Assembly (NCBI RefSeq): GCF_901538265.1
Contig: NZ_LR593886.1
Coordinates: 4,051,738-4,115,737, forward strand
Source: Gemmata massiliana
Lineage (GTDB): Bacteria > Planctomycetota > Planctomycetia > Gemmatales > Gemmataceae
Length of the DNA stretch: 64,000 nucleotides
Direction: 5' to 3'
Positions 1 through 64,000 of this stretch are shown one piece after another; position 1 is the stretch's first letter, and the number at the start of each line of letters is the position of its first letter. Below the pieces are notes generated by a model. It made no database searches. It was not told the origin of the DNA and saw only the letters and a program-made list of their open reading frames with translations. Made by a program: the position numbers and the translations under genes.

Positions 1-473
1 AGAAGTGGAGCACCACGTTCGCCGGCACCGCCCGCGCCTGGGCCTTGCGTCACCCAGCGTTATCGACCCGCACCACCAGCACCTTCTCGCCCTTTGGGTC
101 CGCGTGGGGCGCGAACGGGGCCAGGGCCTCGGACATGCGCTCGGCCTTCACACGGGGGCAACAATACCCCGAACGTGTGGCCCGTTTTGGGGCGCACGAA
201 CCCGTACACGTACACCCACCGGTAACGGGTCCGACCGCACGACCGGGGGCGCCGGCCCTTGAGCGCCCACGCTCGCCGGGTGATCGGCTTGAGCCCCAAC
301 CGGGCCTCATCCTGGGTCCACACCTCGACCACTTTCTTCGGATGGGTTTTTCGCAACCGCCTCAGTCGCGCGCAAGTTTTTTTCCAACGCCTGCGGGTTG
401 GCGGGTCGGCGGCCCCGGGATGGCAGGGGCGGGGTACTTGGAGCGTGAATCCGAGGTCCACGAGCCACGTCAT
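1..473 (-). pseudogene. IS630-family transposase, partial and broken
   Basis: The minus strand encodes the DDE part of an IS630-type transposase: 'LVDLGFTLQVPRP', then 'VEVWTQDEARLGLKP' with the first catalytic Asp, then 'GRTRYRWVYVYGF'. Near 155-170 the reading frame slips by one base and continues in another frame as 'VKAERMSEALAPFAPHADP' and 'VLVVRVDNAG', where the second Asp sits in the usual DNAGWH motif. The Trp codon of that motif is TGA here (bases 50-52), after which 'KAQARAVPANVVLHF' still reads on to the window edge. The N-terminal helix-turn-helix is absent: the frame is joined directly to WD40 sequence near 473. The element is inactive as read. The C-terminus lies outside the window. 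Confidence 0.85.
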
Positions 474-1950
474 CGCTCGCGTCCCCGTGAGCAACGTGTC
501 CGCGGACTTGCCGGCCGCATCAAACAGGCACACCTTCCCCCCGCTGGTCGCGACCGCGGTGGTCTTGCCGTCGGGGGCGAACGTGACCCCGACCGCGGTC
601 TCGTTCTCGAGTTTGACGGACCAAATCTCCTTTGCGGTACCCGTTTCGAAAACGACGAGTTGGTTCGTGTTCGCGGTACCGACGGCGAGCCTCGCGCCGT
701 CCGGGCTGAACCGGACGGCGGGGTCGGCGTTGCGAACCTGGACCCGGCCCGGTAGCACCGTCTGGGCGAGCACGGCGCCGGTCGCGCCATCGATTTGCCA
801 CACGTCACCGGTCATCTGTGGGCTCTGCCCTGCGGCCACGATCTTGCCCCGGGGGCGAACGCGACGCGGTTGAACCCGCCCTCCTTCCGCCGCACGATGA
901 AAAGGCGCTTCCCAGTCGCCCCGTCCCACACGCACACCGTGCCGTCGGACCCGGTGGAGGCGATCCGCGCCCCGTCGGCCGAGAAGCAGATGTCGTACAC
1001 CCACCCGCCGTGCCGCAGGTGGGGCGAACCGAGTCTCGCGACCGCGCCCGCGGGGAGCGGAACCTGGTCGCCCTCTCGTGCCGTCGCGGGGAGCGGCATT
1101 GTGTCCGCGTGCCGCGTGAGTGCCGGGGGCGTTCGGGCCGGTTCGTTTGCCGTGAGCACCAAGCCGACCGTGCAGACAACTGACAGCCCTACCGCGAGCG
1201 CGACGCGCAGGTTCGCAGAAACAACGGCAGGGGTCGCACGCGCGGCTAGCGCTCGCACGGTCGGGGAGAGGGCGGCGGGGCGCGCGGCCCGTACCATCGC
1301 GGCCCGCGCCGATTCTGGCAGCGCGACCGCGGCTCCCGCGCTCGCCGGCACCACCCCGCGGGCCGTGAGCCAGGCGCGGAGCCGTTGCCGGGCGCGCGTG
1401 AGGCGCGACTCGACCGTCCCGACCGGGCACCCTAATTCCGCGGCGGCCTCGGCGTTGGTCCGGCCCTCGAGTTCGCACAGCACAAACGGCAGCCGGAGCT
1501 TGTCCGGGAGCCGGTTCAGCCCGGAATCGAGCAGCGCGCGGACCTCGCGCGCGCACGCCTCGCGGAACGGCCCCGGTCGGCGGTCGGGCGCATCGGGGTG
1601 AGCGGCCGACAACCGGTGCGCGGACCGGCGCGCGGCACTCAGATCGAACGCGGCGCGCACCGCGACGCGGTGGAGCCAGGCGGCGAGGGCGGGCCGGACC
1701 CGGAGCCGGGCGGCGTGCTCGGCGAGGGCAACGAACGCGGCTTGGCACGCATCCTCGGCGGCGGCGCGGTCGGGATCGAGTACCCGCCGGCACGCGCCCC
1801 ACACCATCGCCCCGTGGCGCCACACGAGCAACTCGAACGCGGCCTGATCGCCGGACCGGACGAACGGTCGAGCAGGTCGGTGTCAGCAACAATATCGGGA
1901 CTGGGGGTGATCCTGCGGACGAGCGCAGCAAGGGGGGGAGTGGCCGACAT
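474..1950 (-). pseudogene. ECF sigma factor fused to WD40 repeats, frameshifted and truncated
   Basis: This was a planctomycete-type ECF sigma factor with a membrane anchor and C-terminal WD40 repeats. Translation from ATG 1950 begins 'MSATPPLAALVRRI', changes frame near 1865 (one base short in 'CGTTCG'), then gives sigma region 2 ('AAFELLVWRHGAMVWGACRR'), region 4 ('RTNAEAAAELGCPVGTVESR', the DNA-binding helix-turn-helix), and one hydrophobic segment ('VALAVGLSVVCTVGLVLTA'). WD40 blades follow ('WVYDICFSADGARIASTGSD'). A second slip in a G run near 850 moves the remaining blades ('VAAGQSPQ', 'AVRFSPDGARLAVGTAN', 'VTFAPDGKTTAVATSGG') to a third frame. The last blade runs into IS630 sequence at 473. 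Such proteins are thought to link a sensed signal to promoter choice. Two independent indels plus truncation argue for a dead gene, unless the indels are assembly errors. Confidence 0.85.
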
Positions 1951-2041
1951 GGGTGCCTCCGGTTGGGATCATTTTTCCGCAAAGAAAGACGCCCGGCGAC
2001 CGAAAACCCTCCCCGAAAATTCCCAAAGAGACTGATTAACG

Positions 2042-2275
2042 GCACGAGCATCCGGGCGCGAGAGCGACCGCTACGTGAACGCGACGGAGCTGTGCAAGGC
2101 AGCGAAGAAAAAGTGGAGCCACTATTACGGGAACAAGGCTACTAAGGATTTTTTGAAGGCACCTGCCGCACCTGCCGGAATTCCGGCAGGTGAACTGATT
2201 CAGTCAAAAGAAGGCTGCCCCGGCCCGAGCGGCGGCACCTGGATTCACCCCACGTGGTGATCCATTTCGCGCAGC
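2042..2275 (+). pseudogene. KilA-N domain remnant
   Basis: Three short frames together spell a KilA-N DNA-binding domain, common in phage and large-virus proteins: 'INGTSIRAR', then 'SDRYVNATELCKAAKKKW', 'SHYYGNKATKDFLKA', 'GIPAGELIQSKEG', 'GPSGGTWIHP', and after another one-base slip 'HVVIHFAQ'. The N-x-T-x-L-C core and the 'GG-TWIHP' turn are well conserved. Frame changes lie near 2060 and 2252, and the domain stops at 2275, so no full protein can be made. It sits between the broken sigma gene and an inverted repeat, and is probably a leftover of a prophage or a KilA-N antirepressor-like gene. Confidence 0.7.
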
Positions 2276-2280
2276 TAAGA

Positions 2281-2350
2281 AGGTTTTATCCGGCGTGCAT
2301 CAAGGCCGTGGAACTCTCCCCGGCGTCCGACAGTACGCCGGATAAAATCC
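2281..2350. repeat. 70-bp inverted-repeat element
   Basis: The arms at 2281-2296 and 2335-2350 match at 14 of 16 positions (core TTTTATCCGGCGT) around a 38-nt centre. The unit begins where the KilA-N remnant stops. There is no T-tract, so it is not a convincing terminator. It could be a small non-autonomous element or a recombination site of the neighbouring recombinase module. Confidence 0.5.
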
Positions 2351-2433
2351 AGTTGAACGAAGCCTCGTCACCCATCTATGGGCGTTGATTCGTCCCCGTC
2401 ACCCTTGCTCAGCGAACACCTACTCGTCGTTGG

Positions 2434-3632
2434 CTACGACGTGTCCCGACCAACGACTGCGATGGCTGCGTAGCCGGACAACCGCGCATCGGCCCAAACC
2501 TCCACGAACACCATCCGCCCAGTCCCGCACATTGGACAGCGGTGCGACAACTCAACCCGTTCGGCGGTTGGTGTCGGTATCTCCACCGCGGGAGGATCCC
2601 GGGGCTCGTGGTGAATCGCGGCCCTTCTCCGAGTAGCACTCGGCATCGTGCCAGCTTCTCGTCTCGGCACCGGTTGGCCAGGAATCCGAAGCGGCGGATC
2701 CGGACGAACCCACGCGGGAGCACGTGCTGAAGGAACCGACGGATGAACTCCCGGCCATCCAGGGCCATCGTCTTGGGCGAGTTCCCGTTAGCATAGTCCT
2801 TCCACCGGAACGACACCGTCTCGGCGCCCATCCCGAGGAGCCGGTGGTTCGAGATCGCAACGCGATGGGTGTACCGGGCCAGGTACTTGAGAACGTGTTG
2901 CGGCCCCCCGAACGGCCGCTTCGCGTACACGATCCAATCCGTCTGGCGGAGTTGGTCGATCCAAGCCGCGAATCGGTGTGACTCGGCGAGGTGCTGTAGC
3001 GACCCGGCGAATGTCAACTTCCGCCGGGTGTGCGCGGCGGAGAGGAGCGCCAGGAATTTGCCCCGGAACAACCGACCGAGTGGCTTCACGGGCAGGAAGA
3101 AACCGGGCCGACACGGCACCCAGCGGGAACCGTTGGGTGCCAGCCCACCACCGGGCATGACGCAATGCACGTGTGGGTGCAGTGACAACGTCTGACCCCA
3201 GGTGTGCAGGACCGCCAAGAAGCCGATCTCGGCTCCGAGGCGCTTCGGGTCCGCGGCGAGTTCCGTCAGGCTCTCAGCGACGGCGCGGAACCGCGCCCCG
3301 TAGACGAGCCGCGGGTTCTGGAGCGCCAGCGGCCCGAGGGCGCTGGGGAGGGTGAACACGACGTGGAAGTACCCGACCGGTAACAGATCTTCGGCTTGTC
3401 GGTCGAGCCAGGCGGCACGGGCTGCGCCCTGGCACTTGGGGCAATTGCGGTTGCGGCACGAGTTGTACGCGATCTGCTCGTATCCGCACCGGTCGCACGC
3501 CTCCACGTGCCCGCCGAGGGCCGCCGTGCGACACCGGACGATGTCCCGCATCGCCTGCCGCTGGGGATCCGAGAGCGCGTGCCCGTAACGCGCCGCGAAT
3601 GACGGGCCGAACGCCCGGATCACGTCGGCCAC
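2434..3632 (-). CDS. IS91-family HUH transposase, C-terminal frameshift
   Basis: This is a rolling-circle transposase that nicks one DNA strand through a tyrosine. The N-terminal zinc-binding domain is clear ('CDRCGYEQIAYNSC', 'RNRNCPKCQ', about residues 46-69). The metal-binding HUH motif follows ('HPHVHCVMPGG'), then the tyrosine region ('KYLARYTHRVAISNHRL') and 'FRWKDYANG'. The start is GTG 3632, which overlaps the stop of the upstream recombinase. Near 2600-2670 the frame changes: the natural C-terminus with a second zinc knuckle ('CPMCGTGRMVFVEVW') lies one frame over and ends at 2434, while the original frame runs on to 2409 with unrelated residues. The catalytic part is intact but the C-terminus is shifted, so activity is uncertain. 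Confidence 0.85.
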
Positions 3633-4522
3633 CTCAAGGCGCGCGCGTCACGGTTCACCTCCGCGGCGGGCGCGGGCGATGTCACCGCGGCATCCAACCG
3701 ATCGAACGGGCTGACCGTTCCGGTGACGGCCTCCATCGACACGTACAGGTACCGGGCCGTGGTCTGGAGGCTCCGGTGCCCGAGCAGCACCTGGATCGTC
3801 CGCAGGTTCGTCCCGCCCTCCAGCAGGTGGGTGGCGAACGTGTGCCGCAGCACGTGCGGGGTCACGACCTTGGTCAGCCCGGCCGCCTGCGCAGCGTCCC
3901 GGCACGCGAGCTGAACGGTCCGGGTGTTCAGGTGGCGCCCCGGGGCCTCGCCAACGAACAGCCAGTCCTTCGGCTGGTACGCTCGCCAGTACGTCCGGAG
4001 CAACTCCAGGATCTTCGGGGACAGCATGACGTACCGATCCTTATCTCCCTTCCCGTGACCGACCCGGACGACCATCCGCTGGCTGTCGATGTCGCCGACG
4101 GCCAGCGCAGCGACCTCCGACACCCGCAAGCCGGTCGCGTAGATCAGGCTCAGAATGGCTCTGTGTCGGAGATCCGGCGCGGCGTCCAGGAACTGGTTCA
4201 CCTCTTCCCGGCTCAGGACCACCGGGAGGTGGGGACGGTTCTTGGCGCAGGCGATCTCCCCGAACGCCCAGTCCTTGCGGTTGAGGGTGACCCGGTAGAA
4301 GAACAGGATCCCACCGCGGACCACGTTGTACAGGCTCCAGGACGCCCCGACCCGAATCAGGTGGAGCAGGTACTCGCGGACGTGTTCGGGACCGAGTTCA
4401 TCGGGCGAGCGGTTGAAGTGCTTGGCGAACCGGGCCACGGCTCGGACGTAGTGGTCCTGGGTACCGGGAGCCAGGTTCCGCATCCGCATGTCGTCGAGCA
4501 TGCGTTGACGTAACGGTGTCAT
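3620..4522 (-). CDS. Tyrosine recombinase (XerC/D-like integrase)
   Basis: This 300-residue site-specific recombinase has the N-terminal SAM-like core-binding domain ('LAPGTQDHYVRAVARFAKHF', about residues 14-33) and a complete catalytic domain: Arg in 'YATGLRVSEVAAL', Lys in 'GHGKGDKDR', 'HVLRHTFATHLLE' giving H-x-x-R, His in 'LLGHRSLQTTARY' and the tyrosine nucleophile in 'TARYLYVS'. The ATG at 4522 fits the usual start of this family ('MTPLRQRMLDDMRMR'); the frame could extend to 4621 but the extra residues look unrelated. It overlaps the IS91 transposase gene and follows a second recombinase by about 130 bases. It most likely helps resolve or integrate the element. Confidence 0.88.
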   Translation of the reverse strand: MTPLRQRMLDDMRMRNLAPGTQDHYVRAVARFAKHFNRSPDELGPEHVREYLLHLIRVGASWSLYNVVRGGILFFYRVTLNRKDWAFGEIACAKNRPHLPVVLSREEVNQFLDAAPDLRHRAILSLIYATGLRVSEVAALAVGDIDSQRMVVRVGHGKGDKDRYVMLSPKILELLRTYWRAYQPKDWLFVGEAPGRHLNTRTVQLACRDAAQAAGLTKVVTPHVLRHTFATHLLEGGTNLRTIQVLLGHRSLQTTARYLYVSMEAVTGTVSPFDRLDAAVTSPAPAAEVNRDARALRWPT

Positions 4523-4651
4523 GAGTCGCTCCAAGATGTGCGGAGCGGGCGAGGTGTGGGTAACCCTCCATGATGACGGACCGACGGCGGTGGCGCAGGA
4601 GCCCGGCGGACATTTTTTCAACCACGCAACGGGTCGGGCGTGCGCCGCGGC

Positions 4652-5632
4652 TCAGAAGACGATCCGCTCGATCTCGTCGAGGCTGATGGCGTCGCAGGTG
4701 CGGTCGTACAGTTTGGTGGTCCGGGGCGACTCGTGGGCGGCGATCGCCTGGGCCTTCTCGACAGTGCCCCCGTTGCCCAGGTAGGCCGTGATCCCGGTGG
4801 CTCGGAACGTGTGGCACCCGAACCGGTCGCCCAATCCGGCCTGCCGGCACCGCCGCTTGACCATCGCCAGAGCTTCGTGCCGATCGAGCCGGTCGGCCGA
4901 CAGGCGGCGATGGCGATCGAGGGTGCGGAACAGCGGCGTGTCGCCTCGGGTGACGGAACCGGCCGCTGCCAAGTAGGCGTCGAGGTACTCCTCGGCCGTG
5001 TGGTGGACCGGGACGGCGTGGTCCTTCCCGCCCTTCTCGTGGAGTCGCACCCACCACCGCTCGCCCTGTTGGTAGTAGTCCCCGACGTCCATGTGGAGCA
5101 CGGCACTGACGCGGGCGAACGAGTACACCAGGACGCCGATCAGGGCGCGGTCCCGGAGGTCGGCGATCATCGGCCCGGCGAGCGCGGCGAAGAGTTGCCG
5201 GACTTCGTCGCGGTTCATCACCGGGGTCTTGCCTGATTTGAGAACGTACTTGGGGCCGCGGACGGGGCTGACCGGGTTGAACGGGACAATGCCGGTCACC
5301 AGGTAGTCGAAGAGCATGCGGAGGGCGGCCAAGTGCTGCTTGACGGACGGCTTGCTCAGTTCGCGGCCGAGATGTTCGATGTAGGCGGCGACATGGACCG
5401 GGGTGAGGTCGGCCAGTGGCGCGTGGTTCGCCGAACCCCACCGATCGAAGCGGTCGATGGCCCGGGCGTAAGCCGCCCGGGTGTTCGGGTTGCGGATCTC
5501 GGCGGTGAAGAACTGGACGAGGCGCTGGATGGCGTGCGGTCCGACCGCGGAAATGAGTGCCGGGAGGGGAACCCGGCGGGTGGACGGAAGGATGAGGTGG
5601 GTCGGGTGGCAGAAGGAGCATCGAGCGATCAA
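4652..5632 (-). CDS. Tyrosine recombinase, second and divergent
   Basis: A 326-residue phage-integrase family protein, distinct from its downstream neighbour. The core-binding domain is at about residues 45-100 ('NPNTRAAYARAIDRFDRWG', 'SKPSVKQHLAALRMLFDYL'). The catalytic domain shows Arg in 'VYSFARVSAVLHM' in place of the usual TGLRxSE, Lys in 'HEKGGKDHAVPV', 'CHTFRATGITAYL' for H-x-x-R, His in 'AIAAHESPRTTKLYD' and the Tyr nucleophile. It is the first gene of the recombinase/IS91 unit. Two dissimilar recombinases in tandem suggest a heterodimeric system like those that process asymmetric sites, but this is inference. Confidence 0.87.
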   Translation of the reverse strand: MIARCSFCHPTHLILPSTRRVPLPALISAVGPHAIQRLVQFFTAEIRNPNTRAAYARAIDRFDRWGSANHAPLADLTPVHVAAYIEHLGRELSKPSVKQHLAALRMLFDYLVTGIVPFNPVSPVRGPKYVLKSGKTPVMNRDEVRQLFAALAGPMIADLRDRALIGVLVYSFARVSAVLHMDVGDYYQQGERWWVRLHEKGGKDHAVPVHHTAEEYLDAYLAAAGSVTRGDTPLFRTLDRHRRLSADRLDRHEALAMVKRRCRQAGLGDRFGCHTFRATGITAYLGNGGTVEKAQAIAAHESPRTTKLYDRTCDAISLDEIERIVF

Positions 5633-5680
5633 ATATCAAATATCAACCATAACGTCCTTTATGGTGGAGATTCGGTATTC

Positions 5681-5959
5681 GTGCAAGCGGTAAGATGAAA
5701 TGGCGTCCGATCCGATGCGAGGGGTCGGACAAGTCCGAACGTAGAAAGGAAGGTATCAAGATGCCCGATCGCAGGACTTCGCGGGTCATGCCGACCCGCG
5801 AACAGCCCTCGGGTACATCCACAGGCCGTGACAGGCTAAGTCGGTCACCCGCGTACGCGCTGAAGTATTGATCGGACACAACGTCCCGCACGGCGGCAGC
5901 ATTCGACCTTTGCAGGCGTCGAGGCTCGTGCGTACTCTTGCGGGAGGGGTGACGTCTAC
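5681..5959. other. Gap without a supportable gene
   Basis: This stretch lies upstream of the recombinase unit and downstream of a broken hypothetical gene. It contains short dyads (for example around 5760-5800, 'ttcgcgggtc' facing 'gacccgcgaa') but no convincing coding frame. It may hold the terminus of the IS91-type unit. Confidence 0.4.
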
Positions 5960-6296
5960 TTATCGGGAATTTCCGCCGGGGCTCCTCGGTCGCGGGCGGA
6001 TCGTTCGCTCGATGTGTTGGAGTGTCACGCCACGGGCCAGCAGGAAGGCAACTTGTGCGAACGGCCCGGCATTATTCACGTCGCTCGCGACGCTCGCGAC
6101 GTTCTCGGCGGAGGTGATGATTTCGTCTTGCTCTGCAGGGCTCTCGGCGCTCGTTGAGCGCACCGAGCGAGATTTCCTGCGCGACCTCGTGTACCAACTC
6201 GTCGAGCGCGCCTTCCGGCACGCCTTTCAGGGAAATCTCGGACCGTTCGTCGAGACGAGGGGCGTCCGCGGGCTTGTCAGTAGGTGATTCGGCCAT
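5960..6296 (-). pseudogene. Small hypothetical protein, frameshifted
   Basis: Two overlapping minus-strand frames read as one protein of roughly 110 residues: 'MAESPTDKPADAPRLDERSE' to 'AQEISLGAL', then after a slip near 6150 'SAESPAEQDEIITSAENVAS', 'GPFAQVAFLLARGVTLQHIE'. Composition is acidic and helical, with no signal peptide or membrane segment. I do not recognise the family. The ATG at 6296 is chosen because the downstream residues look native while the upstream extension does not. The break may be decay or a base error. Confidence 0.5.
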
Positions 6297-6514
6297 GTGG
6301 CGCTCCTTCTCGTCGCAGTGCTTGGGCATGAGTCCAACTGGATAATATCAGCGGCGTCTTGTGTGGCGTTGGTTCGTGACGCTACCTTGCACCCACCAAG
6401 TAGAGGTGTCAAGGTTTGTTGCTCCGACCTCTACTGTGGTTTCGATAGCGTCACTTCAAGGACAAAACCTGCCGCGCAGCGGCTTAGTTCAACGGGCGTT
6501 TGCCGAAATAAAAC

Positions 6515-6544
6515 GAACGTCCCGGAAATGTTTCCGGGACGTTC
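6515..6544 (-). terminator. Rho-independent terminator
   Basis: A perfect 12-14 bp stem (arm GAACGTCCCGGA) with a tiny loop is followed on the minus strand by GTTTTATTT. It lies about 85 bases beyond the stop of the secreted protein gene at 6629. Confidence 0.8.
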
Positions 6545-6628
6545 AAGAGTCGACCTTGAGGATCGATTCGCGGTGCTTGCTCAGCTCGAAGCTTCGGGCA
6601 TTCGGTGAGAAGAGATCGAAGACGTACT

Positions 6629-7305
6629 TCATTTGTCGGATCGTGTCACACCGTACTCACTGAACGTGATTTCGGTCGCCGTTCCCAGGCAGTTCTCCGC
6701 CACTACACCGATTCTTACTTTCTTACCCCACGGTACTTCCGCCGGGCCGAAATCCTTCCACACCTTGCCGTCACGACTCCAACTCGCGACTACGTTTGGC
6801 CCCTCGCGCGTCACAGGAACGCCGCATCATCGGGCCTTCGGAGCCCCTGAATGCGGTCCACGCTCTCGGTCCCACTGACGCGGGACCAAACTACGTTCCG
6901 GTTCCCGTTCACGCTCCCGACGCCCCGGCGCGCCATCACGAACGACCCATCCGCTCCCACTGCGATCAGCCCACCCGAACGATACGGTCCGCTCCCATCC
7001 GGCTCGCGATCCAGCGCGGGCACGGATACTCGAACGACCGCCACGAAATTACCCTCGACCTCGCGCAGGATACGCGGTGCGCCGTCCAACGCGCCCTCAC
7101 GACTCGAGCCGAGGGTCCGATCTACCGCAGGGAGCCGGATCCGTAATTCGCTATTTTTCAGTGCGAATTCGCAGTCGCGCTGGGGTGAGAGCCACGCACC
7201 ATATACGCGAGCCAACCGGGGTCCGGTGTCTTCGGGCGGAACAGCCGCCGCAAATGCGAGCGAAGTCGCGCAAGCGAGGAGTAAAACCACCGAGCAGCGA
7301 AGCAT
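6629..7305 (-). pseudogene. Secreted DUF1349-like protein, one frameshift
   Basis: From ATG 7305, preceded by a GGGGAGG ribosome site, the frame gives a signal peptide ('MLRCSVVLLLACATSLAFA') and a beta-rich exported domain ('GGLIAVGADGSFVMARRGVG', 'NVVWSRVSGTESVDRIQG'). At about 6815 it breaks after 'RRPDDAAFL' and the next frame continues naturally: 'VTREGPNVVASWSRDGKVWK' and 'VRIGVVAENCLGTATEITFS'. The Gly/Trp-rich end resembles DUF1349 or concanavalin-like modules, which have no proven general role. A terminator follows at 6515. With a good ribosome site and terminator, a single base error in an otherwise live gene is plausible. Confidence 0.65.
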
Positions 7306-7354
7306 CGCGACCTCCCCGATGCCGTGCAACATTCCCAAGAAGACGCCCGCCTTA

Positions 7355-7837
7355 TCACTTTCTAATACGCGCGCAAATCTCTTGCGGGGGCGGCCGCTCA
7401 AAAACTGCGCAGCCCACTACTGCGCGGACGCCTCCAGGAGGCGGGCTGCGACAGCGCCGAGGTGCTCGAACACTGCCGCGGCCTTGAACCGCACGTGCGC
7501 GGGTGTTGGGTCGTTGATCTAATCCGCCGCGAGCAGCACGTCGGCCGAGGAGCTTGACCACCGCTCGAGTGGCCTCGGCACGAACGGGCCACACGAAGAG
7601 GCTCACCGCGAGCCCGATCCCGGCCCCGATCAGCGTGTTGGCGGGTCGGTACAGCCCGTAGGACGTGACCTGGTCGGGGTGCAAGAGGAGCGTGACCATG
7701 CACACGGCGAGCGTCACCCGGCTGAGCTGCTCCAACTTCACCAAGCGCGCGAGCAGTCCCGCGACCACCGCACAGGCGACGACCGACCAGACGTCGACGC
7801 CGAGGGTGATCAGGAACGCGACCCCGACACGCGCGCC
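7355..7837 (-). pseudogene. Aromatic acid exporter/FUSC-like membrane protein, truncated
   Basis: The visible minus-strand part reads 'GVAFLITLGVDVWSVVACAV', 'VAGLLARLVKLEQLSRVTLA', 'HPDQVTSYGLYRPANTLIGA', 'GIGLAVSLFVWPVRAEATRA', 'VVKLLGRRAA'. This is the N-terminal membrane domain of the aromatic-acid-exporter/FUSC superfamily, including the signature 'R...NTLIGAGIGLAVS...FP/WP'. The first residues are cut off by the IS630 element that ends at 7840, and the C-terminal part is out of frame with no recognisable soluble domain. The missing 5' end is not found on the other side of the IS. Confidence 0.7.
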
Positions 7838-7839
7838 TA

Positions 7840-9056
7840 GTGGGTCAACTGGTCTGGATTGACGGGCTGGGTGCGATCTGATCTCCTGCTGTCCGAGGAG
7901 GCCTGTCGTGGAACAAGACGCGAAGTTCGTGGTGCGCCTGGATGAAGCCGAGCGCGGGCGGTTGCAGGAGATGGTGGATCGAGGTCAGGGGTCCAAGACG
8001 ATCCGCAACCGGGCGTTGATCCTGTTAAAGGCCGATGAGGGCGAAGGCGGGTCCGGGTGGACCGACGCGAAGATCGCCGAGGCCTTCGGGGTGGGGGGGG
8101 CGGACCGTCGAGCGCACGCGCCGGTTACTCGTGGTCGAGGGCTCGAGGCGGTGCTCGCGCGCAAGCCCTCACCGAACCGCCAGTACCGTAAGCTCGACGG
8201 CGCACAGGAGGCCGCGCTGGTCAAGTTGGCGTGCTCGAAGCCACCGCACGGGCGCGCCCGGTGGACGTTGCAACTGCTAGCAGATCGCCTGATTGAGCTC
8301 GACGTGGTGCCCTCGATCGGGCGCGAGGCGGTGCGCACGACACTCCAAAAAACGACCTCAAGCCGTGGCTCCGCGAGCACTGGGTATTACCCCCGGAGGC
8401 CGATGCCGAGTTCGTCTGTGCGATGGAAGACGTCCTCGGGGTGTACCACCGACCGTACAACCCGACGTGCCCCCAGGTATGCCTCGACGAAACCACCAAG
8501 CAACTGATCCGCCAGACCCGAGCACCGATCCCGGGTTCGCCCGGGCAACCCGCGCGCGAGGACCACGAGTACGAGCGCAACGGGACCGTCAACCTGTTCA
8601 TGGTGTCGAGCCCCTGGCCGGGCGCCGCCGGGTCAAGGTAACCGAGCGCCGCACCGAGGTCGATTTCGCACACGTGATTCGGGAACTGGTGGACGAGCAG
8701 TACCCGGGAGCGGACAAGATCGTGCTGGTGATGGACAACCTGAACGCGCCCCGGCTGTCGAGCCTGTACGAGGCGTTCGCTCCCGAAGAGGCCCGGCGCC
8801 GGATCGAACGGCTTGAGGTCCACTACACCCCCAAGCGCGGGAGCTGGCTCAACATGGCCGAGATCGAGTTGAGCGCCCTGAGTACCCTGTGCCTGGACCG
8901 GCGCATCGGGGACGAACCCGAACTGCGAGCCGAGGTCGCCGCGTGGGAGCAGCGTCGCAACAGTACCAAGTGTCGGGTCGATTGGCGCTTCACCGCCGAA
9001 GACGCGCGCGTCAAACTCAAGCGGCTCTACCCGACTATCCAGACCGGTTGACCCAC
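7840..9056 (+). mobile_element. IS630-family insertion sequence with both ends
   Basis: The terminal inverted repeats are GTGGGTCAACTGGTCTGGAT at 7840-7859 and its near-complement at 9037-9056 (one mismatch in 20). They are flanked by TA at 7838-7839 and 9057-9058, the target duplication expected of IS630/Tc1-mariner elements. The unit is 1217 bp. Its flanks are unrelated gene fragments (an exporter on the left, an IS1595 transposase on the right), so the junctions are not a simple insertion into one gene. Confidence 0.9.
7908..9051 (+). pseudogene. IS630-family transposase, three frame breaks
   Basis: This is the transposase of the 7840-9056 element. The N-terminal helix-turn-helix begins at GTG 7908 ('MEQDAKFVVRLDEAERGRLQ', 'IRNRALILLKADEGE', 'WTDAKIAEAFGVG'). 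The frame is lost in a run of eight G near 8096-8103, regained by 'LEAVLARKPSPNRQYRKLDG', lost again at a CCAAAAAAC run near 8345, and again near 8630. Catalytic parts remain readable: 'CPQVCLDETTKQLI' (first Asp), 'DKIVLVMDNLN' (second Asp) and 'HYTPKRGSWLNMAEIELSAL' (Glu). Two of the breaks lie in homopolymers, so base-calling error, decay and frameshift expression are all conceivable, although three sites make programmed frameshifting unlikely. Confidence 0.88.
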
Positions 9057-9058
9057 TA

Positions 9059-9366
9059 GTCCAACTCCAACTCTCCGAGTAACTGGCGCCGCTCCTCGGC
9101 GGCTATCTGAGCCAGGGCGGTGCGGAACCGGCGGTACGCGCCGCGGGCCGTGGCGTAGTGGCACGGGATCGACCGGACGGCATGGTGGGCCGTGGCCCGG
9201 AGCGCGAACGCCTTGAGCAATTCCCCCGCACCCGGCGCGTGTGGTAGCTTCACCTTGCGCCGGCGCCGGGGCACAGCCGCTGCCGCGCGTGACACAACGA
9301 GGTCGCCGCATGGCACACCCAGCACAACTGCCCGATCAGGTGCGGCTCGAACTCCTCGTGGGTCAT
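9059..9366 (-). pseudogene. IS1595-family transposase N-terminal fragment
   Basis: From ATG 9366 the frame reads 'MTHEEFEPHLIGQLCWVCHA', and after a one-base slip in a C run near 9265 continues 'RRRRKVKLPHAPGAGELLKA', 'FALRATAHHAVRSIPCHYAT', 'ARGAYRRFRTALAQIAAEER', ending 'LLGELELD'. This matches the N-terminal zinc-ribbon and helical region of IS1595/ISXO2-type transposases; 'ELELD' is where the first catalytic Asp of 'LDExYFG' falls. The rest is missing because the IS630 copy begins there. Confidence 0.7.
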
Positions 9367-9410
9367 AGTGACAGCCTACTGGCTGCCCCAGAAAACCGCT
9401 AATCACCAAG

Positions 9411-9449
9411 AATAACGATGCCGCGCACGTCGTGCCCGGCATCGTTATT
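9411..9449 (-). terminator. Bidirectional-looking terminator
   Basis: A 13-bp perfect stem (AATAACGATGCCG) with a GC-rich 13-nt loop ends in TTATTCTT on the minus strand. It lies 38 bases after the stop of the hypothetical secreted gene at 9487. Confidence 0.7.
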
Positions 9450-9486
9450 AGTGCTCCTTCCCTTCGATCCACGGGGCGAGAGGCGG

Positions 9487-10365
9487 TCACTTCTTCGGAG
9501 CGCTAACCTTCACGACGTTGGTGATCGTGCTCTGGAGCGTGAGTGATCCGGAGTCGGGCAGTTCGGCCGTAATGTCGATGGTCGTTTCCGCTTTCGACTC
9601 CTCGAAATCGACGGTACCGTCGATGCAAGTATCGAGGGTGCCCTTAAGAACTACTTTGCTGTCAGCGGTAGTCTTGAACGATTGACCGTTGAGGTCGATC
9701 TCGGTCACCGCGACCGTAAGCGTGAGTTCGATCACACCGAACTGCGCCCCGTCCCGCGTGTAGGTTTTTACCAGCTTCCCTTCGATCGTCGATTTCTCCG
9801 CGTCGATCTTCATCCGGTCGTCGGTGAGGGATTTGAACATTTTTACACTATCGGCTGCAGGCACTTTCCACTCCGCACCGACTCTAACGGCTTCCCGCGG
9901 CATGAACTCCCGGGGGTTCGGTCGGTTGTTCTTCTTGAAGCTCTTGTACAGTTCTGGCGCGTCGCACTCGTCGAGCACCTTCCCGTCGACACTGAACTGG
10001 TAGGCGCCTCCTTTGTCTTCGATGAGAACGGTCTTCCCGGCGTACACGGCTTTAGTGGTTTCGCCCTTCGCGGTCTTCTCGGCGACGGTGTACTTCCGCA
10101 GCAACTTGATGGCTCGCGAGTCGCCGACCTTCTTCTCCAGAATTTCCTCGGTGTAGGTCTCGCGCGAATCGATCGTCGCGTCGTCTTTGTCGTTCATGTC
10201 CGCGGTGTCGATGAAGAGCACGAGTTTGGTGCCCTCGCTCTTCTCGGTCGTGCTCTTGTCGCCCTTCTTGCTTTGGTAGCGCTTGATGGTGTAGGTCTCG
10301 TCCGCGGCCCCGACGCTCACGGCGTTCAGAGCGATCACAAGCACACTCGCCAGTAACGTTCGCAT
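9487..10365 (-). CDS. Secreted hypothetical protein
   Basis: This is an intact 292-residue exported protein. The start at ATG 10365 places a clear signal peptide first ('MRTLLASVLVIALNAVSVGA', cleavage after AA). The mature part is lysine- and aspartate-rich and looks beta-stranded, with 'YTIKRYQSKKGDKSTTEKSE', 'VRVGAEWKVPAADSVKMFKS' and a C-terminal strand-rich block 'ELPDSGSLTLQSTITNVVKV'. It resembles the many planctomycete proteins of about 300 residues with a 'G..W..p' centre but no assigned function. It is probably transcribed alone, with a terminator at 9411. I cannot name a family with confidence. Confidence 0.8.
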   Translation of the reverse strand: MRTLLASVLVIALNAVSVGAADETYTIKRYQSKKGDKSTTEKSEGTKLVLFIDTADMNDKDDATIDSRETYTEEILEKKVGDSRAIKLLRKYTVAEKTAKGETTKAVYAGKTVLIEDKGGAYQFSVDGKVLDECDAPELYKSFKKNNRPNPREFMPREAVRVGAEWKVPAADSVKMFKSLTDDRMKIDAEKSTIEGKLVKTYTRDGAQFGVIELTLTVAVTEIDLNGQSFKTTADSKVVLKGTLDTCIDGTVDFEESKAETTIDITAELPDSGSLTLQSTITNVVKVSAPKK

Positions 10366-10739
10366 TGGTCGCCCCCGCGTTGCGTTGAGTGGTACCGGGT
10401 CAGGTGCCCGGTTCTCCCTACGAAGCGGAAGTTCCGATTGGATGTTACTGAGCTTTTGACACATGCGATGAGTTCGACTACTGCCGATTCTGGGCGGCCG
10501 TGTGGTGAGGTCGCGTGAGGGTTACTGAAGCTCTCGCGGCTCTCGCTCACGGACGGCCGCCAGCGATTCTACCACCCGAGGCGCCCGCGGGTGCAGGCGC
10601 CCGTGTTTACCTTCGCCAGCCCGACGTACCACCAGCGGTTCTCGCCCCTCTCGGTCGCCGCGCTTCGGACCACCAAGTGCCGAACCGTCCTGTGCCGCTC
10701 GGAAGAAGACAATCGCAAGCGGGCTCGGCGCGTCGCGCG
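10366..10739. other. Intergenic and degenerate sequence
   Basis: This holds the promoter side of the secreted-protein gene and, beyond about 10560, high-GC sequence without a coherent frame. It may be the unreadable upstream part of the transposase fragment that follows. Confidence 0.4.
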
Positions 10740-11030
10740 CACGTGGGCCTGGAGACGACGCGCGGGTGGCGCGAGCGGACCGTGCAGAGGGCCGCCCCGT
10801 GCCTGTTCGGGTTGTACACCGTGGTGGCGCATCGCTCGCTGTTGCCTCCGGAGAAGCGCGCGGGCCGCGTGCGTTGGCGCGAGTCGGTCGGATGCGTTAT
10901 CTGCGGTGCGCCGCTGGCTCCGGGCAGAAGCTATTCTTCCACAGGCCGGTGCCCTGCGAGAGTTCGAGAAGCGGCCCGAACCCGTACACGAACGGTTATT
11001 CACTTCACGGGTTCCGGCCGCTTGAGCGCG
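10740..11030 (+). pseudogene. DDE transposase C-terminal fragment
   Basis: Two plus-strand frames give the C-terminal end of a DDE transposase: 'VGLETTRGWRERTVQRAAPC' followed by 'LFGLYTVVA', 'PPEKRAGRVRW', then one frame over 'SDALSAVRRWLRAEAILPQA' and 'FEKRPEPVHERLF'. The 'LGLE(S/T)TRGW.ERTV.R.APCLFGL' signature marks the post-catalytic-Glu region of a transposase group abundant in Gemmata-like genomes; I cannot fix its IS family. No catalytic residues upstream are readable. It abuts and presumably truncated the 5' end of dndB. Confidence 0.6.
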
Positions 11031-11036
11031 GAGAAT

Positions 11037-11879
11037 CGGCGGCAGTCGAGATTAGAAGAAATGGCCGAAGTCGGAGAGGCTAAAACCGTGAGACGCCTCG
11101 TACTACCGATGTCCGCTCGGTTGCTCATCACCGACGCCCAACATCGGCGAGCGGCGATCGAGTCCGCCCTCCGGGATCGGACTGAACTCGGTGACGAAGC
11201 GGTCTCGGTGTGCCTCTTCATCGACGCGGGGTTGAAACATAGCCAGCAGATGTTTTCCGACTTCAACCGACATGTCGTCCGCCCTTCATCCTCGCTTACG
11301 GTGTTTTACGACCCCAGAGAATAAGATGGCCGAACTCACGCGGCAGGTTTTTGAACCGTGTGCGTCTTCAAAGCACTTACCGAACAGGAAAAGAGAAGCA
11401 TCACCGGGCGGAACAACCGGCTCTTCACGCTCAGCGGGCTGCACCGAGCGATCCGACGGTTGTCGGCCGCCCTGCATGGCTTCGGTCCCGAAGTCGAAGA
11501 AATCGTTGTCGCCTATTGGGCGTCCGTTGTGGCACAGTTCCGCGATTGGAGCGAGGCGCCCGAGGGATTGGTGAGCTGTGCTGATCTCCGGCGAGACGTC
11601 ATCCACGCTCACGGGGTCGTGCTGGAGGCGCTTGGTATCGCGGGATCTGCCATTTTCTCCGAGTGGTCCGGAGACCGGCGCTCGTCTGTTGAGCAGCTCA
11701 CTACTGTCGGTTGGTCGCACAAGGTAAGTGAAATGTGGGGAGGCGTGGCTCTCGTTAACGGCCGAGTCAGCAAGTCGCACGCTCACCTCACGCGAACCGC
11801 GGACTACTTGAGGCAGGTCTTCGGCATCGCCGAGCGGTCACACCCACCCGCGGAACGGTCGAAGCGTCGCGCTGTCTGA
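11037..11879 (+). pseudogene. dndB: DndB-like DGQHR-domain protein, 5'-truncated and frameshifted
   Basis: DndB is the regulator of DNA phosphorothioation operons and belongs to the DGQHR-domain family. The signature is present as 'LLITDAQHRRAAIESALRDR' (DGQHR with G to A), followed by 'VSVCLFIDAGLKHSQQMFSD' and 'FNRHVVRPSSSLTVFYD'. Two slips near 11320-11360 carry the reading through 'ENKMAELTRQVFE' back into the first frame as 'FKALTEQEKRSITGRNNRLF', 'TLSGLHRAIRRLS', and on to 'GRVSKSHAHLTRTADYLRQV'. The last motifs match DndB C-termini. The N-terminal part is missing behind a transposase fragment. The next gene, 38 bases on, is dndC, as in dndBCDE operons. Confidence 0.8.
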
Positions 11880-11917
11880 TGTAGTACACTTTTTCACATT
11901 TCGCAGACGGCTCCCTT

Positions 11918-13057
11918 ATGTCCGAACGACTCGTTTCTCTTGGTCGTCGCCAGCCTTCCGCCTTCGACCAGAAGTTGGTAACTGAGCACCTCCGTGAGGT
12001 GCGGTCGGTCTACTTATCCGACCGCACCTCACGGGTGATCGGGTACAGCGGCGGGAAGGATTCGACGGCCAACACTTCAACTGGTCTGGTACGCTCTGGC
12101 CGCGCTCCCTGCCGAACAGCGAACGAAGCGGGTTTACGTGATTTCGTCGGACACGTTTGTCGAAACGCCGGTCATCGTCGATTACATTAACGACAACCTG
12201 GCGGCGCGGGAACTGGGGCTCCCGATCGAGGCACACAAGGTCGTTCCGAATTGAACGACACCTTCTGGGTAAACTTGCTCGGACGCTACTACCCTGTCCC
12301 CTCGACCCGGTCCCAGTGATGTACCAGCCGGATGAAGATTCATCCGGCCAACAAGTTTATCCTCGACCGCGTGGCAGAGTATGGCGAGGCCGTCACGGTG
12401 TTCTGCGCGCGGAGGGGCGAGAGCGATGTGCGTGACCAGGTCATGAAAGCGCACGCGATCGAGGGTTCCCGCGTCCGCAAACACAGCGCGTTGCAAGAAC
12501 GCGTTCGTGCATGCCCCGATCGAGGATTTCTCGACCGACGACGTGTAGCAATACCTCCTTCAGGCGAAATCGCGCTGGGGCGCGGACAACCACCGGCTAG
12601 TCACCTTCTACCGCAGTGCCCAATCAGGTGAATGCCCGTTGGTAGTCGATACCACCACGCCCTCTTGCGGCAACAACCGCTTCGGTTGCTGGGTCTGCAC
12701 CGTCGTTCAGAAACACCAGTCGATGGAAGCAATAGTCGACAACGGCGAAGAGTGGATAGAGCCGATGCTGGAGTTCCGCAACCTGTTGGCGGAAACCCAA
12801 GACCCCGCGAAGAAGCAAATCTACTGCCAGACGAAACGCCGCAACGGACGCGTGTGGGAAAAGGCCGACGGTTCACACATTCCCGGACCGTACAAGTTTA
12901 GTGTCCACCAGGAGTTCTTGCGTCAGCTCTTGGAAGTCCAAAACAAGGGCCAAATCAGGGCCGTGCCCTGATCTCGATCGCCGAACTGCACGAGATCCGC
13001 CGCCTCTGGCGAACCGAGGAGCAGGACTGGGCGGATTCGCTCCCGCGGATCTATTAG
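11918..13057 (+). pseudogene. dndC: DndC-like sulfurtransferase (PAPS-reductase family), heavily decayed
   Basis: DndC is the PP-loop ATP pyrophosphatase that activates DNA for sulfur insertion. ATG 11918 opens 'MSERLVSLGRRQPSAFDQKL', then the PP-loop 'RVIGYSGGKDSTA'. The rest is spread over all three frames: 'LQLVWYALAALPAEQRTKRV', 'YVISSDTFVETPVIVDYIND', 'LNDTFWVNLLGR', 'CTSRMKIHPANKFILDRVAE', 'RRGESDVRDQVMKAHAIEGS', 'PSCGNNRFGCWVCTVVQKHQ' (the Cys cluster for FeS), and 'IAELHEIRRLWRTEEQDWAD'. At least four frame breaks occur, plus TGA at 12317-12319 replacing Trp of 'RWCTSR' and TAG at 12546-12548 replacing Trp of 'DDVWQYL'. The gene ends at an ISKra4 junction at 13057. It cannot encode a functional protein. 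Confidence 0.87.
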
Positions 13058-14440
13058 TCCCGAGGAACTCCAAGAGCTCCACGATCTGGCGGCACGCTGG
13101 GCGCAAATTGTTTCCAAGCGCGCCTTCGGCAACGACGGGCCTGGTTTGGACGTGGACTTCCGAACCTTCGAGCAAATCGCCACCGCCACCGCGCACGGAC
13201 TGACCGAAGGAACGCTCCGACTGCTCCTCGAGCAACAGGCCGGCAAGCTCTCCGGGGAGCAACCCTATCCTGACTGCGGTAAGGTCCGTTCCACGGAACC
13301 GTACACCCGATCGCTCACCGCACAGGGAGCCACGTCCAACAGGGTAAGCGCATCGCCCGGTGCCCGATTGTCGCCGGGATTTTTCCCCTGATTGCGCGTG
13401 GCTCTGGGGCTCGACGAGCACGGCCCCAGCTCCTCCGCCATCGAATGCATCGTCACTGCGACCGCTCGACTTTCCTCGTTTCGCGATACCACTTCTGCTA
13501 TCCAGGTGGCGGGGGGCGTGGTTAGCGAAAGCCAGGTTCGGCGGTTGGCTCACGAGGTCGGAGCGGAACTCATTGCCGAGCGAGACCGGAAGTTGATCTC
13601 CGACCGTCGCCGGCAACTTCCGGCACGCGGTGCAGATTGATGGGCGCATTCGCCCCTCGGGCCGGGCGCGGGCCGGAGTTCACGACGCCCAGAATAAGGA
13701 AGGCGAGGTCGCTTGTCTGGTCACGCTCACGAGCGCCACGTGTGCCCACAACCCGCGCCCCGAACCGTCCGGCGCGTTCCGGCGCCCGCCGGGTGGCCCC
13801 TTCATCTAGGCCACCCGGCGAAGCGAGTCTCCAAGAAGTACCTGACGAATCGGCCAATCCGTGGCCGCTTCGACCGAGACCGAAGGGCCGTAACGTTGGC
13901 CGCCGGCGCGGCTGGTTCGGACGTGCGGCGAGCCGTCGTTCGGCCCGATGGTGGCAGCGGAGGCGCAAGAGCGTTACTTCTACGAGACCAAGCGCCGGGC
14001 GTTCGTTGCCGACGGGTGACGTACAACTGGTCGATTCACGAGGGCTACTTCCGGGGCTTCGAGCCGATCGTGGATTTCCTGCACGTGATGTGTTACGTGT
14101 ACTCGTCGGCTCGTGCGGTGAGTCGAGTGGTTAGTCGCGGTGCTTGGCGTGGATACGTGCGTGTTGGCAAGGTCGCGTGACGAATGTCGTGGTGGAATTG
14201 GACCAATGGCAAGCCCGCGTGGGTTCACCACCGTGGGTGAGTCCGGGTCTGTGGATGAGTGGGAAGCGAGGGGTTACTTGAGGAACAATCAGAAGCGGAT
14301 GGACTTCCCGTGTTATCGTGCAGCCGATCTCTCGACGCCGAGTAGTTTGGTGAGTTCGACACGCGGGTGAAGAGCACACAAAAAGCATTAGCTCAAAAAC
14401 CCGGTCCTGCATCCCGCAGTCAAGAGTTACACCGGGATTG
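13058..14440 (+). pseudogene. ISKra4-family transposase relic
   Basis: Pieces in several frames follow the order of an ISKra4 transposase: 'PEELQELHDLAARWAQIVSK', 'DVDFRTFEQIATATAHGLTE', 'GTLRLLLEQQAGKLSGEQPY', the CPDC-type zinc motif ('PDCGK', 'PDCRRDF'), 'SSFRDTTSAIQVAGGVVSES', 'QVRRLAHEVGAELIAERDRK', 'NWSIHEGYFRGFEPIVDFLH', 'VVVELDQWQARVG' and finally 'GYLRNNQKRMDF'. Many indels and missing stretches make it inactive. It begins immediately after the dndC stop, so insertion of this element probably removed dndC's 3' end and any dndD/dndE beyond. The right boundary is approximate. Confidence 0.8.
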
Positions 14441-14596
14441 AGAACGGCTTTGTGTGCTGGTTACTAGTTCACAATAACCGGTAAATTACTCCGGAAATTT
14501 ACCCCCATAGCGGAATTTGGGATATCCATTCCACGCCGAGTGAATCCACAGTCAGGGCGTTTTGGTTCGATCAGTGGGCCGAGAGTGCGAAATGAA

Positions 14597-14626
14597 ACGG
14601 GCACCCGATTTGTTTCGGGTGCCCGT
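14597..14626 (-). terminator. Rho-independent terminator
   Basis: A 12-bp GC-rich stem (arm ACGGGCACCCGA) is followed on the minus strand by TTTCATTT. It sits 24 bases after the stop of the giant surface-protein gene. Confidence 0.85.
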
Positions 14627-14649
14627 GAGTATTCAGTGGCCGGACGAGA

Positions 14650-17600
14650 TCATGGGGTATTTGTGAACCCGAGCGACTCGTTGGCCGCGTCGTCGGTCAC
14701 GTCGTCGCGGGTGGGGGCGAACAGGAACCAGTCCCGGCCCGCGGCGCCGGTCAACCGGTCCGCGGAGTCATCGTCGAACACGGTGTCGGGGGCCAGCCGG
14801 ATGCCCCCGATCGTGCCGGCCAATTGGAGCGCGGCGACTCGCTGGGCGTAGTTCTTGGTGGGATCGACCCACACACCGTGGAGAGCCGTCAGGGCGCCGA
14901 AATCATCGTCGTAAGCGGTGAAGCCCGCGATCAGGACGTCTTCGGCGCTGCTGCCGGTGATCCGGTCCGCCCCGCGCCCGCCGATCAGTAGGCTCCGCCC
15001 GGTGCTGCCGACCAGTTCATCGTTCCCGTCGCCGCCGACGAGGATCGAAGGCCCCGTCCCGTAGACCCGGAGCACGTCGTTACCCGCGCCCCCGGCCACC
15101 AGCACCCGGGCGAACGTCCCGGAGATTTGCACGTTGTCGTCCCCGTCGCCCGCCGACACCGTGGTCGTATTGAAGTTCCCGGACACCTGAACGGTATCGT
15201 TCCCGCTCCCCGCGCTCAGAACCGCGTCGCGGAAGTTCCCGGACACCTGGGTCTGGTCGTTGCCCGCTCCGCCGTCCGTGAAGAGATCGCGGAACGTGCC
15301 CGACAACTGGATCTGATCGGTACCGGCCCCGGCATCGACCAGAACGTCCTCGAAGTTACCGCTGATCTGGACCTGGTCGTTTCCGCCCTGGCCGTAAGCG
15401 GCGAGCCGACCGGTACGGGCGAACGAACCGAGGTAGGAGCCGTTCAGGTTCACGGTCACGGAACTGCTGCCGCTGAGCTGGATCTGGTCGGTACCCGTTG
15501 TCCCACCGACGACCAGAGCGGTTTTGGACGGGTCGGTCGGGTCGGCCTGCAACTCGATCGTTTTGATGACAACTTGCTGTGCGAACGAAACCGTTCCCCC
15601 GTCGTCGTCGCGGACCGTAACGGTGACCGTGTAGGTGCCGGTCGCGGCGAATGCGTGCGCCGGGGCGCTCGCAGTGCTGCCGGATGCGGGGAGCCACCCG
15701 CTGACCGTACCGTCGCCGAAATTCCACTGCACTTCGTGGGTGTCGATCGTTCCGGTGTCACTGAACCCGACCGAGAACGCGAGCGGTTGCCCGCGCACGC
15801 CGCTGAACGCGACCGGCGCCCCGCCCGGTGTCGCGGTCGTTTGCGTACCGGCTACCGGTCCCGTGAGCGAACCGATGACCGGGGCGATGTTGTTCACCGT
15901 AACCGGAACCGTTGTGGAGGTCGTTCCCGCGTCGTCGTCCGTGACCGTTACGCCGATGGCGTAGGTGTCGCTCGCGGTTCCGGACGGGGCGTCGTCCAGG
16001 TAGCGGTGCGTGGCGGTGAAGGTGCGCTTCCCGTCCACCTCGATAACGGCGAAGAGGGGCGTTTCGGCCGAGAACGCCCCCCAACGGGCGCCGATCTCGA
16101 CGTTGTTGTAGTTGAAGGCGTACCCGGTCGGGCCGACGAGATCGCTCGGTTGGCCGGTGGCCCAGTTCGTGTAGCCCAGAGACTCACCAGAGGCCCATTG
16201 AAGCGGCCCGTCGGTGCCGCCGTCGGACAGCCCGATCCAGGTTTGTACGTCCCCCTGGAGCGCGGCACGGCGAACGTAGTGGAAGAGGAACAGGTTCTCC
16301 GCGTCCGAGTTGATGGTGACGAGGTGGCCGCCCATGCGCCGGGCCTCTGCCTCGGCGTCCGCCCATGCGAGCGGCGTCGAGATGAAGTGGTAGGTGTGGC
16401 CCCCGAATTCCGCACTGGTCGCGAGGTTAACACCCGGGGACGGCGCACCGGGGAACCCCGGGACCGCGACCTGTGAGGTCGTACCGTCTTTCCAGTCGAT
16501 CGTGACCGTGTGCGCGTCGAGCGTACCGCGATCGGTAAAGCTTCCGGTGAGTGTGACCGAACCGTCTTCGTTGATCGTTACCGCGTCGGCGGACACGGTC
16601 AGGTCGGTCGGGGCCGCGTTGGTCACCGTGGCCGTTGTAGTGGCGCTCGAAGCACCCGTATCATCGTCGGTGACGGTAACCCCGATCGTGTACGCGCCCG
16701 CGGTATCGTCCGCGTAGCGGTGCGACAGCGTGAAGGTCCGCGTGGGGTTCACCTCGACGACCGCGTAGGCGCCCCAATAAATGGCACTGTCGCGCGTACC
16801 GGCGAGGTCGTTCCACCACCCCGGGCCGTACCCGTAGGCGTAGTTGGTGATGGCGAAGTCTTCCGTCACCTGCGGCGGGTAGTCGTTCGGCTCGCCGTCC
16901 TGCACGAACCAGTTCGTGTACGTGATCGGGTCGCCCGAGACCCACCCGAACTGCCCCTCGTTCGCCTCGTCGTTCAAGCCGATCCAAGCCAGGGCGTAGT
17001 AGCCGAAGTTCGACCGGAGCAATTCGGAGACGAATGTGTTCTCGGCCGCGTCGTTGATGGTGACTAGGTTCCCGCCGAGCCGCTGGGCCTGGTTCTGGGC
17101 CTCGAACCAGGACAGCCCGGCCTGGCGGATGACGTAATAGCGGTGGCCGTTGTACTCGACCGCCTGCGACACCGGCACCGTCGCACCGCCGCCGAGGACC
17201 GTCTGTGACCCGTCGCCCCAATCCACCGTAACCGTGTGAGTGTCGTTCAGCCCGGCGTCGGTGAACGTGCCGGTGAGCGTAACCGTCCCGTCCTCGCCGA
17301 CCGCGGGGCTGACCTGGAGTACAGGGGCGGTCGGGGCGACGTTGGTCACGGTGACCGGGATGCCCGGCCCCGTTGTCGTGAGCAGGCTCACGTCGTCCAG
17401 GTTGACGTTGAAGTAGAACAGGTTGTCGTCCAACTCGAAGCTGAGCCGGATCGTCTGCCCCGCGCGCCCTTGCAGGAGCGCGGTGAGATCGACGGACCGG
17501 TGGTTTGGCCCGAACTGTTCGAGCGGGTCGCCGGGGTTGGTCGAGAACACGGTCGTCAGCTCGTTCCCCGCGGCATCGAGGACGCGCACCCGCCACTCCT

Positions 17601-20600
17601 GGTTCGGGTCGCTGTACTGGGAGTAGTGGTTCCGAATCCGGTCCGACCAACTGAGGACCGCGGATGTGATCCCGGTGGGCACCACGATCGGGGCCGACAG
17701 GATCAACCGGGACGGCCCGGACTGCGCCGCGAGGGCATCAAACTGTCCAGAAATCGGCGCGGTGGGCAGTCCCGGACCGTCCGGATCGGTGCTCCCGGAG
17801 TTGAGCGACCAGGTTCCGCTCTGCACGTTCGTGGTCCAGCCCGTGAAGCCCGACTCGAACCCACCGTTGGTGACGAGCTCCTGGGTACCGCCCCCACTCA
17901 CTCCGCCGTCGTCGTCGCGGACCGAGACCCCGACCTGGTAAACGTCCGCGGGCGTGCCGGTCGGGTTGTCGTCGGTGTAGACGTGGGTCGCGGTGAAGGT
18001 TCTGTCTGCGTTCACTACTGCGGTGGAAGAGGTTCCGTCGCCCCAGGAAACCGTGACGGTGTGGGTATCGGCCGCACCTGGGTCGGTGATCCGCCCGGTA
18101 ACGGTGGCTGTTCCGCCCTCGTTCACGACCGGTGTGACGCTCACGTCGGTGGCCGTCGGTGCGGCGTTGGTGACCGTGATCGTCGCGCCCTGTCCGCCGC
18201 TCGCGCGGGCCGCCCACTTCACGCCGTCGACGTAGAGTTGCAGCACGTCCGCGTCGTTCAGGGTGCCCGAGAAGTAGTTGCCGGCGTGGTGGAACGCGAC
18301 CACGTGCCCGATGCCGAACTCGCGCACTGCGACCGCGTCGTTACCGAACTGGTCCCGCATCAGCGCGACCGCCGGCTGGGTCGCGTAGCTGCGCACCTGA
18401 CCGACGTTGTACGAGGCGCTAAAGAACGCGGGTGAGGGGACGTTCGCCAGGATCGGGTGCCCGGACTGCCCCGGCACGTCCGTCAGCGTGAGATTACCGG
18501 AGCTGTTGCTGACCGAGTTGAGGAGGATCAGGTCGCGCATCTGCTGCATGCGTCCGACCGAGAACTCGTAAGCGTTCCACTCGTTGCCAATGTACCCGCC
18601 GCCGTTCTGAACGTAGTTCACGAGCGCCGTCTGCCCGCCGAGCGGCATATCGGTCGGCCACGTGATCCCGTTGAGGTGAATGACCGCCTCGTAGGGCGTG
18701 AGGAACGGGTTCGACCCGTTGAACAGCGTCTCGTCCGTCGTGCTCAACGAGACGTTCATCCCCGCGGCCTGGAGCGCGTTCCGGAGCGCGATCGTACCGG
18801 GGGCCGTGGCCGCGTCGTAGATGATGAGTACGTCGGTCGTCCCGGCCGTCGGCCCGCCGAACGAACCCGTGCCCGCGATCCCGACCCCGCCGTCGTCGTC
18901 GGTCACTATCAGGGAAACAACGTAGGTTCCGTTGTCGTTGGGGGTGAAGGTGAACGTGGAGCCGTTGGTCGGGGTTCCGGTCGCGTAGGGCACCCCGTTC
19001 TTCGTCACGCTCCAGGCGTAAGTGAACGTGTCCCCGCTGCCGGGATCGCTCACCGTACTTCCGAGCGTGATCGCTGTACCTTCGGGGCTGTTCGCCGGCG
19101 CTCCGGTGATGGTAACGATCGGGGCGACGTTGGTTACCGTGACCGTGGTCTGGTAGTCGCTGGACCCACCGTCTTTATCGAACACACGGGCGAAGACGGT
19201 GTACGTTCCGTTCTCCGGGAACGAGAACTGCTGCGCGCTTGCTGCGCCCGCGGTCGCGTAACTGGTGGCGAGGTTCGCCGCGCTCGTCGAAAAACTGTAC
19301 CGCAGACCCGCACTCAGGTCCGTAGCCGAGTCCACCGGGTTGATGAGGCTAACCGTCGCGGCACTTCCTTCGCCGACCGACCCACCGGTGGAAATGGTCG
19401 CGGTCGGGGCGGAGTTGGTCACCGTCACGTTCGTGGTGTAGTCGCGGAACCCGCCGTCCTTGTCGAAGATCCGGGCGAACACGGTGTAAGTTCCGTTGTC
19501 CGGGAACGTGACTTGCCCGCTCGCGAGCGGGCTGGCGCCGGCGTAACTGGTCGCCAGCCCCGCCGCGCTGGTGGCGAAGCTGTAGCGGAAGCCGGCGGCT
19601 TGGTCCGCGGTCGAAGCGTCGGCCGCGCCGGTGAACGTGACGGTGACCGGCACCGCCTCGGGCACGGGAGCGGCACTCGACAGCGTGGCCGTGGGGGCAA
19701 CGTTCGTTACCAGAATCGTTGCCGACGCGCCCGGTCCGCCGGCCCCGCGCCGGCTCGCCCACTTCACGCCGTCGATGTAGAGCTGCTGCAGTTCTGTGTC
19801 CGACAGTGCGGTCCCGCCCGAGTAGTTACCGGCGTTGTGGAACCCGACCACCCGCCCGGTGCCGAACTCCCGTACCGCGAGCGCCGCGTTGCCGAACTGG
19901 TCGGTCATCAGCACGGTCGCCGGATTGGTAGCAAACGTGTGAACGGGGCCGATGAGAGCGCTCGCGCTGAACGATACCGAGGCCGGTATGTTCGCCAGAA
20001 TCGGGTGCGCGGATTGGGCGGCGATCTCGGTCAGCGTCAGCGTGGTGAGGAACCGCTCGCTTTGGTAGTCAAACAGTGCGAGATCCCGCATCGGCCCCAT
20101 TGAGCCGTACTGCGTCTCATACGAACTCCACTCGCTGCCCAGGTACGCTCCGCCGCTCTGAACGTAGCCGACCAGGGCGTTCTGCCCGGCCACCGGCATG
20201 GGGCTCGACCACGTGGTGCCGTTCAGGTGGATGACCGCCTCGAACGGGGCCAGGGACGGGTTCGTTCCGTTGAACAGAGTTTCGTCGGTCGAACTGAGCG
20301 CGACGTTGAAACCGGCCGCTTCCAGGGAGTTCTTCAGTGACTGGGTTTGTGCATTGAGAGCGTCGTAGATAATCAGCACGTCGGTCGGCCCGGTACCCGT
20401 TGTGGCCCCCGACGTTCGACCGCCGGGGGCGGTTACCGTGAGACCGATGAGGTAGGTTCCGTTGTCATCGGGGGTGAATGTAAAAGTGGGGTCGGTCGAG
20501 GTTCCCGCTGCGTAGGACGCCCCGTTCTTCGTTACGCTCCACACATAGGCGTAAGGGCCGGTCCCGACCGTGTCGGTCACAGCGGCGCTCACAGTGATCG

Positions 20601-21312
20601 CGCTGCCTTCGGAACTGTTTGCGGGTGCCCCGACGATCTGAGCGGACAGCCCGTTTTCGGTCGGAGGCGGGTCACTGGCTGTGATCGTCACATCGTCGAT
20701 GTTCCACGAACTCATCGTGAACGCGCCGGAACTACCGACGCTGAACCCGAACCGCACCTGCATGTTCGCGTTCTTGTAGGCCGAGACGTCGAACTGCTGG
20801 CGCTGCCACGAACTGTCCTGGATGCCGGGCGAACCCGCCGTTTGCCAGACCGCCTGCCAGCTCGCGCCGTCGAATACTTCGACCCGGTTCGCCATGAACG
20901 GCGCGTAGTCGCTGTTGAGCCAGCGGTAAAACTCCAGCGTGACGGGAGCGGTCGCGCTGGCTGTGTTGATCGTCGGACTGGTCAGGTAGTAGTAATCGTG
21001 GACGGTGGTCGCCGCGTTCCCGCCGATCTTCACCCCCGCGACGCCGTTGTCGCCCGTCGGGGTGTGGTCGAGAGCGGGGTCGGGGTTTCCCGTCGACTGA
21101 CCCGCGGAGAGCGTGGCCGAACCGATTTGCCATTCGGTCCCCAGGGTCCAACCGGCGCTGTTATCGGAGAAATCCTCGGAAAACAGGACGGACGGCACGA
21201 GGCGGTCTTCGAGGCGTGCGACGCCGAGCGGCGCCCGGCGCGGGCTCCGTCGCGAAGACGGTTTGCGAGTGACCGGCTTCCAACGGCGCAACCACGACTT
21301 GAGCGAAAACAT
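14650..21312 (-). CDS. Giant secreted PKD / C-type lectin / beta-repeat protein
   Basis: A 2220-residue exported protein. The start at ATG 21312 gives a basic N-terminus ('MFSLKSWLRRWKPVTRKPSS') and the planctomycete export-associated motif 'LEDRLVPSVLFSEDF'; an in-frame extension upstream to 21441 looks non-coding. Domains in order: a jelly-roll-like module (about residues 15-200), PKD-like beta domains, two Rossmann-like 'TDVLIIYDA' modules each ending 'LYIDGVKWA' or 'LYVDGVKWA', a second jelly-roll block, two C-type lectin domains ('WFEAQNQAQRLGGNLVTIND' and 'ADAEAEARRMGGHLVTINSD'), more PKD repeats, and a C-terminal array of 'DQIQLSGTF'-type repeats reminiscent of calcium-binding RTX sheets. 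It is probably a cell-surface adhesin or glycan-binding protein. The gene is monocistronic, with a terminator at 14597. Confidence 0.88.
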   Translation of the reverse strand: MFSLKSWLRRWKPVTRKPSSRRSPRRAPLGVARLEDRLVPSVLFSEDFSDNSAGWTLGTEWQIGSATLSAGQSTGNPDPALDHTPTGDNGVAGVKIGGNAATTVHDYYYLTSPTINTASATAPVTLEFYRWLNSDYAPFMANRVEVFDGASWQAVWQTAGSPGIQDSSWQRQQFDVSAYKNANMQVRFGFSVGSSGAFTMSSWNIDDVTITASDPPPTENGLSAQIVGAPANSSEGSAITVSAAVTDTVGTGPYAYVWSVTKNGASYAAGTSTDPTFTFTPDDNGTYLIGLTVTAPGGRTSGATTGTGPTDVLIIYDALNAQTQSLKNSLEAAGFNVALSSTDETLFNGTNPSLAPFEAVIHLNGTTWSSPMPVAGQNALVGYVQSGGAYLGSEWSSYETQYGSMGPMRDLALFDYQSERFLTTLTLTEIAAQSAHPILANIPASVSFSASALIGPVHTFATNPATVLMTDQFGNAALAVREFGTGRVVGFHNAGNYSGGTALSDTELQQLYIDGVKWASRRGAGGPGASATILVTNVAPTATLSSAAPVPEAVPVTVTFTGAADASTADQAAGFRYSFATSAAGLATSYAGASPLASGQVTFPDNGTYTVFARIFDKDGGFRDYTTNVTVTNSAPTATISTGGSVGEGSAATVSLINPVDSATDLSAGLRYSFSTSAANLATSYATAGAASAQQFSFPENGTYTVFARVFDKDGGSSDYQTTVTVTNVAPIVTITGAPANSPEGTAITLGSTVSDPGSGDTFTYAWSVTKNGVPYATGTPTNGSTFTFTPNDNGTYVVSLIVTDDDGGVGIAGTGSFGGPTAGTTDVLIIYDAATAPGTIALRNALQAAGMNVSLSTTDETLFNGSNPFLTPYEAVIHLNGITWPTDMPLGGQTALVNYVQNGGGYIGNEWNAYEFSVGRMQQMRDLILLNSVSNSSGNLTLTDVPGQSGHPILANVPSPAFFSASYNVGQVRSYATQPAVALMRDQFGNDAVAVREFGIGHVVAFHHAGNYFSGTLNDADVLQLYVDGVKWAARASGGQGATITVTNAAPTATDVSVTPVVNEGGTATVTGRITDPGAADTHTVTVSWGDGTSSTAVVNADRTFTATHVYTDDNPTGTPADVYQVGVSVRDDDGGVSGGGTQELVTNGGFESGFTGWTTNVQSGTWSLNSGSTDPDGPGLPTAPISGQFDALAAQSGPSRLILSAPIVVPTGITSAVLSWSDRIRNHYSQYSDPNQEWRVRVLDAAGNELTTVFSTNPGDPLEQFGPNHRSVDLTALLQGRAGQTIRLSFELDDNLFYFNVNLDDVSLLTTTGPGIPVTVTNVAPTAPVLQVSPAVGEDGTVTLTGTFTDAGLNDTHTVTVDWGDGSQTVLGGGATVPVSQAVEYNGHRYYVIRQAGLSWFEAQNQAQRLGGNLVTINDAAENTFVSELLRSNFGYYALAWIGLNDEANEGQFGWVSGDPITYTNWFVQDGEPNDYPPQVTEDFAITNYAYGYGPGWWNDLAGTRDSAIYWGAYAVVEVNPTRTFTLSHRYADDTAGAYTIGVTVTDDDTGASSATTTATVTNAAPTDLTVSADAVTINEDGSVTLTGSFTDRGTLDAHTVTIDWKDGTTSQVAVPGFPGAPSPGVNLATSAEFGGHTYHFISTPLAWADAEAEARRMGGHLVTINSDAENLFLFHYVRRAALQGDVQTWIGLSDGGTDGPLQWASGESLGYTNWATGQPSDLVGPTGYAFNYNNVEIGARWGAFSAETPLFAVIEVDGKRTFTATHRYLDDAPSGTASDTYAIGVTVTDDDAGTTSTTVPVTVNNIAPVIGSLTGPVAGTQTTATPGGAPVAFSGVRGQPLAFSVGFSDTGTIDTHEVQWNFGDGTVSGWLPASGSTASAPAHAFAATGTYTVTVTVRDDDGGTVSFAQQVVIKTIELQADPTDPSKTALVVGGTTGTDQIQLSGSSSVTVNLNGSYLGSFARTGRLAAYGQGGNDQVQISGNFEDVLVDAGAGTDQIQLSGTFRDLFTDGGAGNDQTQVSGNFRDAVLSAGSGNDTVQVSGNFNTTTVSAGDGDDNVQISGTFARVLVAGGAGNDVLRVYGTGPSILVGGDGNDELVGSTGRSLLIGGRGADRITGSSAEDVLIAGFTAYDDDFGALTALHGVWVDPTKNYAQRVAALQLAGTIGGIRLAPDTVFDDDSADRLTGAAGRDWFLFAPTRDDVTDDAANESLGFTNTP

Positions 21313-21937
21313 GCGGGAGCTCCAATGTGGGTGACGAGATCCGACGCCAACGAACCTGAAAGTGGACGACGGGGCCGGGGCGCCGGGATGAACCGACGAC
21401 CTCGGACCCGCTGCCAGGGCAGCGGGTTCAGACCGCAGCACGGCCGGACGGTGCCCCTCGCGCTCCGGTGCGGAGACGCTGGGGCACCGTCTGTTCGGGG
21501 GTGGTGTTAAGTGCTGGAATTACTTTGATTGAGACAACACTCGAAATTGCGACCACCGGTTGTGAGCCGACTTACGGACAGATTGTGACAATCAGAAACG
21601 CTCATAGCAGTGTGGATAGGAGAGGTAGTGCGATCCACAACGAACCCCGGAGAAGGGTTTAGGGCGATGATTGTGAGAAAGGTAATCGAGCGGATCGAGT
21701 GACACAAGGACGGTTGCGCAACTTTTACAAAGAGGTTACGTCGGAGTTTGTTGGGGCCTGAACGTGCTCAACGGGTGGCTCGGCACGAGTGTTGCTATTA
21801 AACCGTTTTCCGCACACCTGTGCGCCCACAACGAGGCCACTTGAGCGATCTACCGGTCCGGTACTGTGTTGGACGGTATCGCGCCACGCGGTATCTTCGG
21901 AACGGGGCGAAGCGGAGCGGTCGAATGTGGAGCTACC
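21313..21937. other. Divergent intergenic region
   Basis: This 625-base spacer separates the divergently transcribed giant-protein gene and the efflux operon, so both promoters should be here. The part 21500-21760 is less GC-rich than the neighbouring genes. I see no clear repeat, ncRNA or gene, and no operator I can name. Confidence 0.5.
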
Positions 21938-23179
21938 ATGTCGAAACGGGCGCTTTGGGGCGGATCGTGTCTGGGGGCGTTACTCATCGCATTCACCGCC
22001 GGCTGCCGCCAGAAGCCGGCTCAACAAGCCGGTCCCACGCAGCCCGTGGTGCCGGTCAGCCACCCCGTTCAGCGCGAAGTCACGGAGTTCGTTGAGTACA
22101 CCGGCCGAACCGACGCGGTCCAGGCGGTCGGCATTCGTGCCCGCGTGACCGGGTACCTGGTTCGGTCCCCGTTTAAGGAAGGCGATATCGTTCGGGGGCC
22201 GTCCACGATCTTCGGGGCGCGGCTCCGGGAAGGGGATCTCCTCTTCGAGATCGATCCGCGCCCGTACAAGGCCCAACTGGAGCAAGCCCAGAGCCAAGTG
22301 AAGCTGGGCGAAGCGCAGCTCAAACTCGCCGAAGCGAACTACGCGCGGGCAAAGGACACGTTCGATAAGGGGGCCGGGAGCAAGCAGGATCTCGATACGG
22401 CAAAAGCAACGGTCGACGAGGCGAACGCGCGGATCGAAGCGGCCAAGTCCTCGGTCAAACTGTACGACCTGAACTTGAGCTTCACACAGGTTCGCGCACC
22501 GATCAGCGGGCAGGTGAGCCGGTACTACTACACGCTCGGCAACCTGATTAACCAGGACTCCACACTGCTGACGACGGTCGTTTCGGTCGACCCTATGTAC
22601 GCCTATTTCGATCTGGACGAGCGCACGCTCCTGCGGGTCCGAACGGCCATCAACCAGGGCAAGATTCAGATTCCCGCACAAAGGACCGAACTCCCGGTCG
22701 CGATGGGGTTGGAGGGGGAACCCGGGTTCCCGCACCAGGGAACGATCGACTTCGTCAACAACGTCGTTAACCCGTCCACGGGGACGATCGCGGTTCGCGG
22801 GATCTTCCCGAACCCGAAACCGGAGAAGGGGAGCCGACTGCTCTCCCCGGGCATGTTCGTGCGCATCCGGGTGCCCATCGGCCAACCGCGCCCGGCGCTC
22901 CTCGTTGTGGACCGCGCGCTCGGTTCGGACCAGGGGCAGAAGTACGCCTACGTGGTGAACGAGGAACACAAAATCGAGTACCGCCGCGTTAAGGCGGGCG
23001 CCTTGCAGGATGACGGGTTGCGGGTGATCGAAGAGGGGCTGAAGCCGACGGACTGGGTCGTGGTCGGTGCGCTCCAGCAGTTGAAACCCAAAATGGAAGT
23101 CGATCCCGAACAGACCGCCATGCCGGTTCCCGGCGCCCCGGCGCAAGATCCCAGCGCACCCGCTCCCCCCAAACAGTGA
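21938..23179 (+). CDS. RND efflux periplasmic adaptor lipoprotein (HlyD family)
   Basis: This is the membrane-fusion subunit of a tripartite RND pump. ATG 21938 gives a lipoprotein signal ('MSKRALWGGSCLGALLIAFT' then 'AGC' lipobox), placing it in the periplasm anchored to a membrane. The family order is visible: first beta-barrel/lipoyl half 'EFVEYTGRTDAVQAVGIRAR', 'GDLLFEIDPRPYKAQLEQAQ', the alpha-hairpin ('AQLKLAEANYARAKDTFDKG' with 'KATVDEANARIEAAKSS'), second lipoyl half 'FTQVRAPISGQVSRYYYTLG', beta-barrel 'YAYFDLDERTLLRVRTAINQ' and the C-terminal membrane-proximal domain 'AYVVNEEHKIEYRRVKAG'. It is 413 residues, typical for the AcrA group. The permease gene starts 9 bases after its stop. 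No TolC-like outer-membrane gene is next to the operon. Confidence 0.93.
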   Translation: MSKRALWGGSCLGALLIAFTAGCRQKPAQQAGPTQPVVPVSHPVQREVTEFVEYTGRTDAVQAVGIRARVTGYLVRSPFKEGDIVRGPSTIFGARLREGDLLFEIDPRPYKAQLEQAQSQVKLGEAQLKLAEANYARAKDTFDKGAGSKQDLDTAKATVDEANARIEAAKSSVKLYDLNLSFTQVRAPISGQVSRYYYTLGNLINQDSTLLTTVVSVDPMYAYFDLDERTLLRVRTAINQGKIQIPAQRTELPVAMGLEGEPGFPHQGTIDFVNNVVNPSTGTIAVRGIFPNPKPEKGSRLLSPGMFVRIRVPIGQPRPALLVVDRALGSDQGQKYAYVVNEEHKIEYRRVKAGALQDDGLRVIEEGLKPTDWVVVGALQQLKPKMEVDPEQTAMPVPGAPAQDPSAPAPPKQ

Positions 23180-23188
23180 GGACCGACC

Positions 23189-26100
23189 GTGTTCTCACGC
23201 TTCTTTATCGACCGACCGATTTTCGCATCGGTCCTGTCGATCGTCATCACGCTGGCGGGGGTACTGGCGCTCCTCAATCTGCCGGTTGCGCAGTACCCGG
23301 AGATCAGCCCGCCGTCGATTTCAGTTTCGATCAGCTACCCCGGGGCGAGCGCCCAGGTCGTCGCCGACACCGTGGCCGCGCCGATCGAACAGCAGGTGAA
23401 CGGCGTCGAGGGCATGCTCTACATGTCCTCGCAGTCCGGCAACGACGGCTCGTACTCGCTGAGCGTCACGTTCGAGATCGGAACCGACCTGAACACCGCA
23501 CTGGTGATGGTCCAGAACCGGGTGATGCTCGCGATGCCGCAACTCCCCTCGGAGGTCCAGCTCCAGGGAATTACGATCCGCAAGAAGACGCCGGACATCT
23601 TGCAGGTCATCAGCTTTTACTCGCCCGACGACCGGTACGACATTATCTACATGAGCAACTTCGCCACGGTGAACGTGCGCGACGAGTTGCTGCGCATTGA
23701 TGGCGTATCGGACATTAACGTGTTCGGGCAGCGCGACTACAGCATGCGCGCGTGGCTGAACCCGCAGAAGTTGGCTGCACGCGGACTGACCGCGACCGAT
23801 GTGGCAGCGTCGGTTCGGGCACAAAATAAGGAGGCCGCCCCGGGGCAGATCGGACTTCCGCCCACACTAGGCGGGCGGGCGTTCCAGCTCACACTCGACA
23901 CGCGCGGCCGATTGGTTGCCGAGGACGAGTTCGGCGACATCATCATCAAGGCCGGACGAGCCAGTCGGCCGCAAGCCCTGGTCGCGAGTGCGAGTACCGG
24001 GAGCGGCGCGCGATCAGCCGGGACGCTCGGCGGTGGCTTCACTGGAGGTGCGGCGACCAACACCGGTACGCTGGGCGACGCCCCGAACCTGAGCGCCATC
24101 TTCCCCACAACGACCAGCGCGACGAGTTCCACCAACTCCTCGTCGACGCCGGCGACGTTCAGCTTCCCGAGTTACGTCACGAATTCGTTCCCGGGCAGTT
24201 CCGCCACTGGCTCAGCGACCCTCGCTACCGGTCCCGCCACGACCGGTCCGGCGCTCAGCATGTCGTCTTCGGCCGGAGCTTCGGGAGCAACCAGTTCGAC
24301 CGATCCGACCGGCACGACGACCTCGGACATGACGGACAACGGGAGCGGGATGTCGGCGAATTCACCGCTGGGCACGGCCATGCCAGGGATGAGTTCTTCC
24401 GCCGGTGCGACGCGAACCGCACCTGTGACGGGCGGAACCGTCGGGACCAGCGCACTCAACGGCGGATCTCTGGACGGTGGAACGACGCCCTCTGCCGCCA
24501 TCGTGCGTTTGCGCGACGTGGCGCGGCTCGAACTCGGTTCCCAGTCCTACACGAACGGCGCGACGTTCGACGGCAAGCCCTCGGTCGGGCTGGCGATCCA
24601 CCTGCTCCCTGGCGCGAACGCACTGGACGTGGCCGAGCGGGTCCGCATGAAGATGGACGAACTAAAGGGACGGTTCCCGGACGGGATCGAGTACCAGATC
24701 GCCTACGATACGACGCCGTTCATCCGCGAGTCGATCCAGGACGTGGTGCAAACGCTGTTCGAGGCGATCGCGCTCGTCGCTCTCGTCGTGCTACTGTTCT
24801 TGCAGAACTGGCGCGCCGCTGTGATCCCGCTCGTCGCGGTGCCGGTGGCGATCATGGGCACGTTCGCGGTAATGCTCGTACTCGGGTTCACGGTCAACAA
24901 CATCTCCCTGTTCGGTTTGGTGCTGGCAATCGGGATCGTGGTCGATGACGCGATCGTGGTGGTCGAGAACGTCGAGCGCTGGCTCGAACAGGGGTTGGAA
25001 CCGCGCGAGGCCGCGTACAAGGCGATGGAAGAGGTAACCGGCCCGGTCGTGGCCATCGCGCTCGTGCTGTGTGCGGTGTTCGTGCCGTGTGCGTTCGTGG
25101 GCGGCATTACGGGGCAGTTCTACCGCCAGTTCGCGGTCACGATCACGGCCTCCACGGTGTTCTCCGCACTCAATTCGCTCACCCTCAGCCCGGCACTCGC
25201 AGCCATCCTGCTGAAAGGAAAAAGAGAAAAGGAAAAAGGCAAAACTCTCATCGGTACCGTTTTCTCTTTCCTCGCTATCCCTTTTTCCTTTCTCCTTTTT
25301 CCTTTCTCTCTGATCGCGCGGCTGTTTAACCGAGGGTTCGAGTTCGGCACGCGGATGTACACGGCGATGGTGGGGTGGTTGCTCCGGCTCAGCCTGATCG
25401 TGCTCGTTTTGTACGGCGGGTTGCTCGTCGCGACGTATTGGGTTTTCCAGAAGGCACCCACTGGCTTTGTGCCCGATCAGGACCAGGGGCGACTCATCGT
25501 CAGCATCCAGTTGCCCGATTCGGCCTCGCTGGAGCGCACGCAAGAGATCATGGCGCGCGTGGACCAGCTCGCGCTGAACACGCCCGGCGTGCAGCACACC
25601 GCGTCCGCGGCGGGCATGTCACTGCTCATGTCGGCAAACAGCTCGAACTTCGGCACCGTGTTCCTCATACTCGACCCATTTGAGAAGCGCCAGCGCCCGG
25701 ACCTCACGGCCGACGCAATCATGGCGAAGCTGCGCAAGGACTTCGCCCGCGAGATCCGCGACGCGGACGTCAAAATCTTCGGCGCGGCCCCGGTGCCCGG
25801 GTTGAGTGTGGCGAGCGGCTTCAAAGTGATGGTGCAGGATCGCGGTGGGATCGGGCTTGCTGAACTCCAGAAACAAACGGACGCGGTCGTCGGCAAGCTC
25901 CAACCGAACCCCGCGACCGTGGGGGTACTCACGCAGTTCCGCTCGAAGACGCCGCAACTGTACCTCGACGTCGACCGGACCAAGGCGCAAGCGCTCGGCG
26001 TGCCGCTCAACGACGTGAACCAGGCGATGCAGATCTACCTCGGGTCGCTCTACGCGAGCAGCTTCAACGAGTTCGGTCGCCACTGGCAGGTGACGCTCCA

Positions 26101-27094
26101 GGCCGAGGGGCGCTACCGCACGCGGATCGAAGATGTGAACCTGCTCCAGGTACGCAACAAGTGGGGCGAAATGGTGCCACTGGGTACGCTCGTGCAGCTC
26201 CGCGAGATCAACGGGCCGGTGTCGGTGACGCGGTACAACCTGTACACTTCGGCCGCGGTGAGCGGGAACGTGCCCCCCTCTGTCAGTTCTGGGGAAGCGA
26301 TCAACGCGGTCAACGCGGCCGCCGAACAGACGCTCCCGCGCTCGATGAGCATCGAGTGGACCGAGCTGATGTACCTCCAGTTGCGCGCCGGGAACACCGC
26401 GATCTACGTGTTCGCGCTCGCGGTCGTGTTCGTGTTCCTGGCACTTGCGGCCCTGTACGAGAGCTGGGCGCTTCCACTGGCCGTCATTCTGGTCGTCCCG
26501 CTTTGTCTGCTGTGCTCGATCGGTGGAGTGCTCATCGCGCACAAGGCCGTGGACGTGTTCGTGCAAATTGGATTGGTGGTGTTGGTGGGGCTGGCGTGTA
26601 AGAACGCCATTCTCATCGTCGAGTTCGCCGAGGTGTTGCACCGCGAGGGGAAACCGCGGCGCGAGGCTGCGCTCGAAGCGTCGCGGTTACGCATCCGGCC
26701 GATCCTCATGACCTCGCTCGCGTTCATCCTGGGAGTGCTGCCGCTCGTGGTCGCATCGGGTGCGGGGGCAGAAATGCGCCGGAGCCTGGGCATTGCGGTG
26801 TTCAGTGGCATGCTCGGCGTCACGCTCTTCGGGGTGTTTCTCACGCCGGTGTTTTTCGACCTCATTCAGCGTGGCGTGGATTCCAAGGTCTTTTCCGAAA
26901 CCCTGAGCAGGGGATTAGGGGCAGGCGTACTTGGTGCGCTACTGGGGTACACGGTGGCCCATGTGCTCGTGGGGCTGGAGTTGGCCCGGTCCCCGTGGGC
27001 GGAAATCGCGGGTGGAGTTTCCGGTGCGGTTTTGGCGAACGTGATTCCCCCCGCGTGGCGGTGGATCAAGGGACACGTGAAGTGGGAGCGGTAA
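23189..27094 (+). CDS. RND efflux permease (AcrB/HAE1 family), first copy
   Basis: An inner-membrane proton-driven exporter of 1301 residues, well above the usual 1030-1070. It opens 'FSRFFIDRPIFASVLSIVIT' (TM1) and contains 'FGLVLAIGIVVDDAIVVVEN' with the Asp-Asp proton relay in TM4, 'PALAAILLK', and the mirrored second half with 'GLACKNAILIVEFAE'. Excess length comes from a Ser/Thr/Gly-rich stretch of roughly 150 residues (about 270-430) between 'DEFGDIIIKAG' and 'AAIVRLRDVARLELGSQSY' in the periplasmic porter/docking part, and from an in-frame purine-rich hairpin insertion near residue 680 ('GKREKEKGKTLIG...FSLIARLFN'). An extra pair of hydrophobic segments at the C-terminus precedes 'HVKWER'. 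GTG is used as start. The second permease follows after 31 bases. Confidence 0.92.
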   Translation: MFSRFFIDRPIFASVLSIVITLAGVLALLNLPVAQYPEISPPSISVSISYPGASAQVVADTVAAPIEQQVNGVEGMLYMSSQSGNDGSYSLSVTFEIGTDLNTALVMVQNRVMLAMPQLPSEVQLQGITIRKKTPDILQVISFYSPDDRYDIIYMSNFATVNVRDELLRIDGVSDINVFGQRDYSMRAWLNPQKLAARGLTATDVAASVRAQNKEAAPGQIGLPPTLGGRAFQLTLDTRGRLVAEDEFGDIIIKAGRASRPQALVASASTGSGARSAGTLGGGFTGGAATNTGTLGDAPNLSAIFPTTTSATSSTNSSSTPATFSFPSYVTNSFPGSSATGSATLATGPATTGPALSMSSSAGASGATSSTDPTGTTTSDMTDNGSGMSANSPLGTAMPGMSSSAGATRTAPVTGGTVGTSALNGGSLDGGTTPSAAIVRLRDVARLELGSQSYTNGATFDGKPSVGLAIHLLPGANALDVAERVRMKMDELKGRFPDGIEYQIAYDTTPFIRESIQDVVQTLFEAIALVALVVLLFLQNWRAAVIPLVAVPVAIMGTFAVMLVLGFTVNNISLFGLVLAIGIVVDDAIVVVENVERWLEQGLEPREAAYKAMEEVTGPVVAIALVLCAVFVPCAFVGGITGQFYRQFAVTITASTVFSALNSLTLSPALAAILLKGKREKEKGKTLIGTVFSFLAIPFSFLLFPFSLIARLFNRGFEFGTRMYTAMVGWLLRLSLIVLVLYGGLLVATYWVFQKAPTGFVPDQDQGRLIVSIQLPDSASLERTQEIMARVDQLALNTPGVQHTASAAGMSLLMSANSSNFGTVFLILDPFEKRQRPDLTADAIMAKLRKDFAREIRDADVKIFGAAPVPGLSVASGFKVMVQDRGGIGLAELQKQTDAVVGKLQPNPATVGVLTQFRSKTPQLYLDVDRTKAQALGVPLNDVNQAMQIYLGSLYASSFNEFGRHWQVTLQAEGRYRTRIEDVNLLQVRNKWGEMVPLGTLVQLREINGPVSVTRYNLYTSAAVSGNVPPSVSSGEAINAVNAAAEQTLPRSMSIEWTELMYLQLRAGNTAIYVFALAVVFVFLALAALYESWALPLAVILVVPLCLLCSIGGVLIAHKAVDVFVQIGLVVLVGLACKNAILIVEFAEVLHREGKPRREAALEASRLRIRPILMTSLAFILGVLPLVVASGAGAEMRRSLGIAVFSGMLGVTLFGVFLTPVFFDLIQRGVDSKVFSETLSRGLGAGVLGALLGYTVAHVLVGLELARSPWAEIAGGVSGAVLANVIPPAWRWIKGHVKWER
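25214..25310. repeat. Purine/pyrimidine inverted repeat inserted in an RND gene
   Basis: A purine-only arm starting GAAAGGAAAAAG (25213-25239) faces a pyrimidine arm ending CTTTTTCCTTTC (25280-25307), forming a long imperfect hairpin with a central GGTACC. The composition is sharply unlike the surrounding gene and the tandem paralogue lacks it, which points to insertion of a small repeat element. The reading frame is kept open throughout. Confidence 0.75.
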
Positions 27095-27125
27095 CCCTCG
27101 GCTCAGCTAACGGAGGACTTCGGGC

Positions 27126-30100
27126 GTGATTTCCCACTTCTTCATCGACCGGCCCATCTTTGCGGCGGTGTTGTCGATCGTCATCACGCTCGCGGGGGCC
27201 GTGGCCGTATTCAATTTTCCCGTCGCACAGTACCCCGAAGTCACGCCGCCTACGGTGGTCGTTACCGCGTCGTACCCCGGTGCGAACGCGCTGACCGTGC
27301 GCGACACCGTCGCGGCCCCGATCGAAGAACAGGTGAGCGGCGTCGAGGGCATGATGTACATGTCCTCGCAATGCACCAACGACGGCACGTACACGCTCAC
27401 TGTCACGTTCAAGTTGGGCACCAACGCGGACATGGCCCAGGTGCTCGTGCAGAACCGCGTGAGCCTCGCGCAGCCGGTCATCCCCACGCTCGTTCAACGC
27501 GAAGGGATCACGGTCAAGAAGCAGTCACCGAGCACGCTCATGATCGTGAACCTCGTTTCCACCAACGACCGGTACCGTGACCTCGAACTGAGCAACTACG
27601 CCACGATCGAGATCCGCGACGAACTCGGCCGGCTCCCCGGGGTGGCCGGGGTGGGGTACCTGGGTCAGCGCGACTACAGCATGCGGGCGTGGTTGGACCC
27701 GGAGAAACTGGCCGCCCTCAACCTGACCGCGGCCGACGTGGTGAACGCGATCGGCACACAAAACATCCAGGTCGCAGCAGGGCAGATTGGCCAGCAGCCC
27801 GTTCCGAAGGGCCAACAGTTCCAGCTCACGATCAACACTCGCGGGCGGCTCATTGAGCCAGACGAGTTCGCGGACATCATCATCAAAGTGGGCCAGGGCG
27901 GACCGGCTGGTGCCCAGACGTCACAAATGGCCACGAGCGGAGCGACCGCGAGTGGAGCCAGTAGTTCCAGCACCTCGGGGAGTTCCACGCAAGCCAATTC
28001 GACCGATCAGGCGGGCACCGCGGCCAGTCCCACCGGGCAGTCGGCCGCGGTCGTTCGGCTGCGCGATGTTGTGACTCCGCGGCGCGAAATCATCGACGAA
28101 ACCGGGCGGAAGCAGACCGTCGGCGGGGTCGAACTCGGCGCCCAGCAGTACGACCAGTCCGCGACACTCGACGGTCAGCCGACGGTGGCACTCACCATCT
28201 ACGGCCTGCCCGGAGCGAACGCGCTCGATACCGCTAGTGGCGTGTACAAGAAGATGGAGGACTTGAAGAAGCGGTTCCCGGAGGGGATGGATTACCGCAT
28301 CGTTTACGACACGACGCCGTTCGTCCGCCAGTCGGTCAACGAGGTGTTCAAAACGCTGCGCGACGCGATCATCCTCGTAGCGATCGTGGTGCTCGTGTTC
28401 CTTCAGTCGTGGCGCGCGGCGCTCATTCCGCTCGTGGCGGTTCCGGTTGCCGTGATCGGCACGTTCGCGGTCATGGCCGCGTTCAAGTTCTCACTCAACA
28501 ACCTCACGCTGTTCGGTTTGGTGTTGGCAATCGGGATCGTGGTCGATGACGCGATCGTGGTGGTCGAGAACGTCGAGCGCTGGCTCGAGAAAGGGTTGGA
28601 GCCGCGCGAGGCCGCGCGCAAAGCGATGGACGAGGTAACCGGCCCGGTCATCGCGATCGCGCTGGTGCTGACGGCCGTGTTCGTCCCCGCCGCGTTCATT
28701 ACCGGCGTGACGGGGCAGTTCTTCCGCCAGTTCGCGGTGACGATCGCGGTCAGCACGCTGATTTCCGCTTTCAACTCACTCACGCTCAGCCCGGCACTCG
28801 CGGCCCTTCTGCTGAAACCCAAGGACGCACCAAAGGACATGCCGACGCGGGCACTCGACTTCGTACTCGGGTGGTTCTTCAAGCTGTTCAACAAGGGGTT
28901 CGGCCTGACCACCGAGTGGTACGCGGGCGGGGTGAAGTGGCTCGTGCGCCTGAGCCTGATTGTGCTCGCGGTCTACGGCGGTCTGCTCTTCCTGACCTAC
29001 CGCGAGTTCACTCACACGCCGACGGGCTTCGTGCCCCAACAAGACAAGGGCTACTTGCTCCTCAACGTGCAGCTCCCGGACTCGGCCTCGGTCGAGCGCA
29101 CCCGGCGGGTGATGGCGCGCATCGAGACGATCGCCAAGAACATGCCGGGCGTGGACCACACGGTCGGCATTTCCGGTCAGTCGCTCATTCTGAACGCGAA
29201 CGCCCCGAACCTCGGATCGCTGTACGTCATGCTCAAACCGTTCGACCAGCGGACCGGGGACGGCCAGACGGCGGACGAGATCGCGGCATCGATCGAGGCG
29301 CAGTGCCGCAAAGAGGTCCGCGGCGCGAACGTGTCGGCGTTCGGCGCCCCGCCGATCGAAGGATTGGGAACGACCGGCGGGTTCAAGATCATCATCGAGG
29401 ACCGCGGGAACCTGGGGCTCGCCGACCTTCAGAGGGCGAGCGACCAGATCGTCGCCGACGGGAACGCAACTCCTGGCCTCCAGGGGCTGTTCAACAGTTC
29501 CCGCTTCGACACGCCCTGGGTCTACCTCGACATCGACCGCACCAAGTGCGCCGCGCTCGGTCTGTCGATCGACGACGTGTTCAACACGCTCCAGTACAAT
29601 CTGGGGTCGTACTACGTGAACAACTTCAACGAGTTCGGCCGGAACTGGCAGGTGAACGTGCAGGCCGATCCGATGTTCCGTGACCGGGTGCGTGGAATTG
29701 GGCAACTTCAACTGCGGAATGCCCAGGGAAACATGGTGCAACTCCGCACGGTAATGACCGTGCGCGACACGAGCGGACCTGTAATGGTGCAGCGGTACAA
29801 CATGTACGCCGCCGCCGCGATTACCGGGAACGTCAGCCCGGGCACGAGCACCGGGCAGGCGGTTCCGCTTATGGAGGGCGTCGCTTCGCGTGCGCTCCCA
29901 CAATCGATGGCGACGGACTGGACCGAACTGACCTACCTTCAGAACCAAGCGGGCAACACCGCGGTATACGCATTCGTGCTGGCTGTGGTGTTCGTGTTCC
30001 TAGTGCTTGCAGCTCAATACGAAAGCTGGAAGCTCCCGCTCGCCGTCATTCTCGTGGTGCCGATGTGCTTGCTGTTCGCGGTCGTCGGGGTGAACGTGGG

Positions 30101-30581
30101 TCACCAGGACATCTCCATCTTCACGCAGATCGGGCTAATCGTGCTGGTAGGGCTGGCGTGTAAGAACGCGATCCTCATCGTCGAGTTCGCCAAACAGCGC
30201 CAGGAAGATGGCATGTCGCGCCAAGAAGCGGCCGTCGAAGCGAGCCGCCAGCGGTTACGGCCCATTCTGATGACGAGCTTCGCGTTCATCCTGGGCGTGG
30301 TGCCGCTCGTGATCGCAGAAGGTGCCGGGGCCGAGATGCGGCGCTCGTTGGGGATCGCGGTGTTTAGTGGGATGCTCGGGGTGACGCTTTTCGGGATCTT
30401 CCTGACGCCCGTGTTCTTCTCGACTATTCAGTCGATCGGCTGGAACTCAAAACCCGCGCCCAAGCACAAAGAGTCACCGTATGATTCGCACGCAGAGGGC
30501 GAGAATGAGAAGCACCCGGCGCCCTCTGAAAGCGAAAGACCGCAACCACAGCCGCCCGCAAATACTACGAAGCCGGAGTGA
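27126..30581 (+). CDS. RND efflux permease (AcrB/HAE1 family), second copy
   Basis: This tandem paralogue has 1151 residues, starts at GTG 27126 and reads 'ISHFFIDRPIFAAVLSIVIT'. The Asp-Asp relay lies in 'LAIGIVVDDAIVVVENVERW', and the C-terminal half contains 'GLIVLVGLACKNAILIVEFA' and 'MTSFAFILGVVPLVIAEGAG'. It also has a low-complexity Ser/Thr/Ala insert (about residues 260-310), shorter than that in the first copy, between 'DEFADIIIKVGQG' and 'AAVVRLRDVV', plus a hydrophilic Pro/Glu-rich C-terminal tail. Two permeases under one adaptor may work as a heteromeric pump, as in MdtBC, but the sequence alone does not prove this. One 77-base segment is almost identical to the first copy. Confidence 0.92.
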   Translation: MISHFFIDRPIFAAVLSIVITLAGAVAVFNFPVAQYPEVTPPTVVVTASYPGANALTVRDTVAAPIEEQVSGVEGMMYMSSQCTNDGTYTLTVTFKLGTNADMAQVLVQNRVSLAQPVIPTLVQREGITVKKQSPSTLMIVNLVSTNDRYRDLELSNYATIEIRDELGRLPGVAGVGYLGQRDYSMRAWLDPEKLAALNLTAADVVNAIGTQNIQVAAGQIGQQPVPKGQQFQLTINTRGRLIEPDEFADIIIKVGQGGPAGAQTSQMATSGATASGASSSSTSGSSTQANSTDQAGTAASPTGQSAAVVRLRDVVTPRREIIDETGRKQTVGGVELGAQQYDQSATLDGQPTVALTIYGLPGANALDTASGVYKKMEDLKKRFPEGMDYRIVYDTTPFVRQSVNEVFKTLRDAIILVAIVVLVFLQSWRAALIPLVAVPVAVIGTFAVMAAFKFSLNNLTLFGLVLAIGIVVDDAIVVVENVERWLEKGLEPREAARKAMDEVTGPVIAIALVLTAVFVPAAFITGVTGQFFRQFAVTIAVSTLISAFNSLTLSPALAALLLKPKDAPKDMPTRALDFVLGWFFKLFNKGFGLTTEWYAGGVKWLVRLSLIVLAVYGGLLFLTYREFTHTPTGFVPQQDKGYLLLNVQLPDSASVERTRRVMARIETIAKNMPGVDHTVGISGQSLILNANAPNLGSLYVMLKPFDQRTGDGQTADEIAASIEAQCRKEVRGANVSAFGAPPIEGLGTTGGFKIIIEDRGNLGLADLQRASDQIVADGNATPGLQGLFNSSRFDTPWVYLDIDRTKCAALGLSIDDVFNTLQYNLGSYYVNNFNEFGRNWQVNVQADPMFRDRVRGIGQLQLRNAQGNMVQLRTVMTVRDTSGPVMVQRYNMYAAAAITGNVSPGTSTGQAVPLMEGVASRALPQSMATDWTELTYLQNQAGNTAVYAFVLAVVFVFLVLAAQYESWKLPLAVILVVPMCLLFAVVGVNVGHQDISIFTQIGLIVLVGLACKNAILIVEFAKQRQEDGMSRQEAAVEASRQRLRPILMTSFAFILGVVPLVIAEGAGAEMRRSLGIAVFSGMLGVTLFGIFLTPVFFSTIQSIGWNSKPAPKHKESPYDSHAEGENEKHPAPSESERPQPQPPANTTKPE

Positions 30582-30650
30582 TGTGGTCCGGTAAATGTGC
30601 TTTTGTAGTTGGTCTCAGTGCGGTCTCGGTCCCCGCTTCTCGCACTCGAA

Positions 30651-31121
30651 TTACTTCGTATTCACCGGCAATGTGGACACTTTCTCCTTCAGAATGTCCT
30701 CGAACACGATCGTGTAGAGGTCCGTGAGCTTCGGGAGCGGGTAGTACGCGAGCAGCACGTGAACCTGGCTCTGAGTGCTGAGTCCGCGGCCTACTTTGGT
30801 TTGGATCTGCGCATTGGTCGGTGTCGACGGTGGCCCGGGAACGATGCGCGGCAGTGTGTTTGGTGGGAGCCGTAACCCCGATTCCGCCGTGAGCCGCTCC
30901 AAGTGCCCCCTACGGAGCGCAACTCTGTACCGGGCAATGTCCCCGCCCGCTTCGCTAGCCGCGAGTTTGCGCAGGTCGACCGCCCAGCGCGCCTCCCGGA
31001 GGAATTCTTTCGCGCCCAGTGGCCCGGCGACCGCGTGGACCACGGTCCCGTCGCTGAGACAGAAGTATGCCGCCACGTTTCCACCCACCTTCACGCCGTC
31101 AATTACCTGAAATGTGCCCAC
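30651..31121 (-). CDS. Hypothetical protein, probably N-terminally truncated
   Basis: A 156-residue frame from GTG 31121 reads 'MGTFQVIDGVKVGGNVAAYF', 'CLSDGTVVHAVAGPLGAKEF', 'LREARWAVDLRKLAAS' and ends 'LYTIVFEDILKEKVSTLPVN'. It resembles the C-terminal half of thioredoxin-fold planctomycete proteins in which a 'GxVxGpl.ak.fL.eArW' segment follows a lost N-terminal domain. A reading one base away ('KMWAHFR') suggests the true start is upstream, across a frameshift near 31110. It lies convergent to the RND operon, 70 bases from its end. Function is unknown. Confidence 0.5.
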   Translation of the reverse strand: MGTFQVIDGVKVGGNVAAYFCLSDGTVVHAVAGPLGAKEFLREARWAVDLRKLAASEAGGDIARYRVALRRGHLERLTAESGLRLPPNTLPRIVPGPPSTPTNAQIQTKVGRGLSTQSQVHVLLAYYPLPKLTDLYTIVFEDILKEKVSTLPVNTK

Positions 31122-31690
31122 ATTTTGGAACTCTCCGGTAGTTGGAGGGTGTGTTTTGTGAGATGTTTCAAGAGTCGCAATCGCTGACCGAGGCCCAGTT
31201 TTGTCAGGGTGCCAGAGCGGTCAGCTTGCCCACTACACCCCATCCTGTAAACGTTGGTCAGCCTACCTCCCGCGGCAGATACGGCCACACCAACTTCGCA
31301 GCTTTTCCCACCAGGTCACTCGTTTTAACTCCTTGTGTCAGCTCTCGATCCACGATTTGCTGCGCGGCAGGCCTTTCTCCTCATTGATGCCGTACTAACA
31401 CGCGCCCGGCGGACTGTCCCAAATTAGCTCTAGGCAGTCGGGCTGAGGGACAAATACCGCCTATATTACACCACGATCGGAGTGCCAGAAGTGAGCCAAC
31501 GGCATCGCGATTCGTACCCGATGATGCGCTGATCGAATGGTACTGGTGATGCGTTCATCAAGCTGAGAAGTATCGCTACCAAATACCCGATCCGTTCGTC
31601 TACGGGCATGTGAAGAATGGCCTGGAATTGCTCGCACGCTAACCGGTAGTCGCGGCTGCTTGAGTAGCTGGCGTACCAAGTTTAGGAATT
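31122..31690. other. Gap without a supportable gene
   Basis: No frame here has family-like content. An 8-bp stem (GCTGACCG/CGGTCAGC around 31180-31225) superficially recalls a tRNA but lacks D and T arms. The sequence becomes AT-richer towards 31700, where the island begins. Confidence 0.4.
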
Positions 31691-31691
31691 C

Positions 31692-31711
31692 TACGACCGA
31701 GATAGGTCGTA
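31692..31711. repeat. Dyad TACGACC-n6-GGTCGTA
   Basis: A perfect 7-bp dyad with a 6-base spacer. Its half-site CTACGACCGA recurs at 34597-34606 inside the repeat cluster on the other side of the island, so both may be bound by the same protein. Confidence 0.45.
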
Positions 31712-31787
31712 AATTTGGAACGTTGTGGAATAATTGCTACAATTCGTCTCGAAATCGCGAAGGTTGATGTGGAGAGCCCGAACTAAT

Positions 31788-31982
31788 TCATTTCGTCGCA
31801 AGAACCATTGTATTCGTTGAATTCAGTGCTTTAGATTTTTTCAGGTCAGTGGGCGAATTAGCTGGATCGAGTGTCATGGGGCGCCACGAGAGGTCGTTAA
31901 TAAGCTCTCGGACACGCGCTCTTGCAGTGACGTTGCGAGCCACCGCGACCTCTAATCCACGTAACTCGAACGGCTGAGCCAT
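31788..31982 (-). CDS. Small hypothetical protein
   Basis: A 64-residue frame ('MAQPFELRGLEVAVARNVTA' to 'LNSTNTMVLATK') starts at ATG 31982 behind a good AAGGAG ribosome site about 10 bases upstream, which supports translation. It is basic and helical in the middle ('ARARVRELINDLSWRP'), with no membrane segment. Base composition is AT-richer than the genome. It is divergent from the island genes that begin at 32.1 kb and might be a regulator or excision-type factor, but I do not recognise it. Confidence 0.45.
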   Translation of the reverse strand: MAQPFELRGLEVAVARNVTARARVRELINDLSWRPMTLDPANSPTDLKKSKALNSTNTMVLATK

Positions 31983-32098
31983 TAAGAATCAGCTCCTTAA
32001 GAGATAGTCGCGTCTTGCTGAAGAGGTTATCCTGTAAGGGGTTGCGGGCATTTCCATCAGGGCTGGTCGATTTTTAATATTATAATTTTAAGATTAAT

Positions 32099-32242
32099 GT
32101 GATTTCCTGTTTCGATTGTGCGCTCTGCTCGAAGAGTCAAAAGCTGGGTGCTGATTCCTTACCCACAGTCAACACTGACTGCATCAAGGAGGCATTGGTC
32201 AACCGACTTATCTCGGCAAGAATCGCCGTAAATGCAGACTGA
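32099..32242 (+). CDS. Possible 47-residue Cys-rich small protein
   Basis: A short frame from GTG 32099 reads 'MISCFDCALCSKSQKLGADS' and ends 'RLISARIAVNAD', with three Cys spaced C-x2-C-x2-C. It ends 20 bases before a strong terminator, so a transcript with this end exists or existed. An internal TTG start behind AAGGAGG (about 32182) would give only 15 codons. No ribosome site is clear for the GTG. It could equally be a non-coding RNA ending at that terminator. Confidence 0.25.
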   Translation: MISCFDCALCSKSQKLGADSLPTVNTDCIKEALVNRLISARIAVNAD

Positions 32243-32261
32243 ATCAATTGATAAGCACTAG

Positions 32262-32289
32262 GCGCGGCACCCAGCCGCGCTTTGTTTTT
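32262..32289 (+). terminator. Rho-independent terminator
   Basis: The stem GCGCGGC/GCCGCGC with a 5-nt loop is followed by TTTGTTTTT. It ends whatever is transcribed from about 32.1 kb and insulates the downstream DUF3987 operon. Confidence 0.85.
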
Positions 32290-32343
32290 GACTTTGCAAT
32301 AGGTTTTTCCGATACTAAAAAAATATCTGATTGGAAGTAACGA

Positions 32344-32547
32344 TTGGATGTGGCCATGCTTGGGATGACAGCTCGCCAGCGAAAGCTCCAGGAAGCCCCC
32401 GAGACATGTTCCGAAACGCGCGTACCTGATCCGCTCGATGCCGCGCTCACGATGGCACTAGCAACTACGGAAATGGATCCGCGCGTTCGTTTGTGGCTCG
32501 AACAGTTACGAAGGGAGGGTGAAAGGCCAAGTCCTGCAAAGAAATGA
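32344..32547 (+). CDS. Small hypothetical protein upstream of the DUF3987 operon
   Basis: About 60-67 residues ('MLGMTARQRKLQEAPETCSE', 'ALATTEMDPRVRLWLEQLRR'). The start may be ATG 32356 instead of TTG 32344. It is charged and helical, with no known domain. It is in the same direction as, and partly overlaps the reading frame of, the next gene, which suggests a shared operon. In plasmid- or phage-like islands such small basic proteins often sit before the replication gene, but no function can be assigned. Confidence 0.45.
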   Translation: MDVAMLGMTARQRKLQEAPETCSETRVPDPLDAALTMALATTEMDPRVRLWLEQLRREGERPSPAKK

Positions 32548-32575
32548 TCGGCAGAAACACCAATACGCCGGCTTT

Positions 32576-33106
32576 ATGCACCGCATGAACGAATTGGCAA
32601 GGCCTTCAAGGATTACCAACATGATGCCCCACGCCCGCGAAAAAATTACAGATGGGCACCGCGACGATGGCCGCACAAGGCCCTTCGGACCAGTGCCGCT
32701 CGCCTATTCGGAGCACTTCACGTCCGTTACCATCGAATTTGCTGAATCGCTCGGCGAACCCTTCACAACCTACGTTCGGTTACAACTGGCCCTTCATGAG
32801 GCCGATCGCAAACTCCGGGCTGCTCAGGTCAACGCTGACGTGACCGCCCGCGCCCGCGCGGAACTTGAGTGCGAAGAGCGACTCGCCGAGGTGGTCGCAT
32901 TTGAGCAGCACCGTGCCAACACGTTGCTGATGGATGTGCGGTTCGCGGCCCGGTGGTACCGGGGGGCGCTCATGGCTATCATCGACCCGGTCTTCCGCGC
33001 CCAACTCGACATTACCCGCGAGACGGTTCGCGGGTTGGAAGATCGCATCGACGAGGCCGAAGACGTCCTCTCCGACTTGGTCACGGGTCAGGAGGTGTCC
33101 CTGTGA
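32576..33106 (+). CDS. Hypothetical coiled-coil protein coupled to DUF3987
   Basis: A 176-residue protein starting at ATG 32576 ('MHRMNELARPSRITNMMPHA'). The body is a long amphipathic helix set ('RLQLALHEADRKLRAAQVNA', 'ARAELECEERLAEVVAFEQH', 'ETVRGLEDRIDEAEDVLSDL'), so a coiled coil is likely. Its stop overlaps the GTG start of the DUF3987 gene (GTGA), which indicates translational coupling and a shared task. No catalytic motif is visible. Confidence 0.6.
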   Translation: MHRMNELARPSRITNMMPHAREKITDGHRDDGRTRPFGPVPLAYSEHFTSVTIEFAESLGEPFTTYVRLQLALHEADRKLRAAQVNADVTARARAELECEERLAEVVAFEQHRANTLLMDVRFAARWYRGALMAIIDPVFRAQLDITRETVRGLEDRIDEAEDVLSDLVTGQEVSL

Positions 33107-34404
33107 CCGGACCGCTGAAACACAAAATCGAAGAGAAAACTCGGCACCCGCGTCCCGAGCTGAAGGTCGTGCCGTCTCCCCACGAAGAAGCCACGACTTT
33201 GGGGCCGTGCGCGCCGTGGCCGATCCTTGATCGCGCCGCCGCGCTCCACGGGCCGGCCGGCGAGTTGGTGAAAGCAATCGAGCCCCACACCGAGGCGGAC
33301 CCGGTCGGGATCCTGTTCCAGACCCTCGTCGGGTTCGGGAGCATCGTTGGGCGCACCGCGCACTTCCCGGTCGAGGCCGATCGTCACTACGGTAACGAGT
33401 TCCTGGTACTGGTCGGGGACACCGCTGACGGGCGCAAGGGAACGAGTTGGGGCCACGCGCGCCGGGCGCTCGCCCTCGCGGACTCCGACTGGGCCTCGAG
33501 CCGGATCGCGCGCGGGTTGTCGTCGGGCGAAGGTCTGATTCAGGAAGTGCGCGATCCCATGCGAGGGGATGACGGAGTGCGCGACAAGCGGCTCCTGGTG
33601 ATGGAAGCCGAGTTCGCGAATGTGCTCAAGCAGTCCGAGCGCCAGGGGAACACGTTGTCCGGTCAGTTGCGGCAGGCGTGGGAAGGGGGCGAGCTCCGCA
33701 CGTTGTCGAAGGCCAGCCCCTTGCGCTGTGCCGAGCCGCACATCTCCCTCATCGGGCACATCACGTCCGACGAGTTGCACCGGTGCCTGACTGCGAGCGA
33801 TGCCACCAACGGCCTGGGTAACCGGCACCTGTTCGTGTGTGTGAAGCGCTCGAAGGAACTGCCCGAGGGGGGCAACCCGGACATCGGGATGCTCGACGCT
33901 TGTGGACGGGAGATCGGCTACGCGGCGGCGGCGGCCCGCGATGTGGGCAAACTCGAACGGGATGAGCACGCGCGAGCGTTATGGCGGTCCAGTTATTCCG
34001 CGTTGACTGCGGCCCGGCCCGGTCTCGTGGGCGCGCTCGCGGCCCGAGCCGCACCGCACGTGTGTCGCTTGTCGCTGCTGTACGCGCTACTCGATCGAGC
34101 GGGCGAGGTTCAGGAGTGCCACCTGCGCGCCGCGCTCGCGTGCTGGGACTACTGTGAGGCCTCTTTGCTCCACATCTTCGGGCACAGCCTCAGCGACCCG
34201 CTCGCGGATCAGCTCCGGGACGTGTTGCGCGACACGCCCACGGGCTTGAGCCGGACGGAAATTCGGGACATGTTCGGGCGTAACAAAACGCGCGGTGAAC
34301 TCGATCGCGCCCTCGCGACCTTGATCCGTTGGAAGATCGCCGAGCCGCGCCACGTGGCCACCGGGGGCCGGCCCGCTGAGCGGTGGTTTTTGTGCGAAGC
34401 GTGA
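33103..34404 (+). CDS. DUF3987 protein, helicase/primase-like
   Basis: A 433-residue protein of the DUF3987 family, found on phages, plasmids and integrated elements and linked to replication. Evidence is the family's N-terminal block ('HTEADPVGILFQTLVGFGSI', 'FLVLVGDTADGRKGTSWGHA', the latter a modified P-loop), the acidic 'LLVMEAEFANVLKQSERQGN' segment where Walker B would fall, 'LIGHITSDELHRCLTASDAT' with 'NGLGNRHLF', and a C-terminal winged-helix ('LSRTEIRDMFGRNKTRGELD'). GTG 33103 overlaps the previous stop. Immediately after it come iteron-like repeats. This combination suggests a small self-replicating or formerly replicating element. Confidence 0.82.
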   Translation: MTGPLKHKIEEKTRHPRPELKVVPSPHEEATTLGPCAPWPILDRAAALHGPAGELVKAIEPHTEADPVGILFQTLVGFGSIVGRTAHFPVEADRHYGNEFLVLVGDTADGRKGTSWGHARRALALADSDWASSRIARGLSSGEGLIQEVRDPMRGDDGVRDKRLLVMEAEFANVLKQSERQGNTLSGQLRQAWEGGELRTLSKASPLRCAEPHISLIGHITSDELHRCLTASDATNGLGNRHLFVCVKRSKELPEGGNPDIGMLDACGREIGYAAAAARDVGKLERDEHARALWRSSYSALTAARPGLVGALAARAAPHVCRLSLLYALLDRAGEVQECHLRAALACWDYCEASLLHIFGHSLSDPLADQLRDVLRDTPTGLSRTEIRDMFGRNKTRGELDRALATLIRWKIAEPRHVATGGRPAERWFLCEA

Positions 34405-34626
34405 ACGACCAAAGTACGACCAAAGCCCGCGTTGGAGTGACTTTTACCCCCTTTGGTCGTTTCGGTCGTAGGGGTAGCCCGCCTCCTGCACCCCGCTTGC
34501 GCGGGTATGGATTTAACGATTAGTAAATTTGCTTAATCTGTCCTGCTACGACATAAACGACCAAAGGTATAGAGGGAGGGGTGTAAGCACATACCCCTAC
34601 GACCGAAACGACATAAACGACCAAAG
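34405..34626. repeat. Iteron-like repeat cluster with long inverted repeat
   Basis: ACGACCAAAG occurs four times in direct orientation (34405, 34416, 34557, 34617) and once inverted (34451-34460). In addition TACCCCTACGACCGAAACGAC at 34592-34612 is exactly complementary to 34456-34476. The block begins at the stop of the DUF3987 gene and contains an AT-rich centre (34510-34540). Such a layout fits a replication origin or a multi-site operator. Confidence 0.75.
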
Positions 34627-34645
34627 CCCCTTCAAGGCGTTCACC

Positions 34646-34879
34646 ATGACCCCACATCTGACCCCTGCTGACACCGACTCGCTAATCGCCGAATCGATAC
34701 TGTTGCACGTCCTGTGGTACCGTTCCGGGCGCGGGCACAAGTGGCGCAAGATCGGCCAGCGTGTGACACGAGCCGAGTGCGTCAACCTCATGCACGGGAG
34801 CGGTGAGTTCTGGCTGGCCGAGATCCGTGAACCGTCGCTCGCAGGTACGTTACTTGACGGCTTTGCCGACAACGAGTGA
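34646..34879 (+). CDS. Small hypothetical protein after the repeat cluster
   Basis: A 77-residue protein from ATG 34646 ('MTPHLTPADTDSLIAESILL', 'HVLWYRSGRGHKWRKIGQRV', 'TRAECVNLMHGSGEFWLAEI'). It is compact, with Trp and basic residues in the middle, and could bind nucleic acid. It lies 20 bases after the last iteron-like repeat, so those repeats may control it. The family is unknown. Confidence 0.5.
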   Translation: MTPHLTPADTDSLIAESILLHVLWYRSGRGHKWRKIGQRVTRAECVNLMHGSGEFWLAEIREPSLAGTLLDGFADNE

Positions 34880-35536
34880 TGAGTTGCGACCTGTTGCCCA
34901 ACCACGGTGAAGCCAGGTTCACCAGACGTTGTTACAACCAGACCGGTGTGAGTGGAACCAAATACCCGGCATCAGAAATTCCTTCGCAGAACCCTCTGGC
35001 GCCGGTTCACGGGTCCTTCCCCGGTCCGATCAGCGGAGTACCCCACGGGGAACAGTCGGGCTCATACACAGAGTAGCGGAAGGGGGAAACCCGGACTTGC
35101 ATCGGTCATCTTGGAACCGCTTCCTGGGGGTAGTAAATGCTCTTTCTCTATGCCAATCGCAGTATTCATCGGGTTACCGCGTCGCTCACAGCCGATGCCG
35201 CCAGCGCGACGGCCGTGGCCGCCGTCGTCCCGATCGCCATCGCGTGATCACCGATACGACCCGGCTGTGCTCCCGTTCCTTATGCACGGTCGCATCCGTG
35301 ACCGTACACAACGAACCACCATACCAAACCGTCCCGCCGGCGATGAGCACCCGGTGCTCCTCCTTTTTCAGCGTCAGTGGGACGTCCAGCTCCACTCTCG
35401 TACCCGGTGGGTGCGGTGATACCGCTCGCACTGTCTGACACTGGCGCCCACGCCGTGATAAGCCGAATGTCTCATCCGTCCCACGGCCCCTCGCTCGCCC
35501 GGGTGACATACTGCCGGGCTTCCTGTTGACTCCAAC
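34880..35536. other. Gap with a dispersed repeat and a possible coding remnant
   Basis: It contains the 74-bp dispersed repeat at 35006-35079. A minus-strand stretch at about 35250-35420 reads 'VELDVPLTLKKEEHRVLIAG' and 'GTVWYGGSLCTVTDATVHKE', which looks like a real protein fragment but matches nothing I can name. Nothing else is supported. Confidence 0.4.
35006..35079. repeat. Dispersed 74-bp repeat, copy 1
   Basis: It matches 55782-55855 at 68 of 74 positions, same orientation, no gaps. Both copies contain CCCCACGGGGAACAGTCGGG. Both lie in gene-free spacers next to mobile DNA, so this is probably a conserved end of some element or a small repeat family. Confidence 0.75.
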
Positions 35537-35572
35537 TACACCTGTCGGTAGAATTCGCCTACGGATGTAGGC
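35537..35572. promoter_or_regulatory. BlaI-type operator region
   Basis: Upstream of blaI lie a dyad GCCTACGGATGTAGGC (35557-35572) and a weaker one, CTACACCTGTCGGTAG (35537-35552). Both contain the TACA/TGTA half-sites typical of BlaI/MecI repressors. A strong ribosome site AGGGAGG is at 35597-35603. Self-repression of the operon is the likely role. Confidence 0.65.
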
Positions 35573-35607
35573 GGACGACCTACACCGCCGACTTTCAGGG
35601 AGGCACA

Positions 35608-36012
35608 ATGACCGAGCGAGAGGCGGATGGCCTGCCGGCACTGTCAGAAGTCCAGATGGAGATTATGCATGCGGTCTGGGCCGGGGGCGAGGTGACGGTG
35701 ACCGATGTCTGGACCGCTGTGGCGGCCCGCCGGCCGGTCGCTCGGAACACGGTCCTGACACTCATGGACCGCCTCGTGACTAAGGGGTGGCTCACCCGCC
35801 GGGCGGACGGCCCGGCGTTCCGCTACGCGGCGGCGGTTTCGCGGGCGACGGCACTCGGCGGGGCGGTGCGGCGGCTCGTCGATTCGGCGTTCGCCGGATC
35901 GGCGGACGCCCTCGTGCTGGCGCTGATCGAAGGTCGCGGCGTCACCGACGACGAGGCCCACCGTATCCGCCAGCTCATCGACGCGGCCCGCAAGACGGGG
36001 GACAAGTCGTGA
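35608..36012 (+). CDS. blaI: BlaI/MecI-family transcriptional repressor
   Basis: A 134-residue winged-helix repressor. The N-terminal domain shows the BlaI order: 'LSEVQMEIMHAVWAGGEVTV', recognition segment 'ARRPVARNTVLTLMDRLVTK', and wing 'GWLTRRADGPAFRYAA'. The C-terminal helices for dimerisation follow ('GAVRRLVDSAFAGSADALVL', 'DEAHRIRQLIDAARK'). ATG 35608 has AGGGAGG at the right distance, and an operator-like dyad sits just upstream. Its stop overlaps the GTG of the partner sensor (GTGA). Repression is presumably lifted when the M56 protease partner signals, as in BlaR1/MecR1, although the ligand need not be a beta-lactam. Confidence 0.92.
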   Translation: MTEREADGLPALSEVQMEIMHAVWAGGEVTVTDVWTAVAARRPVARNTVLTLMDRLVTKGWLTRRADGPAFRYAAAVSRATALGGAVRRLVDSAFAGSADALVLALIEGRGVTDDEAHRIRQLIDAARKTGDKS

Positions 36013-39000
36013 CCGCACTCGCCCGCCTGTACCCCGGTGATCCGGCCCTCGCCGTAGCCGCGACCGTCGCACTTGCGGTGGCCTTACTGGTAACCGTCGC
36101 CGCCGTGGCAGAGGGGGTATTCGCCCGTCACCGCCCCGCCCTGCGGAGCACGATCTGGAGGGTGGCGCTCCTCGGTGTGATCCTGGCGCCTGCCGCGGCC
36201 GCCGTCCGACCGCACTGGCCCTGGCACGTCGCGGTGCTACCAGCGTTGTCGGCAGAGCCACCGGTTCTGCCCGCGGAACCGGTCCCGCTCCCGTCGGAGC
36301 CCGTGCCGGTTGTAGTTCAGCCGCCTGTTTCGACGGCGCCCCTGGAGCTCCCGGCAGCCGCTCCTCCGGCGTGGAGCGTCGAACCGGAGCCGCCGGTCGC
36401 GGACCCGTGGCACGTTCTCGGAGGCGCGGCGGTCGTGGTCTGGGCCGCGGGTGCCGCGTTCGGGCTGTTGCGGCTGGTCGTCGGGATGTGGAGGCTGCGC
36501 GGCCTGCACCGCCGGTCGGCCCCGCTCGGCGCCGAGTGGGCCGAGGTGGTAGAGGACGTTGCTCGGTCGCTCGGGACGTCCCGGGCTATAGACGTCCGGC
36601 TGTCGCCCGACGTCTACAGCCCGGTGGTTGCGGGGGCGCTGGCCCCGACCGTCTACCTTCCGGCCACGCTGGCCGCGTGCTGCGACGCCCGCCAGGTGCG
36701 GGACGTACTGCTCCACGAGTGCGCCCACGTTGTCCGTCGCGACCCGCTCGTGCGGCTCGTCCAGTGCCTCGCCGCTGCCGTTTACTGGCCGCACCCGGCC
36801 GTTTACGCCCTGAACCGCCGGCTCGACCTGGCCTGCGAAGACGCCTGCGACAACGCCGCCCTCGCCGGGACCGACCCGGCCGACTATGCCGAGACGCTCC
36901 TGGCGGTCACCCGCTTCTGTTACCCCGTCCCCCACACCCACGAGTACCTGACAATGGTCCCGAAACGGACGAGCTTGGAGGCCCGCGTCGGGCGGTTGCT
37001 CGGCGGTCAGCGCGATCCGGTCACCCGGACGCCGACCCGACAGCGGGCCGGCCTCATGGCGGTGCTGGCGCTCGCGCTGCTGGCGATACCGTCCGCCGAG
37101 TGGCGGGCCGCGGCGGACGCCACGGACGGAACGCCGGCCGAGCGGCCCCGCCCGGACGAACCGGTCGAGCCGTCCAAGCTCAGAGAGATTACCGGCCGCG
37201 TGGTCGGCGCCGACGGCAAGCCGGTGGCCGGTGCCGACGTGCGGCTGCGGGCGGCGGACGACACCTCCGTTCCGTACCGCACGCTCCGGGTCGCCTCGGA
37301 CGCGGCCGGCCGGTACGTCTTTCGCGACGTCCGCCCCGGCGCGTACCGCCTGTGGGCGCTGGCCGGCGACACGGCGTCCCGCGACAAGTTGGGCCGGGCC
37401 GAGGCCGTAACGGTCCCGGTCGGTGGCGGGGCCAGCCCGCCGGACCTGCGAATGCGACCGGGCGTCGCCCTGCGGGTGCGGGTCGTGTCCGACGCCGACG
37501 GCAAGCCACTGGTCGGTGCCCGTGTCCGCCTGACCTGGACGGATACCGAGCGCGACCACCTCACGGGGGCCGGCGGTGACGTGCAACTGCAGGCGCTGAC
37601 GCGCGAGACCTGGACGGTGGAGGCGGGTGCGAAGCGGCACGGCGGGGTGACTCTGGCCGTGGACCTGTCCAACGGCCGAGACGCTGCGGTCGAACTGCGG
37701 CTCCCGCCCGGGTCCGCGGTCGCGGGCGTGGTCCACGGTCCGGACGGCAAGCCGGTCCCCGGCGTCGGCCTGAGCGCCTTTCGGGCGACCTCTGAGGGGG
37801 GCCAGCTCGCCTACACCGAGAGCGACGCGAACGGCCGGTACCGCCTCGATTACTTGCCGCTCGGCGACCTGCAACTTTACGTGGGCAAGCGCGGGTACGT
37901 GCGCGAGTACAAACCCTTCCGCCTCACGGCGGCCGCCGACCCGGTGCCGCTGGACGTGGCCGTCACCCCTCGGCCCCACGGCGGGGCGGCCCGGATGACG
38001 GTTACGGACGCCGCGGGTAAGCCCGTGCCCGGGGCGGTGGCCCGCAACCACGGCCGGTTTTCCGACGACGTCCGCATCGCCACCGCTGGGGCGGACGGCG
38101 TGCTCCTGCTGGACGACGTGTTCGAGGAGTTGGCCGGGCACGAGGCGGTGGTGCGCGCCAAGGGGTTCGCCCCGCGAGTGGTGCGATTTCAACCCGGTCC
38201 AAAGGCGACCCCGGCCGAGGTGGCCGTGCGACTCGACCCGGGGCACGCCGTCCGCGGCCGTGTCGTCGATACGGCCGGCAAGCCGGTCAAGGGTGCCTAC
38301 GTCCGCTCCGGGCGCGGGGGCTTACTCGGCGACACCGGCTGTGAGGAGCGCACGGACCGGGACGGCCACTTCGCCTTCGATTCCCTCCCGGCCGACCCGA
38401 CGTTCAGCGTCTCGGCCGAGGGGTATTCGGAACTGGCCGGTCAAAAGTTCCCGCTCGACGGTCGGGACCGGGTCGTGGTCACCCTCAAGCCCGCGGCAGC
38501 GGTTCGGGGCCGCGTCCTCGACGCCGGGACCGGCAAACCGATCCCGGACTTCACGGTGTCGCTCACCTTCTCCCCTGACCGCCGGCCGACCGACCCGATC
38601 ACCGGCATATTGGGGAGCCTCACCGACCCGGGGCAGACGTTTGCCGCGGCGGACGGCCGGTTCGCCGTAAGTCCCCTGGCGGCCGGGATGCCGTTCCAGG
38701 CGACCGTCACCGCCGCCGGCTACCGCCGCGGGGTGGTACGGCGCGTGGAGGCCCGCCCGGGCGGCGAGGGGGGCGAAGCCGAAATCCGCCTCAAACGGGA
38801 GGACCCGGCGTCGCTGTTGGAGGTGGGCGGCAAGCTGCTCGATCACACGGGCCGCGGTGTCGCCGGGGTCGAGGTGCGGCTGATCGCTACGGAGGGGCAA
38901 CGGCCCCGCGACAGTGCTTTCCCGTTCAACTGGGAGATGGTCGAAACCGGCCAAATCGGGCAGGTGGCGGAGGTGCTCCAGTTCCAGCGAGCCACGACTG

Positions 39001-39440
39001 GCCCCGGCGGGGAGTTCCGGTTCCGGGGCGTGCCGCCCGGGGACGAGTTAGAGCTGGTCCACTGGGGCGGGGGCACCCCACCGGGCCGCCTCCGCGGTCT
39101 GGAGAACCGGGCGGCGGCGGAGCGCACCGCTCTGGCGGTCCGCACGCCCGCGCCGGCGAGTGTCCGCGGTACGATCGACCGGGCGGCGTACCCCGACATT
39201 GGCCGCGTGTTGCTGAGCGGGAATGACCGTTTCTTAACACTGAAGTTGGCGGCCGACGGCAAGAGTTTCTCCGCCGAGGGGCTGGCGGCGGGCCAGTACG
39301 AGGTGCAGGTGTACGGCACGTCGCGGCGCGTGGGCGACCGCGGCGCCTCCACGTCCGACGTCATCGCCCGTAGGCCCGTGACCTTGATCGCCGGAGAGGC
39401 CACGGGTGCGGATGTCGGCGAGGCCGAGCGGCAGAAGTAA
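36009..39440 (+). CDS. BlaR1/M56-type sensor protease with long carboxypeptidase-regulatory tail
   Basis: A 1143-residue membrane protein starting at GTG 36009, coupled to blaI. It has N-terminal transmembrane helices ('LAVAATVALAVALLVTVAAV', 'IWRVALLGVILAPAAAA', 'VLGGAAVVVWAAGAAFGLLR') and the M56 metalloprotease with 'LLHECAHVVRRDP' (HExxH zinc site) and 'CEDACDNAAL' with the third ligand. A last hydrophobic stretch lies near residue 350. In place of a penicillin-binding domain, the rest (about 390-1143) is a chain of carboxypeptidase-regulatory-like beta modules, each opening as in 'ITGRVVGADGKPVAGADVRL' or 'VRGRVVDTAGKPVKGAYVRS'. The sensed molecule is therefore probably a surface polymer or protein, which is inference. 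Confidence 0.9.
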   Translation: MTALARLYPGDPALAVAATVALAVALLVTVAAVAEGVFARHRPALRSTIWRVALLGVILAPAAAAVRPHWPWHVAVLPALSAEPPVLPAEPVPLPSEPVPVVVQPPVSTAPLELPAAAPPAWSVEPEPPVADPWHVLGGAAVVVWAAGAAFGLLRLVVGMWRLRGLHRRSAPLGAEWAEVVEDVARSLGTSRAIDVRLSPDVYSPVVAGALAPTVYLPATLAACCDARQVRDVLLHECAHVVRRDPLVRLVQCLAAAVYWPHPAVYALNRRLDLACEDACDNAALAGTDPADYAETLLAVTRFCYPVPHTHEYLTMVPKRTSLEARVGRLLGGQRDPVTRTPTRQRAGLMAVLALALLAIPSAEWRAAADATDGTPAERPRPDEPVEPSKLREITGRVVGADGKPVAGADVRLRAADDTSVPYRTLRVASDAAGRYVFRDVRPGAYRLWALAGDTASRDKLGRAEAVTVPVGGGASPPDLRMRPGVALRVRVVSDADGKPLVGARVRLTWTDTERDHLTGAGGDVQLQALTRETWTVEAGAKRHGGVTLAVDLSNGRDAAVELRLPPGSAVAGVVHGPDGKPVPGVGLSAFRATSEGGQLAYTESDANGRYRLDYLPLGDLQLYVGKRGYVREYKPFRLTAAADPVPLDVAVTPRPHGGAARMTVTDAAGKPVPGAVARNHGRFSDDVRIATAGADGVLLLDDVFEELAGHEAVVRAKGFAPRVVRFQPGPKATPAEVAVRLDPGHAVRGRVVDTAGKPVKGAYVRSGRGGLLGDTGCEERTDRDGHFAFDSLPADPTFSVSAEGYSELAGQKFPLDGRDRVVVTLKPAAAVRGRVLDAGTGKPIPDFTVSLTFSPDRRPTDPITGILGSLTDPGQTFAAADGRFAVSPLAAGMPFQATVTAAGYRRGVVRRVEARPGGEGGEAEIRLKREDPASLLEVGGKLLDHTGRGVAGVEVRLIATEGQRPRDSAFPFNWEMVETGQIGQVAEVLQFQRATTGPGGEFRFRGVPPGDELELVHWGGGTPPGRLRGLENRAAAERTALAVRTPAPASVRGTIDRAAYPDIGRVLLSGNDRFLTLKLAADGKSFSAEGLAAGQYEVQVYGTSRRVGDRGASTSDVIARRPVTLIAGEATGADVGEAERQK

Positions 39441-39568
39441 GCCGAGGCACGGGCGGCCTCGCGAGCGACAGGCGGAGAAGGAGGAACCCGGGGTCGCAAG
39501 CAGGAAGACCAGGGGTTCGCGAGGCTACCCCGGCAACGCCTTGCCATCTTTGAAAGTAATCTGTGTGA

Positions 39569-39618
39569 CCACGAATGAGAGGTTAGCGCGCCCGGGCGCG
39601 CTAACCTCTCATTCGTGG
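39569..39618. repeat. Perfect 50-bp palindrome
   Basis: The two 25-base halves, meeting between 39593 and 39594, are exactly complementary without a loop (half begins CCACGAATGAGAGGTTAGCG). It lies 128 bases after blaR stops. There is no T-tract on either side, so it is not a standard terminator. Exact symmetry of this length is rare and suggests a recently amplified repeat or a protein target. Confidence 0.9.
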
Positions 39619-39801
39619 CCGCGTGGCAACCGATCACCAGTGGCCCTTGCGAGCGGAGCAGCGCCGCCATCCCCGGCAACGCGAACACGACACCACAGAG
39701 ACACCTATCTCCGTGACCAAAGGATACAATTGAGCAGTCGCTCACCACCATATTTAAGTAGCGAGAACTCCTGCCCGCGCGCACACCATAGAGATTGTTA
39801 C

Positions 39802-40029
39802 GTGAACACTTCCCGGCCTAAGCTCACGCCCAAACAGGAGCGCATCTTCCGGTTCATGGCCGACTACTTCCCGAAGCACCAAGCGATACTCCGAAACCGA
39901 GAGCCGGAGCGGCCTGAGCTCGCTCCTTCACCGTCGCGCAAAAAACGACCGGCCGCGGGTTCTCCACACTGTCGCCCATTCAGTGTGGGGCTCGCGGCCG
40001 GTCTCACGAAACTATTGCACGCGTCTACT
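39802..40029 (+). CDS. Possible LexA-like N-terminal fragment
   Basis: From GTG 39802 a frame reads '[20 protein letters not shown]', '[20 protein letters not shown]', then loses any family look and passes through the opposite-strand terminator. '[12 protein letters not shown]' resembles the first helix of LexA ('LTxRQxEVxxxI'). No wing or serine-protease domain follows. It may be a truncated regulator or a chance match; the end given is arbitrary within an open frame that reaches 40158. Confidence 0.25.
39940..40003 (-). terminator. Rho-independent terminator of the DUF1328 gene
   Basis: An 11-bp stem (GACCGGCCGCG, 39947-39957 with 39993-40003) encloses a second 7-bp stem, and on the minus strand is followed by CGTTTTTT. 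It lies 22 bases beyond the stop at 40025. Confidence 0.85.
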
Positions 40030-40195
40030 CGATGCTCGGTCCCCGACGCCCAAAAATCAGCGAAGCCACGGCCAGAATCAGGAACAGGACCAGTAGAATC
40101 CGCGCGATCCCCTCGGACTCGGCGGCAATTCCCCCGAACCCGAACACGGCCGCAATGATCGCCACGATAAAAAACACGATGGCCATGCGTAACAT
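40025..40195 (-). CDS. DUF1328 small membrane protein
   Basis: A 56-residue inner-membrane protein with two transmembrane helices: '[20 protein letters not shown]' and '[20 protein letters not shown]'. This is the full DUF1328 (YtjA-type) architecture and length. Start ATG 40195 matches the family's 'ML+.Al.F' opening and is preceded by GAGGCG; an in-frame upstream ATG at 40243 would add unrelated residues. The biological role of the family is not established, though members are often stress-associated. Monocistronic with its own terminator. Confidence 0.9.
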
Positions 40196-40350
40196 GATCG
40201 CCTCGTCCGCGGAAAAGTGCAGTCGGACAGAACCAATCGGCATGTTGCACTTTCAGGGCCAATAGTATGTCACGCCGCTTCGAGGCACTCGGACCGTCGT
40301 TCTTCAGTGAATTCTGCACCGGGTTCGCGTCAGGTATCTGGATCCACTCA

Positions 40351-41280
40351 CTGACTGTCCCATAGGGGTATTACGAGCTCTTTCGGTAGCGGAACGGTGC
40401 CTCGTCGTTGGTCGGGTGGAGGCGACGGAGCATGAGTCGGATCATGGCCAGCCGGACCATCGCCTCGCTCGACCGAATCGTCTTCTCCCGATCGACCGTC
40501 AGCCGCCGGCATCGCTTCAGCCAGGCGAACGTCCGTTCCACCACCCACCGCTTCGGCAACTTGACCCAGCCCGTCTCGCCATCGGGCCGGCGGACCACCT
40601 CGATCTCGTATCCCGCGTGCTGGGCGACCCAGGCGTACAGGCCGTGGTTGTGGTACTTGCTGTCCGCCCACAGCCGCCGCAGCCGGGGGAAGCCCTCGCC
40701 GGTGATCTTCGCCAGCACCGCCGGGGCACGAGTCCCGTCATCGTCGCTGGCGGCCGTGACCGCTACCGCCACGAGTAACCCGAGCGTGTCCACCACCACG
40801 TGTCGTTTCCGGCCGTTCACCTTCTTGTGGGCGTCGTACCCGCGTGCCTCTCCACCCTCACTGGCCGGGACCGACTGGGTGTCGATGCTCCCGGCCGAGG
40901 GCGTCGGCTCGCGGCCGCCGTGTCGGCGGACCTTCTCCCGCAGGGCGTCGTGAATCGCGTCGAGCGTGCCGTTGTGCCGCCACTCGTCGAAGTACCGCCA
41001 GGTGGTACTCTTGGGCGGGAACTCCTTCGGCAGGAACCGCCACGGGCACCCGGTCCGCAACAGGTAGAAGACGCCGTCGAGGACGTCGCGGGTCGAGGTC
41101 GTGCGAGGCCGCCCGCCCGGGTACACCGGGATGAGCGGCTCGACCAGGGCCCACTGCTCGTCGGTCACGTCACTCGGGTAACGCTGAGTTCGCATCCCCA
41201 TCCTACGGGACGGAGAGCGGCACCCGGATTCGCTGGCCGGCAAACAGGTTACTGCAAATCACCACATACGGGACAGTCAG
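40351..41280 (-). mobile_element. Intact IS5-family insertion sequence
   Basis: The ends are CTGACTGTCCCATA (left) and the complement of CTGACTGTCCCGTA (right), flanked by the 3-bp duplication TCA at 40348-40350 and 41281-41283, the T-N-A target of the IS427/ISL2-type branch. The unit is 930 bp with a single open transposase gene, so it may be active and recent. Confidence 0.9.
40371..41195 (-). CDS. IS5-family transposase
   Basis: An uninterrupted DDE transposase of 274 residues. The N-terminus is typical ('MRTQRYPSDVTDEQWALVEP', 'LIPVYPGGRPRTTSTRDVLD', 'GVFYLLRTGCPWRFLPKEFP'). Catalytic residues: Asp in 'TPSAGSIDTQSVPA', Asp in 'LRRLWADSKYHNHGL', and Glu in 'LPKRWVVERTFAWLKRCRRL' (the Y/W-R-x3-E-K-x6-K type C1 signature). 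Start ATG 41195 is within 90 bases of the right inverted repeat; ATG 41201 is possible. Unlike most transposases here it has no break, which suits the intact element ends. Confidence 0.93.
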   Translation of the reverse strand: MRTQRYPSDVTDEQWALVEPLIPVYPGGRPRTTSTRDVLDGVFYLLRTGCPWRFLPKEFPPKSTTWRYFDEWRHNGTLDAIHDALREKVRRHGGREPTPSAGSIDTQSVPASEGGEARGYDAHKKVNGRKRHVVVDTLGLLVAVAVTAASDDDGTRAPAVLAKITGEGFPRLRRLWADSKYHNHGLYAWVAQHAGYEIEVVRRPDGETGWVKLPKRWVVERTFAWLKRCRRLTVDREKTIRSSEAMVRLAMIRLMLRRLHPTNDEAPFRYRKSS

Positions 41281-41486
41281 TCAGTGGGAAATGGCACCAA
41301 GAGCGCATCCACCTCACGCTCGGGTGAGCGTCGCGAGTCTGCGATGTTTGTCCGAAACTCGGCGCGAGGATTGCAGTTTCTTGTTGCAGCGGGGTGACCG
41401 TTACCGAGTGAATGGGCGACACTCGAGTGCGGGCACCCCGCTTTTTTCACATCTCTGGGCGCCCGCCCGTCAGAACGGAGCACCTC

Positions 41487-41705
41487 ATGACCCGGTTGCT
41501 CGCTACCCTCACGCTCCTTGTCACCGTCTGTACGACCGCGGCGGACGATACGAAGGACGACCCGAAGAGCAATAATGCGAACGCGATCCTCGGGCGCTGG
41601 AAGGTGGTCGAGCCGCCCGAGAAATTCAAGAAGGACTTCCGCCAGTTGTCCAAGTTCGGGGTCCACCTGTCTTCCCAGGTCAGGCGGACATGTGGCTGTT
41701 TGTGA
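41487..41705 (+). CDS. Small secreted protein, probably truncated
   Basis: ATG 41487 begins a signal peptide ('MTRLLATLTLLVTVCTTAAD') followed by 'AILGRWKVVEPPEKFKKDFR'. The 'GRWKVV' opening after a short linker is how many planctomycete TIGR03067-type exported domains start, but these run about 100 residues more. The frame stops after 'LSSQVRRTCGCL', which looks like foreign sequence. So this is probably the N-terminal stub of a secreted domain protein disrupted by later rearrangement between the IS5 element and the GHKL gene. Confidence 0.5.
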   Translation: MTRLLATLTLLVTVCTTAADDTKDDPKSNNANAILGRWKVVEPPEKFKKDFRQLSKFGVHLSSQVRRTCGCL

Positions 41706-41798
41706 TGGGCGTCACTGAGTTACTGCCCATTGTTTGGGTAGCGATGGGGAGACGGGTGCAGTCTCTCGCAAACAAAGAAGCAGTGTCTGTAACCGCCA

Positions 41799-43841
41799 AT
41801 GCCCCGCTTGACCGTGATTGAAAACCCGCCGAAGATTGGCATCTCACCAGCCCTGAACCATCGAGCCCATACGATGCACCCCGAACAATCGTTCGAGCAT
41901 GTACTCAGGGAAATTTCGGTCAACCGTGCCGATCCTTGCGAACTGATTCGCGAACTGATCTCGAACTCCTACGATGCAGGGGCGAGGAACGTGTACATTT
42001 CCCCCCTTTATCAACACCGCGGACTTCTGTACTTCGATGACGGCTGTGGGCTGTCCCAAACGGAAGCCGACAAGACGCGCGGCGTCCTGCCATACGTTGC
42101 GTTCTTTTCGATCGGCAAGGGTACGAAAACGGCGGGCAGCCAAATTGGGTACAAGTGCCAAGGGGCAAAGCTCTGCTTCGCCGCCAAGCGGTTCTCGCTC
42201 ATTACCCGATGCCGCGGCGAGGCGGCGTGGAGATGGAAAAGCATCGACAATCCGAAATCCACGCTGAATGAGAAATACGATATTAGTCCAGCTGAAACCA
42301 CCATGCCCTGGCAAACGTTGGCCGACAATATTTTGAAGGACGCGGACAACCTGACCCAACCGCTCCTCGAGCACTTTGCTGAGCCGTTCTTTCGAGGCTC
42401 TTTTCTCACCGGGCTGATGATCGTCATCCAGGACTTTGAGGTGGACGACTTCGAGAAATACTTCTCTCTCTCCAATCCACATTCGTACTTACTGGAGTAT
42501 GTGAAGCACTACACCGCTCATGCAGACGTGCGGCGCATCAGTAGCGAGCCGCACGGATTCCGCGATGCTGACGTGTTAATGCTTCAGGAGCACATAGCCT
42601 CAGCTCCAGTTTCTTTGCGTCTGTGGGTATCTGTAGATAAGCCCAGATTCGAGGTGGTAAGTGCGGGATGGCCGTATCTCGCGAAGCCAAAGGCTGGTTC
42701 GCCATACAGTGCTGCCAAATCACCCGAAGAAGTACCCCGCTTGCGTGATGGCACCTTCCATGCCCGCCACGCCGAGAGCTTCCGTCATGAGGGCCGCCTG
42801 TACAACCTAATTCTCGCAATCGATGGCAAGAGGCGTGCTTTGGACGAATACACCAACCTTAGCCGTCAGAACGCGACTCGGAGCGGAGTGAGCTTTTCGG
42901 ACCAACGCGGACTGATTTTGAGCTGTCTAGGCGTGCGCGTGTGTCAGTACAATCAGTTCTTCGATCACGCCGGTTTGGGCACGTGGCAAGATCTCAACAA
43001 GGCAATCGAACACTTTACGTTCTTCATCGACGGCCCTCTCGACCTAGTAACCAATCGCAACTACCCAGCACAGACGACGTTGACGCTTCTTCGGGACGCG
43101 AAATTTGTTGCCAAAGTCGTTGCTTTTCTGGATCGGGCAGCAAGCGACGCTAAGGGGACCGTGCTAAAAGAGCTTCTCAACCGGGTGAAACGGGAAGCTA
43201 CAGCTCACAAGGAAGAGGAGTACGTTGCCCAGACGCTCGCGCTTAAGACCGGTCTTGCTGCCCGCGCTCAGTTCTGTGCCGCTGTCCCCGATTGTACCCC
43301 ACTGTCAACTCGATGGTTCGTCGAGCCATCCCCCGGCGAGGAGCACTTTGTCGGTGCGCTCTACACGATGTTCGCTTCCGTTGTCGGAGCTAGCCATGCG
43401 CTTCAGAGCTACTGGACTCGTCCGTTGACCTTTAAGGCCCGCGGCATTGACGCGCTGGCTTGCGGCGACGAGGGAAGTTTCGTTGATCCTAAATCGACAT
43501 TGTGCATCGAGTACAAGTACAGTTTCACCTCCGACAACGAGTACAACCACCCGCTCACCGTGACGGACCGTATTGTCTGTTGGCACCTCGACGATCTACA
43601 AGAGGGCCTCACGGTTCAGGATTCATTCGGCTATCGGGCGAACGTTGGGAAAGCTATCGCGGCCGACGGAAAGAAAATCGGGGTCGAGCTCAACGACATT
43701 CGACACACGACTGGCGGCCGCGAGCGGGACAAGATAATCCCGGTCGTGTCGCTTCGGAATCTGTTAACGGCCTCGTTCGACGTTAAGTGGCGGCCACCAG
43801 TTATGGCACCGGACCCGGCGAAGAAAAAGAAGGCGAAGTAA
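41799..43841 (+). CDS. GHKL ATPase with probable PD-(D/E)xK nuclease end
   Basis: A 680-residue soluble protein with an N-terminal Bergerat (GHKL) ATP-binding fold: N box 'ELIRELISNSYDAGA' (Glu52, Asn56, Asp59), G1 box 'YFDDGCGLS' (80-84) and G2 box 'SQIGYKCQGAKLCFAA' (115-129), the last like MORC-type ATPases. The middle (about 230-430) is unassigned. Near the C-terminus 'RGIDALAC' (Asp551) and 'LCIEYKYSF' (Glu571, Lys573) have the spacing of a PD-(D/E)xK nuclease core, and the end is a lysine tail. An ATPase with a nuclease in one chain, GC lower than neighbours and a position beside an IS element all suggest a defence gene. No partner gene is adjacent on the same strand. ATP binding is near certain; the nuclease call is moderate. 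Confidence 0.75.
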   Translation: MPRLTVIENPPKIGISPALNHRAHTMHPEQSFEHVLREISVNRADPCELIRELISNSYDAGARNVYISPLYQHRGLLYFDDGCGLSQTEADKTRGVLPYVAFFSIGKGTKTAGSQIGYKCQGAKLCFAAKRFSLITRCRGEAAWRWKSIDNPKSTLNEKYDISPAETTMPWQTLADNILKDADNLTQPLLEHFAEPFFRGSFLTGLMIVIQDFEVDDFEKYFSLSNPHSYLLEYVKHYTAHADVRRISSEPHGFRDADVLMLQEHIASAPVSLRLWVSVDKPRFEVVSAGWPYLAKPKAGSPYSAAKSPEEVPRLRDGTFHARHAESFRHEGRLYNLILAIDGKRRALDEYTNLSRQNATRSGVSFSDQRGLILSCLGVRVCQYNQFFDHAGLGTWQDLNKAIEHFTFFIDGPLDLVTNRNYPAQTTLTLLRDAKFVAKVVAFLDRAASDAKGTVLKELLNRVKREATAHKEEEYVAQTLALKTGLAARAQFCAAVPDCTPLSTRWFVEPSPGEEHFVGALYTMFASVVGASHALQSYWTRPLTFKARGIDALACGDEGSFVDPKSTLCIEYKYSFTSDNEYNHPLTVTDRIVCWHLDDLQEGLTVQDSFGYRANVGKAIAADGKKIGVELNDIRHTTGGRERDKIIPVVSLRNLLTASFDVKWRPPVMAPDPAKKKKAK

Positions 43842-43890
43842 TTTCGCTAGCGAACGCACGGAGGCTAGAGCCATCGCACTTCAAAAACCA

Positions 43891-44190
43891 TCAATATAAA
43901 CAAATAATATTAAATTTAAATAAATATAAAATTGAAATGATGTCGCCGGATGGCGTGGACCTTTCGGGCGGATCCAAGACCCAAGTGGTGAGGATTACTG
44001 GATTTGTTTGAGCGATAATCTCAGCCCGAATCGCCAACTCGTCTGCCTGTGTGACTAGCGACATTCCAGAGAGTTTCCGCCGTACCGTCGAAGGGTTCCA
44101 CCCAAGCAAACGGGCGAGCTTGGTTTGCTCGCCCGTGCCACGTTCAACATTGAGTAAGTCGCAGGTTTTGCGCAGCTCGCCCGGCGTCAT
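43891..44190 (-). CDS. Small HTH protein coupled to rsr
   Basis: A 99-residue protein whose ATG 44190 overlaps the rsr stop (ATGA), so it is co-translated with the Ro60 gene. It begins 'MTPGELRKTCDLLNVERGTG' and contains a helix-turn-helix 'EQTKLARLLGWNPSTVRRKL' followed by 'SGMSLVTQADELAIRAEIIA', similar to XRE/Cro-type or transposon repressor folds. The C-terminus is AT-rich ('ISILYLFKFNIICLY'), coming from the low-GC convergent spacer, so the natural end may be earlier. It may regulate the rsr/Y RNA locus. Convergent with the GHKL gene. Confidence 0.65.
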   Translation of the reverse strand: MTPGELRKTCDLLNVERGTGEQTKLARLLGWNPSTVRRKLSGMSLVTQADELAIRAEIIAQTNPVILTTWVLDPPERSTPSGDIISILYLFKFNIICLY

Positions 44191-45560
44191 TCCTGTTCGG
44201 ATGCCTCGTATTGGGCGATGTACGTCAGCACCTTGTCGCTCCACCCGTCGATGTGGAGCCACTTCCGGTATCCGATCCCGTGCTTCGCACTCGCGACGTT
44301 GATCAGGTAGTTCCGCTTCCCGAACGCGTCCGCCGCTTCCGGCTTCAGCTTCGTGTCACAGTCCTGCTCGTCGGTCAGCACGATGATCCGATCCGCTTCC
44401 TTCTCCTGTTGACGGATGAACGCCATGCACTGCACAAGGAAGATCCCGCCGCCGCCGATCTTTCGATCGACCTCGCCCCCAATAATGTAGTCCGACAATG
44501 CGAAACCCCGGCGTGCCGGGATCGGCATGGTCGCATGGACCCGAGTCCCGTCGTCACCGGCGGTGCAGTAAATGGCGGCCTCCTCGCACACCTCGCGGGC
44601 CAGGATCGCTAACGCCGCCGCCACGTCCTTACGGCTCAGCTCCGACTTGGAGCTCAACCGCGCGCCCATCGAACCCGAGGTGTCGATCACCAGCACCGTT
44701 TTCCCCGGGAGCAGCTTCTGTCCCTCCAGACAGCGGAGCATCATCGGCTCGACCACGCCCTCCCACTCCGGGACCGCGCGGGCGGCCGCAACGAACTGGA
44801 ACGGCAGGATGCGATCGACCTTGGCCTTCTCGGCGTACTCGGCGACCACCTTCTGGCTCACGCCCGCCTGCTTCATGTTCCGAAGGTTCCGCAGGAACGC
44901 GAGCGCCCCCAGTTTGCCCTCGGCCATGAGTCGCTCGAACGCGGCCTTCTTGTTGGCCCCACCCGAGAGCGCGACCTCCCACGTATCCGGGGTCGCAAGC
45001 TCGCCCTTCACGAGTTTGCGCCATAGTTCCGCTTGCTCAGCCGACTTCGGCTTCGGGCGGGTGATGCGGATCGCGTCGCGCAGCTTCACGGCCTTCTGAC
45101 CGCCGTTGTACTTCGCGAGCTGGTACTCATCGAACCGGCGGAACGCCTCGCCGACGTGACGCTTGGCCTGCTTCGCCAGCGGCTCGTCCTTCCTGTCCTT
45201 CCAGTACAGGGCCAGGAACTCGGTGATGTCGTCGGCGCGCGCGAACACCTTCTCTGCAACGCCGCCGAACGCGGCCCGCCCGTCCTTGGTGCGCAGCATT
45301 TCGCGAGCGAGCAACAGCGGGGTGTGCCGCAGCTTCATGTCCACCTTCGCCTGAACCGCGACGCGCGCGACGTCGGCTGCGGGGAGCTGTTTCACCAGGT
45401 CCGTGATCCGCTGCCCGATGGACTGACCGTCCTCGTAGTGCTCGTCCTCCCACAGGAGGCACGACATGACCGACCGCTCCAACTGAGCGAGCGGGTCGAT
45501 ACGAGCAGCAACGGCACCTCCGTGGGTGTACTCGTGCTCGAGGCGGTTTACGGTGGCCAT
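44187..45560 (-). CDS. rsr: Ro60/TROVE-domain RNA-binding protein (Rsr)
   Basis: The bacterial orthologue of the Ro 60-kDa autoantigen, a ring-shaped RNA-binding protein that binds Y RNAs and guides exoribonucleases or RNA quality control. Its 457 residues comprise TROVE HEAT-like repeats at about 10-270 ('RIDPLAQLERSVMSCLLWED', 'VAVQAKVDMKLRHTPLLLAR', 'AFLRNLRNMKQAGVSQKVVA', 'ILPFQFVAAARAVPEW') and a C-terminal vWA domain with an intact MIDAS ('VLVIDTSGSMGARL', Asp-x-Ser-x-Ser). ATG 45560 is preceded by AAAGGAA; the extension to 45581 is unnecessary. It overlaps a downstream HTH gene. The Y-like RNA lies about 170 bases upstream on the same strand. No rtcB/rtcA is in the window. Confidence 0.93.
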   Translation of the reverse strand: MATVNRLEHEYTHGGAVAARIDPLAQLERSVMSCLLWEDEHYEDGQSIGQRITDLVKQLPAADVARVAVQAKVDMKLRHTPLLLAREMLRTKDGRAAFGGVAEKVFARADDITEFLALYWKDRKDEPLAKQAKRHVGEAFRRFDEYQLAKYNGGQKAVKLRDAIRITRPKPKSAEQAELWRKLVKGELATPDTWEVALSGGANKKAAFERLMAEGKLGALAFLRNLRNMKQAGVSQKVVAEYAEKAKVDRILPFQFVAAARAVPEWEGVVEPMMLRCLEGQKLLPGKTVLVIDTSGSMGARLSSKSELSRKDVAAALAILAREVCEEAAIYCTAGDDGTRVHATMPIPARRGFALSDYIIGGEVDRKIGGGGIFLVQCMAFIRQQEKEADRIIVLTDEQDCDTKLKPEAADAFGKRNYLINVASAKHGIGYRKWLHIDGWSDKVLTYIAQYEASEQE

Positions 45561-45624
45561 TGGGCGATTCCTTTCAAACAAGCGGGCCGGGAAGAAACGG
45601 AACGGGTACGGCTAGTGTTGGAAA

Positions 45625-45949
45625 CTAAGTAACCCGGACCTGCACCACGGCCTGTTGACGACGTGCGCGGGGAAGTAACGAGTCCAGCTTCTACTTACCC
45701 AATAAGTAAGCCGGGTCTGCACCACCGCGCGGGTGATTCAAGACCGGAGGGGGAAGAGGCGGCAAAGGAACGTAAGCGCTCTACCACTGAGCTACCGGCA
45801 GGTTGCCCTACCAGGCGGGGATCGAACCCGCGACCTCTCTCTTAAAAGGAGAAGTAACCCTTACCTGCACCACTCTCCGGGTAGATGGAGGGATGGGGGG
45901 AAACGCTGCCGGGTTCGCTTTTTCCATGCGTAACCGGAAACTGCACCAC
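45625..45949 (-). repeat. Four GTGGTGCAG...GGTTAC repeats upstream of rsr
   Basis: On the minus strand, GTGGTGCAG followed after four or so bases by a GGGTTAC-like run occurs at 45949-45929, 45873-45852, 45725-45703 and 45648-45625. The spacings alternate short, long, short. The tRNA-like RNA sits in the long interval. The last copy lies in the rsr leader. They could be Ro-binding stems of tandem Y RNAs or RNA-processing sites. Confidence 0.7.
45727..45873 (-). ncRNA. yrlA: YrlA-like bacterial Y RNA (permuted tRNA mimic)
   Basis: Read on the minus strand, the order is a canonical T arm (GCGGGTTCGATCCCCGC, 45831-45815), an acceptor 3' strand CTGGTAG (45814-45808), a 6-nt loop GGCAAC, an acceptor 5' strand CTGCCGG (45801-45795) that pairs with it at all seven positions allowing G-U, then a canonical D arm TAGCTCAGTGGTAGAGC (45794-45778). 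This is a tRNA with its ends moved to the anticodon side, exactly the fold known for the effector module of YrlA RNAs. The outer parts can pair (GAGAGG with CCTCTT) and would form the Ro-binding stem; the repeat GTGGTGCAG starts the 5' side. It sits upstream of rsr in the same direction. The transcript ends are estimates. Confidence 0.8.
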
Positions 45950-45983
45950 GTCCCAATGTAACCCGCCCTCGCGTCCTGAGTCA

Positions 45984-46101
45984 GAAGTCCGTTGACAACC
46001 TCTCTTGAGCCGTTCGAGGATGGAGTCGGCGGTGGCGGTCCAGACGAACGGGTTGGGGTTCTGGTTGTCTCGGCCAGGTATTCGGCGATGGCCTTCTCCA
46101 G
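45984..46101 (-). pseudogene. IS630-family transposase C-terminal scrap
   Basis: The minus strand reads 'LEKAIAEYLAE' and, one frame over, 'DNQNPNPFVWTATADSILER' then 'LKRGCQRTSDS'. 'NP.PF.WTATADSILE+L' is the usual C-terminal end of IS630/IS-type transposases. Nothing of the catalytic core is nearby, so this is a relic of about 40 codons. Confidence 0.65.
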
Positions 46102-46288
46102 TTACAGCACGCGTGTGAACACACCGCGGCGGAGCCGCTCGACCTGAAATGAGTAATTTCTTTCTCCAACCGGCCGGAGCTCAAAAGAGCAACGAATCAT
46201 CGTTGGGCGCGGATTGGGCCTCGCGCACCGGGGCCGCAGCGCCCCTTCCGAGAAGGCGAGCTCCGTCCGCTTGGCGGCGCCCTTTGGG

Positions 46289-47317
46289 TTAGAGGTCGTT
46301 AACAATATCACCCGCAGCAGGAGTCAGGGCCGCTTCCCAAGTCACATTGCTCACACCCGCCCGGATCCCCCGGACGCTCCCGTCCATGAACCCGACTTGA
46401 ATCGCGCCCGAAGCGTGAGATTGGGGAAGCGAAGAGTCACAGGACCCGCTCTGGGGTTTGTTCTCGAACGTCTTGCCGGCCACCCGCGCGAACGCCGGTG
46501 CCCCGTTGGTGAACGTGTAGTTGTAGTTGTACGTGATGGCCCCGTCGGTGTACGTGTAGTTGGACGTCTGGATCTGAGCGTCCTCGACGTTCATGGCCCA
46601 GTACCCGTACCGGTACCCGTAGGAGTACGTGTACGTGATCACGTTCCCCACCTGGGACGAGCTCGAGGCCCCGGACGAGTAGCAGTACGAGTACCCCTCG
46701 GCGATCCCGATGGTGTTGCTGCTCCCGTCGGTGATCCCCAGGATCGTGCGCTTCCCGTCGAACACGTCGCTGTTGGCGATGTAGCTCACCGCCGGGGACT
46801 GGTCGTAGGCGGTCAGGTCATTGGGCGCGATCAGCACCTTCACAGCCGGGGCGTAGTAGTCGTAACTGCCGCCGGAGTCCGAACCCTTGTTGGCGTAGGT
46901 CGCGGAGACGTAGTTAGTGGTGGTGTTCGAGTTGTAGTTGAACTGGCTGAACGCGCCGGTGTTGGCGGTGAAGATGTTGTTCTGCTCGAGGTACGGGAAC
47001 AGATGGAAGAACGCAGTCCCGTCCACCCCGCCCGGGGTTCCGTAGGGGTTCGTACCGCCCCCGGGCGAGCCCGTGGGCTTGGCGGGGGTCCACCCGCACG
47101 CGGGCGGGAACCTGTTGTACGTGTCGTGGTAGCTCTGGGCCGCCAAGCCGATCTGCTTCAGGTTGCTTTGGCTCTGGGCTCGCGCGGCCGCCTCACGCAC
47201 CTTCTGGACCGCGGGCAGCAAGAGCCCGATCAGGACCGCGATGATCGCAATAACGACGAGCAGCTCGATCAGCGTGAACCCACGCCGAGCCGTTGGGACG
47301 TGCAGGCCCCGTGACAT
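46289..47317 (-). CDS. DUF1559 protein with type IV pilin-like N-terminus
   Basis: A 342-residue member of the DUF1559 family, greatly expanded in planctomycetes. Start ATG 47317 gives a short basic leader and the prepilin methylation motif '[20 protein letters not shown]' followed by '[20 protein letters not shown]', so it is probably processed by a prepilin peptidase and held in the membrane as a pseudopilin. The rest is the DUF1559 domain with '[20 protein letters not shown]' and the C-terminal '[14 protein letters not shown]' strand. It is Tyr/Ser/Asn-rich in the middle. A longer upstream frame to 47554 is not supported. The next DUF1559 gene lies divergently about 800 bases away. Confidence 0.92.
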
Positions 47318-48113
47318 CGGGTGTCCTCCGGACGAGTGCGCGCCGGGGCCGTGGGGGCCGCGCCCGCAGATCGTCACATACGATGAAAGGGAACAACCAA
47401 GGCGAGTGGAGAGGTGGTGGCGGGTTCGTGTGACGGACCCGCCCGTGTGGGTCAAACCACCTCGTCCCGGTTCGCGACTTTGGCGTCCCGGTTGAGGCCG
47501 TCTGGTGCCCGAGTGTTTAACAATTTCACTCCCGCGGCCGCGTGCGTCAAGCACGTTCGTAAAACACTCATAAAAAGCAATACGACATTAATTCGGCACA
47601 CGCGCGCGAGGGCTCCGTGGTTGATGAAGAAGCCGGCCGCGGCCACACGATCCGGTGCGCCGTCAGGTTGACGCAACTGGTTCTGAACCGAAGTGTTGCC
47701 GATTGCTGAGTCGTAACGTGAGGCGATCAGAATTCTGTCGCTATATGGGCGTGTGCGTTAGAGTGCTATTGCGTTTGGTTAATGAGAGGGCATTTGCTCC
47801 ACGCCCCACCGGATGTCAGGTGCGATCGGGCGCTCGGCCACAAATGCTCGTTCGTACCCGTAGAATCCTCCTCGGGTGCCACACATTTCGGCTTCCTGCA
47901 CCTGTCGCACTCGCGATTGTCTTGACTACCCCGCAGATAAAGACTGGGGCCGATAAAGGGGGTGCAAAGTCTCCATGAGCTTTCGGTGAAGTGGGTTACC
48001 CTCGCGGAACTGGCGGGTACTTTAGGTGAACGAGTTCGTGTCTGGTTCGCTCCCGCCCCGGACCACTTTCCGAGTCCGTCACTTTTGTACGACGTTCCTC
48101 GAGGTCGAAGTTG
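47318..48113. other. Long divergent spacer between two DUF1559 genes
   Basis: This 796-base region must hold the promoters of both DUF1559 genes. No frame looks like a protein, and I see no strong repeat or ncRNA. Confidence 0.5.
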
Positions 48114-49127
48114 ATGCTGAATCCACGCCGCCACTATGCCTTCACACTCATTGAACTACTGGTCGTCATCGCCATCATCGCAATCCTTATTGGATTACTC
48201 CTGCCCGCGGTCCAGAAGGTTCGTGAAGCGGCGGCACGCATGAAGTGCTCCAACAACCTCAAGCAGCTCGGTCTGGGGTTCCACAATTATGAGAGCGCGG
48301 TCGGTGCCTTTCCACCGTCGCGCGTGAACGCGGCGGCAGCGCGAGCGCTCTACGGCAACTCGGACCGCAACGTGTTCGTCTTTTTGCTCCCGTACATCGA
48401 ACAGCAGGCGCTCTCGGATAAGTATGTCATCCCCACCGAACTCGGCACGGGTCCGCGGCGCAGTTGGGACCACTCCGTGAACGTCCCGGTGTCGGCGGCG
48501 CAGGTCTCGGTGTTCTTGTGCCCGTCGGTTCCGAACAGCGGGCGAACGGTTTCGCGGATGACGTCGGACAACACGGTCGTCCCGAAGGGGACTTCTGCGC
48601 CCTTTGAGGCCGGACCCGCGGACTACACGGTGATGAATCAGGTCGGGGGCACCATTCGAGCGATCGTCGGCGGGGACTGGCCGGAGGGTTCCCAATGGGG
48701 CATCCTCCAACCCAACCTCGCTACGAAGATTCTCCAGGTTACGGACGGGACGAGCAACACGTTCATGTTGATCGAAGACGGGGGGCGCCCCCAGGCCTTT
48801 ACGAAATTCGGGGCCGAAGTCCCGGCATACAACGGGGTGACCGGGGCCGGGTGGGCCGATGCGGACGGCGGCGGGGCGATGGACGGTTTCGGACTGGATT
48901 CGAGCGCTCAACCCGCGGCCGTGTCCGGGTGCCCGCAGGGCCGCGCGAATTGCTACGCGGTGAACGCCTCGAACCGAAACGAGATCTACTCCTTTCACCG
49001 CGGTGGCGCGAACATCCTGTTCGGTGACGGGAGCGTTCGCTTCTTCCGAGAAGAGATCTCTATCGACATCGTCGCGGCGACCCTCACATGCGCGCGCGGC
49101 GAGGTCGTGAGCGCAGGCGACTTCTAA
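48114..49127 (+). CDS. DUF1559 protein with type IV pilin-like N-terminus
   Basis: A 337-residue paralogue of the gene at 46289. ATG 48114 gives '[20 protein letters not shown]' and '[20 protein letters not shown]', the prepilin-type segment with Ala at the position before Phe where Gly is usual. The domain continues with '[20 protein letters not shown]', '[10 protein letters not shown]', and ends with '[20 protein letters not shown]', the characteristic H-x-GGAN-x-x-FxDGSV motif near the C-terminus, which is degenerate in its neighbour. It is likely exported and anchored to the cell envelope. The phosphatase gene follows 98 bases later and may be cotranscribed. Confidence 0.92.
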
Positions 49128-49225
49128 CCCACGTTCGTGAACGGGGCGGGGCGCGAGCGCGTATCTCTACTCTGACCCGCCGTTCATTTTCCGACCTGCC
49201 CCCGACCAAACAACGAGACCGATCG

Positions 49226-50809
49226 ATGCTGGACTTGACCGATCTGCGCGCGGCCGTGCGCTCCGAAGGGGGCGTTAGTCGGCGCCTGTTTCTGGCCTAC
49301 GGCGCCGCTTTGTCGGCTCTACCCGGGCTCGCCGAACGGACCGCGGCCGCGGACCAAAAGGTGACCTTCTCGGCGGATCCGTTCTCCCTCGGTGTGGCTT
49401 CGGGTGATTCCGACAATGAGAGCGTCGTGATCTGGACCCGGTTGACCCCGAAGCCGCTGGAGCCGAGCGGCGGAATGCGACCCGAGGCGGTGTGCGTCCG
49501 CTGGGAGGTGGCCGACGACGAGGCCTTTAAAACGATCGTCCGGTCCGGCACCGCGGTTGCTGCGCCGCAATTGGGCCACTCGGTTCACGTCGAGGTCGAG
49601 GGGTTGAAGCCGGACCGTTGGTACTTCTACCGGTTCCGCGCCGGAGACGCGACGAGCCCGGTCGGGCGCACCCGAACCACGCCCGCCCCGGACGCGGCAC
49701 CGGGCGGGCTCAAGTTCGCGTTCGCGTCGTGCCAGCACTACGAGCACGGGTTGTACACGGCCTACGAGCACATGGCCAAGGACGACCTCGACCTCGTGTT
49801 CCACCTGGGTGACTACATCTACGAGCGGCACGCCAAAGAAGCCGGGGTCCGGCGGCACATCGGGGCTAAGCCGGCCACACTCGACGAATACCGGGTGCGA
49901 CATGCGCAGTACCGGGCCGACCCGCTGTTGCACCGGATGCACGCCCGGTGCCCGTGGGTCGTTACGTGGGACGATCACGAGGTCGAGAACAACTACGCTA
50001 ACGACGTTTCGGCGCGGGCCGGCGTAACCCCGGTGGAGATGCTCGCACTGCGTGCGAGCGCGTATCAGGCGTATTACGAAGCGATGCCGCTGCGCAAGCG
50101 GTCCGTTCCGCGCGGACCGGACATGAAGTTGTACCGGACGATTAACTTCGGCCGCCTGGCCGCGTTCCAGGTGCTCGACACCCGCCAGTTCCGAACCGAC
50201 CAGGCGAACGGGGACGGGAAACAGGAGCTGAACGCCGCCGCCCTCGCCGCGGGGAACACGATCCTGGGGACCGAACAGCGGGGATGGCTCCGGGCGTCCC
50301 TGTTGCGCTCTGAAGCGACCTGGAACGTGCTCGCTCAACAGGTGCTGATGGGGATGATCGATTTCGAGCCGGGCGAGGCCAAACTGTACGGGATGGACGC
50401 CTGGTCGGGGTACGCGCACGAGCGAATGAAGTTGTTCGAGTTCCTCGCCACGCGCAAGGTGCCCAACCCGGTCGTGCTGACCGGCGACTCGCACAAGAAC
50501 TGGGTGAACGAGTTGCGCGTGGACGACCGGAACGCGGACGCGCCCGTCGTGGCGACCGAGTTCGCGGGGACGAGTATCAGCAGCACCGGGGACGACGGGA
50601 AGCCGCTCGACGAGAAGGCGATCTTGGCCGAGAACCCGTTCGTGAAGTTCCTCAACCGGCAGCGCGGGTACGTGCGCTGTGCGGTGACCCCAAAGGAGTG
50701 GCGGACCGATTTCGTCGTTGTGGGGTACGTGAGCAAACCCGGCGCGCCGGCGGTTACCAAGGCGTCGTTCGTGGTGGAAGCCGGGCGACCGGGGGTGAAG
50801 CCGAGTTAG
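49226..50809 (+). CDS. phoD: PhoD-family alkaline phosphatase
   Basis: A 527-residue exported phosphodiesterase/alkaline phosphatase D. Start ATG 49226 places a twin-arginine-like signal first ('GGVSRRLFLAYGAALSALPG'). An N-terminal beta domain ('FSLGVASGDSDNESVVIWTR', 'VEVEGLKPDRWYFYRFRAGD') precedes the catalytic domain: 'KFAFASCQHYEHGLYTAYEH', 'LDLVFHLGDYIYE' (metal Asp), 'VTWDDHEVENNYA' (Asp-Asp-His), 'FQVLDTRQFRT', 'VVLTGDSHKNWVNELR' (Asp-x-His) and 'EFAGTSISSTGD'. The Ca/Fe-binding set typical of PhoD is complete. Its role would be phosphate scavenging from phosphodiesters in the periplasm. No Pho box was identified. Confidence 0.92.
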   Translation: MLDLTDLRAAVRSEGGVSRRLFLAYGAALSALPGLAERTAAADQKVTFSADPFSLGVASGDSDNESVVIWTRLTPKPLEPSGGMRPEAVCVRWEVADDEAFKTIVRSGTAVAAPQLGHSVHVEVEGLKPDRWYFYRFRAGDATSPVGRTRTTPAPDAAPGGLKFAFASCQHYEHGLYTAYEHMAKDDLDLVFHLGDYIYERHAKEAGVRRHIGAKPATLDEYRVRHAQYRADPLLHRMHARCPWVVTWDDHEVENNYANDVSARAGVTPVEMLALRASAYQAYYEAMPLRKRSVPRGPDMKLYRTINFGRLAAFQVLDTRQFRTDQANGDGKQELNAAALAAGNTILGTEQRGWLRASLLRSEATWNVLAQQVLMGMIDFEPGEAKLYGMDAWSGYAHERMKLFEFLATRKVPNPVVLTGDSHKNWVNELRVDDRNADAPVVATEFAGTSISSTGDDGKPLDEKAILAENPFVKFLNRQRGYVRCAVTPKEWRTDFVVVGYVSKPGAPAVTKASFVVEAGRPGVKPS

Positions 50810-51069
50810 TGCGAAACCGACCAACGGTTACGTCAAAGCTTGCCGGGCGGCGAAACGGGTGCGAGGCGGGCGACGGAGGCCACCTCTTCCGGTCGCGCCG
50901 CGCTCACATGACCTCACGTGAAAGTAGCCCCCGTGTGCCACCCCATGAGGGACACTGAGGCGATCAGTGCCCTCACCTCGTGTTCCGCCCTAACACGAAC
51001 TTCACGCGACTTGGGGGCCACCGCTCCTATTCTGAGTCCACTTCGCCCCAACCTGCAACGCTGCTCCTC

Positions 51070-52368
51070 ATGAAACAGTTCGCACTCGGTCTCGCTACCG
51101 CCGGTTTGCTCGGCGGGGTGATTCTTTTGTCACGCGCCGGCACTGCCACCGATGCCACCGGAGCGCGGGCCGACGACCGTGCCGCGCTCAAGGTCGAGGT
51201 CGGGGATAAGAACCCCTGGACGTCCTTGAAACTCAACAACGACCCCGACCAGTTCACCTTCGCCATCGTGTCCGACCGTACCGGCGGGCACCGCGACAAG
51301 GTGTTCTCCCGCGCGGTCCAGCAGGTCAACTGGCTCCAACCCCAGTTCGTCATGTCCGTCGGCGACCTGATCGAGGGTGCCCGGGCGAACGAGGACGGAA
51401 TTAAACGTCAGTGGGACGAGTTCGACGGGTACGTGAAGCAGTTCGAGATGCCGTTCTTCTATGTCCCCGGGAACCACGACCTGGCCAACAAGATGCAGGT
51501 GACCCAGTGGGGCGAGCGGTACGGCAAGCGGTACCACCACTTTACCTACCGTGGCGCCCTGTTCCTGTGCCTGTGCGCCGAGAACCCGCAGAGCGACGGT
51601 ATGGCGACCATCGATAAGGAGCAGCAGGTGTGGGCCGCCAAGGTGCTGGAGGCCAACAAGGACGTTCGGTGGACGTTCGTGTTCCTCCACCGACCCCTGT
51701 GGGCCGTGCAGGGCGGCGAGAAGAACGGGTGGACCGCAGTGGAGAAGGCTCTGGCCGGGCGCAAGCACAACGTGTTCTGCGGGCACGTCCACCGTTACCA
51801 GGTCTTCGAGCGCAACGACACCCAATACTACCAGCTCGCGACCACCGGGGGCGGCAGCCGGATGCGCGGCCCGCAGTACGGTGAGTTCGACCAGGTGATG
51901 CTCGTCACCATGAAGAAGGACGCCCCGGTGCTCGTGAACGTGGACCTCGGCGGCGTGCTGTCGCCCAACCTCAGACTGCCGGACAGTGACGAAAAGGGCA
52001 ACGTGCCCAAGCAGAAGAAGGACACGTTCCCGGTGACCGGTAAGATCAAGCTCGATGGCAAACCGCTCGAAGGCGCGAAGATCACGCTCCACGCGCGCGA
52101 TGAGCCCAACGAACAGTTCGCGGCGGTGTGCGACGGGCTGAGCGACGACGCGGGCCGGTTCACCGTGACCACGTACAGCCGGTTCGACGGCGCCCCGACC
52201 GGTGAGTACGTGGTGACCGTGGTGAAGAGCGACAAGGGCTTCAACGACCGGGAGGCCGCGGGCCGGACCGTGCTGCCCAAGCCGTACGCGCGGCCGGCCA
52301 CCAGTCCGCTCAAGGTCACCATCAAGTCCGGTGCGAACGATATCGAACTCGCACTCGACAGCAAGTGA
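51070..52368 (+). CDS. Secreted metallophosphoesterase with regulatory-like tail
   Basis: A 432-residue exported calcineurin-like phosphoesterase. ATG 51070 gives the signal 'MKQFALGLATAGLLGGVILL'. Metal-binding motifs: 'FTFAIVSDRTGG' (Asp; the usual D-x-H has Arg instead of His), 'VMSVGDLIEG' (GD), 'FFYVPGNHDLAN' (GNHD), 'VFLHRPLW' and 'NVFCGHVHRYQVF' (GHxH). The C-terminal 100 residues form a carboxypeptidase-regulatory-like beta domain ('GKIKLDGKPLEGAKITLHAR', 'YVVTVVKS'), a module common on planctomycete exported proteins. It is close to the PhoD gene but separated by 260 bases, so it is probably an independent unit, with a terminator at 52377. Confidence 0.9.
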   Translation: MKQFALGLATAGLLGGVILLSRAGTATDATGARADDRAALKVEVGDKNPWTSLKLNNDPDQFTFAIVSDRTGGHRDKVFSRAVQQVNWLQPQFVMSVGDLIEGARANEDGIKRQWDEFDGYVKQFEMPFFYVPGNHDLANKMQVTQWGERYGKRYHHFTYRGALFLCLCAENPQSDGMATIDKEQQVWAAKVLEANKDVRWTFVFLHRPLWAVQGGEKNGWTAVEKALAGRKHNVFCGHVHRYQVFERNDTQYYQLATTGGGSRMRGPQYGEFDQVMLVTMKKDAPVLVNVDLGGVLSPNLRLPDSDEKGNVPKQKKDTFPVTGKIKLDGKPLEGAKITLHARDEPNEQFAAVCDGLSDDAGRFTVTTYSRFDGAPTGEYVVTVVKSDKGFNDREAAGRTVLPKPYARPATSPLKVTIKSGANDIELALDSK

Positions 52369-52376
52369 CTCCCGAA

Positions 52377-52402
52377 CCGCACCGGGCGTTCGCCCGGTGC
52401 GG
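52377..52402 (+). terminator. GC-rich terminator hairpin
   Basis: A perfect 12-bp stem (CCGCACCGGGCG) with a 2-nt centre lies 8 bases after the metallophosphoesterase stop. It is followed by a weak T-containing tract only. Confidence 0.65.
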
Positions 52403-52701
52403 CTCAACCTTCATTAAACCCGCGCTCTTCATTCACGTCAGTTGAGGCCGTTCCATAAAATCTGTCTCACTCGTCGCCAATCAGCACCGGAGTGTCCCGT
52501 CACGACCAATAAGCCGTCACGATGTGCCTGCGTGCGGGTGATCGAGGCATTCTGGGGTCCGACGGGTCCGCCTCTTTTGAGTGGTTCGTGCGGGCGATCC
52601 GTAAGCGCGCAGTGAGGCTCGCGCTTGGTACTACCGGACCGGTAGCGGCTCGCATTGCGAAGGTCAGACGAAACGGCGCCAATTCTTCTGGAGATTTTGT
52701 C

Positions 52702-54033
52702 GTGTCCAGGTTCGTACTCGCTCTTTTTGCGTCGGGGTTCGTGTTGAATCCGCTTCGAGCGGCGGACAAGCCCAACGTGATCGTTATCGTCGGCGACGAC
52801 ATGGGTTACGCGGACGTGGGGGCGCACGGGTGCAAGGACATCCCGACCCCGAACCTCGATGCGCTCGCCAAGGCCGGTACGCGGTTCACGAGCGGCTACG
52901 TGTCCGGTCCGTACTGCTCGCCCACGCGCGCCGCGCTGCTCACCGGGCGCTACCAGACCCGGTTCGGGCACGAGTTCAACGGGGCCGGGGCGAACGTCGG
53001 GCTCCCGGTGACGGAAACGACCCTCGCCGACCGCATGAGAGCCGCCGGGTACGCGACCGGGTGGGTCGGCAAGTGGCACCTCGGCGCGGGCGACTAGTTC
53101 CACCCGCAGAAGCGCGGGTTCGACGACGCCTTCGGGTTCCTCGGCGGCGCGCACGCGTACTTCCCGGACAAGGGCAAGAGCGAGACCGTCCTGCGCGGCA
53201 CCAAGGACGCGCACGAGACCGAGTACCTCACCGATGCGTTCGGGCGCGAGGCGGTCGCGTTCGTGGACAAGAACAAGGCGAAACCGTTTTTCATATACCT
53301 CGCATTCAACGCGGTCCACACCCCGATGCACGCGACCGACGCCCGGCTGAAGAAGTTCGAGAGCATCAAGGGCACTCAGCGCCGCACCTACGCCGCGATG
53401 ATGTTCGCGATGGACGAGGCCGTCGGCAAACTGGTGGCGAAGTTGAGGGACGAGAAACTGGAGCAGAATACGCTGGTCTTCTTCTTCAGCGACAACGGCG
53501 GACCGACGATGCCGGGCACCACCATCAACGGCTCGGTGAACGCACCGCTCCGCGGGTCGAAACGGACCACGCTCGAGGGCGGGGTTCGCGTCCCGTTCTT
53601 TGTGAAGTGGCCCGCGAAGCTCCCCGCCGACCGAGTGTACGATGCCCCGGTGATTCAGCTCGACGTGCTGCCCACGGTGCTCGCAGCAGCCGGGGTCGAA
53701 CCGAAACCCGACTGGAAGTTAGACGGCGTCAACCTGCTCCCGCACCTGACGGGCGACGCGAAGACAGCCCCACACGACGCGCTCTACTGGCGGTTCGGCG
53801 CGCAAATGGCGGTTCGCAAAGGAGACTGGAAGCTGGTGAAGTACGATGCCACCGTGGACAACGGAAAGGGCACGACCACGGCGCGCCTGTACAATCTCGC
53901 CGATGACCTCGGTGAGAAGACCGACTTGGCCGAGACGCGCCCGGAGAAGGTCAAGGAGCTCCAGACCGCATGGGACAAGTGGAACGAAGGGAATGTCGCC
54001 CCACTCTGGGGCAACGGAAAGCAAAAAGACTAA
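52702..54033 (+). pseudogene. Exported sulfatase with an in-frame amber codon
   Basis: A formylglycine-type sulfatase of 443 codons. GTG 52702, behind TGGAG, opens a signal peptide ('VSRFVLALFASGFVLNPLRA'). Then come 'KPNVIVIVGDDMGYADVGAH' with the metal Asp pair, 'SGPYCSPTRAALLTGRYQTR' with the Cys-x-Pro-x-Arg modified to formylglycine, 'ATGWVGKWHLG', 'YLAFNAVHTPMHA', 'VFFFSDNGGP' and 'LRGSKRTTLEGGVRVPFFVK'. All active-site motifs are present and the frame is single throughout, but codon 132 (53095-53097) is TAG at the position of Trp in 'GDWFHPQKRGFDD'. As read, translation would stop after one third. A one-base mutation or sequencing error explains this; otherwise the gene looks healthy. 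Confidence 0.88.
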
Positions 54034-54145
54034 ATCGCCGGTGATACGACCCGGGCACCGACCGCGAACACTCGTTCGGATTCGTGATGCGAAGTCGGTC
54101 CACCGGCTGATGTCGATGATGTTGACGCCCTGTCCGGTCTTGTTG

Positions 54146-54685
54146 TCACTTCACCTCATGCAAGGCCATTGCGGTGAGCATCGTTTGAGGGAGGTTCGCC
54201 CCGCACTGCCGGAGCATGTTGACCACTTGGGCCGCGGTGTAGTGGGCGTGGGTGCAGACGTGGAGCAGGACGTCCGAGCGCCGGAGACTGAGCCGGGTCT
54301 GGAGGGCGAGGCTGTACCGGGTGACGGTTTCCTCCAACTGGTCGGGCAGCAGCCCGGCCAGGTAGTTCACCCATCTCTGTTCCAGATTCTCCCAATTCTG
54401 TCGCAAATCGGGGAGGTTCCCGATCCCGCCCTCGCCGAGTTGGTTGCCCGGCAGCTTTCCGGGCACGTCGCCCGGAACCACGAACGACTCGTTCCCCTGC
54501 AAGGACTCGAACCAAGCGCACTCGGCGCCGTACATGTGGAGCAGGGACTTCCAGACGGACCCCTGGCCGATTGGGAACGTTGCTTTTAGTCGCTCATCGG
54601 TGAGGCTGGTGGCGGCGTCTAGCAGGTTGCGGTTCACCCAGGCACGGTGCCGGTGAAGGCGTTGAAGGATCTCGGGCGCGTTCAT
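54146..54685 (-). CDS. DinB-family protein
   Basis: A 179-residue four-helix-bundle protein of the DinB/YfiT superfamily, putative metal-dependent enzymes that often act with small thiols. The three His ligands fit the family: His in 'VWKSLLHMYGAECAW' (helix 2) and the pair in 'LLHVCTHAHYTAAQVVNMLR' (H-x3-H region). The start ATG 54685 gives the standard opening 'MNAPEILQRLHRHRAWVNRN', with Asn/Trp of the first helix. Length is normal. The isochorismatase-like gene lies 50 bases upstream on the same strand and may be cotranscribed. The substrate is unknown. Confidence 0.85.
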   Translation of the reverse strand: MNAPEILQRLHRHRAWVNRNLLDAATSLTDERLKATFPIGQGSVWKSLLHMYGAECAWFESLQGNESFVVPGDVPGKLPGNQLGEGGIGNLPDLRQNWENLEQRWVNYLAGLLPDQLEETVTRYSLALQTRLSLRRSDVLLHVCTHAHYTAAQVVNMLRQCGANLPQTMLTAMALHEVK

Positions 54686-54735
54686 GCGGTTTCTTCCCCC
54701 GGAGCGCGGTGGACAGTCTCAAGAATTCGGGGCAA

Positions 54736-55287
54736 TCACTTTCCCGCGAGATGTTGTTCGGTGCTAACCGACTTGGCGTAGCCGAACTGGAGCGCCGACA
54801 TGAACGCCGCGTGCACCTGAGCGGCGGGAACAGTCACGCCGTTGAACTCCAGATCGCGGGACGCGCAGGCGTCGTGCACCACGGTGCAGGCGTAGCCGAG
54901 GTCGCTCGATGCGCGGGTGGCAGCGTCCACGCACATGTGGCTCATCGCACCGCAGATCACCACGTCCGTGATTCCGTGCCGATCGAGTACGTCCTTCAGG
55001 TTCGTTTCGCGGAACGAGTTGATCTGGTGCTTCAGGACGACGGGTTCACTCGGGAGGGGCCTCACCTTCGCGTGAATCTCCGCACCAGGGGAACCGGGGA
55101 TGAAGAACGGGGCGCCTGCTGTGGGGAATTCGTGCCGGATGTGAACGACCAGGTCGGCCGCACTCCGGGCGGCGTCCAGAACCTTCGCCGCGTTGTCGGC
55201 AGCAGCGTCCATCCCGCTGAGCGTCCATTTCCCGCCGGGAAAGTAATCGTTCTGGATGTCGATGACGATCAGGGCACGTTTCGGCAT
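54736..55287 (-). CDS. Isochorismatase-like cysteine hydrolase
   Basis: A 183-residue enzyme of the isochorismatase/nicotinamidase superfamily. The catalytic triad is visible: Asp in 'ALIVIDIQNDYFPGG', Lys in 'PVVLKHQINSFRET', and Cys in 'VVICGAMSHMCVDAATRAS', with the preceding cis-peptide region 'GAMS'. The end 'ALQFGYAKSVSTEQHLAG' is the usual 'sl...a.v.ts.el' closure. Start ATG 55287 has the beta-strand opening 'MPKRALIVIDIQ'. The substrate cannot be fixed; 'CVDAATRA' fits general amide or ureide hydrolases. It is followed by the DinB gene, so the two may form a small operon. Confidence 0.9.
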   Translation of the reverse strand: MPKRALIVIDIQNDYFPGGKWTLSGMDAAADNAAKVLDAARSAADLVVHIRHEFPTAGAPFFIPGSPGAEIHAKVRPLPSEPVVLKHQINSFRETNLKDVLDRHGITDVVICGAMSHMCVDAATRASSDLGYACTVVHDACASRDLEFNGVTVPAAQVHAAFMSALQFGYAKSVSTEQHLAGK

Positions 55288-56139
55288 GGCTGAGCTTCCA
55301 AGAAGGGTGAAAGCGGTAAATTACGGTGGGTTGCGGTTCACGCCAACCGGACCTACCTTTCGGGCGGTGCTCTGCGCGACTCCGGCTCTGCGGGCTGCTT
55401 CGCATCGCTTCGATCACTGACCCGAGTATCAGGGACATCGTCCCTCCCGCCACAAGAGGCCAGCCTTCGTCTGTCGAAGACGCTCTTCCCGGTCTACAGC
55501 CTCCTCGCAGCCGCATCGCTCCAAGAAACGCTCCGCTATCCCATGCAGCTGTTCTGCAACGCTTCGCCAGCGGGTCAGCAGGTAATGCCGCTCAAGGCGT
55601 GGGCGTTAGCCTTTAGGAACAACTCGGCACCAGCGGGCTCCGCAACGGAGCTAGCTTGCGGTTCGGCCGATCGGCCGCCGTGACCAGCTCGAATGATCTG
55701 TCGGCACAACTTGTTTCACCAGCGGCAAATGCAGACAGGCGAGACCGAACGGGAGCGACGCGCGGAAACCGGTCCGCGGGTTTCACGGGTCCTTCCCCGG
55801 TCCAATCCGCGGGGCACCCCACGGGGAACAGTCGGGCTCGCACACAGAGTAGCGGGGTAATACTTCACGCGCCGATCGCATTATCTCATGACGGTCATGC
55901 GGCAGCCTGGCGCCGGCCATACGTCGCGGCGCTCAGGGACAAGGCCGTAACTCGATTGATTGTCGCGAACCCGTCTGAGGCGATTGTGAAGAGACCGAGG
56001 ACGGCACCGACGACTCGCTCGGAATGCGACCGCACGAGTTTGAGCGGACCCACCGCTGTTGAGTTGACAGGCAGCATTGAACACCTTTGCCCGTTCTACA
56101 GCCGTGAGCCCTTGATTCACGCGGCCAGAATGGATCGAA
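55288..56139. other. Gene-free stretch with a dispersed repeat
   Basis: No frame resembles a protein. The region contains copy 2 of the 74-bp repeat at 55782-55855 and ends at the IS66 relic. The left part would carry the promoter of the isochorismatase/DinB pair. Confidence 0.5.
55782..55855. repeat. Dispersed 74-bp repeat, copy 2
   Basis: It aligns without gaps to 35006-35079 with six substitutions, same orientation. It is followed at about 300 bases by transposase relics. Confidence 0.75.
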
Positions 56140-56815
56140 CGATTCGTGCGTCGAGCGGATCACGCCGGTTACCTCCAGGCCGACGCACTGGCCCAGTACG
56201 AAGGGCTCTACCGGACGAGCCGCGTGACGCACGTGTGCTGTTGGGCGCACGCGCGCCGCAAGTTTGTAGCCACGCACGAAGCGGGCGACGAGCGCGCGGC
56301 CCGCGCGCTGGAGTTGATCGGCCAGTTGTACGCCGTCGAGCGCGCGTTGCCGCTTCTGTTGGCTCCCTCGGACGATCCGGGCGCGGCCGAGCAACGGCGC
56401 GCCCGGGAAGAGCAACGCCGTGCGGCCCGTGTACGGGAATCGGAAGGGATCTGAGCGACTTACGGATGTGGTTGGACTAGACGCGAGCGAGTGCGTTGCC
56501 GAGATCGCCGTTGGGAAGTACGATCGGGTACGCGACAAACAACTGGGGCGTGGTTGGGAGCGAGGTGGGCGGTCGAACGGCCGCGGTGCTGTACTCGATC
56601 GTGGAGACATGCAAGCACTTGGGCATCGACCCGTGGGCGTACCTACGCGACGCGCTGCCGGGCATCTTCGCGCTCGGCGAGGAACCGAGCGCCGAGCAAC
56701 TGCGCGGCTGGATACCCGATCGGTGGTTGCTCAACCGCACGCGCGACCGACCCACTACCAACACTCGCCGCAGAAATCTACGTGAGCAAAAACAATACTC
56801 GAACCCGCTGATTCC
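56140..56815 (+). pseudogene. IS66 TnpC transposase, internal deletion
   Basis: The plus strand gives the middle of an IS66 transposase ('GYLQADALAQYEGLYRTSRV' and 'THVCCWAHARRKFVATHEAG', then 'ALELIGQLYAVERALP'), and after a frame change near 56490 'IGYATNNWG' joined directly to 'GGRTAAVLYSIVETCKHLGI', 'DPWAYLRDALPGI' and 'PDRWLLNRTRD'. Between 'NNW' and 'GGRTA' the segment with the catalytic Glu ('IDNNxxERxLRP') is missing, so it is inactive. The N-terminal part is found nearby in the opposite orientation. Confidence 0.82.
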
Positions 56816-56839
56816 ATGCAATCAGCGGGCTACCCGTGT

Positions 56840-57124
56840 TCACACCTGAGCAACGTGGTTCGCCGGCCGGGTACACTCATGGCACTCGGCGACCTGTTCC
56901 GGTGGTGGAGGTGGGCGGTGACCGTGCTTGCCGTAGGTGTGACCAGACTTACGGCCGGGCGTTTTCGGGTCGGGGTTGTGCGGCCCATTGCGGAACGGAG
57001 CGGCCTGTCGCTTGCCGGCGCGCATGGCCTCGCCCAGCCTCCGGATCAGCTCAGCGAACTGTGCCGTGAGTTCAGCAACCCGCTTGGAAAGTTCCCGGCA
57101 ATCGGGACATGCGGGCTCGTCCAT
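56840..57124 (-). pseudogene. IS66 TnpC N-terminal fragment, inverted
   Basis: The minus strand reads 'MDEPACPDCRELSKRVAELT', 'AQFAELIRRLGEAMRAGKRQ', 'APFRNGPHNPDPKTPGRKSG' and 'RPPPPPEQVAECHE'. This is the leucine-rich coiled coil and Pro/Gly linker that opens IS66 transposases. It faces the C-terminal relic at 56140-56815, so either an inversion or two separate truncated copies are present. Confidence 0.75.
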
Positions 57125-57193
57125 ACCGCAATGTTACCAGATTGCCCCTGTTCAACCGCGCCAGCCGTCGGCAGAGACGCTAAACAAGTACTT

Positions 57194-57790
57194 CTATTTT
57201 TTACCTGGCGTGAACGATTTCATAACAATCTCTGATTTGCCAAGAGAAATTTTCACAATTCCCACCTTTGGAGCATACCAATATGTACACGTCGGCTCTG
57301 TTTTGGCATCCCCCTGCTTGCGATGCTCTACACGAATTGCAACAAACTCACCCGCTGGAACCTTAACATTCTCTGGACCATAAGCGGTAAGGGTCTCTCC
57401 AAATTTATCATTAGTCCATTTGCCCCCCTCCTTGTGGGGGAGATTTAAATAGATGCACGAATGATCAAATAATTTACCATCATCATCTTTTGATTGAAAA
57501 ACTCCATTTGCTGATACATCACGCTCTCGGTTATAGTACATCTTCCCATCATTGGTATGCAATCTGCTAATTTTTATTGTCTTAACACCATTGCTGACAT
57601 CTACAGATGTCACTTCTTCTTCTATTTCATTCTTACTTTGCATGCCGTCTTCGATCAGCACGTATATCCATTTATCGCCTACAACTGTAGGAAAATAATC
57701 GACTGCCCCATTCATCTTTGGTACCGGGGAAGCAAACGCCAAACAGGCGACTGCAAACAATAAACTATTCTGCATCATAATTTTCCTCAT
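57194..57790 (-). CDS. AT-rich secreted hypothetical protein
   Basis: A protein of 194-198 residues with a signal peptide ('QNSLLFAVACLAFASPVPKM'). The start is probably ATG 57778 or 57775, which AGGA precedes; the first ATG at 57790 lacks a ribosome site. The mature part begins 'DYFPTVVGDKWIYVLIEDGM' and includes 'NLPHKEGGKWTNDKFGETLT' and 'CTYWYAPKVGIVKISLGKSE', a beta-rich pattern ('P...G..W.Y......YAP.VG.VK') known from many exported domains of unknown function. Its GC is far below the local average, which points to horizontal transfer. It lies between transposon relics and might once have been linked to the AT-rich end of the RHS gene, but that is speculation. Confidence 0.7.
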   Translation of the reverse strand: MRKIMMQNSLLFAVACLAFASPVPKMNGAVDYFPTVVGDKWIYVLIEDGMQSKNEIEEEVTSVDVSNGVKTIKISRLHTNDGKMYYNRERDVSANGVFQSKDDDGKLFDHSCIYLNLPHKEGGKWTNDKFGETLTAYGPENVKVPAGEFVAIRVEHRKQGDAKTEPTCTYWYAPKVGIVKISLGKSEIVMKSFTPGKK

Positions 57791-58506
57791 CTTGATTACA
57801 GCCGCCCACTATGTGATCAGAAGCGTCATTTCGAAGCAATTTAAAAAGGTTAAAAAGCGTCAAGTCGCTTGCCGGCATCTATCGCCATTTGTTACCGCAG
57901 CGTGAAAGGTGCTCATGCTTTGTTGAATCCCTCGTGTCGGGTAGCGGTATCCAAAGTTGTATGAAACCATTACAGTCCATGACCAAGTCCCTGTTGGCCG
58001 TCACTCAGGAAGGCCCGCGCCTAGCTCACGAAGCCCTTCCGGCAGACTCGTCGAAGTTCAGCCGTAAGGATTACACGCGGCACCAGTTGTTCGCGGTCCT
58101 GGCGGTGAAGACATTCCTCGAAACCGATTACCGCGGGGGCGTTGCGTTCCTAGGCGATTTCGCCAGTTACGAACCGACCTGGGGTTGAAGGTACCCGATC
58201 ATTCGACCCTGTGTTATGCCGAGCAGTGGCTGTTAAAAGGGGACTTTTGTGGTTCTCCTGGTGCGCGTCACTAGGTCCGCACAGAACCGCGGGTCGATCA
58301 CTAAGGCCCAACCACGGCGGTCGATGGGACCGGGCTGGAGAGCCGGCGCACGTCCCATTACTTCTTCAAACGAGCCGGGCGCAAATACTACTCCTCGCGG
58401 TTGTGGATTACGCTCACCGTCGCGTGTGACACCCAGAGCCACTTCTTCTCTGGGGCGACCGTCATCACCGGCCCGTCCAACGATTCTCCGCAACTGCGCC
58501 AAGCCT

Positions 58507-59412
58507 GTTATGAACCTGGTTGAGCAATTGGGGTCCAACGATGGAGCAGGAGCGTGAGGAACGCGGCCCAATGCCACCCGGCGAGTGTCGCGGACAATCG
58601 CTCGTAGTCCCGAGCGAGCCGGCGGAACCGGCCCATCCAGGCGAACGAGCGCTCGACGACCCAGCGCCTTGGCACCAACACGAACCCGTTCTTCTTCTTG
58701 GGCTTCTGCGCCTTCGTCGTGCGGTCCAGCTTGAGCACGCGCAACGTGATCCCATGCGCCCGCGCATCGGCATGGTGATTAGCGGCGAGAATCACCATCG
58801 GCAACCGATTGGTCCCCGGTGTACCCTTGATCCGCGTACGCCAACGTCATGGTCTGCCCGGTCGCGTCCTGAACGCCCGCGGCGAGGTATGCGACTTGAT
58901 CGCGCTCCTGTTCCTTACCGGTCGTCACCCGCAGCGCCAACAAGTGCCCTCAGGTGCCCACGGCGATGTGGATCTTGGACCCGTTGCGCATCTTGTGCCC
59001 GTCGAACTCGGCCCGGGCTCCACTCTCGGGTGTGGACTGGAGGGTGCGCCCATCGAGGATCACGGCGGACGGAGACGGGTTGCGCCCACCCGCGATCCGG
59101 AGCAACGCGCGCAGGTCGTGGGCCATGTCCTCGAAGCACCCCGCCGCGAGCCATCGCCGGGCCTGTTGGTACACGGCCGGCCACGGAGGGAAGTCGTGCG
59201 GCAGGTAGCGCCACGGGGCACCGGTTTTTGATCACCCAGCGGAGTGCATCGAATACGTCCCGCTGGGCGTGATCACGCTGTCCCGCGTCCTCGCGCAACA
59301 AGGTCAGGTACGGGGCCACAAACAATCACTCCTCATTCGTCACATCGCTCGGGTACGATTTTCGGGTCCGCATGACACATTAGATTGCCTGGAAACGAGT
59401 TAGGTTCATAAC
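58507..59412 (-). mobile_element. IS5-type element nested in an IS4-type gene
   Basis: GTTATGAACC at 58507-58516 is repeated in inverted form at 59403-59412, and the two parts of the host transposase resume on either side. The element is 906 bp. A clear target duplication could not be read. Confidence 0.75.
58508..59373 (-). pseudogene. IS5-type transposase, stop codon and frameshifts
   Basis: From ATG 59373 the frame begins 'MRTRKSYPSDVTNEE', then TGA (59336-59338) stands where Trp is expected, followed by 'LFVAPYLTLLREDAGQRDHA'. After more slips the remaining pieces are '[20 protein letters not shown]', '[20 protein letters not shown]' with the first Asp, '[15 protein letters not shown]', '[15 protein letters not shown]' with the second Asp, and '[20 protein letters not shown]' with the Glu. 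All catalytic residues can be found but not in one frame, so the element cannot move on its own. Confidence 0.82.
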
Positions 59413-59965
59413 TCTAGTGATGGCCCAGGCGTCTCTGGCGGTCACCTGGGATCGGGCGTTGGACGACGCCGCGTTCGACAGCGAACAGCATCACCGGTAT
59501 TACCGCGAAAACTTCGGGGTGCGGTACACGGTGATCCTGCTGAACCGCCGCAACCACGGGCACGAGTGGCCCAAAACCACGTACCGGCGGCAAATGGTCA
59601 AGCGGTTCCGCAAAAAGCTCACGGGCGCTCGGCACCGGCGGGTGTTGGGACATCGCTGGCAAGTCGAATCCGCGTTCTCTCGCCACAAGCAGCGGCTCGG
59701 CAGCTCCCTCGGTGGTTGATCTAATGCCTCACGAGAGCGGGATGGCCGACTCGGATGCTCACACACAACCTGATACTCCTCGCTGCTACGGATTAGGGTT
59801 TCAACAGAACATGCATAGTTATTGTGATCAAAATGACTAAGTAATCGATGATAATCCGCCCGAAGAGACTCCAGTGTTTGCAAGCGGCTTGTCAATGTCG
59901 ACGCAGTAATTGTGGAAATGTAGCAGTATTCAGTCGCAACTTAATACGGCGGCACGTAATTTTAT

Positions 59966-62900
59966 CTATCTTAGCCCAAGCATCCTCTCTATCGCTCTTG
60001 TTATAGAATCAAACATTGCCTTCTTGGCAGCTCGCTCCCCTAGGCTTTGCGAATCGTCAGTAATATCTCCGCCGCCGCCCGGCAATGGAATCTGACTTAC
60101 TCTGTCATAGGCGAGTTGAAGACTATTAAGCGATTTAGACAATTCATTAATATGCACTTGCAAAGCTGCCAAAACTCGCTTTTGAGCAGCCTCTGTCGCT
60201 TGACCGGGCGTAAAGCCAAAACCAATGCCGACAATCCCTTTCTTGCCTAATTTGCTATGTGAATTCCAGCGCTCGGTTGCCTGCGCAACAAAATCCAAGC
60301 TAAGCTTATAATGAAACTGCTCGTGCTTTAGCAATATCTCTTTCTTTTCTTTAGTTATCTTGTTTAGAGGATCGTCGTAAAACCAAGAATTGTCAAATCT
60401 AAATCTATACTTTAAATCTATTTTATTAACCTTCATTACCGCCACATAGCCTGGAGAACAGGGGAGTTTAATGATTCTAATGGATGGATCTATGAGCACT
60501 GGAACAAACTGGCCTATGGTTCGAGCGCGTTCTCCGGGGCGCTGGCCTTCAGGTGGGGTGATGTAAATTTTGAAATAATCCCAAGTAATCTTGGCTGGGT
60601 CAGGATATGAAATCACATCCAGCACTCCGCCTCCAATTGAGCCGCCAATACTGGGTATATCGCTGAATGGAGCCAAGCCACTCGGATCCGAGAGATTTAC
60701 AGGTGAATTAGCAACAAAGCGATATAAATTAATATCACCAGAAGCATAGGTAACAGGATCAAGATTGATAAAGCGACCTAAAGTGGGGCGATAGTCTCTT
60801 TCTCGAAAGTAATAATTTCCACTTGCAGCATCTAGAGGCCGCCCTTGGGAAAAATACTTGGCGTCGTACAAGCTACTTGCCCTCATCACATAGCTCGCAT
60901 CATAGATTGTAGCAGCGCCATAAGGATCGTAAACATACCGCTCGACCACGGCCCCGCTCCCGTTGACCAGCGCGGTGACGTTCCAGTTCGCGTCTTGCTG
61001 AACCCACAGGCGCTCCTCCAGCCCGTTGCCCGTGCTCCCGTCCGCGTCCCGGTCCCGGAGCACCATCGCGTCCACGTACACGGGGCTCCACACGTATCGG
61101 TTCTTCGTGGCGCTCCCGACCTTTTCCTCGAGCACCTGCCAGTCCTTGGAGTAGAACAGGTCCGTGGTGGTCCCGCTCACGGTCTCGCTCACGCGCCGGT
61201 TCGCGCCGTCGTAGGCGTACGTCTTGAGCGTGCTCCCGCCCGAGTTCTTGACGGCCACGAGCCGGTTCCAGGCGTCGTACACGAACTGCTTGCTGGTCTC
61301 GTCCCCGGTCATGTTCCCGTTCGCGTCATACGTGGGCGTGGTGGCCCCGCTGATCCCCGTGATCTCGTTCTGCTTGTTGGCCGTGCGCGTCTGGGCCGTC
61401 CCGTTGGTCGTCACACTGTCGAAGTTCCCCAGTGCGTCGTAGTCCCAATCTTGACTCCGGGCAACTGTCCCGGTGATCCCGGTCTTGGTCCCGTTGAGTG
61501 TGCCCCGGTCGTACCCGGTCAACTGGTCCAGCGCGTCGTAGGAGTACACCTCACCGAACGCCGTGTTCACCAAGTTGTCCCGGTACGTGCGGTTCCCGTC
61601 CTGATCGTACCCGTACTGGAACCGGTCCGTTGCGGTCCCGGTCGTCGGGTTGAGCCAGCGTTGATCGACCACGCGTCCGAACCGGTCGAGCCCCGTGTAC
61701 TGGTCCCCCGCGTCCCCGTTCGACTCGCCCGAGTGCTTGATGTAGCTCAGGTCCACGTTTGGTTGTGAGTGGGCGCGCCGCACCACGATGCCCCAGCCCA
61801 GGTAGTCGTAGCTCTCGAGTGCCCCGGTCGAATCACTCAGTGACGAGAGCCGGCTGATACTGTCATTTAAGCCGGACGAATAGTTGTACGTCAACACGTA
61901 ACCCGACGGATACGTGATCGAGGTCAGGCGCGAGTGATTCGCGCCGCCGGTCATCTCGGAGTACGCGTACTGGACCTTGGGGCTCGTGGATGTGTTGACC
62001 GCGCCCGAGTGCGATTGCCACTCGGTGGTCATCTGGCCCAGCCCGTTGAACGCGCGCTGGGTCTGGTTCACGACGGACCCACCACTGGCCGCGTTGTAGC
62101 TCGTGATCAGGTACGCGTTCCCCTGACTGTCGTATGCACACTCGATGCGCCGGACTGAGCCGTCCACCCCACTCCCGAGCGTTGTGACAGCATCGCTCAC
62201 CACGCGCCCGAGCACGTCGTAGGTGAGCGTGTGGACGCTCCCGTTACGGTCCGTCGAAGTGAGCGTCTGGCCCAGCGCGTTGACCGCAATTGCTTCCTGT
62301 TGTGACGAACTGGCAGCACCGGTGGTCGGATCGGCCCACTGAGTGAGGCGCACGATGTCGTTGGACTCGATGGTGCTCCCGGTCGCGACCGTGACCCCGT
62401 ACACGTACCCCGTGGTCTGTACGCCCCCGCCCGTTAGGTAAGCGATCAGGCTCGTTACTCCCGTCCCATTGTACGTGTACCCTGTGGCCTTGTCGTCCGT
62501 ATCGCTGACCACCCCGTCCACGAAGTTCGTGACCGAGCGCGTCGTGCGCCCGAGCGCGTCCGCGTAGATCCGGCTCACATGCCCGACCGGATCGGTGACC
62601 TCGGCGGCTAGGCCCACGTCCCCGCCCGCGTTGACCGTCGAGGTAGATACGGCGGGAGAAGTGCCACCCGTGAGCCCGGACCCGTTGCCCGTGATGGCCG
62701 ACTGGTACGCGCCGCCCTTCGTCCCGATGAACCGGATCTCCCAGCCCCCGCCCGCAGCGGCCGACACCTGCACGTTCCCGCTTCCGATCGACGCGAGCCC
62801 GGCCAGCGCGCTCTGCACGGTCGCGGCCGATGCGTTGTACGCCAGTGCGCTCGTCGTGTTGCCGCCGAGCGTGAGCGTGAACGTGCCCCCGGTCGGGCTC

Positions 62901-64000
62901 CCGGTGAGCGCGATCACCTGGACCGCGTCGGTCGCGTACTTCGTCGAATTCACGAGCACGGTCGCGGAGCGGCTCGGCACGGTGCCCGGGCGGCTCCACG
63001 AGCTGCCCCCGTTGGTCCCCACATCCACCGTGGCGACCGTGCGGCCCGCGAGGTCGTAGTAGTACCCCGTGTAGCTCACGCGTGCCCCGACTCCGGTCGT
63101 CGGGGTGCCCAGCGCGCCCGTGCCGCTCGCGTCGTGGAACCGGTCCCGTGTGGTCACCTGGAGCACGCTCCCGTTCCCGTCGTACACATACTCGGTCTGA
63201 TTCAACACCGTGTCGCCCGTCACGTCGTCCGCGTCCCCGTACCCGGTGTCCCCGCCCCCGTCACTTGTATAAGTCGCGACCGTCCGGCCCGCGCCGTCGA
63301 AGGTGGTCTTCTGAACTATTCCTCCTGGGGATGACGTCTTGATCACCTGCCCGCGCGCGTCGTACCAAGTCTGCGAATAAAGGGTGTTCGTTCCCACGCT
63401 ACCCGTTGAGCTATCCACGGAGTACGTGTCAGTTCGGTACGCGCGACCGAGTTCGTCGTAGCTGGTCGTGGCCTGTCCCCTCAACAAACTTGAACTGAGC
63501 GGCTGGGGCACACCGCCGGTCACGGTCGGCGTCACCCCGTCGGCGTCGTACACGCGCGTCGTCGTGATCTCACCCAAGTTGTCGTAGTCGGTGTACACGA
63601 GGGGCCGGTTCACGCTTGTGGACTCGCTCCCCTCGACCCCGCTCTTGACCGCCACGGCCCGGTTGCGCCAGTCGAACCAGGTCTGCGTCACCCGGTTCGC
63701 CGCGCCCCCGCCCGGGATCTCGGTCACCTTGGTCAGGTTCCCATCCCCGACGCCCCCGCCGTCGTACTCGTACTCCCTAACCTTCACCGTGTTGGTCCCG
63801 GTCAGGTTCGTGGGGGACCAGAACCCGCTCGTGGGCGTGTCGTCGGTCCCCACCCACTCGCTCACCGCGCGCCCCAAACTGTCGTACACGGTCCGGGAGA
63901 TTGTGCCCTGCGCGCTCGTGGTCTTGTTCAGACGCCCCTGGTCGTCGTACTGGTACCGGGTCCGGTAGAAGTTCACCCCTTCGGTCCCGAGCGTGGTCGA
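59966..64000 (-). CDS. RHS-repeat protein with variable C-terminal cassette (5' end outside window)
   Basis: The 3' part of an RHS/YD-repeat gene, more than 1336 codons, continuing past the right edge. It consists of many YD repeats ('YQYDDQGRLNKTTSAQGTIS', 'YDALGNFDSVTTNGTAQTRT', 'YDAWNRLVAVKNSGGSTLKT') closing with the RHS core 'YYFRERDYRPTLGRFINLDP' and 'NLYRFVANSPVNLSDPSGLA', which forms the shell that encloses and cleaves off a C-terminal toxin. The last 235 or so residues are unrelated and AT-rich: 'KEILLKHEQFHYKLSLDFVA' has a HExxH zinc-protease signature (60311-60325), followed by a helical tail. So the tip is probably a metallopeptidase-like effector, though no family is assigned. 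The GC change at about 60.93 kb lies before the core end. No immunity gene adjoins. Confidence 0.85.
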   Translation of the reverse strand, partial: STTLGTEGVNFYRTRYQYDDQGRLNKTTSAQGTISRTVYDSLGRAVSEWVGTDDTPTSGFWSPTNLTGTNTVKVREYEYDGGGVGDGNLTKVTEIPGGGAANRVTQTWFDWRNRAVAVKSGVEGSESTSVNRPLVYTDYDNLGEITTTRVYDADGVTPTVTGGVPQPLSSSLLRGQATTSYDELGRAYRTDTYSVDSSTGSVGTNTLYSQTWYDARGQVIKTSSPGGIVQKTTFDGAGRTVATYTSDGGGDTGYGDADDVTGDTVLNQTEYVYDGNGSVLQVTTRDRFHDASGTGALGTPTTGVGARVSYTGYYYDLAGRTVATVDVGTNGGSSWSRPGTVPSRSATVLVNSTKYATDAVQVIALTGSPTGGTFTLTLGGNTTSALAYNASAATVQSALAGLASIGSGNVQVSAAAGGGWEIRFIGTKGGAYQSAITGNGSGLTGGTSPAVSTSTVNAGGDVGLAAEVTDPVGHVSRIYADALGRTTRSVTNFVDGVVSDTDDKATGYTYNGTGVTSLIAYLTGGGVQTTGYVYGVTVATGSTIESNDIVRLTQWADPTTGAASSSQQEAIAVNALGQTLTSTDRNGSVHTLTYDVLGRVVSDAVTTLGSGVDGSVRRIECAYDSQGNAYLITSYNAASGGSVVNQTQRAFNGLGQMTTEWQSHSGAVNTSTSPKVQYAYSEMTGGANHSRLTSITYPSGYVLTYNYSSGLNDSISRLSSLSDSTGALESYDYLGWGIVVRRAHSQPNVDLSYIKHSGESNGDAGDQYTGLDRFGRVVDQRWLNPTTGTATDRFQYGYDQDGNRTYRDNLVNTAFGEVYSYDALDQLTGYDRGTLNGTKTGITGTVARSQDWDYDALGNFDSVTTNGTAQTRTANKQNEITGISGATTPTYDANGNMTGDETSKQFVYDAWNRLVAVKNSGGSTLKTYAYDGANRRVSETVSGTTTDLFYSKDWQVLEEKVGSATKNRYVWSPVYVDAMVLRDRDADGSTGNGLEERLWVQQDANWNVTALVNGSGAVVERYVYDPYGAATIYDASYVMRASSLYDAKYFSQGRPLDAASGNYYFRERDYRPTLGRFINLDPVTYASGDINLYRFVANSPVNLSDPSGLAPFSDIPSIGGSIGGGVLDVISYPDPAKITWDYFKIYITPPEGQRPGERARTIGQFVPVLIDPSIRIIKLPCSPGYVAVMKVNKIDLKYRFRFDNSWFYDDPLNKITKEKKEILLKHEQFHYKLSLDFVAQATERWNSHSKLGKKGIVGIGFGFTPGQATEAAQKRVLAALQVHINELSKSLNSLQLAYDRVSQIPLPGGGGDITDDSQSLGERAAKKAMFDSITRAIERMLGLR

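Follow-up and report, generated by a model that had tools for sequence, protein, structure and literature searches.

The region just upstream of rsr, a TROVE/Ro60 gene in the 64,000-nucleotide stretch of Gemmata massiliana DNA analysed here (the window), raises the question of what an RNA with tRNA-like arms might do beside an Ro60 gene. The element concerned, which we call element B (45744..45880, minus strand), very probably carries a complete circularly permuted tRNA, its anticodon arm included. On balance we lean towards reading it as a Y RNA partner of Ro60 whose effector end is this permuted tRNA and is probably a bait for a protein that reads anticodons. The arms, the common body, the linkage to TROVE, the compensatory pairing, the authentic loops and the fast change of anticodons are read directly from the DNA; the bait step, taken on its own, is tentative.

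As the preliminary description had stated, a TROVE/Ro60 gene lies downstream of element B on the same strand. The product of this open reading frame, rsr (44187..45560, minus strand), matches the Pfam TROVE profile at 61.5 bits (cut-off 23), and its match to the Ro60 vWA profile falls below cut-off. We took ATG 45560 as the start, the longest open reading frame beginning at TTG 45581. The genome has another TROVE gene (G000, C1:4978529-4979416, L311), which is nearer to the Pfam family, at 76.7 bits. The 3' end of rsr is overlapped by a 123-aa open reading frame with an HTH_8 match (43891-44262, minus strand) and a weak PADLOC match to CARF3 (E 0.0045), which is possibly an RtcR-like remnant or regulator. 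Convergent with rsr is a gene for a 680-aa protein with a sub-threshold HATPase_c_3 match (41799-43841, plus strand), and an IS4/5-type transposase lies close to the locus (40371-41243, minus strand). PADLOC gave weak matches here and nothing stronger.

Element B is bounded by an outer stem, CCGGAG...CTCCGG, so that its two ends pair as in Y RNAs in the broad sense. Read along the minus strand, the body motif GTGGTGCAG (45865..45873), common to its siblings, is followed by GGTAAGGG (45865-45858), which pairs with CCTTTGCC (45761..45768), the 3' strand of an inner body helix. The tRNA parts lie between these strands. They begin with an anticodon arm, TTCTC-CTTTTAA-GAGAG (45837..45853; as RNA, the 17-nt UUCUC-CUUUUAA-GAGAG), whose anticodon TTT (Lys) occupies 45846-45844 and which is backed by covariation and by a loop, CTTTTAA, identical to that of the host tRNA-Lys(UUU). 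Then come a 5-nt variable loop, AGGTC (45832..45836), and a T arm, GCGGG-TTCGATC-CCCGC (45815..45831), with five of five pairs. The acceptor stem, CTGGTAG / CTGCCGG (45795..45814; strands 45814-45808 and 45801-45795), has seven of seven pairs, including two G-U, and is capped by GGCAAC (45807-45802). U8-A9 (45794-45793) and the D arm GCTC-AGTGGTA-GAGC (45792-45778), together TAGCTCAGTGGTAGAGC (45778..45794), complete the set, all on the minus strand. The T arm, acceptor and D arm thus stand in the order that the preliminary description gave them. Its 6-nt loop closing the acceptor is present as six nucleotides, but these fold as one G-C pair and a GCAA tetraloop. A tRNA opened at the anticodon, as it had proposed, is not what we found: because the anticodon arm and variable loop sit 5' of the T arm, the predicted cloverleaf is complete and is opened between positions 26 and 27, that is, between the D arm and the anticodon arm. 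The folding energy of element B is modestly below that of shuffled sequences (z -2.08; 7 of 200 shuffles as good or better). A point against our reading is that RNAfold favours another hairpin register, at -58.1 kcal/mol versus -53.1 kcal/mol with the canonical anticodon arm.

Element B is one of about four elements upstream of rsr that have a common body, the shared frame being an outer stem, GTGGTGCAG, a few bases, GG-TACTT, a variable insert, TTCCC and the second half of the stem. Two of its siblings lie between it and rsr, element C (45665..45730) and, immediately before the gene, element D (45585..45652); both are short and have no tRNA module. Element A (45890..45954), likewise without a tRNA module, is degenerate and the weakest of the elements; all three are on the minus strand. 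When folded against shuffles, element A does no better (z 0.04), and elements C and D give z -1.88 and -2.36, respectively. Short Y RNAs without a tRNA domain form the YrlB kind, which elements C and D resemble as stem-loops beside rsr, but the body motif of C and D is shared with a tRNA-bearing element and no Rfam family exceeds its threshold in the window.

How element B relates to YrlA can be stated from the Rfam model (RF02553), which aligns its positions 24-84 of 114 to 45838-45775 with a score of 33.2 bits (E 2.6e-5, 731 bases searched), well short of the gathering score of 69 bits. The earlier assignment to the YrlA type is therefore not upheld in Rfam's sense. The Ro-binding motif of YrlA is GNCGAAN0-1G; reading through element B we found no CGAA, and hence no such motif. 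The resemblance to YrlA lies in the permuted module with its T arm-acceptor-D arm order, in the stem formed by the two ends and in being encoded with Ro60, whereas in element B the Y body does not replace the anticodon arm: the arm is there in full, the opening is at 26/27 and the body motif is another. The YrlA module is described as mimicking the D, T and acceptor arms (PMC8394870). The call of a Y RNA on the grounds of YrlA structure consequently stands as far as a Y-RNA-like, Ro60-linked element with a permuted mimic is concerned, but fails at the anticodon arm, which departs from the YrlA module. In the broad sense element B is, by its predicted structure, a bacterial Y RNA, and one that lies outside RF02553 as thresholded. 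An anticodon arm in a Y RNA is not described in those portions of the literature that our search covered, and priority over the principal bacterial Y RNA papers is unproved. Pairs of RF02553-like elements scoring up to 51.6 bits, below gathering, also occur at G000 C1:7198584-7198827 (L309) and G010 C1:1267739-1267996 (L310), the former far from both TROVE genes of its genome; five long open reading frames of these two stretches have no Pfam match.

Since Rsr was matched in only 7 of the 95 genomes in a search of the host's family (host included; one match is stop-broken and one partial), rsr is patchy in this family. The nearest relative, G022, whose named record is Gemmataceae bacterium CJuql4, has an Rsr that is 87% identical and at least three elements. 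The conservation that the preliminary description had proposed as a check is found there, the arms being kept through compensatory change and the acceptor being fully paired and GNRA-capped in both genomes. Near rsr, elements also occur in two Singulisphaera records, one Isosphaeraceae record and additional Gemmataceae genomes; the scans detected no element next to the stop-broken copy of rsr (L006) or next to the TROVE gene that viral contig L020 carries. A loose pattern matched 9 of the 392 genomes in a sample of the phylum, 8 of them once, and most of these matches are read as chance because the reversed pattern used as a control also gave matches.

We searched viral contigs for the DNA motif of the body; the resulting set is a sample among the matches listed. 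A closing-stem filter over all loci left 175 unique elements at 94 loci, a few of which look like chance matches, and none in shuffled DNA. Among the DNA-motif matches listed, TROVE was found above cut-off in 70 of 80 distinct viral records; in the other 10 no TROVE was found, which counts against our reading. These records represent the 82 viral loci of the closing-stem set, L019 excluded, all of which were tested, in batches giving 44/46 and 28/36 (two of the 36 repeated from the first batch, which included three records that had first come from a protein search, each with TROVE). None of 50 control records taken from loose-motif matches had TROVE, one of them (L026) also being among the 80; with this result and its many chance matches, the loose motif was rejected as an element finder. 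The DNA motif detects Ro60 loci where the Rfam YrlA model never reaches threshold (0 of 15 loci).

The anticodon arm recurs across these loci. Widening the scan yielded 249 unique elements, against 4 matches in shuffled DNA. A T arm is present in 101 of the elements, and the spacer that separates it from TACTT is most often 21-22 nt long (46/101), the length of an anticodon arm plus variable loop. When an anticodon hairpin is defined as a 7-nt loop closed by three or more uninterrupted pairs, it occurs in 44 of the 52 elements with a 20-22 nt spacer (mean 6.8 and maximum 16 in 1000 shuffles), and 41 of the 44 have U33 (shuffles: mean 2.0, maximum 7). However, the hairpin is missing in 8 of the 52, the remaining three hairpins have A33, and the 44 amount to 40 distinct arms that are partly related. 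Aligning 28 elements of identical spacing, we found the anticodon stem paired in 92.1% of cells, with changes on both sides in three of its five pairs (12, 6 and 3 cells), although the outer two pairs fail in 4/28 and 5/28 elements. Covariation over the anticodon and T stems together is 0.503, versus 0.157 in shuffles, none of 500 being as high. The loops look authentic as well: 21 of the 44 recur exactly in one of the 276 tRNAs that ARAGORN calls outside the elements, compared with 3.5% of shuffled loops. The anticodons include Ser GCU (8), Asn GUU (6), Thr UGU (6), Gly UCC (3), Lys UUU (3), Lys CUU (2), Glu CUC (2) and others; the calls in L206 and L081 may be one base out of register, the sole A36 being in one of these. 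As for the rest of the module in the 46 elements with a 21-22 nt spacer, a D arm was found in 38 (the script missed some visible D arms) and an acceptor stem in 33. Of these 33 stems, 31 pair at 6 or more of their 6 or 7 positions, and in 21 the cap is a GNRA or UUCG tetraloop, in some cases on one additional closing pair. L304 (2661 and 2836) and L249 (2105) have variable arms that are class-II-like or D arms of the Leu/Ser type, and the tRNA mimics of L002 (1294-1420) and L019 (4857-4980) read as opened in the D loop, their anticodon loop being changed (AGCAAT or UUCG).

Sister elements frequently carry different anticodons. Ranking pairs of elements by their identity outside the loop, and by that alone, we took the six that exceed 80%; the anticodon differs in four: Lys UUU in element B versus Gly UCC in G022, Asn GUU versus Thr UGU in L018/L019, Thr UGU versus Asn GUU in Xanthomonas phages 10KY502B/Olaya, and Pro UGG versus Thr UGU in L241/L250, where positions 36 and 37 changed together. 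Anticodon positions differ in 7 of 18 cases, the remaining loop positions in 2 of 24 and positions elsewhere in 94 of 871 (P 0.0017); the anticodon rate is about four times that of the rest, in a test based on few pairs. With four more orthologous pairs, two from CcrColossus-CcrPW and two, identical, from Gurke-Kikimora, the figures become 9/30 anticodon versus 106/1513 elsewhere (P about 1e-4); one added CcrColossus-CcrPW pair, Gln CUG versus Leu UAG, had been spotted by eye beforehand.

Because bacterial and phage relatives often differ in anticodon, these data suggest a bait for a reader of tRNA anticodons. On this reading, element B would be transcribed, its body would bind Rsr, and the Ro60 particle would present the tRNA end to a protein able to read anticodon loops. 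This reader would most likely be an anticodon nuclease, or else an enzyme that repairs the tRNAs so cleaved; by competing for it, the mimic would spare real tRNAs. The anticodon arm would then be a readable, testable address on the mimic. It is possible, though we hold this yet more loosely, that the tRNA mimics of planctomycete and many-phage Ro60 particles make up a swappable decoy array whose anticodons turn over under conflict, and phage conflict would bear only indirectly on an element of a bacterial chromosome. The armless YrlA has been suggested as a competitive inhibitor of an anticodon nuclease, but Salmonella YrlA was not cut by the DNA-damage nuclease (PMC7790460), and anticodon nucleases are believed to have shaped the tRNAs of phages (PMC10264068). 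The phage tRNAs that counter such nucleases (PMC10264068; for PARIS, PMC11455837) resemble the elements in that the anticodon loop is thought to be under changing selection, but they replace a lost tRNA, whereas the elements would not be chargeable as they stand. Among the siblings, many lack the tRNA module or the anticodon arm; the arm is therefore dispensable for whatever the array does, which argues against the bait reading. RtcB occurs in 4 of 49 records and adjoins TROVE in 3 of these 4 (a count made with no control set), its ligase gene lying beside TROVE in G532 (L019), G488 (L058) and G516 (L198); a general RtcB partnership was rejected on the 4/49 figure.

Among the other explanations, the one we take most seriously, while considering it unlikely, is an ordinary tether as in Deinococcus, in which the RNA connects Rsr with PNPase, the tRNA end acts as a scaffold only and the anticodon arm is a passenger picked up during the capture of tRNA parts. 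Such a role, in RYPER, is the published one for bacterial Y RNAs (PMC8394870). It also fits those T-arm elements (23 of 101, found in similar kinds of array) whose 9-18 nt spacer is too short or barely long enough for an anticodon arm plus variable loop, several of which have the classic YrlA pairing of 39-43 with bases after the D arm. A passenger, however, should not show compensatory pairing, authentic loops or faster anticodon change, and the last of these favours conflict over scaffolding. We regard it as improbable that the tRNA end instead serves as a substrate mimic for enzymes that modify the anticodon loop, or recruits them to the particle. Two such modifications are t6A37, made at U36-A37, and m1G37, made at G36-G37, and N36-N37 is indeed U-A in 27 and G-G in 8 of the 44 elements. 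U36 (27/44 versus 33.9% of 236 distinct ARAGORN tRNAs, P 1.8e-4) is in excess and A36 (1/44 versus 18.6%, P 1.3e-3) is scarce, relatedness inflating both the excess and the deficit. Yet real tRNAs tend to the same N36-N37 rule, so the bias may follow from loop mimicry, and the related elements are not independent. A rule based on t6A alone was dropped as the sole explanation because G36-G37 and C36-A37 loops occur. YrlA itself is reported to receive D and pseudouridine (PMC8394870), which speaks for the modification reading.

A permuted gene processed into a working tRNA-Lys is very improbable here, although the cloverleaf is complete and 21 ARAGORN tRNA calls, some clearly off register, overlap elements in relatives. 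Permuted tRNA genes are documented in algae and one archaeon, Thermofilum, in one case with a 1-nt intervening sequence (PMC3978253); they have the 3' part before the 5' part and a complete cloverleaf, as here, but differ in that our acceptors are tetraloop-capped, attached to a Y RNA body and associated with an anticodon that varies between sisters. A GNRA or UUCG tetraloop closes 21 of 33 acceptors, so that there is no room for a leader, a trailer, a discriminator or CCA and little to process into tRNA ends, and in element B a G-C-closed GCAA tetraloop takes the place of a removable sequence between the acceptor ends. Its acceptor stem is moreover unlike that of the host tRNA-Lys, ARAGORN called no tRNA gene in the window, and the host has ordinary tRNA-Lys(UUU) and (CUU) genes. 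That the array is only a cis leader controlling rsr expression, with no free RNA, we consider barely credible: it lies directly before rsr and a simple sigma-70 scan of it shows no promoter-like site (0.1 expected by chance), but Y-like parts are also found 3' of TROVE (crAss001) or on the opposite strand (L003).

Named phages provide further instances of such loci. A tblastn search with the host Rsr matched 92 phage records, from which 13 regions were taken and 12 examined (a Rhizobium phage was left out). In 4 of the 13 regions a submitted tRNA annotation just upstream of TROVE falls on an element: tRNA-Thr in Xanthomonas phage 10KY502B, tRNA-Gln in Caulobacter phage CcrColossus and, on elements with a variant body, tRNA-Ser in Brevundimonas phages Gurke and Kikimora. 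In a Microcystis phage, TROVE is preceded by a tRNA-Leu that resembles an ordinary tRNA. In crAss001, the elements after TROVE (L301 4680-5110) have the 5' acceptor strand and D arm first and the T arm and 3' acceptor strand last, so that their predicted structure is an unpermuted tRNA frame around Y-like parts.
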